Assembly (NCBI GenBank): GCA_016758965.1
Contig: JAEPRB010000243.1
Location: 1 to 58,131, forward strand
Length of the DNA: 58,131 nt
Reading direction: 5' to 3'
Source: Circinella minor
Taxonomy: Eukaryota; Mucoromycota; Mucoromycetes; Mucorales; Lichtheimiaceae
Within the stretch, counting starts at the first letter, position 1. Every line of letters begins with the position of its first letter. The position numbers and the translations under genes were made by a program. Positions 1 to 58,131 of the stretch are shown piece by piece. The notes below the pieces were generated by a model that worked only from the letters and a program-made list of their open reading frames with translations, ran no database searches and was not told the origin of the DNA.

Positions 1-290
1 CTTGCCCCCAATGGGGGGGGTCAAGGGGGGTTTTACCCCCCTTGCGACGTGGACCCGTTGAATGACACGAAGCGAAGCGAAGTGGCTCATTCAGTCGAGC
101 GAAGCGAGACAGGGACCGCTAGTCTATTATTAAAATCACACAGAAGTTATAGCTAATTCACAAAAAAGGAAATTTTTTAAGCTGCGCCCAGACCCATTCT
201 AACAACATATATTTTACCTGAAAAACCATTATACAGTCTTGAACACGCTTACTACAAGGCGCGAAGCGAGGAAGGGTTGCTAGTGTTCCT
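1..290. repeat. G/C-run segment with GCGAAGCGA-type motifs
   Basis: The first 50 bases contain facing runs of C and G (CCCCC, GGGGGGGG, GGGGGG, CCCCCC) that could fold on themselves. At 69-110 the words GAAGCGAAGCGAAG and GAGCGAAGCGAGA occur, and CGCGAAGCGAGGAAGG recurs near 259-275. This is far more GC-rich than its surroundings and looks like a dispersed repeat or the edge of one. The class is unknown and no coding potential is seen. Confidence 0.35.
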
Positions 291-888
291 TTAAAAATAC
301 GCTGATTATTAATAGATATATAATGACTTTAGTAAAGTAGAGAAGTGTGCGTAACTATATCAGAGTACCAAAAGATAAAAAGGAAAATCAGATAGCCACA
401 TTTTTGTTTTCTCTCATCGATGAAATGTGGCCGTACGACTATAAAGCTGGAGGTGAATTTCCTTCACACCCATTTTATATCATTCATTGTAAGTCTTTGA
501 TTATAGAAAAATATATGAATAATATAAATATGTAAGAATTCTATATAAAATTAATAATAGTTTACATAAGTAAAGTACCTTGGGTATGACTTTTATAAAA
601 CTTTATATTCTAATAATGTTTTCACACGTACAAAAAATAACCTAGGTCAAAGACTTTGTAGACGGGGAGATTTGACATATTTAAAATGTCCGACTAATTC
701 CTTTTCCCGAGTTTCGATCTATGCAAAAACGATGATCCGGAAAAGGAAGCTTTTTGTGGTGCGCCACACCAAAAAATTTACTAGCATTTCCTTTTTTTGA
801 TCCTGGATCCCTTATAAAATCCTTATTTTCGTCTCTTTCTTTTTTTTCTGGCGTTTTTTCTCTTTCTTTTATATATATAAAAAAAGAT
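291..888. other. AT-rich upstream region of the GH105 gene
   Basis: No convincing gene is seen. A 62-codon open frame at 347-535 has no recognisable content. The T/C-rich stretch at 786-880, with a TATA-like word (TTATAAAATCC) near 811, is the likely promoter and 5' leader of the next gene. Confidence 0.4.
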
Positions 889-2013
889 ATGACTGTAACC
901 ACTGCATTCCAACCTCTTCCCCTTGGTATTTCTCGAGATAGAGTTCATGAACTTATTCAATCTCTGATCCAAAACTTAGTAAGTATTAAGGACACTTCAG
1001 GTGAATTCTTATTACGATTAGAAGATGGTAGTGTTGTAGACACTAAAGGATGGAACGATTGGGAATGGACTCATGGTATCGGTCTTTACGGGCTTTGGCA
1101 ATACTTTGAAATTACTCAAGACAAATCAATCCTCGGAATCATTGAAACCTGGTTCAAGGACAGATTGGCAGAGCCTCCACGTCACAAGAACATCAACACC
1201 ATGGCTGTATTTTATACCATGGCATGTGTTTATGAACATACTCATAACAAGGTCTATTTACCTCATTTGCAATCGTGGGCAGATTGGGCTCTTTATGAGC
1301 TAGCCCGAACAGAATATGGTGGTATGCAGCATGTGACTTATTTGACTCCCAACACGCAACAACTTTGGGATGATACTTTAATGATGACTGTTTTGCCATT
1401 AGCCAAGTTTGGTAAAATGACCAAGCGATGGGAATATGTGGATGAAGCGAAGCGTCAATTTTTAATCCATATTAAATATTTATTTGATACCAAGACTGGA
1501 TTATTCTATCATGGATGGACATTTGAAGATGGAGGTCATAATTTTGCTAATGCATTCTGGGGACGTGGTAATAGTTGGTTGACCATTGCTATTCCTGAAA
1601 TTATTGAATTATTGGAATTCCCTGAAGTACATCCATTGAAGCATCATTTGGTGGATTGTTTAACTGCTCAACTCAAGACTTTGAACAAGTATCAAGATGA
1701 AAGTGGACTATGGCGTACCATTATTAATGAAGATTCCTATCTGGAGGCATCAGCAACGGCTGGTTTTGCTTATGGTATTCTCAAGTCTATCCGTAAACGA
1801 TATATTGGTCCTGAATTTAAGGAGATGGCCTTAAAAGCTGTGAAGGGTGTGATTGATAATATTAGTCCCGATGGTGAATTACAAAAAGTTTCATTTGGTA
1901 CTCCTGTTGGTGATACTATTCAATTTTATAAAGAAATACCATTAACTTCTATGCCTTATGGTCAAGCCATGGGTATGATGTGTTTGGTTGAATTTTTGCG
2001 CTTGTACATGTAA
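889..2013 (+). CDS. glycoside hydrolase family 105 protein (unsaturated glycuronyl hydrolase, YteR/YesR type)
   Basis: The single-exon gene encodes 374 aa. The start at 889 follows a T/C-rich leader and gives the usual family N-terminus; an in-frame ATG at 754 would add an unlikely hydrophobic leader. Family motifs in order are NDWEWTHGIG (about 56-65), WDDTLMM (160-166), FYHGWTFEDG (206-215), then NFANAFWGRGNSW, and a late YLEASATAGFAYG. GH105 enzymes fold as an (alpha/alpha)6 barrel and hydrolyse the unsaturated uronic acid left by pectate or rhamnogalacturonan lyases, and the WDD motif carries the expected catalytic Asp (family knowledge). No signal peptide is seen, so a cytoplasmic enzyme acting on imported oligosaccharides is likely. 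Length matches the family. The exact substrate cannot be told from sequence. Confidence 0.9.
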   Translation: MTVTTAFQPLPLGISRDRVHELIQSLIQNLVSIKDTSGEFLLRLEDGSVVDTKGWNDWEWTHGIGLYGLWQYFEITQDKSILGIIETWFKDRLAEPPRHKNINTMAVFYTMACVYEHTHNKVYLPHLQSWADWALYELARTEYGGMQHVTYLTPNTQQLWDDTLMMTVLPLAKFGKMTKRWEYVDEAKRQFLIHIKYLFDTKTGLFYHGWTFEDGGHNFANAFWGRGNSWLTIAIPEIIELLEFPEVHPLKHHLVDCLTAQLKTLNKYQDESGLWRTIINEDSYLEASATAGFAYGILKSIRKRYIGPEFKEMALKAVKGVIDNISPDGELQKVSFGTPVGDTIQFYKEIPLTSMPYGQAMGMMCLVEFLRLYM

Positions 2014-2134
2014 ATTATTATGCTTATCATTGTAATAAAAAAAGATTTTATAAGATTTTTGTCCCACGTTTTACGCTATTATTTTTTTTTTCTTCACATT
2101 ATTACTCTACTTTAAACCTGATATTTAATACACC

Positions 2135-2959
2135 ATGATTTCATTTTGTTTAATTACCAATCGTCGATGTCAAACTCGTTTTATACGCTATTACGATGAA
2201 CTACCTCAAGATCCTACAGCATTTGAATTAAACATTGCACGCGAATGCATTATTCGAAAACCAGCACATGTAAGAACTTCGTTTCTTCTACTTTATATAA
2301 AAAAAATGAACTACTAAAATATTTGGAGGGTTCAATAGGCACTGTTTGTGCAAGTCGGAAAATACAAGATTGGTATGTTCTTTTTTTTTTCGAAGACACT
2401 CCAGGTTTTTGTCGTGAAAAGAAGCAAAAGAGATAAAATGGGATTGTTTAATATTAATAGTGAAAATTATAGTCTATCGAGTCTATGCATCATTATATTT
2501 TATCTTTGGATATGAACGTGATGAGGTGAGTTTAAATCAAGATAATAATAAAAATGGAATCAGTACTCTTAATTAAATGATTTCACAGAATGAGTTTGCT
2601 ATATTAGAGTTAATCCAGAACTGTGTCGGTAAGAACAAGAAGCAGAGGAAGATAGCGTTAATTTAATAAAAAAAAGTTAACTTACAAATCAGATTTAAAA
2701 TAGAAGCATTGGATGTTTACTTTGAAAAAGTGGTAACCTAGTTTCATTGCTTTATGTTGCTGTGGAGACAAAAAAAAAGGGGGGAAATACACCAGGAACT
2801 AAAAACATGAATTAATTGAATGAATTCTTTTTCAAGACAGAGTTAGATATTTTGTGCAATATTGAAAAGGTGCACATGATTATGGAAGAGACGGTTGCCA
2901 AAGGTTATTGCTTGGAAACCAATCAAGCACGAATTCTAGAGGGGGTCACTGCTCTTTAA
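2135..2959 (+). CDS. AP-4 adaptor complex subunit sigma (sigma-4 adaptin)
   Basis: Six exons join in frame: 2135-2269, 2339-2372, 2473-2525, 2589-2628, 2704-2732 and 2837-2959, giving 137 aa, close to the roughly 144 aa of sigma adaptins. All introns are GT..AG and 62-104 nt long. The start (MISFCLITN, then CQTRFIRYYDEL), the centre (VYRVYASLYFIFGYE) and the tail (ELDILCNIEKVHMIMEE, then GYCLETNQARIL) follow the longin-like sigma fold. The tail ETNQARIL and the early QTR..YY fit sigma-4 better than sigma-1, -2 or -3 (comparison from memory). Sigma-4 is the small subunit of the AP-4 coat that sorts cargo at the trans-Golgi network. The other three AP-4 subunits are not in this window. The frame is intact over all six exons, so the gene is probably functional. 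Confidence 0.82.
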
Positions 2960-3780
2960 AGGAGAGCATAAGCGATACGTATTTTCCTGCTACCATTACC
3001 AACAGCACTCAAATATTCTTCTTTTATATATTGTTTATGTGACTGAAGTAAATAAATAAAAAAAAGTGGTGATAAAAAATGGATTATATATTTTTTTTCA
3101 CATATGTAACTCATAAAAAAAAAGTCAAATGTTTTATATGAGGGTGACGACAAAGACCTCGTTGCGAATTTCCGTTAATTTCATACGCCCACTTTTAATT
3201 TTTTTTTATGAAATAAGCAGGTGCAATAGTTAACGAGAACACTTTATATTAGAATTTTATAATTTATTTTAGTTTTCCATGAATAATAAATCTGTGAAAA
3301 TCATGAGCATTCACATTTGATATCAACAAGAACTGATGATATACGCGATCAAGAAAGTATGTTATTGATAAAGCAAAAAGACGATGTATGTATGTCGATA
3401 TGATGAAGAAGACATAAGCGTACGCCTTCTAAAGACAATATAATAAGAACAGGAAATAGTGTAGACATGGAGACGTATCACTGGTAGTAAATTCATTTTT
3501 ATATAGGAGAATGCTCTGATTTAATTCAAACTAATTAAGTGACTCGTTTGAACGTGGTTTTCGCAATCACCAGAATGGTCATGATGTCATTATTCTTAAT
3601 TATATCCAAAACCTCAAAAGAAAAACAAGTTTTGTATAGTTGCTCACTTGGTGCAAGCAGGAACAATATCATACCTTAAATCCGCTAAATTGATTCAACA
3701 TGTAATATCCATGTTGACTTTTATCAACGGCGTGTCATAATTACAGTGTACAATTATCAAGAAGTCTCTTTCCAACCTTC
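2960..3780. other. intergenic, no gene recognised
   Basis: This AT-rich stretch has no long open frame, no splice-linked exons that I could connect, and no repeats with clear ends. It may contain older decay of the gene whose remains follow. Confidence 0.4.
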
Positions 3781-5010
3781 TTGCATAATTTGCATCTTAG
3801 CACACAAATACAAAATATAGTAATTGAAAGAGCGCTTCAAATTGATAATACTCCAACTGAATCGCATATTCCATCAAACTCCAGTCTTCGCAAATTTCGT
3901 GTCGAGGACTTTCGCGGGACTGAAGAAGTAAGGAATCAACTTTATCAATTTATCGTACATCAATCCAACAAATTCGAATTACTCGCAATTAATACGTATG
4001 AATAATAAAACGACGGGTCAAGCGCCGAATCAAACAATAACAGCAGGAATCGGTTCAACCTCTTTACCGACACGTAAACCATCTTTTAGTTTATCTACAC
4101 CTTTTATTACCTTTGTAACATACCAAAAAGAGGTAGTCACAAGTGCTGCCACTGATTTATCTCAACAACAATCTTCTATACCGTTGTCATCATTCCCTTT
4201 AATCATCAGAACAAGATAATAATAAGAATAAAAAAAACGAACATCGTTATTCTTCTATCATTATACCTTCCACTTCTTCATCAGTATCATCCCCTTCCAC
4301 TTTTTCTGAAACCTCACAATCTTTAATGCCACATGGTCATACTAGTTCCACTACTTCTCCTGCAATTATTACAACAACAACAACAATAACAACTTTATTA
4401 TCAGTAACCTTCAACCCCTCACGATAGTTAAACTCAATTATTACCTACTTCTTCTTATGCTACTCTTTCATCACAACATCATTTCAAAAAATCTACACCT
4501 GCTTCATCACTTTCACCACATACTTTATAAAAAACGAAATAGTTTATCGTCTTTATTGCACGAAGAAAGTGATGACGATAGTAACGATAGTAAAAGAAAA
4601 CAATATAATCATAGTATGGCATTATTATCATAAGATACAGTACATTAATTAGTACCAGGAAATGTAACAGCTCAATGTGTATTACAAAAAGAAATTTTAT
4701 TACAAGAACATATTTATATCACAGAACATCATCTTTGTATTTATCCAAATATTTTTGGTTGGATAACCAATGTAATGTTATAATTTTTATTCATTTTAAT
4801 AATTCATATATCTTTTTTTTTTTACTAAATTCAATACTATTTATATAATATATAGTAGCTTGTTATTACACTTTCAAATATTACAAGTATTGAAAAAAGA
4901 ATGATTGCAATGATTATTCCGAATGATATTTAAGTATCTACAGTGCATGCAAAGGTATATTATAGTTCTACGTATTAGAGATAATAAATATCAATTTAAA
5001 CGAGTCTTCG
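3781..5010 (+). pseudogene. decayed GRAM-domain (Lam/Ysp/Aster-like) protein gene
   Basis: A Ser/Thr-rich low-complexity N-terminal part (about 4016-4440) is broken by stops and frame changes. At about 4650-4775 one frame reads LVPGNVTAQCVLQKEILLQE, followed by HIYITEHHLCIYPNIFGW, the signature start of a GRAM domain as in membrane sterol-transfer proteins of the Lam family. After an intron-like gap (about 4771-4857) the frame continues with ITSIEKRMIAMIIPND and then a TAA stop inside the conserved block at about 4930-4934. No C-terminal VASt-like or transmembrane part follows. Several frameshifts plus the truncation indicate a dead copy. The segment 3781-4005 (74 codons) has no recognised homology and may or may not belong to it. 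Confidence 0.7.
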
Positions 5011-5226
5011 TCGAAATTCCGCTGAAGGCTCATTATTTTATTATTCGAGATGATATACTGATATAGATTGTCCCACCCACACCCATTTTTTAATCCTTCT
5101 TTATATAACTTAGATTTCTTATTTTTGCTACTGGTTTTTTTTTATCTTCTTACTCAAATATCTTTTCATTGAATCAAATATATATGATTTACTATTGCAA
5201 CTATCTCTTTATATAATTATAATGGG

Positions 5227-5607
5227 TTGTAATTGTGATTAACAAAGCAGTTCCTGTGGTGTCCGGTTAACCAAAGTATGGATTCGGGTCCCATAAGTAC
5301 TTTTTTGTTATGACAAAAATAATTCTTATATCTCCCAACTCAGAATTTTTTAATAGATTTTTTATGACTAGTGATGTAAATGTCATAGTGAGTCATAAAA
5401 ATATAATAATAATAATTAAATAGAACCATCAAAGTCGTGTTATGTGGCGCTTCTCTGATAATACATGATCTATACTTAGTACAACTACTGCAGCAAGCGC
5501 CGTAATCCTCTTAAGGAAAAATGTGATGGGGTTTTATGGACATGTTGTTTGGCCGGGAAAGTCGGGTCACACTACTGCAGCAAATTACTGCAGAAACACC
5601 CAAGCCC
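5227..5607 (+). repeat. truncated copy of the MULE-like repeat found at 17.7-18.6 kb
   Basis: The segment aligns along its length, with small gaps, to about 18230-18617. Shared landmarks are the TAATTGTGATTA start, AGTTAACCAA or GGTTAACCAA, TATGGATTCGGG, GATGTAAATSTCATAGTGAG, CGTGTTATGTGGC, AGTACAACTACTGCAGC and the right end ATTACTGCAGAAACACCCAAG plus CCC. The left terminal inverted repeat is missing, so this copy is 5'-truncated. A few inverted words such as GCAGCAGTAGTTGTTAC near 5742 may be further debris. Confidence 0.75.
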
Positions 5608-6202
5608 TCTGTTATTATCCATCCCAAAACTTTTTGCTGTTTGTTTGTTTCGTATTGTTTTGTCCCCCTTAAAAAAAGAATCGGGTCCATCACAAAAAAA
5701 ATTCAAACTGCATGAACTATGCTCACTAATAAAACCATCCGCAGCAGTAGTTGTTACACTGTTATGTTAAATTTGACAGCTTGTTTAACACTCAGCTCTT
5801 ACAGCGGGTTTAGTTATTTATAATGTTGTTAATGTTGACAAGTTTAACGAACTGGAAAAAAAAAAGACCTGTAAATTTTTTTTTTACTTTCATCCATTTT
5901 TATTATATTTTTAAAATGAGCAAAGAAAGATGGTATGGCGCATGCGAATAATACTTTGCTCTAATTTGTTTATCGAGTGCATAACTTTGTTTACACTTTT
6001 GAAACAAAATAATAATAATAATTTTAGTGTCTGTGTCCATATAAAAAAATTCCAATTTAAACATTCGACACATTGGGCCGTGCACCTTTATATTCATTCA
6101 TAATAGGATAAAAGTAATTTATATGTGTGTGAGAGCTTTACTTTTATTTATCTCCTACAATAATTTATAGTTAGATGTGAATTAGCCGCTGATATTTCAA
6201 AG
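5608..6202. other. intergenic, repeat debris
   Basis: No gene is seen. Short open frames here have no recognisable content. The part before 5800 holds words related to the preceding repeat; the rest is plain AT-rich DNA. Confidence 0.35.
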
Positions 6203-6212
6203 TATATAAATA
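6203..6212 (+). promoter_or_regulatory. TATA box
   Basis: TATATAAATA lies about 150 nt upstream of the ATG at 6364. It is followed by a (CT)n-rich stretch at 6275-6290, typical of fungal core promoters. It probably drives the small gene below. Confidence 0.5.
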
Positions 6213-6363
6213 AAGGGCTTCCTGGCAGCCAGAAAACAATATTCGTTTTTTTTTATTCATATATATTCTCGAGCCCTCTCTCTCTCTCTTCCTACCAAAT
6301 TATCTTTCATTGTGCTTCCTTACACTAACCAATAGAATATTTGTCATTCTTCTGCAATCTGAA

Positions 6364-6720
6364 ATGGTCGATCCTATAATATGTGCTGCATTGATTGCAG
6401 CTGGAGCCCCCATGGTACAAGGAGCTATCGATGGAATCAACGGCTTAAACAAAGATCAGAGAGGAAACTTCACAAGATCATTATCATCAAAGAAATTTCA
6501 CAATCTTGGCAATGTCCGTGCAGTTGTTGTTACTTGTCAAGACAACACCCACAATGGTGTCAAAATACAGGATGGCATTATGTGTGGGTTAGCCTATTAT
6601 GAGGTTATAGTATTTTATAAACCTGGTTTTTATGAAAATCATGGAGATGGTGGATATTGCAATCATGCATTGTATGGGCATGTTAAAAAAGTCACATCTA
6701 ACAGATGGGAAATTCGTTAA
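6364..6720 (+). CDS. small protein of unknown function, 118 aa
   Basis: I do not recognise this protein. The start at 6364 follows a good TATA and leader; an ATG at 6310 in the same frame would add 18 residues. The N-terminus MVDPIICAALIAAGAPMVQG is moderately hydrophobic but lacks the basic n-region of a clear signal peptide. The rest is compact, with four Cys in all, aromatic and Gly residues (GLAYYEVIVFYKPGFYENHG) and a basic end. There are no homopolymer runs, unlike its neighbours, which suggests a folded globular domain. It is intronless and stands alone between repeats. It could be a lineage-specific secreted or stress protein, but nothing in the sequence proves this. Confidence 0.6.
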   Translation: MVDPIICAALIAAGAPMVQGAIDGINGLNKDQRGNFTRSLSSKKFHNLGNVRAVVVTCQDNTHNGVKIQDGIMCGLAYYEVIVFYKPGFYENHGDGGYCNHALYGHVKKVTSNRWEIR

Positions 6721-6827
6721 TAATATAAAAAAAATATGCTGTAAAAGCAAATTTTATTCCCTCCTTTTTTCAATTCGACTCCATGTAAAAGAAAAAAAAT
6801 AAATTGTGTCTCTCTTCCCACCTCCCC

Positions 6828-6828
<1 letters not shown>

Positions 6829-6859
<31 letters not shown>
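6829..6859. repeat. (AC)n microsatellite
   Basis: About 15 AC dinucleotides in tandem, in the 3' flank of the small gene. Confidence 0.9.
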
Positions 6860-6864
<5 letters not shown>

Positions 6865-6945
6865 ACCATTTTATTATACTTACCCCAAAAAAATAAAAAA
6901 ATAAAAAGTTATATAATCATTTTTTTTTGCTTTTGATAAAAAAGT

Positions 6946-7008
6946 TACAGTTGAACCCTACTTTTTGAACCTAAATCCCACCTGTTGCAAAAGTAGGGAT
7001 TGACGGTA
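6946..7008. mobile_element. short foldback MITE-like element, pogo/Tc1 style ends
   Basis: A 63-bp segment is bounded by TA on both sides. Its left end CAGTTGAACCCTACTTTTTG pairs with the right end, whose reverse complement is CCGTCAATCCCTACTTTTG. The CAGTTGAACC start resembles pogo/Tigger terminal repeats. The inverted ends are imperfect, so it is an old non-autonomous copy. Confidence 0.45.
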
Positions 7009-7562
7009 CAAATTGATTTGAAAAATAAATAATAAAGTGTTTTAGAAAGGGTTGTTTAAACAAAAGTTTTTCTTTGTGGTAGTAAATATTATTCAAAGCT
7101 ACACTATTAGGGAAGGTTTAAAGAAACAATGATCAGTTTTTTTGTATGATAAAAATAAATTTATTGTTCGTCAAAGAAATGTCCAAAAGTTATCATCTCC
7201 ATGGAAACTAGTTAAAATGACTACATATGAATTTTATTGAATAAAATAACTGTTGGATAGTTTGTTTCTCTATAGTCCAAATATTCATACACACAATTGT
7301 TTTCAGTCCAAATATGTTTTATATCTACACTATCTTTTCAAATTTCAATTGAGAAACAAGATAAAATTGTCGTTAATCGAATGCTAATTCATTTTATTAC
7401 AATATTATTATATAAAGGTCCTATTATCAACTTTTATTTTTCCCTACAAGTATTAATAAAGATATATAAGAAAAAAAATTAGTTTTTTATCATGAATTAT
7501 ATTAAAAAAAATAAAAAGAGATAGAGTTCTTACCTTAAATTAATTATATCAATTTTTTATGT
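7009..7562. other. intergenic, AT-rich
   Basis: No gene is seen. A 61-codon open frame at 7297-7482 is low complexity and unlikely to be real. The region near 7500-7562 is probably the 3' flank of the minus-strand NCS6 gene. Confidence 0.4.
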
Positions 7563-9131
7563 TTACCAACTTAAATCCTTCTTTTCTGATTTTGTTGAAT
7601 CATCTAAAATATGAGTTGGTACTCTAGGTGGTGGAGTATTTACAAGAGAAGGATCTCGTGGTTTAATAGGTGCAATAGTAGTATCACGTTCAATTTTTGA
7701 AAAATGTTGTACTGTTTTACGAGTTGTTCGTTGTTGTTCTGTTTCTTCATTATTAGTTGCGTCTGATAATTGACGACGCTATAAATAATTATAATAATAA
7801 TTATAAGTTTCTTTTTCTTAACTATCTCTCTTTTTTCATCTCCTAATATCTATTTGAATATTTACCGTTCGGGTTGTTTCTCTTCCAATACCAAGTTGTG
7901 GTAATCCTTTATTTAAACCTTCAAGCATCATACATGCTTTACAAATTGTATTTGAAGACATATAACCACATCGTTCACATGTTTTTTGTGTTGGCATTTT
8001 AATATCAGATTTAATTTCAAATGCTTCACCTGAATGGATAATATCTAAATAATTATAATTATATATATTAAAAACCCATTCATCCATTATTTCTCTCTCT
8101 CTCTTCTCAATTTCATTTCAATCCCATAATAGTTACCAATAATTGCACTTGGACGAATAGATTCCAAATCTTTTAAAAAGGTTCTTGCATGACCTCGATA
8201 AGCATTTGGAGAATAAATACATTCAGTAGAAAAATAATCAAGTTTTTTAAAATAAGCATACATGACAATTTCTTTTTCATAGGTATATTTAAATGGCTTC
8301 GATCGTCGAATCATACTTTCGCCTTGGGTAAAAATTTCTGTACATCTTCCAAGACGTGCTACATCACCACGAAAGACTATATATATATATATATATAGAG
8401 GTTAGTAAAAAAATCATAATAATAATACGCTCTCCCCTTTTATATAAATATATAACTTGTTTCTTACTATTCATAAGAATGGTTTCAGCAATATCATCTG
8501 CATTGTGTCCTGTAACAATATGATCTACGCCTAACATAACTGCGCCACGATCCAAGGCTTGACGACGAAATACGCCACAAAATGTACAATTATTTTTTCT
8601 TCCAACTTCTTGAACAATTTCATCCATACTCCAACCATATAAATCAGCATAAGATACAATTTTAAGTGGTAATTCATATTGTTGTTGATTCCGTTTAACT
8701 GTTTCAAGAGAATCGTCCCGATATCCAGTAATACCTTCGTCCACAGATAAAAGAAATAATTCACAACCATAATCATATCGTTCATTTAAAGTTTTTAATA
8801 CATGAGCAAGTACAGTTGAATCTATTTTAGATTGAAATAAAAAGTTTTAGGGGGGGAATGTTTAAGTGAATCCTCTTTTTTTCCAAATTGAATAATTGAA
8901 GTGGGAGTTGTTGTTATTATATTAACTCCTTTTTTTTTTTTTTTTACCTTTGCCACCACTTGCACCAATGGCTACTCTTTCACCTCGTTTGAAAAGATTA
9001 TTATCAATAATGGTATTATGGATCTCAGTTTCAAAAACATAAAAGAAACATTGTTGACAGATCTGTTGACCTGTTTTAGGTCGTTTGATCATGGCTCGAT
9101 TTTCATTACATAAAACACAAAGTTTGACCAT
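7563..9131 (-). CDS. NCS6: cytoplasmic tRNA 2-thiolation protein 1 (Ncs6/Ctu1)
   Basis: Five exons on the minus strand (8948-9131, 8468-8821, 8137-8376, 7866-8044, 7563-7778) join in phase to 390 aa. The N-terminal zinc motif is CVLC...CQQC. The ATP-pyrophosphatase P-loop SGGKDST is split by intron 1. The catalytic-type cysteine motif [17 protein letters not shown] and the [16 protein letters not shown] segment follow, and a C-terminal CERCGY...CKAC zinc motif ends the conserved part. Ncs6 with Ncs2 thiolates U34 of the Lys, Glu and Gln tRNAs in the Urm1 pathway. The last exon adds a basic Ser/Thr-rich tail beyond the yeast length. The gene is head to head with the next gene, with 247 bp between the starts. 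Confidence 0.95.
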
Positions 9132-9378
9132 AATGTATATATATATCTATTATGTTTGATAAAAAGAAATAAGATAGATAGACACACACACACACACGGA
9201 GAGAGAGAGAGAGGTCTAAGAAAGAAAGAGAGTAATTGAAAAGTGTAAAAAAAAAGTTTAAAGCGAAACCAACAAAAAAAACACGGAGTTTAGTAAAGGC
9301 TGTTGTATACATATATATAATCACAACTCTTCGTGTATGTAAAATTATTCTTTCTCTCTTCCAATCCCCCCCTCCCCA
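9132..9378. promoter_or_regulatory. divergent promoter region between NCS6 and the following gene
   Basis: The 247 bp between the two ATGs must hold both promoters. It contains (CA)n at 9181-9198, a GAGAGAGAGAGAGAG tract at 9199-9214, and TA-rich words on both sides (TATATATAT near 9138 and near 9311). No specific factor site can be named. Confidence 0.45.
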
Positions 9379-12300
9379 ATGGATCTTGGTAGTCTATTAA
9401 ATCAAGACACGTCAAGTCTATCTATTGAAAGTTTACGTGAACTTTTAAAAGAATCAGAAAGTAGTGTTAAATTGAATAGACTTACCAATGCCACGTTTAC
9501 ATTACCTTCAACACTTGAACAATCTTTTGAATTCTTTAATGTTCATATTCAACTTTTATTATCTATTCAATATACCGATGATGAAGCTTATGGATCTCAA
9601 TATGCTAATACCATTCTTGTGGAATCCTTACGTACTTGTACTCAAGGTTTAATACGCATGCATTATGGACAACAATGGCTTTTTCAATTTCCTTGTCATT
9701 TTACTTTTACGATTTGGCAGTGGTTCCATACAAGTACAGATAAAACAATTCTTATGTATCTTTATGGATTATCATTATCAGCACTCATCAATAATTACAA
9801 CAACAATGATCACATTAAATTACAAGAAAGTGGCGCGTTAGGACTTGTACAATTTATAAAATCAAGATCCATACCCCTTGGTTGTCATATTTGGGTAATG
9901 TGCTGTACCGTGGATAATAAGAATACGACGATCAATACAAAAATACTATTTTTTAATGAATTGGAAATCATATTGAAAAAGGATAAACAACGAATGGCTG
10001 GTTATATTACTGAATTTTTATTGACTTTGGATAATGCTCAAGTTGATCTTTTATCCATTGAAGTGGATCAACGATTAGAAAATACCATGATGGGAGGATT
10101 AGTGAGACCTATTTTTTCAAAAGATGATTTATTATTGGGTCACGCATCATTTTTGGCTTTGGCACAAAATGTATCACAACATGATTATCTTGAAATTACA
10201 AGAATTACTCGAATAATTGAATTACAACGACGTATAAAATGTAAAAAGCGTTATTTATTATTATCAAAAAAAAAAAAGTATTTTGTATACTGATTATTAA
10301 TATATATATATATATTTGTGTGGTTTATGTTTATAGCTCCTAATTTCAAGAATCCATTATATACAACTATATGTAGTAGAAAGTTACCAAGCGACATGAT
10401 TAGTAAAGTTAAATTATTACGTACAGGAATTAAATCATGGCAACAAATATTTCTACAACAACAACAACAAAATCATGGCAACGACAATGAAGAATTCAAT
10501 ATTTATTTAAGAGATCTTGTTTATCGACATTATCCAATTGATCAAAAAACAATGCTTGATGTTATATTAGCATTTTGGACAATTCGTGATCCATATCATC
10601 AACATAGAACAGTTATTATCAATGCCTTATTGACTCAATTAAAAGAAAAAAAATCATATAATCGTCGATTATCACCTTATTATGCATTTACACAACTTTT
10701 TAATACACCTGTGCTTGATACCAACAATGGCATAAATGAATTAAGTACTCATACCAATAACAATAATAATAGTAGTAGTAGTAGCAACAATAAAGATTTA
10801 TTCAATAATACGATGACAGCAACAACAACAACGACAAAAACAGGTGCTGATATTGATATTTCACAACTTGTTAGCGAATATTCTCACAGTACTTTAAAAA
10901 AAGGATGTTTAGAAACATTAAAATTACTTACTCCTTATGCAGAAACATCAACCAAAGGATGGGTAACTGATTGTTTACAAGAAGCCATGCCACAAGTTGT
11001 AGAAGCTTATATTAAATATCTTGCAACACTTGTTACAAAAGAAAATAACAGTAACCGTCAACAACAACGTCAAAATCAATCATCCAATAATAATATCAAT
11101 GGAAAACATTTATGTCAAGTATTACGAAATCCACGTATTTTATCCCTTGGTTCTCATGTTGTTCCAACTTTATTATTAGCATTAGATCAAGATACATTTA
11201 TGTGGTTACAATGTAATTCGATCGAATTTATCAACTTGGTACAACACTACTTTAATGAATGTTCTCAGTTAACAAAACAATTATTTGTTATTAATTTATT
11301 GGAAACAAAAACTAAAATATATATGGATCAATTATTAAGTATGTTACGTGACAAGTCTACTACAATGAATGTTGCAAATAATAGTACTCAACATACAACA
11401 ACAAGGTGGTTTTTAAATCATTTCATTCGTCCTTTATTGACTGTTGCAGGCAATGGTACAGAAGGCGTTGCAACCCAAATTTTTCGACAAATTCTCAAGA
11501 CACGAGCTGATTTTATTTGGTATCTTGGATCACCCTCATCATCAAAGGATAATACTGACGATACGATGAATACGATGGGTGCTAATAGTAGTCAACAGCA
11601 ACAACAATACGAAGGTGATATTAATTTCAAAGGATTAGAAATTGCCAAAACACATGAAATCCTTGCTATCAAACAAATTGGTTTGGTAGATATGTTTCAT
11701 GAAATGGTACGATTAGGTGATACGACTAAAACAGAACGATTAGTTCAAATGTGGTATAATTTATGGACATCAGAAAATCATTCATCCTTTACGGTTCCTG
11801 TGAGTTGGATTATGCAATGTATTGGATTATATGATGAAGCACCTGCTGTCGTCAAACAAATGATTGAACAATTAATACGTATTGGTATTCAACAAAGCAT
11901 ACAATTAAAAACAAAACAAGAACAAGGGAATCATTCTGAAAATAATACTATTCCAAGTCTTTTATCATCCTCTTCGTCACGATCATTTATTGTGGATATG
12001 ATGGACTTAATGATTCTTGCAGATATTCCTGAATTGGATTCCATTATGGATGTTTTCTTTCGATTATATCAAGAAGAAGAAGAAGGAATAGACGATAAAA
12101 AGGAAGGTATTGTGGATGATGAATTTATATGGTGTATTGTTGAAACACTTATTCAATTAATTGAAGAATTACGATTGGAAACGGCATTTATCACGTCGAC
12201 TACAACTACGCAGCAACGATTTATTAAGCAACAACAAAAAAAGTATCCAAAACCACAAAAAGAATTGAGAAAACAAATTTTACGACGAAAACAACAAGAA

Positions 12301-12846
12301 TTAGAAAATCGATTTTTTAAAGGAGGAAATCGAAAAAGAACTAAAAAGAATAAACGACAATTAAAACAATTAAAAAAACAATTATACCAACAAATAATGG
12401 CACAAGAAGAATCAACACCCTCACCCTCACCCAGTTTTTATTTTGATGATTCAATGGATATAGATTATCAAGATAGACAACAGCAACAACATAATCCAAC
12501 AAATAAAACGAAAGCATTATATCAACTTATTTCAAGAGCTTTGACATTTTTATTAACGATGGGTTCTTATGATGATAGTATTGAAGAGATTCGAGTAAAA
12601 GTACGTTTACGAAACAAATTATCAGAGTGGTTATTATTATATGAACCACTAGGCATCCTTAAAAAATTTTTGAATCAACAATTACAAGAAGAAGAAGAAC
12701 AGGATGAAAATAATAATAGTATCAATGATCTTTTTGATGATTTAAATAATACTATTGATGTATATATCCAAAATTTGATTCGATGTAATCAATTTGATCT
12801 TGTTGAAAAAGCTCAACGATTATTAGATTGTAATATTAACCTATAA
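9379..12846 (+). CDS. large alpha-helical protein, possibly Integrator subunit 5-like
   Basis: Two exons, 9379-10240 and 10337-12846, join in phase across a 96-nt GT..AG intron to give 1123 aa. The protein is helical throughout, with Leu-rich repeating blocks like ARM/HEAT proteins, interrupted by Asn, Ser, Gln and Thr runs (for example at about 10750-10840 and 11580-11610). A basic KRTKKNKRQLKQLKKQ segment lies near 12330. The stretch IWQWFHTSTDKTILMYLYGL plus SLSALI resembles in spacing the N-terminal part of metazoan INTS5, and length and C-terminal layout also fit. The resemblance is weak and from memory, so the name is tentative; a Mediator-type subunit is the main alternative. There is no signal peptide or membrane segment, so a nuclear scaffold is plausible. 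Confidence 0.7.
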
Positions 12847-13228
12847 TATAATAAAAGAAAAAATCTTTTATAGATTTATGTATACCCCTCTCAACAGCTT
12901 AACCATTTTATTTTAAATTCTGTCATTCTTTGCGTATTACATCATATATATATATATTTGAATTTGTACATAATAAAAACTTGTGTCATAATAATATTAT
13001 TATAGTTTGAAATCTGATAGATATGTTTATCAAGGTAAAAATAGCACAAAAATAAGGATATTCAATATTATTGGGAGCAAAAGGGAGAGAGAGAGAGAGA
13101 GAGAGAAGGAGAAAAAGAAATAATATACCATGAGATTACATGTTCTTATTGTATAACGTAAAAGATAAATGTAAATAATAGTAGTACGTATGTTTAATAC
13201 GTATGAAAAAAAAATATGTAGGAGATTT

Positions 13229-13262
<34 letters not shown>

Positions 13263-14343
13263 AATCCTCAGATCAGTTTTTACTAGAAATATAAGGAGTT
13301 ATATAGATCGAAGGTATATGTGTCTTAGAATTACGTAGTAGTCATAAATAATAACTGTAAAAGAATATAAAAATATATAACTTTTTTTTAAAAAGTTTAT
13401 CTTATGCAACTATACTTTTTGCCTAGTTTATTATGGCGGGCTTTTTTTTTTGAAAGTGTTTCTGGTTAGATCATTATTATTTATTACTAACTACTATTTT
13501 TTTTTTTGATCTTCTATTAATTATTTATCTCGAGGGAATATGTGTAATTCATGGAGTAAAAAAAAAAGCACAAACGATTTTCTCCTCTTTTTTTTTTCTT
13601 GTTTCTCCTTCTATGTATGTTTATTGTTAAAACATTTATTATTATTAATAATATCAATATTTACTTTATACTTGTACTTCTTCCTCTCTCCTTCTTTTTT
13701 CTTATTAAACATCTAAGGATAAAGAGAGGAGAATTAGAACAATAATATTGAAGAAATACCAAAAAAAAAACAATAAGAACTTTAAAATGGGGGGTTTTTT
13801 AAGGTCATCAAGATAATTATTATTATTGTTCTATGTATACGTAATCAATTCATCTCTTCTATTTTTTAAAATTACTTGATAAAATACTTAATAGAAATAA
13901 CAACTACAACAACACCTTTTTATTGTTTTGTTTTAAAACTATTGATTATAATCCAATTAAATAGATTTTTAGATATAAAAAAAAGCTATATGTAAGAAAG
14001 GAAATCTTTCTCCCTTTTTCGGGGATACCACGATCGTAAATCACTATATTTTTCCCCCACCCCTCCTTTTATAACTTTCATATAGTGTTAAAAAATTATA
14101 TCTATACACAATAAGGCTCCTAAAACCTAAGATACCAAAAAAAAGAAAAAAAAAGATAAAGAGACCCTTACCTTATTCTTATCATAAAAATAATCATACA
14201 TATATATATAGCAAAAGGCTTTGATAATTTTCGTTTTCTTTTCTTTACGTATACGAATCTTTTTTCAAATAATCTTTTTTTTTTATTTCTCTTGACCTCA
14301 ATTATACATAAAATTCATTATACAGCTTGAGATAATAATATAA
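12847..14343. other. intergenic, simple-sequence rich
   Basis: No gene is seen. It holds a (GA)n tract at about 13085-13107, a poly(A) run of about 32 at 13230-13261, and many shorter A or T runs. The last 200 bp should be the promoter of the next gene. Confidence 0.45.
13230..13261. repeat. long poly(A) tract
   Basis: About 32 consecutive A residues. It could be a retroposon tail, but no recognisable element body precedes it. Confidence 0.7.
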
Positions 14344-15897
14344 ATGTCTACTATAATACTACATCAATATGATCTCCCATTAAAACAATATGAGAATAAT
14401 ATTGTTGATAAGGTAAAAAAAAAATTATTCTCATTTTCATTACAACATAATGATTTTTTTTCATGGGAAGGGAAAGCTAACACACCATATTTTACATATA
14501 TATATATATAGCATTTTGATATCAAAAGTCCTTTTCAAACTACAAATACAACAACATTACCAACTTTGATAGTGAAAAGTGATTCAGAAAGTGATACTAC
14601 AACTATTATTGATGATGAAGATGATGAAGATAATAATAATAATAATAGTAGTAGTAGTATAGTATTAAATCAAAAAGATGATAGTTCTATTACTGAAACT
14701 ACTACTAGTAGTGACATTACTCTTTCACAAGAAGATGATATACCTGGAACATCAGTTCCAAATACACCTACTACCTCATTATCGTCATCACAATCTTCAA
14801 AAATACCAACAACAACAATGGAAAGTGATAATAATCAACTTTTATCAGAATTAACTTTTTCGTCAAAAACAGATGAACAAGTCAATCATCTTTATATTGA
14901 TGTATCTAAAACCACCACGCCTATTGTAAAACTACATAATTTGAAAAGTCGATTCAAACAAGTACTTGGCTTATCTCATAATCACAAAAAACATCGACGT
15001 ACGAGACGACATTGTGTAGATTTTGAACAACATTATCCATCTCATTCAACAAAACAAAACAACACTCTATATATTGAGAAAGAAAGAAAAAAGGATAATG
15101 AGAATATTATTATTGACAACAACAAAAATAATCAATATACAGAACAATATCGAGAATCCATGGATTTACCTGTACCTACATGGCATTTAGAACATTATCA
15201 TCCTGCATCTCCAGTACCGACATTATCATATTCAATATGTGGACCTGGTCGTTATCAACATCATCTTCAGCAAGGTGTAAAACAATCACAAAATCAACAA
15301 AAGAAATTACCACAGCAACCTATAATACCACCTTCGCCTTTCCCTACATCTACACCTACAAAGATGCCTGTCAAAGGAATTCTTAAAAAACAATCCAAAT
15401 TTCCACTTCCAGAAGAACAAGATCAACAATGTAATATAGAATCTAATTCATCTTCTCTTAAACTATCATCATCAGCAACAGTTATTGAGAAACGAGAACA
15501 ACATCATCACCTATCAGTAGAGGAAAATAACAAATCAACTACATCTAATAGTGCATTCAAATCACGTTCCTGGTTACATAAATTAAAAAACACAATGATC
15601 TCTTATAATCCATCGTCATCTACACAACAACAAACTAATAATGCCAATACTAAGAATAAGAACGGAGAAACAGAAGAAAGAAAACAAAGAAAACGAACTA
15701 TTCGATATAATAAAATGGTGATTGTTCATGAAACATATACACCTCAAGAATACAATCGAGAACCAGACCCAAATATATCTTGTATTTTTCTTACCGCAGA
15801 AGAAGCTCAAGATATTAAAAATGAATTAAACATGTATAAATTTAATGAAATGATTGTTCATCCAAATAGTCGAATATATACTCACTTTTTTATATAA
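14344..15897 (+). CDS. disordered protein with conserved polarity/PP1-type C-terminal tail
   Basis: Exon 1 (14344-14412) encodes a short leader and joins in phase 0, over a 99-nt intron ending in TATATATAG, to exon 2 (14512-15897); total 484 aa. Most of the chain is Ser/Thr/Asn/Gln-rich with an acidic run (DDEDDED) and is probably disordered. Two blocks look conserved: VKGILKKQ in the middle, and the C-terminus with TIRYNKMVIVHET, then EYNREPDPN, then AQDIKNELN, then EMIVHPNSRIYTHFF. The final layout (EYxR, IKxELNxxK, EMxVHxxSRxxTHFF) recalls the tail of fungal cell-polarity or phosphatase-binding proteins such as the Bni4 group, and TIRY could act as a degenerate RVxF PP1 site. This is a recollection, not a search result. 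Confidence 0.75.
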
Positions 15898-17053
15898 AAA
15901 ATAATAATAATAATAATGACGTATTAATTTATCAAAATAGTAATTCTTATTTTTCCCTGTAGTTCTCATTTTATTACTACTCACTCCCTCTTTTTAAATA
16001 CTTGTTCTTTCTTTTTTTTTTGTTTACACCATTAGTGTGTATAGTCTATTTTAATTTTCTTTATGCAAAAAAGATTTTACATATATAAAGCTATCTGTGT
16101 GTGTGTTGTGTGAATCTCTATATTACCCCTATTTTCAAGTCTTTTTAAAAGTCAGTGATTGTATATATAAAATGTTCTTTTCCATTCTTCTTCACTCAAT
16201 ATTTTAACTTCATGAAAAAAAAGTCATTTTCGACCCTACACTCAACTCTCTTCCCACTGTGTACCACAAACTTAAAAGTGGGTAACAAGACATTATACAT
16301 CCTTCAGGAAACTCCATCCCTCAGATTATACTACTGACGCAAAAAGACTATTCTTCTTCCTTGAAAGATATATGTGATTTGGCTATCTGTCAATTCACAC
16401 GTACAGGTAACAACACCAACTTAAATCATTTCTAAAGAAGCAAGAAAGAGTGTAACATGCATAGTTATTCTGAATTTTTATCTTCTACCCTTTTTTCTAT
16501 TATAATAACAGATCCTTCATCCAATACAACAAAATCATCTCCAGAAATTATTATGGTACGCTAACAGTAATTATCACATACTTTTATTTTTGGTCTGACA
16601 ATTATGATGGATGATACAAGAAAGTGAAAAACAAAACCAGCGAAATATTATAGATATATATACAGCACACAGATTCCAAGTTCTTGAATCGTGTGAACAG
16701 GTTTTAAACGGGTAAAAATAAAGATATAAATATTTTACTTTTTTGTTGTTTTTTGGAAACTGAGTCAAATTTAGTTTTGTTGACTTTGTAAGATTCTTAA
16801 ACTTGAAAATAATATTTATAGAATGACTAAAAATAACGCTGGAAACAATTATTTTTGGTATAAGGAGGCTGTTAGACTCGTTGAAATTGGTACGCACAGA
16901 ATGATAAATTGAGGTAATAGGAAGAGGCTACGTATTCATTTTTTTTACATATTGCTGTAACTTTTGAACTATAATAACAACGATAGGAGTAAATGGCTAG
17001 TTTAGAACAAGAAACAAGAAGAGTGCTCAGATCATACTATTCTGTGTTGAATA
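15898..17053. other. intergenic, no gene recognised
   Basis: There are no supported genes. A 28-codon ATG-start frame at 16821 (with FWYKEAVRLVEIG) could be a transposase scrap but is too short to call. The rest is AT-rich with short T runs. Confidence 0.35.
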
Positions 17054-17131
17054 TACAGTAGTTTCTCGTTAAACTGGCATTACGTAGATCCTCACATATT
17101 GAGAGTACCGGTTTAAAGAGAAACTACTGTA
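17054..17131. mobile_element. 78-bp pogo-like MITE flanked by TA
   Basis: The left end CAGTAGTTTCTCGTTAAACT (17056 on) and the right end, whose reverse complement reads CAGTAGTTTCTCTTTAAACC, form near-perfect 24-bp inverted repeats with about 3 mismatches, bounded by TA dinucleotides. This is the expected structure of a non-autonomous Tc1/mariner-pogo element after TA insertion. Confidence 0.75.
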
Positions 17132-17714
17132 CTAGTACCAATGGTAACAGTATTAGCAGTAGTACCAGTGGTGTTTGTGTGAATATTTTGGTAAACATTT
17201 CGTATCAAAGTTGATTCTCTGTTATATATACCTATTTAACTTACATGTTTTATAACTCCTTATTTCCAGAACAATAAAAAAAGACAACTGATAAGCATAA
17301 GAAGGTATGGTAGTGTTATATTGAAATAAAATGATATAAAATGGTAATTCATTTGTTTGTTTGTCTATGTAAGCCAACACCAAACAAGAGACCACATAAT
17401 ATCACACTTGAAAATAATTTTTTATTCATATAAAAAAAGAAGCAGCCGTAGTGGCCACCAGTAACGATGGTGTTTGTTTAGAAACACATGTTCACGAGAT
17501 GCTGTATGTAATTTTTTTTAAATCGACAAGAAGTGTGTCTATCAATAATTATATTATATCATATACTAACAAAGACTATTTATAACTTATTTAAAGTATT
17601 GGTAGATGGATTTTCTGACATGCTTGTACGTGAAACATTTCACCACTCCAGTAGTGTATATCTTATTCAATGAATTGATAGGAATTTTGCACTAGAGTAT
17701 TTTAATAATACCCT
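17132..17714. other. intergenic between two transposon fossils
   Basis: No gene is seen. Repeated words such as GTACCAGTGG and ACCAATGGTAAC near 17135-17175 suggest local simple duplication. Confidence 0.3.
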
Positions 17715-18626
17715 GAGAATCTTGGGTTTCAGTAATTCTGCAGCAGTAATTTCCTGTAGAGTAGTGACCGGACTATCCCGGACAGACGACGAACAACATG
17801 CAGCATTTACTTACTGAATAGTGAACCTGCAGTACTGTAGTTGCAGTAGTAGTGCAGGAGGCTACGTAAAGGGCAGCAACATGACCATATAATGCAAGTT
17901 TTCTTTATTTTTTCCATAGTTGCAAGAATCACCTCGAGTACTTTAAATCAGTCTTCTCACTCTCAATAAATTAAACTTAATTTTTATGATCTAGTGAATG
18001 TAAATACATGTTATCTGTATATGAAGTTTACTTATTACTTCTCAGGTCTCTGAAATTCAAACAGCTTAAACATACACTTATATATTAACTTTTGAATTAT
18101 TTTACCTATTCACTATGTTAGATTCGAACGCACTTGATTATTTTTCTTATTATTAAATTATTTCTATATATTATATTCTCTTCATCTAATCAATATACAC
18201 GATATACTACTACTGCAGCTATTGTAACGAGTAATTGTGATTATAAAGCAGTTTCTGCGGAGCCCAGTTAACCAAAAAATTATGGATTCGGGGCTCCACA
18301 TGGTAAGAATTTTTTTCTTATGAGAAAATTATTAAAATAATTTTTATATCTGTTAGCTCAGAATTTAAATAAATATGACTAGGAATGATGTAAATCTCAT
18401 AGTGAGTCATGGAAATAATAAAAAAAAAAAGAATCATAAAATTCGTGTTATGTGGCTCTTCTGATGATGACTGATCTATGTTGAGTACAACTACTGCAGC
18501 TACCGCAGCCTCCCTCTTATGGAAAGATGTGGTGAGTTTTTATTAAGCAAATCCTTCATGTTGCCAGGGAAAGTCCGGTCACTACTGCAGGAAATTACTG
18601 CAGAAACACCCAAGCCCGAGAATCTT
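17715..18626. mobile_element. foldback, MULE-like non-autonomous element with 9-bp target site duplication
   Basis: GAGAATCTT occurs at 17715-17723 and again at 18618-18626, exactly flanking an 894-bp segment. The left arm (TTCTGCAGCAGTAATTTCCTG, then AGTAGTGACCGGACTATCCC, to about 17880) is the reverse complement of the right arm (from about 18488 to ATTACTGCAGAAACACCCAAG plus CCC), with scattered mismatches and a small gap at the left tip. A 9-bp duplication and long terminal inverted repeats are typical of Mutator-like elements. There is no coding capacity inside. A truncated relative lies at 5227-5607. Confidence 0.75.
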
Positions 18627-19823
18627 GACTCGATTTTATTGCGCCTGAGACGAAACACTTGAAATGAAAAAGCGAATAATGCTTGGTTACCTGTGGTTTA
18701 TTAAAATGGATGCTTGTTTATATAAATAGTTCATATAGGGTTATTATTATTTTTATTTTAAAATTAAGTCTAGATCCAAATGACACTCATCATCAATCGA
18801 TAATACTACTTATTATAATAAAATACATTTATAGTTTTTCTCTATATATAAAGTTACGTTTAAATTTCTAAAGCCTATTTATATTGATCTATGTTATAAT
18901 ATTTTCAGGAGAAGGATTATAAAATTTAGTTTAGAATTTGATCAACATCAACGATAAGCTTGTATACACTGTGGTTTTAATATTGTTGTTGTAAATATAT
19001 CTTCACGACAATTAATATGCATGCTTGTTAATTAGTTAAACTTGAAAGTCTTTTTTTTTCTCTCACACTTTTTATTACCTTATGACCCCCACCCCCATTA
19101 TAGTTTAAGTTTTACACATGGAAAACATGCTCTTGATTCTAATGATTTGTTATATTTTTTATAGCACACTATTTTTTGTATATAACATTACACTCTTTTT
19201 TCTATGTTCACTTCTTGAGTAATAATGAGAAAGAGATTTTTTTATTTTTTTATCTAGTAACAAGTAAAAAATTAGTTATGAAGAAGAAAAGACTAAATTT
19301 CGAACGAACCTAACGGTTTTATATAAAGAAATGGAAGGATCTAAAGTTTTCTTTTATAGAGAAAACTTGTTACTTTATCCTTGTTCATAAAATTTTGCAA
19401 TGTTAAATATGGAGTAGGAACTATTTGAAAACAATCAGAACTTTAGATGAAAACATTTTATTTACCCAAACTGTAATGTTTAAATAATAAATGATGATTT
19501 CGTTGGTAGAAAAAAAAATACATTCATGTAAAATTATAAACGAATGGCGTTAATAAAAAAAAAAACAATCAGTTTACTCCCACCTCCTCCCTTCCCCTTG
19601 ATTATTATTAACTATTTAATTTGAAAAAAAAAATTACCATTTTATTTTTCTTTACACCTTTTTTTTATTATTCTCACGAAAGTAAATAAATTATAACTAC
19701 CATTCATTATGTTAAGTGATACGAGTAGTAAGGTAAAAATCTCAATAGTATAGTTTTAAATTTAATATACGTAATCAAAAAAAAAAAAGTTACTATAAAT
19801 TCAATTATATTCATAAAATAATA
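18627..19823. other. intergenic, promoter side of the next gene
   Basis: No gene is seen. A 62-codon frame at 18683 is low complexity. An ATG at 19710 followed by seven codons and GTAAAA could be an extra 5' exon of the next gene, but the join is not convincing. Confidence 0.35.
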
Positions 19824-22800
19824 ATGATAACAACGACAAAGATGGAAAATTGTTCTTCAAATTATTTTGAAAATGATTATAATAATGAAACAACTTCACT
19901 TATTGGAACTAATCCTCCAAGAGCATTATCAATTGTACATGATTGTAAGCCTTTTTTTTACTTACAAAAATAATAAATTCTTTACGTATTTCTATTGTTT
20001 GTAAAAATTTAAAAAAAAAATTAATAACTATTATTATTAAAAATAAAGGGAAAGAAATTGCAGACATGTTATTCGAACCTGTAAATAAACAAGAAATAAT
20101 TGAAACAAAGTGTCATCATTGGAACATAAGAAATTGGACAGCGATTACAAATCGAGCACTTGGTACGCCATTTGAAGTAGGAGGACATAGATGGATACTT
20201 GTTCTTTATCCCAAAGGTCATCGATGGGGTAAATCAATGAATCAAATGTCATTATATCTTGCTTGGAATGGTAAACCAGATGATCCGTATGCTCCTGCGT
20301 GTGTCCAATTTGCTTTAGTTTTATCAAGCTGTCAATATCCATCAAATTATCTAGTGAAATGTAGTCTTTTTTTTGTGATGTATTTTGAGAGAAGTTAATA
20401 TATATTAAATTTGCTTATTATATTATTTGAAAAAAAAAATTAGGGGCCGAGCATAGATACGACATTATGGATGAAGATCATGAAGATTGGGGATATACAA
20501 ATATGGCCAGTATTGATACTTTAACGAAAGTTGAAGAAACGACAAATCGACCTGCTTTAATAAACAATGAACAAATGCGAATATCTGTTATTATTCGTGT
20601 TTTATCAGTTTCTTCAAATTCATTACAACAACAACTATCATTACCAGGAGAAAAACAAATAAAAATGTATGTAGTATATAAATATGATGAATTAGGAGTA
20701 AAAATTATATATTATACCTAAAAAGTTATTAATATCTATTTTTTACTATATGGTATCCATGTTTTATACAAAAAAAAAAAAATAGCATGGGCTGTGTTCC
20801 AATCAGAAATGAAAAGAAAAAAGAAAATGATGATGGACATACCAATGTAATACTTCAAGAACTTTATTCAATATGTTATTTTAGAAGAGCCATTCTTAAA
20901 TCTCCTGCTATTTGTCGTAACGGTGCTTTAATCGATTTACAAAAACTTTTTTATCGAATGCAAATTTCTAAAGTTAGTGTTGGTAAATATTAGTTTCTCC
21001 TTAATACATAATTAGTTATTTATCTCACTCACCCAAAAAAAAAAAGAGAGTGAAAAAGAGATCTATTCACTTATTTATCAAATCACTTATCATGTATATC
21101 ATAATTATTTCCAAACATTTTATATTTAGATTCTCAACCATTTTCTACAATAACGAATTTTGACAATTATGAAGATATGTATGATCCAATTCAATTTCAA
21201 GATAAATTAATACAGCGAATTAGTGACGAGGTAATATTTATAAGTTGGATTATAGCGCTATAAAAGTTAATTTCTATAACATATATATATTAGCAACCTA
21301 TAATTCAAGAACACTATGACGAGATGTTTGGTGTTCGATATAAACATAGTAATAAACTAGAACATGGTAAAAAAAATTATCATTATTATCATTATTATCA
21401 TACGTATACGTATAAAGAAATATATAAACATAATTTTCACCTAATAATCATTGTATCCCTATAAACTGTTTCCTTTATTTTAGTTATCAAAATCAATATT
21501 TCTAACTCTGTCAATCAATTCGAAAGTTGTTTAAATAACATGTTGGTCGAAAAAGGAGATGCTTTCACCATAACTCCACCTGTGCTGAGATTTCAAATTG
21601 TTCCCATTTCATCCACTGTTGAGAATAATACTTTTTCCAACCTTGATTATCAATTTATCTATCCACCCGTTATAAATATCTTACCTTTTGTAAGTAAAGC
21701 GCAAACAAATAATAATCTTTCATTATCTGATCAACACTATATTCTTCAAAGGTTAGTTATTAATTATGACTAATAATATGAACACGGAACAAGTTTAATG
21801 AGGGAAGTGGGAAAGTCGCTCTATTTAGATTATAAACTGTTTATACTTATTAGTTTTTTTTTCAAACTAAATATATCTAGCGTGATTGTACGTAAAACAA
21901 ATCATACAGTTTCAGGACAATATTATATCTATATTAACCGATCACCTGGTTCCACAAGACGTCAATGGTAAAAAAAAAGTGTAGTTATATCCTATTGGCT
22001 TTTTTTATTGATAATTTTTTTTTGTAATACCACTACTATTATTCCTATAATTATGTCTTTTTTTTTGTATAGGTATAAAATAGACACAAGACACGTGACT
22101 CCTGTCAGTGAAAAAGAAGTATTACTTTTTAAAAATCATACAGAATCTATACAAAATAAACGACCTTTCTCTTCTTCCTTATTACAAGGCAGTGATTGCA
22201 TACCTTATATAATCACCTATGTACAAAAGTCTCGTTTGCAAGAAATATTTATGGATATCTTACTTGAGGATGTTCCAAGAAATATTGGTAAAAACAAAAA
22301 TATTGGATTTTTTCATGTCTCTTTATTTAATTACATAATTATTTGCGTCAAAAAGTGTAGTACGGTAAATTAAAATGAGTTAATTACAATTATGAAAAAA
22401 AAAATTGTAGCACGATGGGTATATGATGAATGGCAAGGAGAAAACATACCTTTACATAACCGAGTGACCCTATTGGTATATAAAGATTCTTATTTTGTTT
22501 CTATAGTTTGCCCAAAAAGAAAAAATAATTATTATCATTGACACTCATTTTTGTTATTTATAAAGGTATTCACAAACGATATAATTGCTGAAACCAACAA
22601 TGGAATGAATCTTTTTAATTTCAATAACCCAAATATAACAAAATTCATTCTTGATAAGTCATCAACAACGATTTCAAAAATTTATAAATTATTGGGAAAT
22701 AAACTATTACTTCCTACGGATGTATTTCGATTATGGACTATCAATCAAAGACAAAATGGTACTTTTAGACCAGAATCACCTATCAATCATATCGGTTGCT

Positions 22801-23737
22801 CTAAAGGTAATGTTGATATACTACATATTATATGAAACTAAAAATAAAATAAAATAAGATTTTCAACAAGAGATTTAAACACAAAAATATAGCTTATTTT
22901 ACTTGTTACTATCTACGTATCAAATAATCATTTTGTATATATATGTATAGTATTATTGAACCAATATCTTCTATCTCATCCTGATAATCAAATGTTGCCA
23001 CGGCAACATGAAGAAGAACAAGAAGAATGTTATTTTTATGTTGAAGCACCAATTATAAATGAACGGTGGGATTTATTCCTTGATATCTTGATATATATCA
23101 AATACTTTGATCCACATGTACAAACTATTCTGTATGTTTCTCTTTTATATATATATAGATATATATAAGAGATAGTGTTATAAACAAGAGCATTATTACT
23201 TTACAAATAATTCATATTAAAATTATTTACCATATATAGCAATGTGGGTCATATTGTCGTACATGGAAACGATAAGATTGACTCAATTATTGGTAGAGTG
23301 AATCAAATGGTAGGGAATAAAAGTGATATAGCACTCGAATTTTATGAGGTTTGTATATATATAGTCTATATCTTTCGTAAAAAAGAAAAACGCTATATAT
23401 ATATTATTGATTAACATAATAACAACAATGCTTATAATAACGAACTTTTTTTAATAATAGATTGTTAGTGATACTATGATTAAATTCTGTCCTATTTCAA
23501 GAACGTTTCATGATGCCAAATTTCAAAATGGAGATATTCTCTGTGCACAATCTGTTCTCTCAGAATATATGCAAGTATTTATTAAGAAAATAAAAAACCA
23601 CACGAATTAAAACTAAAACTTTTTGTAACAAAAAAACAATCTACGTAACTAATATTCGTATTTATTTTTGTAGGAAGAAAAATATGTATGGAATGGCTTT
23701 AAATCCTGAGAGTTATTTTGCTTCTAAATTGGATTGA
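19824..23737 (+). CDS. catalytically dead USP7/Ubp15-family protein (MATH + pseudo-USP + ubiquitin-like region)
   Basis: Fifteen exons join in frame: 19824-19944, 20049-20360, 20444-20666, 20786-20982, 21130-21230, 21294-21366, 21484-21751, 21881-21967, 22073-22287, 22411-22475, 22566-22806, 22951-23131, 23240-23348, 23461-23574 and 23674-23709, about 780 aa. A MATH domain spans about 45-190 (WNIRNWTAI, GGHRWILVLYPKGHRW, then HRYDIMDEDHEDWGY). The USP fold follows, but the Cys box NQGATCYMN is replaced by NEKKKENDDGHTN, with Gly about 236 at the Cys position. The His-box GGHY is SGQY (Gln445). The Asp after W(Y)KID is kept. USP7-type ubiquitin-like modules follow (VFRLWTINQRQNGTFRPES; GHIVVHGNDKI). 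It stops well short of USP7's 1102 aa. It is probably a ubiquitin- or substrate-binding pseudoenzyme. The last exon has two possible acceptors (start 23674 or 23678) giving different tails, with stops ending at 23709 or 23737. Confidence 0.88.
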
Positions 23738-26284
23738 TGTAAACCATTTATGTCGTTAGAAACAATATAATGGAAACAAAAGTAGTAATGTATATTACTA
23801 TATTACCTATTATCTTTCTATTGATAAAATCTTATGTCTTACATGTTTTTGGTAAAAAAAAAAAAATAGCATCGAAATAAGAGTATGGTATTATTTTTAG
23901 GATTTAAAAATAAATATATTTTGATAAGCTTATATAATACTATAGCATACCATAATCATGGGTAGATAGATTGTAATTTTTGGAATTACTGATAATACTA
24001 TTTTTAAAAAGCATTTTTTCTCAAAAGAGTAATTGTAGACATACAGGTATTTAATTTCATGTAGTATTCTTTTATAGTTTCTTTACCTTTACAAAATTTT
24101 GGTCAGTTCTGGATGCTTTTGACATGATTAAAGGTGATGTTCACGCTACCATAACATGATGGGATCATTCAATTGATATTGAGACCACATGGTTTAAGAA
24201 GTGATACACAAGCTTGCAAAAAAAGACAAAAAATCGATTTTCAATGATTAAACTATAATTAACAAATTTTTTTTTCTAGAAAAGGTAAAATCCCATGTTA
24301 TTCAAATTACGTATCTATGTGTAATAATGGTTCAACAAGTAAAAAAAACAATAATGATACTATATATCTTTTTATTCGTTAAGACCATTTTACCGATTTT
24401 ATAATAATGATCTGATTCACAAACCCAAAAAGAACTACGTATATCTTATTTACCATCATCAAATCAGTGAAAGATATATAAAAAAATGTGCGCGCAGTTA
24501 TATAATAATTATGGAATATTGGACCTTTGTTAGTTACACACAGACACGCATTCTCCCATGCTGTCCATATATGTTAACAAGCGCGTTGTTCATGAATGTT
24601 AACCCCTTATTATTTCATTGGTAATAAAAAAACAATAACACTGAAATACACATGTACAATACTTTCTTTTTTTGTAAAGATCACCGTCATTGTATATAGC
24701 TTTTTTTCTTATATAATGTTGTGATATAATTAGTTTGTTGTTGTTGTTATGGTGATGATAAATATTTTTTATCTTCACTCAGGTTATTATCAACAAACTT
24801 TTTTTTTAAAAAAAAAATTATTACTCAAAAGTTATCAAAAATGCTGACAAGTTAACACATGTGGGACAACAACCCCAGGAGTCGGGGGGGGGGAAGGGAA
24901 GTTGTTTTCAATTATCTTTAAACGTTTCTTTTTTGGTCTAGAAAAAAAATAGTTAACTTATTGTTCACCATTCTATTCTGGAGTTTAAAATCGAATGTTT
25001 TTTTGTATACAAAAAAAGATCCAAACAGGGTAATCTGACCCTGACTTTTTTGTGTAAAACTCAACAAAAGATTATATAAAAAAAACAAAATTACATATTT
25101 TTTATTTAATTTTTGATGAATCTAGACTGAATAAGAATTATTATTATTTTGGACAAGGTCAAACTACATTATAATTATGAATCTTCTTTAATAATAATAA
25201 TAATAGAAACAAAAAAAGAGAACTACATCACACATAGTACGTACAGCATTTATAACTAAACAATATTATATATATATAAAAAAAAAGAAATTTACTTGCA
25301 GCGATTGTGTATGTTTCACATGATTATAATTATATATAAAAAGTCCCACGGTTACATTCAAGAATGATAGTTGTTGATTCGTAGACTCTTATATTATTAT
25401 ACTATTCTTTATTTGAAATAGAGAAAAATAATAGTATTTTACTATTATCTTAACAGCAAAAAAAAGCAACAACAACAACAACAACAATGTGTCACGTTAT
25501 AAAATATAATGACAGAAACAATCAACTTTCCGAGTTGGCTAAAAGTAAAAAAAAAAAACTTGGCATTTAAACAATGCATATTTGAAGTTTATGCATTTAG
25601 TAAAAAACTATTATTATTTCCTGCATTGATTTTCTTTTTCTCTCAATATTAAATAGATTCATATGTTAGATATAAACAATAAAGAATGGGAATCCCTCAA
25701 ATAAATTAATCAAAACATTAAGGAGAAACAAGAAAACCACGGATAATATATTGAAATGCCTACATAAAAGGGTTAATATTATTAAACTTCTTGTTTCCAT
25801 TGAAAATTTTCCAATTGACTCACTTTACGAAAAGAAAAAAAAACGGAGTATAAAAAACTACATCACGCCACAATTTTTCAACCAATTTCTATACACCAAG
25901 CCAACATTGAAGAAAAAAAAAAAAGGGGGAACGGAGAGAAGAGAGTGGGTGGGTGGGGGGTGGAAGAGAGAAGAGGCAAAATGATAATTGTTTTTAATTT
26001 TTTACCTCTTAAAGTGGGTGGTTGAACCATGCCAAAAAACAAAAAGTCCGCATAATATTCCCAACTGCACTTAACTTTCTTATTTCTTTTTTTCTTTTGT
26101 TTCTTCCATTCCCCAGAGCCCCTGTGCCTTCCCTTCTTCCCTTTTACACACTTTCTCTCTTTCTTTCTCTTATATATATATATATATATATTATATACTA
26201 CTACTACTACTACTACTACTACTAGTATTTATTAGTACTTCTTTTTCTTATATATATATATATATATAAAATAACAATTACATA
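23738..26284. other. intergenic, 2.5 kb without a recognised gene
   Basis: It contains poly(T)/poly(A) runs, a G run at 24884-24892 and an (ACT)n tract near 26197-26222. A possible coding scrap in one frame near 24100-24205 (LDAFDMIKGDV, stop, WDHSIDIETTWF) suggests an old pseudogene fragment but is not assignable. The CT-rich and TA-rich 26090-26280 segment is the likely SREBP promoter and leader. Confidence 0.4.
26197..26222. repeat. (CTA)n trinucleotide repeat
   Basis: About eight tandem CTA/ACT triplets in the 5' region of the SREBP gene. Confidence 0.8.
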
Positions 26285-29200
26285 ATGGACACATTCGGGA
26301 TTTATGATGAAGACGATCCCACTTTATATACGAATGGAAACTATCCAACTTTATCACAGTTTGATCTTGACTTACAACAACAAGCTCAAGCAGCACTTCA
26401 ACAAGGAGGTTGGCAAGACTTTGATATGTTTCTACCTCAAGTAGTTTCTGAAGTTTTTTATAACAATAATAATAACAATAATGGTCATATTACTCCTCCT
26501 ACCACTTCGCCACAACAACAACAGTTATCACCACCACAACAAAACTTTCAACAACCATTACAACAACAAGAACCTGTCATAAATATACCACAATCATTTA
26601 TTGACACAAACGCTATTTATAATACAGCATTATTTGGAAATATAATGCTAAATAATAAAATAATGAATAGCAATAATAATAATAATAATAATAGTACCAT
26701 GCCCATTTCACCACCCCTCGTTTCATTTGATGCAACTCCCATTGTACCTTCACAATGGAATACTACTACTACAACAACAAATGAACCTATTGAAACTATT
26801 TTAAAAACAGAATACCCAAGTCCAGAAAACTTGATTAGTTCACCTGCTAGTGAATCAAAGAGTCAATTAGACCAAGTTAATTTTATTGATTCACTTCCTC
26901 CAACTGTTATTACTCCTCCTTCTTTACATAATATTAATACTACTACTGTTATTACTAGTCCTTCATCTAGTACTAGTATAGCTACAACTACAGTAACAAC
27001 ACCCAATGATACAATACTCAATTCACCGTTAACTAATGCATCATCATCATCAATGATAGATCAACAACAACATTTATCAGCACAACAAACAATGGTTACA
27101 TCACAACCTGTTTCAACCATTGCTACTCCCCCATCCACTGCAGATGCCTCACCCCCTCCTTTAGCTGCATCTGCACCTGCATCTTCTTGGAATAATAGCA
27201 ATAACGGATTTCTAGAACAACAAGGTTTGTTTAATTACTATTCACATTTTATTTCCTTCGTCTTCTTTTTTCTTCTTCTCCTTATTGTATTTATTTTTAG
27301 ATATATATATATATATATATAAAGTTATTTATATATAAAACAATTAATCCTTCTCGAACAAAAATTATATTTAGGTAATAAGGTACCAATACAACGTCTG
27401 AAACCACCCGTTACTTCCACAGTTCAACAAACCAATGGCGGACTTATAACTTCTAATGGTGGACGACAACAAAAAAAGACTGCACATAATGCAATTGAAC
27501 GAAGGTATCGAAACAATATTAATGATCGTATTGCCGAATTAAAGAATGCTGTACCTGCCTTATTACATGCCAAATTAAAAGATGCTCGTACTGCTGGTAA
27601 ACGTTCACGTGCCATGGAGGACGATGATGATGAAGCAGAAGATGGAGAAGAATTTTTAGACGGTGTAGCTGTTGCAACTAAATTAAACAAGGCAACCATT
27701 TTACGTAAAGCGACAGAATATATTACACATTTAAAAAAGACAGGTGAAGATATGCAACAAGAAAATACTGTATTACAACATTTATTAGCTCAATTACCAG
27801 GTGGTCAAGAAGTCTTGGGTCGTTATCGAATGCAAAAAGTACAACGTGAACAAGATATGCAACGTCAACGTCTTATTGAACGACAACAAATGACTAAACA
27901 GCAACAACAACAGCAACAACAGCAACGTAAACCAGGTCGAAAACGTACTAAAACATCTTCTTCTCCTGGTATGATCGAAGAATATGAATCGGGTTCTACA
28001 ACGGGCTCAGATCCAGCAACACCCCCACCTAATAATGTTGGTAACCGGGTCTTTATGGCTATTTTCGCTTGTCTTACCTTCTTTTCATCATCTCCGCTTA
28101 CTGCTGGTCCTTCAAGCTCAGAGCAATTCCAAAATCATCGTCACGCTTCACGTGCTGCCAGTAGTGTTGGTGAAACTGTAGGCGATAGTAATAATTATAC
28201 TATGGCTCCTACTTCTTCAACCAATACATCATTTATTAGCTCTTTATTACCATTTGATAATACATGGTAAGTACAATTCTTTTTTTTTTTTTACATTACA
28301 ACTACAATATTGATTGGTTTTTATAAACTTAACAATTTCTCTTTCTTTCTTTCTCTAAAAAAATAGGACATTATTACGAACTATTATCTTTGTTCTTTTC
28401 ATTGGTCATTTATTATTCCCTTATATGCGATCCTTGATTTTTGGTCGATTCCCATTAAATGTCAAACGAGTATCAAGAGCTAAACGAGTAGCAACACGTA
28501 AAAGAGTTCAGATTTCCAATTCAGCTGTCTCTTCTGCTATTGGAACCATCACACCTGGTGATCAAAAATGTTTCCGTATTTATGACATTATTATTCGATC
28601 TCTTGAAATGAATGAAGATGGTCCACCACGCACATGGATTGGCTATTTATTACAAATTACCAAGGAAGCAGCGCGTTTAATTTCTCGTCAAGCTTTTGGT
28701 TATGAAATTTTATATGATGAAGATGATCAACTTGTTCTTGAAGATGAATGGGAACAAGTTTGTAAATGGATCAAATTAAATGAAATTGAATGTTTAGGAG
28801 GTAAAAAGATATATATATATATATATATATATTATAGATATTTCATGTATAAAAGAAAAAGTAATTCATTTTTTTTTTGGTCTCTCATTTTATTTTAATA
28901 GGTAATCCTGAAATCACACGATGGAGTATGCTTCATTCTTGTCTTCGTATGATTAATTTGGTTGAAGTTCTCGATGACGAAGAACATGAATATTTACCCC
29001 AAATGCGTGCACGAGTCTATGCTACTGCATCTATTGAAATGGCTGCTATCTTACGTAATCTTCCTCTTGCCAATCGACTCTCTAGATATTTTTGGCGTCA
29101 AGCTGTTTATGAGACGAGTGAAGATATGCGTCATCCTAGTAACAATGATGATGGTTATATGCGTTCCTTAGTCTCCATGATTCAACAACAAGATCACAAC

Positions 29201-30268
29201 ATTGAAGATATTTTACAATCGCAAGCATGGAATGAAACATTACAAGTCATTCGTTATCAAGTTGGACAAGATCATACCAATCTTTCATTATCATTAACTG
29301 CACCCGTGCTGGTTCCCGTGGCCATTTTATCTACACTTCATCTTCTTGACAGCCTTCAAACTCAATTCGGTCGATTGATTGGACATATTTGCGATAGTTC
29401 ACCTACTGTATCTAAAAATGACAATGATATTACATCATCTGTTGGTCATGAAGGTTATTTGTTTGAATCGATCTTGTCAGTCACAAGAGCAGATGATGAT
29501 CATCAACGACTTGCCCATTGGTTAGCAGCTGTTGGTATGACTGTAGAAACTTTATGGAAAAATGACGTTAAAGCAGCTGAACATTGGATGGGTACTGTTG
29601 TCAAACGTGTACCCCGGGCCCTTATGGTCAACAATGGAAATGGTCAACAAGACATTGTTGCCTACAAGAACAAAATGAATCAATTAGATGAACAAGTCAA
29701 GAAACATTTAGTTCATATTCTTTCTGGTGCTACATTAATTAAACGTGGTGAACAAATGGCTGGTATTCAACAATTACAAATGGCTGAAAATATTCAACAA
29801 AGTATCAAAAAACTCAAGGCGAATAAATCGATTGCTAACTCCCACCAAAATAATCATCATCTCGAAAGTGTTGTGATGGCATTAACAGAATTTTCTGTGG
29901 CTGTCATTGGATTAGAAGCATGGATTTCTGCCTGGAAACAACAAGGAAATAATGATGAAATGAATATTCGAGAGATTCGAGGACAGGTGACATCATCTAC
30001 CATTCATTTACGGCGAATGATCAAATGGTCATTTTTAATGGAGTTACCGACGAATCAAATGATTGCAAGATTAAGTCGATTAAGTGGATTTGTAGCGCAA
30101 CAACTAGATGAAGCAGATTCTGGTTTTGATTGTTCCGATTTAGAAAGTGATGATGATGGTGGGGATAGAGTAACGAGTACTCTAATGTATGATACGGATG
30201 TTGAAGAAGATGAAGTGCTTGCTAAACGAGCAGATAAAGCTCATGATATCCTACATGGCATTTTGTGA
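26285..30268 (+). CDS. sterol regulatory element-binding protein (Sre1/SrbA-type SREBP)
   Basis: Four exons, 26285-27224, 27375-28266, 28367-28800 and 28902-30268, join in phase to 1210 aa. The first 310 residues are an Asn/Gln/Ser/Thr-rich activation region. A bHLH follows, with the SREBP hallmark Tyr in the basic helix (HNAIERRYRNNINDRIAEL). The HLH loop is long and acidic (MEDDDDEAEDGEEF), and helix 2 is ATKLNKATILRKATEYITHL. Two membrane segments flank a short loop: RVFMAIFACLTFF (about 538-556) and LLRTIIFVLFIGHLLFPYM (about 612-632). The roughly 570-residue C-terminal part resembles the fungal SREBP C-terminal domain (DUF2014 type). SREBPs sit in the ER, are cut under low sterol or oxygen, and the bHLH part enters the nucleus. 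All expected parts are present. The cleavage site cannot be placed. Confidence 0.93.
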
Positions 30269-30328
30269 AATTCTTAAGTCTTTTTTTTTCTTCTCTCTTG
30301 TTTTTTTTTTCTTTTTTTGTACTCTACA

Positions 30329-30360
<32 letters not shown>

Positions 30361-32773
30361 ACAAAACAATTATAAATATACACATAACATTCAAACAATA
30401 ACCATAATAAAAAAAAATATCACTCATCCTTTTTTTTTCCCTCTCTTCAACAAACATACACACACATAATATATATATATATATCTACAACGCCCTTTTT
30501 TTTTCATAAATAAATATAATTCTTTTTTTTTAACTTTCTTGTTTTCTAGTTTTATAATTTAAAATTGGTATTTCTTTATTTCTTTGGCAGCTAGAGTTGT
30601 TAAGTCTGAATCAAATGAATATCATATAAGTAAAATTATGCCTATTATGATACAAAAAGGGTGAGCGCTACTCAGCAAGTCAAGAAGAAAACGATTTATA
30701 TATATACTTTATGAGAATAATAACTCAGATCTTTAAAAATAATCTTTCTCATCAGCCATACGTAACAATATAAAATTTATTTAATTTTGATTATAATATC
30801 ATACACTCAAAATATTATATATAAATGGTTGAGATTTATTTCAATGACAAAAAGGTTTACAGCATTACGGGACGAGGCAACCCATGTGTAACCATGATTA
30901 TAATATCATATAAAATTTTATTGCAGCAAAAACACTGCATTTCTCTGAATTAAACTACTATTTTTTTTTTTGTTTATATTTACAAGTCTTGTTGATAAAA
31001 TAATAATGCATATATCACACTTTTTTTTAAAGATAATGACTATAAATATTATGTCGCAATATGTAAGACATATTAATATGACGAGGAGAGTATAAACTGT
31101 CTGTCACCATGATCAATAACAGTTTATACTCATAAACATTGATCTCCGATAAAATTGAGATTTTGGGTAACTTGATCGTGATGTTAGATCGGTTACAGCT
31201 TGTCAAAACCCTTTTCAGTTCTTCTCAATGGACATTTAAATAAAGTTATATCTGTTCCCAAAATTTTATTTTAATTCCATTTTCATCTTTTTTATAACTG
31301 ATACTTTTTGTTTTGTTTTTTGTTTCCACAGATCCAAATTTCGATAAATAATAAACAAATGGAGGAAAGAAGAGGCAAGTAGGAAAAAAAAAAAGGGGGG
31401 GGGTCTTGACAAAGAAAAGGTTTAGGGTAGTACATAGTGGATATGTTTGGGGAACACAACATAAGTCTTAGTACAGGACGCATATTTTCACAGAGGTATA
31501 AATATTGGTCTATTTATGGTAATTTCAAATAGTCCTTCACTTATCCATTGGTTTTGTATTTTCAACATAACAAGTGTACAATTCATATCATTGATAAGTA
31601 ACGTAGTGTAATGAAATGATTATAATATCGCAATATCATGTTTTTTTTTCACACGACAAAATCGTTAGTAAAGAAAAAGAAATGCGTTATAATTTTTCTT
31701 TAATATAATAGAGATTAATTAATTTATGAAAAGTACCCGGTTCATTTTCAACCATGATGGATTAATAAGGTTGATCGAGTGTCTGTGGTTACTCATAACA
31801 AATTACAGGCTGTGAATCATTATTGGTTTTTCAGTATATATATTTATAGTGAATTCAGAATATTAACAATATAATAGAATGAACATGAAGTTTTGGGGAA
31901 GGTATCTTGTGTACCACATAAGTAACAACAAATAACAACAGATTTATTCAGTTCCTTTTGTTTTTATTTATCTTATATTTTATTAACCTCTCATTTATTT
32001 TTGTAGCAGCCATTAAATTAATAATGATTAATAGTTATGAATGAATATTATTGATTGTAAATTATTATAAACAAAATAGTAATAATTTTATGTATAAAAT
32101 TAGAGTTAATCAAATTGATAAAAAAAAATGATCGCCGTTCTTACCTCTATCTCCTTGGCTTTTTTTACTACAACGAAGAATTTGGTATACCAAAAAGAAC
32201 TAAATAACGGATCACATGTGTAATGCGAAAGGTTCGGGAATCCCCTTACTCCGATTTTTTTTTTTTTTTTTTGGCTTCCTGGCATCCCGGAAAAGAATAT
32301 AAAGGTTAGTTTACTATTTTTATATACTTCTTCTTTATCGATGTTAATAAAGAAAAATAAATAAATAAAAAACGTCAATTGAATCCTTGTTAAAATAATA
32401 AATGTATATGCACTTTAAAAAAAAAAGAGAGAAAAGAAGGTAAAAAAAGGTGGCACTTTCGGTAATAACGACGGAGGTAAATGATCAGCAAAATACATCA
32501 TTCCCCATTTCGGATTTCTTCCGTTAAATCATTCTGTGTAGCCCACACGCTACATAACAACATAAATGTGTATTTTAACTTGAACATAACATAACAACAA
32601 ATCAGTAATAAATTGATTCGTCCACTTTTTTTTTGGAAGAACTAAAAAAGTAGCTGCAGTTTGTTGTTGTTTTTACTGTCTAATTATTTTCTTTTTCCGT
32701 TTTATTATTTTTTTGTTCTTTTCTTTTCTTCTACTACTTTTTTTTTATTTAAATATATATACTCTCTACTTTA
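30269..32773. other. intergenic, 2.5 kb with small inverted repeats
   Basis: No gene is recognised. (TA)n tracts lie at 30330-30360 and 30470-30483. The word GATTATAATATCATA recurs near 30788 and 30897. The segment GGCTTCCTGGCATCCCGGAAAAGAATAT near 32272 resembles GGCTTCCTGGCAGCCAGAAAACAATAT at 6216, a possible shared short repeat. The last 200 bp are T/C-rich and form the likely kinase-gene promoter. Confidence 0.4.
31088..31131. repeat. 13-bp perfect inverted repeat with 18-nt spacer
   Basis: GAGTATAAACTGT at 31088-31100 is exactly complementary to ACAGTTTATACTC at 31119-31131. It could be the ends of a tiny MITE or a cruciform. No target duplication is obvious. Confidence 0.6.
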
Positions 32774-35604
32774 ATGGCTCCTTTAACAGAAACAAGTGGA
32801 TTTAGTATAAATAGTTCTTTAGAAAAGAACAGCTTAAAAAATAAGATACACACGATCGGATCTTATAAATTATTAGAAACTTTGGGTATAGGCGAGTTTG
32901 GTAAAGTCAAGTTAGCTCAACATGTTCACACTGGTCAAAAAGTATTATTATTTTTATTTATTATCTTTTTGAAAGAAAAACAATAAAAGTTTTTATTAAT
33001 TATATATATATATTTTTCTTTTCTTTTGAAGGTGGCTATTAAAATGATTGATAAAAATTATACTGAAAAAGTGAATATTCGTGACAAAGTGGATAGAGAA
33101 ATCGTTCTTTTAAAGGTATTTTTTGAGAGAAAAAAAAAATAGCAATTAAAACCCCGTATCACTTATTTCTTTGTCCCAAAAAAATATATAACTCAGGTTA
33201 TATAAAACGTATAATAAGATTTTTTATTCTGTAAAATACAGTTTTTTAATAACAAAAAAAAAAAACACTTTTTTTTTTTTTTTGTCATAATGACACATAA
33301 AAAATATTGATTAGAAATTATCACATCCATCTATTGTTAAACTTTTTGATGTGATTGAAACAGAACGATATATTGGCATGGTAATGGAATATGCCTCAGG
33401 TAAAAAAAAAAAAAAAAAAATATTTAATTTTATTTTTGCTTCGTGCACGTCCCCCCATCTTTTTTAACTAAATAAAAATAACAATGTTTTTTTTTCTTTC
33501 ACCGAATAGGTGGAGAACTTTTTGAATATATTTTAACTCGAGATTATCTTGAAGAACATGTTGCACGACCATTTTTTGGTCAACTTATTAGTAGTGTACA
33601 TTATATGCATCAAAAAGGTGTTGTTCATCGCGATTTAAAGCTGGTAAGTAATAAAAAAAAAGCTAATTATGTATTATTCGCTTTTTTTTTTTTTTTATTA
33701 TGTAAAATACGAAAATAACACATAACACGAGTAAAAAAAGAAGTTCTGGATGGGTTAGATTTTTTGCGTGTGTAAATTTTTGCATAACAAAGTTGTATAA
33801 TAGCTAACTCCGCGCGTGCCCAATTTATTTTATTTATTTTTATTTTCTACCAATTTTTGTGTTTATTTTTGAAATGGGGGGGATCTAAACCAAAATAAGG
33901 AAAATGTCCTTTTATTTGATGACCAACGTCATATAGTTATTACTGATTTCGGATTTGCAAATAATTGCACGGGCCAAGAAGACTTATTGAGTACATGTTG
34001 TGGATCGCCATGTTACGCCGCTCCTGAACTTTTAGTGGGATCCGAATATGTTGGCCCTGCCGTCGATATTTGGTCTTGTGGTGTCGTTCTCTATGCCATG
34101 TTATGTGGATTCTTACCTTTTGATGATCATCGTAATATGAGTTTATTATATAAAGATATGTTAGAAGCACCCCTTGTTTTTCCATCACGAATTAGTCCAG
34201 ATGCACGGGATCTTTTGCGTCAAATGTTGGAACCTAATCCTGAACATCGATGTAAAATGGAAATAGTCTTGGCTCATCCATGGTTAGAAAATCAGCGGAC
34301 AATTTTGGAAAAAAGTTTGGAAACTCTGGAAACCGAAGCGATGGAAATGTCACGTACAAATGGGGTGACCACAAGTACAACGATGGCGGGAATAACACCA
34401 GAAGAGGAAGACGAACAAGGAATCGCAGTTAATAATAGTATGCACAGTAATAATTTTATTGGAACGATCGAAAATGTAGAAAAACCGCAGCAATCTATGA
34501 AAGTGGCGTCTTTGGCAGTGGCGTCCTCACCCTCTCCTCCTCCGGAAGTGCCATCCGCAGTACAAACCGATGATAATATACCAAAGCTTCAATTAAGCAA
34601 ACGACAACGGTTTTTTCGATTATTCTATCTCATTAGAAAGGAAAAAGATACCCACTGTAACAACAATAATAATACGAGTAGCAGTAGTTCTAATAGCACC
34701 ACCTCAGAATCTGATGATATTAAACATAGACGACGGTTTACTTGGTCATTAACGATGCGACGTGGTGATCGAAAACGAAAAAAGAGGGAGAGCAATAACT
34801 GTAAGAAAACAAAAATATAAACTCGAGAAAAAGAGCTAGCGATATGGGGAAAACAGGATACATGGCAATATGGAAAAAAAAAAATTGAGAAATATTTTTT
34901 TCTTTTCCCTTTTTTTTTTTTTAATTATTCTAATAATAATGGCTGGAAACTGTATCTGGAGAAAGGATATTCACAGGGGGAAAAAAAGAAGTGTTATGAT
35001 AATATTATGATAATAGTATGAGGGGGCGGCGATATGGATTGATCGCATTGATTATCATGAAAAAAAAACAGAAGGGGGGGAGGGAAAAAAGGGGGTATAT
35101 TATGTATAGATTATGTATAATTATATATTATTATTCTCTGACCTGTTATATATTTATTTGTTTTTTTTTTTCTTGTTCTACGTTCCTGCATAATCATGTA
35201 TTATAGCAATTGCATGTATTACTCGGGTACATCCAGAATCACTATTAGTATTTACAAAAATTAGTGACCATCAGTTGCTTACGTTAGTCTTGCGTGTTCT
35301 GGCTATCTTGGGAATTCATATCCGTCAAGATGGTAATCAACAAATTGCATGTATTCGACGACCCAATGATTCCGGAACAATATATGGAAGTATGGAAAAT
35401 GGTTGTGAAGTCACATTCATTGTGGATATTAATTATACTGCATCCCATGGTCTTCGGAGCATTGGCATAAGACATCAAGAGGGACAAGAAGTTGCATATG
35501 AGTTTTTATGTGGTAAAATTATGGATATGTTAGAGCTTTTATTGGAACCACATCATCATCATCATCAGCAGCATCATCATCAGCAACAACAACACCAACA
35601 ATAG
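32774..35604 (+). CDS. Kin4/Ppk1-like Ser/Thr protein kinase with KA1-like tail
   Basis: Six exons, 32774-32941, 33032-33115, 33315-33399, 33510-33643, 33900-34800 and 35207-35604, join in phase to 589 aa. The kinase domain begins at about residue 30 ([74 protein letters not shown]) and all catalytic residues are present. The activation loop resembles SNF1-related Kin4-type kinases, which act in spindle-position and cell-cycle control (family knowledge). A disordered region with basic KHRRRFTWS follows. The last exon ([18 protein letters not shown] to [12 protein letters not shown]) looks like a KA1 membrane/autoinhibitory domain and ends in a His/Gln tract. The final intron is long (406 nt); if retained, translation stops 19 nt past the donor (TAA at 34818-34820) and the KA1 part is lost. 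Confidence 0.88.
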
Positions 35605-37496
35605 AAAACATTAAACATCATTATCATTTTATCATTATGGTCAGTGCGAAACATCATATATATATATGACGCAAAAAATAATAATAATAATATCTAATTA
35701 AACACAACATTTATTACAACATAAACCATATTACACACAATGAACATACTACAACCATAGCAACTAAAAAAGAACTGGGAACCCCGTTTTTTCTTGAACT
35801 GATCTAGGATTGATAAAGCAAAGCGAATCAGATGACTTAAAAACGTCATTAACCCCCTTTTTTTTATTTTTTGTCCCCCATTTTTTCTGTTCTCTCTCAT
35901 CTACTATATGTGATAAAAAGGTGTATTTTCATAGGCAAACAAAATCAAATGTCCATATTTGGAGGAAAGTGTGTGCAGTGTACAAAAATATATAAAAAAA
36001 AATTTTTTGTTGCCATGGTAGTAATAATAATGTGATAAAATAAATTAATTGCCCTGTGTGTAAAAAAAAAAAAAAAAGATAGTTGTGATTATATTATCTC
36101 TCTCGCATTAACGATTCGGGGAGTGAAAAACTGTTGGTTTTATTATGCGAAAGTGATAGTCCATATTACCAATATAACTACATAACTAACATAACAGTAA
36201 TAATGAAAATAACAACACTCTAATGAATTATGGCGTGTGTGCAAGTCGAATGTTTACTTAAAAAAAACTTGTGAAGAAATGTTGATAATCAAAAAACTCA
36301 CGGGGACACATTAAATCGTTGATCAACTCGTTTTAAATGTTAAATACGTGTTTTATCCGGTCCGACGGCACGGAGAGGGGGGAGGCTTTGGATAAGAAAA
36401 AGATTATTCTTTATGAGTTTTTTTTCTTTTGTGTAATCAGTAAAGATAATTGTTATTTCTGAACCCAGAATTAAAAAGCCGGTTCACATGCTCCTGAACC
36501 GACAAACAGAAACTTCTAGTTTTAGACTAGTTCATTAAAAACAGCTATTTTTATTCTTTTTTTCATGCTTAAGTGTTTAAAAAAGTGATGATGACGGCAT
36601 GAGAAAAAAAAAGAAACAAGGGGAATTAGGAGGTTAATACATTTAAAATGGAACAAAAAAAAAAAATACATATAATTCACTAAACAACACTGTCATTGAA
36701 CTTCTTTTCACTCATGCTATATAAAATATAACTCCCCCACTATACCCTATTTGGTTCATGGCTTGACGTGGGACCTCTCACCTTAAATCCACCCAATATT
36801 TTCATCATCACCCCCACTTTCTATTGACTCTCCTCCCCCCACAAAAAAAAAAAACTAGCTCTCACACACATAAACAGAATTTTTTTTATTATCTTTAATC
36901 GTTATCAACTATAAGATCAAACAAAAATAATATTGGGCAAAATTAAATAACAAGAGCCAAGAGAACGAGATAAACCAAGTAAAAATTGGGGGCGTAAAAA
37001 AGAAAAAAAAAAAAACCAGCTAAAAAGTCTCGAACTACGTTTTAATTAGCGCCATCGATGGTTTTTTTTTTTATTTATCATAATAATGCAATTCATACGT
37101 AAGAGAGCAGGAATAGGATGGATGAACTTCATTTGAACCTTCTTCTTTAAAAATTTTTTTTTTCTATTTTTTCTTTGTGAATCCATTTGATGATGTGAGA
37201 AAAAAAAAAGAACAAGAAAGAGCCATTTTACTAATAAAGGTAAAAGCAAAACTCCGCAAAGTCAAAAGAGTAAAAAAAAGGGATCAGTGCTCGATCCAAA
37301 CAATAAATTTATTTGAGTATAAATAGAGTAGATCTTTTTTGGCACTTCTTTTTTTTTTATTATTATTATTATTATTACTTCCAATCAATTGATTATTACA
37401 TCTTTTTAAACTTCTTTAACAAAAGTTCTTCTTTTATTATTATTATTATTCTTTTTTTTATTTTATATATAAATTATATATACAAAGCTATACATC
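35605..37496. other. intergenic, 1.9 kb
   Basis: No gene is recognised. It includes a small hairpin CGGTTCA-N8-TGAACCG near 36481-36502, many A runs, and T/ATT repeats at 37352-37376 and 37434-37450 upstream of PRO1. Confidence 0.4.
37318..37326 (+). promoter_or_regulatory. TATA box of PRO1
   Basis: TATAAATAG lies about 175 nt upstream of the PRO1 start codon and is followed by T-rich leader sequence. Confidence 0.55.
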
Positions 37497-39037
37497 ATGG
37501 TAGTTTATCGAAACGCACAAAATACTCATCGTCCTACAAAATCATCTTTGACTCTTGTCATTAAAGTGGGTACATCTTCTATTTGTGATGAAAAAACTCA
37601 TTATCCTCTCCTTGGTAATTTGTCAAGAATCGTTGAGACCATTCTGGAGCTTAAGCGCAAGGGCCATCGTATTGTACTTGTCACCAGTGCAGCCGTAGGC
37701 ACAGGGCTCCGGCGGTTAAATCTCAACGAAAAGCCAGGAAAGCTTGCGGCTGTTCAGGTAAAGCATGTGAGGAATTGTCAATTATAATATAACAAATATA
37801 TATACTTGAAATTTCGTCATTCATTGATATCTATATACTAAACTATCCCCACCCCTACCATTATATGAATACATAGGCTATCGCAGCAGTAGGACAAGGT
37901 CGTCTTATGAGTATGTATGATGACTTATTTGGTCAATTCAATCAACCCGTGGCTCAAATCCTCTTGACTCGAAATGACTTGGCTGATGTACGTTTATATT
38001 ACAAAAACTAAAATAACTCTCCATTTTTTTTTAAAAAACAAAAACAAAAACAAAAGATAAACTGACATTATTTATTTATTTATTTATTTTAGCGATCACA
38101 ATATCTTAATGCTGTCAATTGTCTTGAACAACTTCTTGATATGGGAGTTGTTCCAATTGTTAATGAAAATGATACCATTTCTGTTTCTGTAAGTTATTAT
38201 TAGTTTATTTAATATTACATCATTTATTACGTATATGCTTTCTATATAAATATATATAATTTACTTATTGTTTATCATTTTTAAATTTTATATAATTAGG
38301 AAATCAAATTTGGTGACAATGATACATTATCTGCTATCACTGCCGGTATGGTCAAGGCTGATTATCTTTTCTTAATGACCGATGTAGACTGTTTATATAC
38401 AGACAATCCACGAAGTAATCCTGATGCTCGACCTGTTCATGTATGTGAAGATATTGATGCTTTACGTGAAGAAATTACTGTCACATCACCTGGTTCCGCA
38501 TTAGGTACAGGTGGTATGGTCACCAAACTTGTTGCTGCTGATTTGGCCACTGCAGCCGGTGTCACAACAGTCATTGCTCGTGGTTCAACACCTGAATCTA
38601 TCTTACCTATTATTGCTGATGACAAGAGTGCTCCAGCACATACTCGCTTTGTTGCCAAACCTAAACCATTGATTGACCGTAAATGGTGGATTCTTCACGG
38701 TTTACATACTGCTGGTACTATTGTCATTGAAACGGATGTAGGCGAATCAATTGCAGATGGTGCTGCTCGTTCCGGTTCAAGTGGTGCTTCTTTATATGCT
38801 CATTCAGTTACTAAAGTTGAAGGTAACTTTGTTGAACATCAAGCTGTTCGACTGGTCGTTCAACATACAGATAATGGTGTCACTGATTTCGTCACCGTTG
38901 CAAAGGGTATTGTAAATTATTCTGCTGCTGAAATTATTCGAATTATGCATGCTAGAGAAAGTGATATCATTGATTCACTAGGTTATAAAGATGCTGATTG
39001 TATAATCCATCGTGATAATATGGCCACCTCTCTTTAA
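37497..39037 (+). CDS. PRO1: glutamate 5-kinase (gamma-glutamyl kinase)
   Basis: Four exons, 37497-37757, 37877-37987, 38093-38188 and 38300-39037, join in phase to 401 aa, near the roughly 428 aa of yeast Pro1. Motifs are [22 protein letters not shown] (the usual VSSGA block with Ala for Gly), [38 protein letters not shown] and [10 protein letters not shown]-terminal PUA domain ([20 protein letters not shown] onward) is present. The enzyme phosphorylates glutamate with ATP, the first and feedback-inhibited step of proline synthesis in the cytosol. The gene converges on the zinc-cluster gene downstream, with 973 bp between the stops. Confidence 0.96.
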
Positions 39038-40010
39038 AAAAAAACAACGATAAAATCATTTTCCCTCCCTCTCTCCCTCTCTCCCTCTTTTGCTTTATAT
39101 TATCATCATTTCTTCTCCCTTTCGTCAAAATTTATTCGATTTCATTACCATACACCATCTCTACCTCTTCAAAAAAAATATTATCCGTAGTTTTATTTTT
39201 ATTATCTTTTTAGCATTATATCATTCCCCCCCTTCCAACCATACTATTATTATTATTTTTTTCCTTTTAGCCCCGCAGTATCCCTCCTATTTCCTCTAGT
39301 TTAACCGTTTCATTGGATATCATTTTAAAGCATTTTTTTAGCTCATATTCCCCCACCCAAAAAATTTACTTATCATTTATCTCTCTTCTCACACACTTTA
39401 TTTTTTTTTTCTTCCGCTCTTAAAAAATTCAAGCATTTTTTCATTATTATTATCACAAATCAAAAAAATTTAAAGTCTTTTTTTTTTTTTTTTTTTTTAC
39501 GCCTTTTTCTTAACTTTGGGAAGGGGATAGGAAAAAAAAAAGAATCTAATTATATACTAACTCATAATTTTAAATTTTGTAAAGCATTATTATATACATA
39601 TCACATATATAAAAGAAATTGACACATATATACAACAGCTAAAGTAGCATCTATTCAATATATATATATATTTATACTTTTAGCGAAGAAAAAAAAATGG
39701 CAAGGTGATTGATTTATAAAAGAGGTAGTAGGTTTTGTTATATAAATAAATATAAAATGAATATATATAAAAGTAAGAAAAAAAAAGCAGCAAACTCTTT
39801 TTAATAATAATAATAATAATAATTTGTAGTAGTAGTAGCATAATAATAATAGTATATATATATATATATATATTTATAAGACAAAAAATGAAATGAAGGG
39901 AGGTTAAGGTAAGTGAAGAAAAAATTATACATGTATATATACTTATAAACTAAAATAGGAAAAAAGAAATGTACATTAGTAGTAGTAGTAGTAAAAAAAA
40001 ATAAAACTAT
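39038..40010. other. 3' flanks of two convergent genes
   Basis: T/C-rich, then poly(T) at 39478-39498, then (TA)n and (AAT)n runs. It holds the terminators of PRO1 and of the minus-strand regulator; no separate gene is seen. Confidence 0.45.
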
Positions 40011-43000
40011 TTAATAATATCTAAAATCATCTGTGTTACTCCTTTTTTTACTATTTTGTTGTGGTTGATTGTGTTGTTGTAAAGGAATTCCTTCCATGTT
40101 TACAAATTGAGTTTGTAATGATTGATCTGGTGTTGAAAAGTTATTAAATCCTCCATGATGATGATGATGATGATTAGGATGCCAATGTGATTGTGGTTGT
40201 TGTTGTTGTTGTGAGTGATGATGATGTTGTTGTGGATGATGTTGTGGATGCATTGGATGCTGTGGATGTAATGGCATATGATAAGGTGGTGATGAAGATG
40301 TGGTTGTTGAAGATGAATAATACGTCATAGAGTTAGATGCTCTACTAGTATAATTCGGTGCATTTGTTGTTGTAAAGCCACCATGTGTACTTCCATCCGT
40401 ATTAGGTGTGGCTGGTTGTGGCGTAGTTGTACTCATTATCATTGAATCATGTGGGGATGGCGTAGTAGAACATAATCCCATTACGGATGGCGCATATAGA
40501 AAATGCAATGGGTCAGCCGTTGTTTCTTTAGTTAAATCAAAAATTTCTGAAGGCATGTCCAGCATGTCCATTTTTTGCATTAATTCTGGTTGTTGATGTT
40601 GATGTTGTGTCGTAATATGGTGTTGTTGTTGTTGTTGCTGAGTAGCAACAGATTGTTGCGATGGTGATGGTATTGATGATGATGATAATCGTTCTCGTGG
40701 TATCTGTTCATCATCTTCAATAGGTGTATCATCCATATGTTCTGGTCCTTGTTTATGTTGTTGCTCATCTTCATCTAAATCCAGATTGATATTAGACTGT
40801 TGTTCAACCAATAATTTATTGATACGTTCTGTAAATGCAAAAACATATTTATGTTTATATATAGGTGAATTTGAAAGAATATGAAGCATGCGTTCAAGTT
40901 GTTGTCTAGCCCACGCAGTCGTTTGTGAAGTGTTTTTTGAAAGTAACATTGAATTGTACATCATAGATGCACATATTGCTGTTTCAAGTGAGAAATGACA
41001 CCATCGTTGATTTAAACGAGAAAAACATTCAAGTAATTCAACAATATTATCTGCTGCAATTCGACAACGTTCTCTTGTAAGTAAATCAATTGCTGAGGGT
41101 GTTTGTTCATCATCAAATGATTTTGATGAAAATAAACTGTATAACTGACACAATTGAAAGTTGTATTCAAAATTTAATTTGAGACAACCTTGTTCTCGAA
41201 ATGATGTTGATGTCCAATCGCGTGTGTTGATATCCCCTGGAGAATATCTGAATTCGGACGGCAGTTGATCGAGGTATTCGTGTAATTCCTTTTCGAGTGT
41301 TGAGACCGATGATAACAATGGTTTTTCATGTGATGTTTTATAAATAATGTTGCGATAGATACGTGTAATACGAAATCGTTGACTTGAAAAAAGAACTCTC
41401 CATTGTTTTTCACCTACTTCATGTTCTAAGACAGTGGGAAATGATACAGTAATAAGGTCTTCGGATGGTAATGAGAATGCCTTGTCGGAGTGTATAGTAC
41501 CCAATGTTTCAAGGAAATAGATAGCCCAAAAAAACCGTCGGTGTTTCTCCCGCATAATGGGATCAGGACTAGTTGATTCTTGGAACATTTTCATGTTCAG
41601 ACACATTCGAATAGCCAAACCCAAATAAATATAAGATTCAGATTGTGTTGAATGTCGACGTTCACCGGGACGTCCAATGGCATAAACATACATAATTATT
41701 AGTCCGTGCATTGTATCGATATCAGTTTTGGTGAATCGTTCTTTTAATAGTTCTTTTGCTTTGTCAAAAAAGTGTTCTCCAACAGCATTTGGATCTTGGC
41801 CAGGAAATAAATTGTGATAAATGGCTGCATGACGTGCAGTCCAAGCCATGGCTGTATTGAATAAAAACGGGTCTAGAGTACCCTTTTTGTATCTGTCTGC
41901 TACTGAATGATCTGGATCAGCACATGGCAAACATAATAAACATTCAGAATAAATGTCCATCAATTCATCATATGTCTCCTGTGACATCATTTCAGGGGTA
42001 AATGAAGTCGTTGATTCACTGTTGTTTGTATCGTTTCTTTTTTTATTATGTGTGTGACCCTTGCAGTAATCACCCGCCGACAAATCTGGCTCCCACGTGC
42101 TATACAATGGGAATGTTTTTAACTTTGTTTTCCATAAATCGTTTTTACGTTCAATAGTAGTACGGTCGATTTCAGGGACAGGTGTAGTGGATTTTGTCGA
42201 TGTGGATGATGTATCTGATTCTTTACTATGGCTTGCTACCCGTTGATGGTTTGATCCACTGGTGTTGATAATATCTGTGGTGTTGGGTGTACTACTCTTG
42301 TTATTATCGCCATCGAGATCAATTCGCGACACTCCTGTAAGTAAGATGTCATACAAATCATGGAGTGATATAATATTAGTGTCGATCCTAAGACCACGCG
42401 GGGTAAGTGATAAAGACCAATTTCCATTTGAGGATGCTGATGAGGCAAATAAACTGTTCATTGCTGCAAAATTGGTATTCATGTTGTTGTTTTTTGGAAC
42501 ATTAATTACTGGTGGTTCAGTAGTCGTAGTAGGAGCTGATGCAATTGTTGTTGTAGCCGTTGTTGTTGTCGTTGTAGCGGCAGGAGCAGGAGAAGTCGTT
42601 GTTGCATTTGGACTTCCACGTTCGGCAGTAGCTGATGATCGAGTCATTCGAAATTCATCTGCAACAAATTGTGTATTTGTAGAAACATCTTTTAAATCAG
42701 ATTCAATGGATCGAACACGTTGTTGAAGCATATCAACAGTTTCATTAAGTTTGACAAGGTTAAACAAATCGACTTGTGTTGCTGAACCATCATATGAACA
42801 TTTAGCTATCATATTTTTTTTTATAATAATAGGTAATCTGAGGGGTTAATAAACTTTTTCCGCAAACATATTTTATTTAATAACTCAGTTGATATCTTAT
42901 TTATTTTTTTACCTTTGGCTTGTTGACATCGCGAACATGACGGATGAGCAAAATCGCATTTCACTAAATGTATAGATACATATCTTTTCATGTCAATTTT

Positions 43001-43276
43001 AAACAATACATGGAATCAAGAGATTCTTTTTTCTTTCTTATATTTGAATAAACAAACCTTTTTTTGATCTTAATAATAATAATAATAATAAAAAAAAAGA
43101 ATTGAATGAGTTGTCAAAAAAAAAAACCTCCCCTTTTTCTTTTACGGATGAAATGAATTCAATGATCGAACAAAAAAAGAATATGAATTTTTTTTTTACC
43201 TACAACGCTCACATGCCATTGTCATGCGAACCTTTTTGGATGCAGTCGATCCGGGGATCCGAGAAGATTGTGACAT
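40011..43276 (-). CDS. Zn2Cys6 fungal-specific transcription factor with 11-nt microexon
   Basis: Four exons on the minus strand: 43200-43276, 43058-43068 (11 nt), 42913-42963 and 40011-42805, in phase, 977 aa. The zinc cluster is C22-x2-C25-x6-C32-x6-C39-x2-C42-x6-C49 (ACERCRSKKVKCDFAHPSC, then SRCQQAKAKC), exactly canonical only if the microexon is used. A coiled linker (LFNLVKLNETVDMLQQRVRS) follows. The middle part is a fungal-specific TF domain (EHFFDKAKELL; RPGERRHSTQSESYIYLGLA; HRRFFWAIYFLETLGT; SDKAFSLPSED). The C-terminal 300 residues are Gln/His/Ser-rich activation-type sequence. It is nuclear and binds CGG-type DNA sites by family analogy. Target genes are unknown and the neighbour PRO1 is not proof of regulation. 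Confidence 0.9.
43058..43068 (-). other. 11-nt microexon of the zinc-cluster gene
   Basis: On the minus strand the order is TTATTATTAAG, then ATCAAAAAAAG, then GTTTGT. It supplies the end of Arg26, then Ser-Lys-Lys, and the first base of Val30. Without it exon 1 (phase 2) cannot be joined to the exon starting at 42963 in frame. Confidence 0.75.
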
Positions 43277-43627
43277 TGTTATTCGTAATAAAAAAAAGTA
43301 GGCCGTTATATATTGAAAACTGTTCACCGAAAACCAAGATATAATGTTTTCTTTTTCTATTAAAATGTAGAAAAGAGAAGGATGATAAAATGGGTATTTT
43401 AAAGAATAATAATAAATAATAATAATTAAGAGATTAGATTGGATTTTTGTTCCTCTTATTGTCTCACAATTATTTATTATTATTCAAATGATGGATTAAT
43501 TCCTTATATTTTTTTTTATATAAAAAAAAAAGCAAGTTTATGAAAAAGAAAAAAAAAAGAAGTCGTTGAAAAGAGAAAGAAAAAGAAGGAAAGAAAGAAA
43601 GAAAAAGAAGAAAAAGAATGAAAAGAG

Positions 43628-43630
<3 letters not shown>

Positions 43631-43681
<51 letters not shown>
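43631..43681. repeat. (GA)25 microsatellite
   Basis: About 25 perfect GA dinucleotides, in purine-rich DNA upstream of the zinc-cluster gene. Confidence 0.95.
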
Positions 43682-43682
<1 letters not shown>

Positions 43683-46343
43683 AGTAACAAATTGAATGGG
43701 ATGTTAACCGAGGAATTATGGACGACATTCGTGTGAAATGATCACCATGATCTCCGATATCGAATACCCTTTTTTACTAGAACATGTGCCATATTTTGAG
43801 TAATAATTTGAAGTGGCGAGAGAGAGCTTTGTTTTTTTTTGTTTTTTTACATCTAAATGTTCTTTAAAGAGTAAGGAGAGATAAAGTGAAATAGATAAAA
43901 ATAAAATATATATCTTTAATATCGAAAAGAATGCTTCTAGTGAATAGGTTAGTAAATTTGCCTTGGCATGTCAATCGTAATCAAGATAATTATTTTCTTT
44001 TTCTTTTTCTTTTTTTTTGACTTGTATAAAAGTTTTAAGATAACGAACCCCATATGTGGAACCTTAAAAGATCTTTCCGTTTTGTACTACATATTTTATT
44101 AAGTAAAATATATGTGTTATATTTATCTATTATAACAAATAAGTAAATAATATGCAAGGATTTGAAACCACAAGATCGAGAAATATGTGGATACAATATA
44201 TATATATATTGATTATTGTTATTTAATATTATATATCGAAACACTAAATAAACCCATGCAATTCATATTCTATTTCATATTCTGATCCAACCATTTAAGC
44301 TATTCATCCAAACATATATATATATAAAGAGGCAATATATCTAACACAAAAACATTAGACACAGATCAAAGTTACTGAGTAACTCCTTTGTTACTCCGTC
44401 TTATTGGGGTCAATATTTCTTTTATAACTTTTTCTTTCCCCCCGTCGATTTCTCCTTGAATCCTGGAATATATTTTTTTAAAACACATGTAGTATTATAG
44501 AATGTCATATAGTTTTACAAAATAAAAGTTTGATTTCATCACGGTAATATAAAATCCCGACTTTAGCCAATAATAATATTCTTTCTATATGATGACAAAT
44601 GGGGATGTCAAAAAAAAAAAAATGCCAAGTGCATATGTAGAGATATAACACTCCGATTAATCCAACAAAAGATTTTTTTTTTTAAAAAAAGATGCATGGA
44701 GATCCAATTGATATTACAGGGCCCGAGTTAGAGTAAAAAATATGTTTCGTTTTTTTTTATACAGAAACAAATGAATAGAAACGAAAATTAAATAAATAAA
44801 TAAATAAAATTACTATTCACTCTTTTTTACTAGAATGGAACCGTGACCCAATTGAAACTTTTTTTGTATCACCACCCCATTCCTAGTTAACGAAAGAAGG
44901 AAAAGTGGGGGAGATTGCGGGAAAAAAAAAGCTCATCAGTCAATTTATATTATTGAAAGTAAGAAATTTATTTATTTTTCAGATAAAAAAAAAAGAAAAT
45001 AGAAAAAAGTCATATTGGAGGGTCTTACTTTTTTTTTTTTTAAAAAAAAAAGATAGTGTTAGTACATAATTCGATAAAAGAACCCTTATTTTATTGAGTA
45101 ACTTGAGGTGTGGAATAACTTGTGTTCCCTGAATTGGTTCTACGGATCGTGATATCACATAATAAATACATGACAAAAAAAAAACTTAATTAATTACCAT
45201 GACAACAAACCCTTCATTTAATTCAAGAATAGAGTGTTACTTTATGATAACAATATATTAAGTTAGACAAATTATATTAAGCTAAAAATAAATCTTCTAT
45301 TCTAAATGCCAAGAAGGGAATTTCAACATAACATACTTCTTGTTATATAAGAAAACTACAAATTAATTAAAAAAAAGAGGAATTATTTTTTTTACTATTC
45401 CATGGCATCTAATAAAGAAAAAAAAAAGTCTAGTACATTTTTTGGGTGTTGTAAAATATAGTTGTTGTACAAGTATCGTTCATAAACGATTTTTTTTTTG
45501 TTTTTACCCCCAACAAGTACCAGAAACGTAATAATTAGGTATATCTATCTTTGCATGTAATAACATACCATATCCATAACTCTGGATATCATTATCTTTT
45601 TTTAGATAATCTACGCTATCTTGTTTTTTTTTTTACTGATCCTGAATTGTGAAGAAAGCAATTGGATTAGACTTTGTAATTTTTTTTTTCTGTAAAAAGG
45701 AGGCCTGTGAAATAAAAATGTTTATTTAATTAAACATATGTCTAAAAACTAATAAACTTTATTTTTCATCATTGTAAAGTAAAATCGTATGAAAAAAACA
45801 AACAAACAAATAATTTATTATTTATTATTAATAATAATAAATATATCGAGACTGTCAACATTTCTTTAAATAGTTTATTATAAGATTAAAATTAAACAAG
45901 AAAGTATAGTTTCAATTATAAATAAAGGACCTGGCTCGATCGTTTTTTAATTTCATGATCATTTATTTGCGTTTCTAAATGGAGTTTCCCAGCCATTTGG
46001 TACAACTGATTTAAAAATATGTTCTAAAAAAAACAATTTGGGAATTTATCGATCTAAGAGTGGAAAAGTAATTGGAACTAATGAGTATATTATCTTTAAA
46101 TAGATATTTTACTCAGAATAATTGAATACATGAGAATATATACTATATTATTATAGAGTGAAAAAACTAAAGTTTTTTTTTCTATCATACGTAAAAAAAA
46201 AACAAAAGAAAGAAAGTTAGAAGAGAGAGGGACAGTGAACGAAAAATAGTCATTGTTCTATTTAGACACTGTATATCTCACAAGACTGTTAACGTTGCTA
46301 ATGACCATTTAAGTCAATATGTATATAATTAGTTTCCTATGTA

Positions 46344-46488
46344 CAGTTGTCGGGGAGTAGGAGGAGGGGGGGGGATTCAAACAACAATTCATTTAACAAT
46401 TTTTTTTCTTTGTTCTCTTTGCTAAGTTGTAACACAAATCGTAAGTTTGACATTACACCCCACTGGTATAATAATATTCCCGACAGTG
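46344..46488. repeat. imperfect inverted repeat, possible MITE
   Basis: CAGTTGTCGGGGA at 46344-46356 pairs imperfectly with ATTCCCGACAGTGA at 46475-46488, enclosing about 145 bp. The CAG..CTG-like ends recall other small elements in the window. No coding capacity is present. Confidence 0.35.
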
Positions 46489-48624
46489 ATTAACTCAAAG
46501 CGATCACAAAATTAAATCGACTCATTGTTTTTGTGGTAAACAAGCATGTATAATTACACAATTTATTGATATTTGACATTAATGGTGGGGAGGACTCTAA
46601 ATATTTCATCGAATCCCTTCCGAATATATGCATTATTGTGAATAAACGACATAATAACTAGATGAGTGCTTTATTTATAAGTAGGATGAGAAATCCCATT
46701 CATTTTATTATTGTTGATCGTTATTAATCTAGAAAGAAGATGAAGCTACCCAGACGACGAACCAAAATATTTAATTACTTATTACTAAAATAGTTTCAAC
46801 TACACTGAAACGATCAAACCTTTTTTTTTTTCATTAGAAATTAAAGTTTATTAAAAACAGTTACTTATCAGAAATATATATATTATTGATTACCTAGTGA
46901 AAACTAGCACATTTTCTTGTATTCATCTAATATATAGAAAAAAAAATGAGAACCCGTTTTATATAAGTAAAAATTTACTATACACACCAATACATTCCAG
47001 CTTATACAAAATACAATTTAGTTATATACGTATCAATCACTTTTTTTTTTTTTTTGTTTTTCCCAGGAACTAAACAAATTTTACAGATCAAAATTTTTTT
47101 AACCCAATAACAAAAAACTGTGCAATAAACTGCTGAAACAATATTCACACTCTATTTTCTCACCCCACAACTGATTTAGGAAACTGAAACCAAAAAAGGA
47201 TTTTACCAGTGGACTGTTACACGAATAAGTTATTACAAAAAAGGGTCTGGTGGGGAATATATACTCTCGTGAAATAGGAGAAAAAAAAAGAAAACATTCT
47301 AACTATTCTATCAAGTTCTGCATCTACTCTGCTTCCGTTTACTCGGTATTATATATTTCCGGGGGAAACCCCCTGATTTGCATGATGGGGGTGCCTGGTA
47401 AAGCTTGTTTGATGAGTAAAAATAAAATAAAAAAGGAAGAAAGAAAGAAGCTCAAGTAAGTAGTAAATTATTTTTCATTTCTGATGCTTTACGTATTCAT
47501 AAGTTATGTACTCGTAATACAATATTGAATTTCATTATGCAAATATCAACGTGCGAAATTTTCTCACCAAAATGTTTCATATTGCTTCACCTTATTCAGA
47601 GTTGATTTTACTCACGATATAAAAAATATACCTCTTATTTTTATTTGTTTGGGTAAAAGTCTTGTATCATTTTTTAGTAACAACTCAGCAAAAAAAAAAA
47701 AAAAAGGAGAACATGATTCAAATCCAAAGAAGGTTTGTATTACTCAAATCTATTTAACTAAAATTGAAACAGAATGGAAGAAAGAAACAAAAAAAAAATA
47801 AATGACGAAAAAATAAACTCGGGTATGTAATTTGATTTTTATAGTATGTGAACTAGTCAAGGGGTAATAATTAATATATGTCATAACATTGATAAGCTCT
47901 ACATATTTCGCTTGGTTATTAGTAGGTTGACATAAAAGGGTTTAGATATATTATGTAATATAATAGATAACTTTTTCCTATGATTTGACGCTGAGTTCTT
48001 TTGAATTTGGCGGCATGATGATGAATTATATAAATTTATGCATCTTGGTTAATTTATAATGACACACATTTCGGTGGTTTAAAAAATCCATCATCTTGCT
48101 TTGTTGTAATATTTTATTTCTTTAGCGATAAGTATAAACTGTTCAGAAATAAAAGATATGATAGATATAAAAAATATACAAATATTCACTACCATATTTT
48201 CTCATCCAGCACATACGGTGAAAAAAAATCAACCTTGAATGATTCATCTATCCTCTGTATGACTTTTGATGAGCGCAGATGTGATAATATGTGGACAGTT
48301 AAAGAATTTACTTTAGTCAAAAGCTCGCATTTTACATCAACCTTTAGTTATGATTAGAAATCTTCAATGGTAATAAGAAATGGTCAAATCAATATAGGGA
48401 TAATGTAATCATTATAAAACAAAATGTATAAGATACATAGCAGTAAATATAAAAAAACTATTGAAAGAAAATTTAATAGGATTTACAATGTAGTAATGGT
48501 TTTAATAGAATTGTTTTTTTTTAAGAATAAAAAAAAAACAAGTAATCATATATATAAAAGATAATCAATTCTTGACACTCGTTTATCCAAGCCTAATGGT
48601 GCTCTGATCCTTGATTGGTTCTTA

Positions 48625-50155
48625 TTATATGACTTCAACCCACTGGGTATGTCTTTTGGTTTCAGCCACTTATTATGTTGTGCAATGTATTCTATTAGTA
48701 TTTGTTCTGTTTTTTTTATGTAGCATCGTAACAAAAATGAACTCTACTTTCTTTAAACTTACAAGTTATTTATACCCTCACTTGATTTTTAAAGCAGTAG
48801 ATTTGGTTTATAAGTTTTGCAATGAAATTTGTTAGTATGAGTTCGTACCATAATAACAAAAAAAAAAAATGAATCCATTTTCTTATTTATTTATTTTTAC
48901 TTACTGTCTAGTATTTTACCACCCCCCATTTAGAGTTTTGAAATAATAAATGTTATTATTTATATTTGTTTTTTTACAATGAATTAGTATTTGTTCTATT
49001 TTTGTGCTATTCTAAAAAAAACCCGTCTCTTATTTTATATAACTTACGGCCTATTTATTATAATCCACACATTTGGTTTTTAAAGTAATGGGGGTTGGTG
49101 TCATTTATATTTTTTTTAACAATGAATTCTGTCAGTATTTGTTCTTTTTTTTTTGTTCCATTATAAGAAGCGTTAACTCTACGTAATCCCTTATTTTCTA
49201 ACTTACAACCTATTCGTATTTAACCGATTGAGGGTTTTTTTTTTGAAGTAATAATAAATGTTATTTATGAATTCTGTTAGTATTTGTGCTATTATAAGAG
49301 ACATTGACTCCACTTTTTTTTTCATTTTATAAACTTACCATCTATTAATATTCAACACATTGGGTTTTGAAGTTATTTGGATGCCATTATTTATCATTTT
49401 TTTTTTTTTATAAAATGAAGTTTGTTAGTGAAATTTGTTTTTTTTTTTTTTTTTTTTACCGTAACATATAAAAAACGTTCATATTAATTTACTTACGAGC
49501 TATTCATAATCCACATACATTTGGTTTTTCAAGTCATAAATGATATTTACAATGAATTCTTCTGTTAGTATCACTGTTCTTTTTTTTTTTTTTTTTTGCT
49601 ATTATATAAGAGACGTTAATTTCACTCTTTTATTTTTTTTGTAACTTACTTCCTATGAATATAAATATAATGTCATTTATCGTTTTTTTTTTTGACGATG
49701 GATTCTGTTAGTATGTGTTCTTTCTAATAAAAAAAAACCATTAACGTCACTCCCTTAATTTAATAACTTACGGCCTAGTAATAATCAATACATTTGGTTT
49801 TAACAGTAACCGAATATGTGATTTAAAATTTCGTTAGTATTTGGTCTTTTTTTTTTTTTTGTGTCATCGTAACAACTATACTTTCTTATTCTTTTAACTT
49901 ACATACTATTCATAATCCAAACATTTGGTTTTTAGAGTAATGAATATTATGTTAGTATTTGATCTCTTTTTTTTCTTCCATTATATAATAAAAAAACATG
50001 AACTTCACTTCCTTATATTCTAACTTACCACTGTTTATAGAACTGTCAATATTACTATCCGTATTTTGAATGTCACCCATTGGTTGAGCAATACTGGTGT
50101 ATGTTGTGGAAAGGACCAAAACAAAGATGAATAAGATAATAGTAGAATATTTCAT
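48625..50155 (-). CDS. predicted secreted-peptide gene with eight tandem 3-nt microexons
   Basis: Exon 1 (50029-50155) encodes a clear signal peptide (MKYSTIILFIFVLVLSTTYT, then SIA before QP) and ends in phase 1 at a GTAAGT donor. Downstream, eight units each contain a TACTAAC-like branch point, a 44-80-nt stretch without AG, then AG, three bases, and GTAAGT. The triplets lie at 49903-49905 (TAT), 49772-49774 (GCC), 49650-49652 (GAA), 49497-49499 (CTC), 49339-49341 (ATG), 49207-49209 (GTT), 49048-49050 (GCC) and 48905-48907 (ACA). Joined, they read V-C-R-T-H-G-C-H with no stop. A ninth unit keeps GTAAGT (48762) but its AG is AA. The 3' end is uncertain: the next acceptor (48781) gives a stop at 48770; using the acceptor at 48669 gives a stop at 48625. 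Function is unknown. Exon skipping of the whole array is the main alternative. Confidence 0.6.
48635..50028 (-). repeat. tandem array of about nine diverged 122-159-bp splice-unit repeats
   Basis: GTAAGT donors on the minus strand end at 50028, 49902, 49771, 49649, 49496, 49338, 49206, 49047, 48904 and 48762, spaced 126, 131, 122, 153, 158, 132, 159, 143 and 142 nt. Each unit repeats, on the plus strand, GAATTCTGTTAGTATTTGTT, a T run, an ATTATAAGA-like word, AACTTAC, a variable triplet, and CTATT then CACATTTGGTTTTTAAAGTA. The units are diverged in length and in homopolymers, but the splice motifs are constant. Confidence 0.85.
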
Positions 50156-50220
50156 ACGTAATGGGTATTTTATTGTTGAATAAAGAAAGTTATAGTTGAT
50201 TTGAGGATAGAAAAATTTCA

Positions 50221-50229
50221 CTTTATATA
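50221..50229 (-). promoter_or_regulatory. TATA box of the microexon gene
   Basis: On the minus strand TATATAAAG lies about 65-70 nt upstream of the ATG at 50155, a normal spacing for a short fungal leader. Confidence 0.55.
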
Positions 50230-50971
50230 GTCCTTTTTTTTTTTTTGGTCTGTGTTGAAAAATATATACTATTGAGTAGTTATAAACAACAAGGATGCAG
50301 GGGCTTAAAGGAGTACTTTAACAAATCAAATATCTTTTACATAATCTGTAACATTAATGCAAGTAGCTTATAAGGAAGTGTTCTCTGTTTATATGTACTA
50401 AATCAAATTTGAAAAGAAAGACCTTTCGGGTGTGTCATATTATATATGAAGCAAAGAAGTTTTTTTTTTTAGACCCAGAGTAAATATTATGTCCTTTCAT
50501 CTTGATTTAATTCCAATGTTTATAAGGTTATCATTGTTTATTTGTTTTATCTTTTATTTTCAGAATATTATTAACTATAATGCAGTCGTCTCCTACCCCT
50601 TTCTCATATACTAATTTAACTTTTTTTTTTCTCTTTTTTTAAAAGATTTCGCCAAAACGCTATATATTATTCTCTTACTTTTATACACTTCTTGCTCAAA
50701 GTACCATAAGAAAGAAGAGACCTAGAGGCGTAGCTCAATTCAATCTTTTATCTTCTTTGGCAACTCTGGTTCTTTTTTTTTTTTTTTGCCTCCTCTACGA
50801 TTTCTAACCACATACTCCATAACAATATTAATAAGTAGTCAGATACAGCTTATCCAATATATAGATATGAACCTCCATTGTAACAACTAACAAAAGAGAT
50901 GCATTTTCATGCATGCCATTGACCTTTGGCATTTATAAATATTAAAAAAGTATTCAGAAGTATTTTCATCT
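50230..50971. other. intergenic, no gene recognised
   Basis: AT-rich with T runs; no supported coding or RNA gene. Confidence 0.35.
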
Positions 50972-51249
50972 GGTGGGGCCTAGCCCCCAACCGAGTTGAT
51001 TAACACGCCACTGTTTCTTACTGCGAAGGTTCTGAATTCGATCCGCCTGGTCTCACCAACAACACCATCGAGAGTTTTGATGCCGTTATATATGGTTTTT
51101 CGTCATTTGTTGTTTATTGTCCTGTTTCCGCGCTATCTCCAGACCAGATCCCCCCATCTCTTCTCTCCGTAACAACTATACTCTCATGAGTGTCCTAAGT
51201 GAGCGATTATTCGAAAATAAATTTAGCAGCAAAAAAAAAAAAAAAAAAA
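50972..51249 (+). mobile_element. SINE-like retroposon with class II tRNA-type head and poly(A) tail
   Basis: The first 87 nt (50972-51058) look like a decayed Leu/Ser-type tRNA. GGTGGGG at the 5' end can pair with TCTCACC at the 3' end (two G-U pairs). ACCGAGTTGATTAACACG matches the D-arm/A-box of such tRNAs, and ATTCGATCC matches a B box in 8 of 9 positions. A tRNA-unrelated body of about 170 bp follows and the element ends in 19 A residues. Clear target duplications were not found, so the insertion is old or the ends are slightly off. The anticodon stem does not fold well, so it is not a working tRNA. Confidence 0.6.
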
Positions 51250-51575
51250 TTCTAGCTTAGTAATCATCATTTATCGTTTCCTTTGTCTAACATGCTTTCT
51301 CTTGTATATCAATCTACGAACCTGCAGCTAGTAGGCCAATTTACCCACCAAAGGGACAGCCGGTCATTTAGTATACTAGATAAAAAAAAAAAGCTTTAAC
51401 TTAGAGTCCATCATCCAACGAAATTCCCTAATTTACAATTCATTTTTATTGGCTGGGGGAGAAGAAACTAATTACATAGGCATTTTTTTTATGCAAAAAA
51501 AATACCTAACTTTCTAAAACCTTTTAAAAACAATTAGTTCTTTTTTTTTTTGGTCACGTACTATATTTTATTATT
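51250..51575. other. intergenic, promoter side of the next gene
   Basis: No gene is seen; A/T runs and a T-rich leader precede the ATG at 51576. Confidence 0.35.
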
Positions 51576-54500
51576 ATGGAACCATCATTAAATAATAACA
51601 ATAATAAAAAAGATGATAATGTCAATAATTTTGACGATAAATTGGCTCAATTACTTGGTCTTGGATTCGATATTGAAGTTTGTAGAGCTGCGCTTTCACA
51701 CAATGATTCTATTCAATCAGCAACAGAATGGTAAAAAAAAAAAATATAAATATAAATATAATGTTAGATTAAGGGAAAGAGAAAAAAGAAGGGGTAAAAC
51801 AAATCAAGTTTGTTGATGAAATTAAAATGATTTTTTTTTTTTTTTTTGTACGCGCGTCTTAATGTATGTCAATGGATGTTATGGGTCATTATAGGATTTT
51901 AGGTAATGAATCAGCACAAAGTATTTCTTCTACTACAAGTCAACCTGTATTATCACTTCGTTCAGAAACTTCAAGTTCATCACCTCCCTTAATTCAGCAA
52001 CAAGAGCCATTAGCTTCCATGGCACAACATCAAGTATTATTTTTTTTCTCAACTCTTTGAATATCTAGTTATACACTGTTAAATATTACTAACCATAAAA
52101 AAATAAAAATAAAAATGATAGATACCATTGTCCACTGAGAATACTCATGTTAGTAGTATAAATCGACTTGAAGATAATAAAGAAGTAGAAGAAACGAATC
52201 GTTTGCGTGAAGAATCAATGAAATTAACAAGAGAAGCGAAAATGGAAAAGAAACGTGATAGAGAGGTAAATAACTATGTTATTCCAGAGGAGGAGCAAAG
52301 GATATATAATAAAATTAAAAAGAAAAATATACTTTGTTAATACCTTATTTTTTTTATTTTTTTTGGAATATTAAGGCGCGTGAACGAACTTTAGCACAAA
52401 TTAAAGAAGATAAAGAACGTCGAAAACTTTTTAAAAATACACAAATAATCAATGAAAATAATAATAGGACTCCTCGTCCTATGGATGATCAACCTAATAA
52501 AATAAGTGAATATGAAAAAACTCAACAAGAAATAAGAAAACAAAAACGTTTGGATCGAGAGGTTAATATAGGATGATTTCTTTAATTTTTGATTGAGAGA
52601 ATAGAGTTATTCTAATTTGGAAATAATTTTTATATAGTCAAAAAATAAAGCATTAAAAGAAATTCAACAAGATCGTGAAAATATGAAGTTACGTCATCAA
52701 CCTGTCAATAGGTCATCATTATCCACCATTGGAACTTCATCAAAACCAATAAATAATAAGAATAATGCTCTTATTCAGGTATATATATATATATATATAT
52801 ATATATTTGATTATATCACTCCAATAATATTTTTGTTAACAGTTTTATATTTTTTAAATAATAGTTTAAATTAAGTAATGGATCCACTGTTCGTAAACAA
52901 TTTCCAGCGAATGCATTCCTTTCTGAATTATATGCATTTGCAAGAGAAAAAGAAAATGAGATTGAAAATATAGCTATGGGAAATAATCCATTACGTTTAA
53001 TTTCGGTAATAAATATTCTATTACTTTTAATTATTTAATTGAAACTTATTATTATTATTATTATAATTATAATTATTAGGCATTTCCCAAACAAGAATTT
53101 ATTGAAGGAGAAAAATTAATCACAGTTCAAGCTGCAGGTTAGAAAAGAAAAAGAAAAAGAAAAAAACTTTTATAATTAGTCTTAAACCCAATCTTTAATT
53201 TATAGGTTTTATTCCAAATGTGTCCTTGAATGTTATTAGACCCATAGTAAGTGAAAAAAGAAAAAATTAAACTTACATTTTATAAATTATGCGCATAAAC
53301 TTTATTTACTTATTTTATGGGGGGGGGGATCATTTTTTTGGGGGGTGGGTTGGAAATGACATTAGGCAGAAGAAGGTTCAAATATAAATGTAACGTACCA
53401 TTTTATTTATGATTATATAAACCTCTATCAAGTTTTTTTTTTATAACATATTTTAAATTAAACTGGTTATTTTCACATTTTGATACATAGGTGAGAGATC
53501 GTAATAATGATATTGTTATGCAAGATATAGAACAAGAAGAGAATGAAAATCAACATGCAGAAGAAGAAGAAGAAGAAAATGATATAGATATGCCAGATGC
53601 AATAAATAATAATTTAGGTATTCCTACTCATGAATTTCAAAGATTACAACAACATCAAGGACAAAATACCCACTGGAATTGGGGTACACAAGGACATAGT
53701 TTATTATCTACTGATAATAATAATAATAATACAAACGAACATGGAGAAGAACATGGAGAAGAAGAAGAAGAACATGGTAAATACACCCCAGAATAATTGA
53801 GAGTAAAACATTTAAACAAAATTAATTTTATTTTTATTTTAGATGAATCCATAAATCGTCAGAATATGTTATCAGCGATTGAACGAAGAAATATATCCAT
53901 ATTAGATCAAGAAAAACAACAAATAGACTCGGTTCATTCACGTGGAAAAGTTCGTGATATTCGTTCGTTAAGAGATACATGTGCTATATCTGTTGCAGGT
54001 AGTTTATTTTATTCAAAAAAAAAAAAGTAAAAGCTGTTCATCTATATTTATTATTATTATGATATATAGGATTTTTAACTCAACCTACTTTGGAAGCACA
54101 TACTCGAATAAAACATTTATTATATGCATCACCTAAAGTATCTGAACTTTTATTACTTGAATTAATTCATACAAGAAAATTGGAAAGATCTTCTATGAAA
54201 AGATTAGCAGATCATTGGTAATAAATAATTATTTTATTATATGTGAAGAATAGTATTTTATATTTACGTATCAAGTATTTATATTTTATAGTTATTTGCA
54301 AAATGTATGTCTTGATTCATATATTTATGCAACAGATTCTCTTTTACAAGAACTTAGTTTATCTAATTCATCAAGTACAATAACAAAATTAAGTCTTAAA
54401 GGATGTGATGTAATTACTGATTCTGGTATTCGTTATATTGAAGGTAATATATATATTTATGCACTCTTATTAATTATTAATTAATTATTAACTAATAAGT

Positions 54501-55291
54501 GCGATCAAGTAGGTTTAAAAAATCTTGAATATTTGGATGCAAGTCATTGTAAAATGACTAATAAAGGCATAAAAAGTTTAACAAGTAAAGTTTTTTTTTT
54601 TTATATATTATTTATTAATATATTATAAACTAATCATGAAAAAAAAAATATTCTTAATTCTTTATAGAATTATCACAATTACAGTATCTTAACCTATCAA
54701 AAACTAAAATATCAGATATTGGATTCCATTTTATGATGGAAAATGCTCATTTTAAAGATAATTTACAAGTTTTATTAATGGATGGATGTCAAGGAATTAA
54801 ATCAAATAATACTTTTCTATTAATAAATAATGGTAAAATAATAAAGGAATGAAAAAGGAGGGGGGGAGGCAGGAAAGAAGCTAACCTTATTTTTTTTTTT
54901 TACGTACAGCATTTCCAAAATTAGTTACACTTGGATTAGCATCTACAGGAATAAGTCAACAAACAAGTGTATTATATCCTAAATTAAAATGTCTTCAATG
55001 TCTTGATGTCAGTAATACAAATTTAACAGATGAAGATGCTATTCGAATTATTTGTAATTATAAATCATTACGTGAACTTAAATTATCTGGATGTCATCAA
55101 ATTACTTTACGTGGTCTTGGTTATTTTGCTCGAGGTAAAGTATATATATATATATAGAGAGATATTTTACTTTATTTGTTAACTTGATACCTCGTGCTAG
55201 ATTTACAAAATTTGGAAATGATTCAATTTCCTAGTCGTGAACATGATCTAGATAGTGTATTACCAAGATATGCAGGTAAAAAAGAAAATGG

Positions 55292-55325
<34 letters not shown>

Positions 55326-56201
55326 TTATTTATGACTAAATATATAAATAATGATTTAGAATTACCTCTACGTTATTTGGATTTGACAAGTTTTCAAATT
55401 ACAGATGAAGGAGCTAATTCTATTGCTAGAATGAAAAAATTACAATATTTAAGTTTAGATGGAACAAAATTAACGGATGAAGGTGTTTCTAAATTTTCAG
55501 GTAAGTTTTAACCCATTTTTTCCTCTTGTTTTTCAGATTATCTTATTTTTATTATTATTATTTTTTAGGATTAATTGATTTAAGAAAACTATTTCTTGAT
55601 CGTACAAATATATCTGATGAGGGTCTATCTCAACTTAAAGGTATATATATATATATATCTGTAATACAAAAAAAAAAAAAAAAGTGAAGAGAACTAAAAA
55701 AAAAAAAATAAGAGAGTTTTCTAATCTAATATATATTTAGGACTTTGTAAATTAAATACACTATCCCTAAGTAGAACTCAAGTTACTAATTCACTTTTAA
55801 TTTTATTGGGTGATTTTGAAAAAACGGGTTTTACAAGATCTTTAAGCACATTAAATTTAGCACAATGTCAACATATTTCTGATAAAGGTATTCAAGGTCT
55901 TAAAGGTAAAAAGTTTATTTTTATATTTTTTTTTGGGAGGAGGAAATTGAGTTAACACTTTGTTTTTTTTTTTGGGTATTATAGGTATGATTAACCTTAA
56001 GAATATAAATTTGGATCATACAAATGTGAGCCGTCAATGTCTTCGTCATTTAAAAAGTAAGAAAATAATATATGATTTTGATAGAATAAATAAATAGTAT
56101 ATATTAAATAATAATATAAAATAGATTTAGAATATCTTAAACCAGTAAGATTATTAGGTATTGAACGAGACGAAGAAGAAGAAGAAATAGTTCTTGTGTG
56201 A
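51576..56201 (+). CDS. UBA-UBX-leucine-rich-repeat fusion protein
   Basis: Twenty-one exons, from 51576-51730 to 56125-56201, join in frame to 936 aa; most LRR exons are 72, 141 or 165 nt in phase 1. An N-terminal UBA domain (LAQLLGLGFDIEVCRAALSH, about 23-50) precedes charged coiled-coil stretches (MEKKRDRE; ARERTLAQIKEDKERR; QQEIRKQKRLDRE). A UBX domain spans about 250-335 (IQFKLSNGSTVRKQFPANAF; ISAFPKQEFIEGE; AAGFIPNVSLNV). An acidic linker (53540-53780) and a helical segment come next, then about 12 leucine-rich repeats (LSLKGCDVITDSGI, LEYLDASHCKMTNKGI and so on) to an acidic end. UBA binds ubiquitin and UBX binds Cdc48/p97, so the first half resembles UBXN1/SAKS1. The LRR half resembles F-box/LRR substrate receptors, though no F-box was recognised. 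A Cdc48 adaptor with a built-in recognition module is inferred. Confidence 0.9.
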
Positions 56202-56718
56202 CAAGAATAAATAACAATACGATTTTGATTGTGTAATAAACAAAAATTTTACTATTGTAATTCCCCGCTAATAATGGGATTTACCACCCCCTTTTTCTTT
56301 TTTTCCCCTGGGTTTCTTTTCTATTCCTCTCTTTTCCCCTTTAACTTTTTTTTTCTTTCTTTCTCTTCCTCTCTCCTTAATTTGTCGACACTCGTTCTTT
56401 CTTTATATAAGTTTATTTGTCCAGTCTTTCCTTCATTCCTTTCCAGACAAATAAAAAAAAAGATATATATATTCAAAGTGTGTGTGTGTGTGATATTATT
56501 AAATCTTTGTCCCTGGAGGATTTCACATCATCTACGTATCTATTTTCTCGCTTTTTTAAACTTATTCTCTCTCCACCCCTTTTGTAATAATCCTCATCCA
56601 TCTTTTTTTTTTCTTTCTCCTTTTTTATTATTATTATTATTCTCTTTTTCTATCTATCTATCTATCTCTTTTTTTTTTTTATACATATAATACCTTATTA
56701 TTATAATATTCAAAAACA
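56202..56718. other. CT-rich intergenic promoter region
   Basis: Dominated by T/C tracts (TTTCTTT, CTCTCC), a (GT)n at 56478-56491, (ATT)n at 56627-56640 and (CTAT)n at 56650-56667. It is the likely promoter and leader of the next gene; the 153-codon frame across it is low complexity. Confidence 0.45.
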
Positions 56719-58131
56719 ATGCGGGACTCATCATTTTTTAAAATGTTTGGTTCTGTACGACTTGTTCAAGAAGTTTCTAGGTCTGCTTCTTCGTCACCTA
56801 CTTTAACTCCTACAGAATCAACTCAAGTCGAAGACTTGTCTCATCATCAACAACAACAGCAACAACAACAACAACAACATACGACGACGACGACGACGAC
56901 GACAACGACGAATAATACTTCTGAAACAACACCTAATATAAAAGTTAATTCACAACCTACTCTAATCAACAATGTCATTCCTATTGATTATGACAATGAC
57001 ATTGATGATAGTCATACCCAAACAAATACTGATTATAATACCAACATTGATGACCATGACTCAATAAACAATGAACCAATGACAGAATTAACAATAAATA
57101 AAAGTCAATGGACTGGTTTACAAAAAAAAACATCCATAACCGTACCTACACAACAAGTCAATTATCCAGTTTCATTGGCAAGTTATTTACCTGGTATTAC
57201 ACCTGGTTACGCGAATTCGAGAACAACTTTACCTAGTTGGATGGTAAATAATAGTACAAGTACTTTAAATGCAAGATCGAAACGAAAACATACTCGAGAA
57301 AATTCATTTTATTCTATACGTCAACATAAACCTAAACAACCTTCATTGTCTACTTTAGAACAAGAAGATGTATTGAATATGCAGTCTATGCAACAACAAC
57401 AACAACAACATGTTTCAGTTTCTGCTTTTACTATTGGAGCATCCCCTAATAATATAACATCATCATCTCAACAACAACAAAATACACCTTTATTAACATT
57501 TAACAACAACAACAATGATGATGATAATAATAATATTAAAAAAATGGGTTCTTTAATGATCAATGATAAATTTAAACCAAAATCACAAAAATTATTATGT
57601 TTATGGCCATTACCCATTATTACTCGATATATTATTGGCATCTCTTTCTTAGTATCCATCATGAACTTTTTAGGATTTTTTCATTTAAAATGTTCATCCC
57701 CTTCTTATGTGATTCATCGATTGGAAATTATGAATCTTTTATTATCTCCCTTTTTATTTACTGGATCACTTCAAACTTTTCTTTTATTTGGATGGAATAT
57801 ATTAATATTGGGATTATTTGAAGAATCATTGGCTCATATGTTAGGTGGTACACGACGATTTGTTAAAGTCTTAGTGGGTATTATACTTTCCGTTTGTATG
57901 ATTAGACAAGGCATTGGTTATTTATTTTCCAAATCAACTGGATTTGCTGTACCTAGTTTATTTTTTAGTGATTCATTACATGAATGTAACCAAGGTATTA
58001 AAAACATATTTTACAACAGCAACTTGCCCGTACAAACGATGAACTGGTACAATACAATCCATAGCTTCAACACGAAAACTGCTGCACCAAGTTTCCAGAA
58101 AGGGATCTACAAATCGTCTACCATCGTTATC
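56719..58131 (+). CDS. rhomboid-like multi-pass membrane protein, 5' part (cut by window end)
   Basis: The ATG at 56719 opens a frame that runs to the window edge (471 codons). The first 290 residues are disordered, with Gln, Thr and Asn runs. A membrane region follows (LWPLPIITRYIIGISFLVSI; RLEIMNLLLSPFLFTGSLQT; FLLFGWNILILGLFEESLAH; MLGGTRRFVKVLVGIIL). The RLE...SPFLF.....L.....ESL....GG.RRF layout recalls rhomboid pseudoproteases such as Dsc2/UBAC2 or DUF1751-type proteins. No catalytic GxSG or His motif is seen in the visible part. A likely intron donor is CAAG|GTATTA at 57995 (phase 1); the remaining 137 bp are open in frame but differ in base composition. Dsc2 works in the Golgi/ER Dsc ubiquitin ligase that processes SREBP in some fungi; linking it to the SREBP in this window is inference. 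Confidence 0.7.
   Translation, partial: MRDSSFFKMFGSVRLVQEVSRSASSSPTLTPTESTQVEDLSHHQQQQQQQQQQHTTTTTTTTTTNNTSETTPNIKVNSQPTLINNVIPIDYDNDIDDSHTQTNTDYNTNIDDHDSINNEPMTELTINKSQWTGLQKKTSITVPTQQVNYPVSLASYLPGITPGYANSRTTLPSWMVNNSTSTLNARSKRKHTRENSFYSIRQHKPKQPSLSTLEQEDVLNMQSMQQQQQQHVSVSAFTIGASPNNITSSSQQQQNTPLLTFNNNNNDDDNNNIKKMGSLMINDKFKPKSQKLLCLWPLPIITRYIIGISFLVSIMNFLGFFHLKCSSPSYVIHRLEIMNLLLSPFLFTGSLQTFLLFGWNILILGLFEESLAHMLGGTRRFVKVLVGIILSVCMIRQGIGYLFSKSTGFAVPSLFFSDSLHECNQGIKNIFYNSNLPVQTMNWYNTIHSFNTKTAAPSFQKGIYKSSTIVI

Follow-up and report, generated by a model that had tools for sequence, protein, structure and literature searches.

Tandem introns in Circinella minor suggest secreted peptides encoded by serial 3-nt exons

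A 58,131-nt stretch of Circinella minor DNA (contig JAEPRB010000243.1, here called the window) very probably carries a protein-coding micro-exon gene, one of at least 12 paralogues in this fungus, in which canonical splicing would join nucleotide triplets in order. Exon 1 would encode a signal peptide, and most of the remaining protein would be coded residue by residue by 3-nt exons situated between tandemly amplified intron copies. Serial 3-nt exons after a signal-peptide exon had originally been predicted from the window copy; the 12 paralogous genes, with 292 internal exons in total, now support this reading. It is supported because stops are absent and codon usage fits in one phase, stops are avoided at consecutive junctions, AG is excluded from part of the introns and amino-acid positions change faster than the introns do. 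On its own, the window copy would be insufficient proof; its eight codons show no preference for phase 1.

Ten GTAAGT donors lie between 48757 and 50028 on the minus strand, which carries all parts of the window gene. Over the whole window GTAAGT alone shows no enrichment (33 copies against 29.3 expected, a count reached in 22 of 100 shuffles); what is unusual is the clustering of the donors and their AG-N3 context, not their number. The combined motif AGNNNGTAAGT (AG-N3-GTAAGT) occurs nine times in the window against 1.22 expected, and none of 100 shuffles contains as many. Eight of these nine copies are in the array and the other is at 33639 on the plus strand. Among the nine donors 3' of exon 1, eight are directly preceded by AG plus exactly three bases, while the ninth (48762) is preceded by AA-CTT and has thus lost its acceptor AG. 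Both the number of donors on one strand and the eight AG-N3 contexts agree with the original prediction.

A TATA-box-like TATATAA (50223-50229) is located 74 bases before the ATG. Matches to TATA[AT]A[AG] are found 67-74 bases 5' of the ATG in nine of the 12 array genes (absent in L028, L029 and L033). Exon 1 (50029-50155), homologous to exon 1 of the other array genes, would encode the signal peptide MKYSTIILFIFVLVLSTTYTSIAQ and a linker PMGDIQNTDSNIDSSINS, and ends in phase 1, after the first base of a codon. The array of ten tandem introns (48669-50028), each running from GTAAGT via a branch point to AG with a donor-to-donor distance of 122-159 nt, contains eight triplets in the AG-N3-GTAAGT context: TAT (49903-49905), GCC (49772-49774), GAA (49650-49652), CTC (49497-49499), ATG (49339-49341), GTT (49207-49209), GCC (49048-49050) and ACA (48905-48907). 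Since exon 1 ends in phase 1, each triplet would complete one codon (positions 2 and 3) and start the following one (position 1). With the one base left by exon 1 the triplets indeed read V-C-R-T-H-G-C-H, one residue per unit, as had been proposed. All ten introns have a branch-point-like TACTAAC, TACTGAC, TACTAAT or CACTAAC. The claimed AG-free stretch between branch point and acceptor is also present in the eight intact units, where the only exceptions lie a few bases from the branch point.

The least certain feature of the window gene is the coding part of its last exon, for which alternative acceptors are also open. At unit 9 (48763-48780, AA-CTT-GTAAGT) the first-AG rule yields an 18-nt exon that contains a stop in phase; if that AG is not used, the unit would be skipped. 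When it is skipped and the first AG past the last branch point is used, the most likely coding part is 48625-48668, which continues M-A-E-T-K-R-H-T-Q-W-V-E-V-I-stop; position 48625, the left edge given in the original prediction, is the stop codon reached in this way. The relatives have a shorter open phase-1 reading: among the other 11 array genes, phase 1 meets a stop after 1 to 5 residues of the last exon (L025, L026, L027, L028 and L030 by the branch-point rule described below, L022 inside a spurious exon, the rest by eye). An alternative last-exon reading ending in ...WVEVI is, by eye, open in phase 0 in several relatives and in phase 1 in the window gene, and by eye it appears conserved; the reading retained here is phase 1. 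Around TTGAAGTCATATAATAG and GGCTTGGATAAACGGAGT (window positions 48580-48640, approximately) the sequence is well conserved in 13 aligned tails, beyond the predicted stops. Rfam gave no match at E up to 1 for 48000-50800 and none at the gathering score for the whole window, and no tRNA was found.

DNA searches with different arrays and protein searches with exon 1, both in the 46.6-Mb, 619-contig genome, lead to one set of at least 12 array genes, each with a signal-peptide exon ending in phase 1 followed by up to 51 tandem introns (median 137 nt). The number is a lower bound, as only the best candidates were scored. The arrays lie on contigs C85 (three), C201, C144, C240, C235 (three), C321, C323/C469 and the window contig C243, where C323 and C469 are counted as one gene because both arrays run off the contig end. 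These two long arrays, L033 (C323:1) and L034 (C469:18979), have near-identical units and seven AAG triplets in a row, and are probably one gene broken by assembly. The phase-1 end of exon 1 is seen in the ten of 12 genes with the listed donor type; for L027 and L030 a weaker exon-1 donor was chosen, in phase 1. Judged by its sequence, exon 1 is signal-peptide-like in the array genes. Two remnants were observed as well, L032 (C25) with a broken exon 1 and a single unit, and L037 (C181) with three units and no recognised exon 1.

Pfam searches with four family proteins gave no match above the curated cut-off. When the short last-exon ends are included, the predicted proteins contain two cysteines in the window gene, L021, L025 and L030, four in L022, one in L024 and none in the other six; the even numbers in five genes, a small sample, would suit disulfide-bonded secreted peptides. 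L028 at first sight suggested an amphipathic helix, but in a shuffle test 915 of 2000 shuffles scored as high. In the same test L030 (10 of 2000), L027 (128) and L029 (153) scored better and the other ten stretches were not outstanding, and we do not claim such a helix. Searches with the spliced window peptide and the 12 spliced family proteins named no annotated C. minor counterpart of an array gene. A 23-base unit motif was absent from the viral_contigs and genome_contigs collections, both of which exclude fungi by design.

The exon-1 protein search also found exon 1 without an array at four places (three on C211, one on C216). Three of these (L035 at C211:9500-15500, L036 at C216:33500-37000, and C211:7689) were read and have one ordinary Cys-rich exon 2. 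Two array-less relatives are annotated as hypothetical proteins. Splicing exon 1 to exon 2 of a C211 relative gives a product identical to the annotated C. minor protein INT45_012988, and INT45_013343 is a C. minor protein on the contig matched to C216. Their best Pfam match, Toxin_23, is below the cut-off (E 0.035, 14.7 bits against 22.2). On the reverse strand of L031:1576-2000 (C321 near 19425) we found a family exon 1 with an in-frame stop and an array-unit-like intron; in our reading its exon 2 is a second kind of Cys-rich exon.

Alignment of the 12 spliced proteins yielded three proteins at E up to 1, namely P0002 and two of Circinella umbellata. One of the latter, P0007 (BDC45DRAFT_574789), has an L028-like exon 1 followed by a tail that matches a translated intron unit (19 residues, 63% against an L025 unit, E 3e-8). 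As annotated, its C-terminal tail runs on into an intron unit, so that the published gene model is probably incorrect, and arrays in C. umbellata are implied. The other, P0008, is another exon-1 relative.

Internal exons measure 3 nt in 283 of 292 cases across the 12 genes. The nine exceptions comprise 6 nt in L022, L026, L027, L030 and L033, 9 nt in L024, 18 nt in the window gene, 2 nt in L023 (unit 6) and 0 nt in L029 (unit 20), where the AG directly abuts GTAAGT. The 2-nt exon, whose inclusion would shift the frame, is the single length that is not a multiple of three. The count derives from donor chaining, which gave 291 internal exons (283 with an AG at exactly three bases), together with one 6-nt exon at the end of L030 obtained by the branch-point rule. 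It is partly so by construction, as chaining favours sites with AG at -5. An independent rule (best branch point, then the first AG at least 9 nt on) gave 3 nt for 183 of 191 exons; it covered the array to its end in eight of the 12 genes, with one spurious exon in L022, and in the other four (L021, L023, L024 and L029) it broke off before the end. Free decay of AG-N3-GTAAGT in related units, the pattern that would speak against the original prediction, was looked for and not seen: the AG is absent in 8 of 291 chained units, though chaining favours such sites. Array units have a common ancestry and do not count as independent samples.

At 281 sites the free donor positions agree with GTAAGT in 95-98% of cases, whereas information at the three exon bases amounts to 0.07, 0.15 and 0.55 bits. 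A branch-point match of at least 6/8 is present in 281 of 282 introns and perfect in 166. The stretches from branch point to acceptor contain 46 AG where base composition predicts 733; those from donor to branch point contain 1128, with 1191 expected. Of 281 introns, 38 have an AG between branch point and acceptor; in 30 of these every AG is more than 54 nt from the acceptor, and in the other 8 one AG lies within 54 nt. The median distance from branch point to acceptor is 69 nt in internal introns. In the last intron of the six genes reached by the branch-point rule it is 23-26 nt, and in one intron of a neighbouring gene, which we take to be NCS6-like, it is 25 nt. The part between branch point and acceptor of the internal introns of all arrays includes a common A-rich and GTGTGGATTAT-like element with no predicted RNA structure. 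For 24 diverse introns RNAalifold gave an energy of 0, the same as for 30 column shuffles, both for whole introns and for either half. An origin of this internal 3' element from the last exon was considered, and dropped as unsupported in the four last exons tested (193, 252, 68 and 474 of 1000 shuffles as good).

Coding constraint was analysed in 13 stretches with 289 exons (window unit 9, L023 unit 6 and L029 unit 20 were excluded). When triplets are joined in order, phase 1 contains no stops in 295 codons; shuffled orders average 6.5, and none of 2000 shuffles reaches zero. Phases 0 and 2 contain 1 and 32 stops, respectively. Codon usage, scored against 4,397 codons from ten open stretches of other window genes, amounts to +0.319 per codon for phase 1 compared to -0.218 and -0.705 for the other phases, and to 0.186 on average (maximum 0.297) in shuffles. 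Both the stop and the codon-usage result persist when L029, L033 and L034 are left out (2 and 0 of 2000 shuffles). In nine of the 13 stretches phase 1 has the highest score, the exceptions being the window, L022, L023 and L025. The exon order matters as well: consecutive junction codons hold no stops in 288 (6.4 expected, P < 0.001), whereas with one exon skipped there are 7 in 275 (6.1 expected), and with two to nine skipped P is 0.13 to 0.70. Since identical exons with an identical history give stops once a single exon is skipped, it is the in-order product with all exons that appears to be under selection.

Units of the paralogues L028 (43 units) and L029 (51 units) align in order, and 36 of 42 pairs were used (intron identity at least 0.80, mean 0.884). 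Their non-wobble triplet bases show 24 differences where intron divergence predicts 8.4 (P 8e-6), against 7 differences and 4.2 expected for wobble bases; amino-acid positions thus change about three times as often as introns. In the first 19 codons 9 are identical, 10 replaced and none silently changed. The faster change is claimed for L028/L029 alone, the later part of which may mix non-orthologous units. Within arrays, pairing of whole introns had pointed to much faster change in the triplets than in the introns. Where both flanks are at least 95% identical, however, 55 of the 66 unit pairs carry the same triplet, and the within-array excess of triplet change is small. The predicted diversification of a secreted peptide is supported as divergence between paralogues; alternative splicing would be a less likely route to it. 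As to the source of the units, intron 1 of the two-exon gene L031 (C321) aligns with an array intron from the first base (score 40.5, shuffled mean 18.0, reached in 0 of 500 shuffles), while intron 1 of L035 shows no resemblance (130 of 500 shuffles as good). The simplest origin would be duplication of intron 1 together with one triplet.

Other explanations account for parts of these observations. The array might be a non-coding repeat, spliced out or retained, with exon 1 joined to the last exon and AG-N3-GTAAGT inherited from a duplicated intron junction. The units are homologous repeats and the window's eight codons are without phase-1 preference, as such a repeat would have it; nevertheless we consider it very improbable given the phase-specific absence of stops, the codon usage, the dependence of stop avoidance on consecutive order, the depletion of AG only between branch point and acceptor, and exceptional exon lengths that are mostly multiples of three. 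Somewhat less remote, but still unlikely, is that the triplets are real exons used mainly in combination, so that variable skipping produces many in-frame peptides per gene. Exons of 3n nt can be skipped without a frame shift, and most skipped forms are open too, as skipping one to nine exons gives 32 stops in total against about 41 expected. Stop avoidance is however complete and significant only at consecutive junctions, and all skipped spacings are within chance, so selection seems to favour the product with every exon included in order.

The two remaining alternatives concern the history of the array. Introns could have been inserted every 3 nt into a continuous coding exon that was already present, in the manner of introners, rather than being duplicated along with their triplets. 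Several close intron pairs do have different triplets, and in four of the 66 unit pairs whose flanks share at least 95% identity no triplet base is the same. We regard an invasion as improbable, however, because the 55 pairs with identical triplets far outnumber these, the run of seven AAG triplets between near-identical introns suggests duplication of units, and units were found only in this family among the best candidates of the DNA searches in its own genome. A more serious possibility, though we do not favour it, is that the window copy is a decaying member of a coding family and no longer makes the full product: unit 9 has lost its acceptor and the 18-nt alternative holds an in-phase stop, units are few, and the open phase-1 reading of the last exon is longer than in relatives. 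On the other hand, exon 1 is intact, eight units retain AG-N3-GTAAGT and the TATA-like box is present.

For the preferred reading, in-order joining of single-codon exons, the most likely route would be stepwise, intron-defined and sequential from the 5' end. Each joining would place the growing exon beside the triplet's own GTAAGT, which would become the donor of the next step, and since the donor is handed on in this way no 3-nt exon would need recognition from both sides. For steric reasons it is difficult to picture a 3-nt exon being recognised from both sides, and intron-by-intron joining avoids that. We infer splicing of the RNA in this manner and order from the DNA, and likewise secretion and any function of the peptides. 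The array would grow when an intron-plus-triplet unit duplicates, which would insert one codon and leave the frame unchanged. Taking these steps together, it seems reasonably probable that the spliceosome assembles the mature peptide codon by codon, with an intron plus one codon as a heritable block, unit duplication, a splicing ratchet, diversifying selection on the triplets and a secreted family shared by Circinella species. Up to 51 serial 3-nt exons would test the limits of the spliceosome with respect to exon size, number, reliability and stepwise action from 5' to 3'. The array genes would also show proteins growing by single residues via intron duplication, and point to secreted peptides of a class that is overlooked in fungal gene prediction.

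Known systems share some of these features. Recursive splicing uses zero-length exons and stepwise joining that recreates the donor at each step. The predicted array splicing is alike in recreating the donor stepwise (compare L029 unit 20), but each of its steps would leave one codon in the mRNA. In a limited literature search (titles and abstract openings of open-licence papers) neither serial 3-nt exons nor a fungal micro-exon gene family was found; the word "microexon" does occur in fungal papers (PMC1184071, PMC4014442). At 3 nt an exon is close to the lower limit known, and in the literature found such exons occur singly. Drosophila hth is reported to have a single 3-nt exon (PMC7392893), and plant APC11 and VPS55 have single tiny exons, of which that of VPS55 is 1 nt with a strong GTRAGT donor (PMC8831610). 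These cases show that the spliceosome can handle exons of 1 or 3 nt, and differ from the predicted C. minor genes in having one per gene and no series.

Schistosome micro-exon genes are described in PMC10526429 as having 10 to 20 exons per gene, mostly of 15 bp (range 3-81 bp in the abstract, 6-81 in the text), and introns of 0.1-5 kb. Many very short exons that are mostly multiples of three, and trouble for automatic annotation, are common to both systems; the schistosome proteins are secreted, and those of C. minor are predicted to be. C. minor differs in that 283 of 292 exons are 3 nt rather than mostly 15 bp, and in that a single unit, repeated in tandem, makes up its introns. Searches with the window peptide and the 12 spliced proteins, which require shared 5-residue words, named no schistosome protein, and a relation in sequence was not to be expected. 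The aphid bicycle genes (PMC9168663) have about 17 exons on average and megacycle has more than 100 microexons for some 2000 residues. Like the C. minor genes as we read them, these are fast-evolving, putatively secreted effectors with numerous short internal exons, almost all of which have the same phase. The array genes share the single-phase feature, since exons of 3n nt keep the phase of exon 1; the phase of the bicycle exons is termed 2 by the convention of that paper. With about 2000 residues over 100-odd microexons (our arithmetic), megacycle exons are nevertheless far from single codons.
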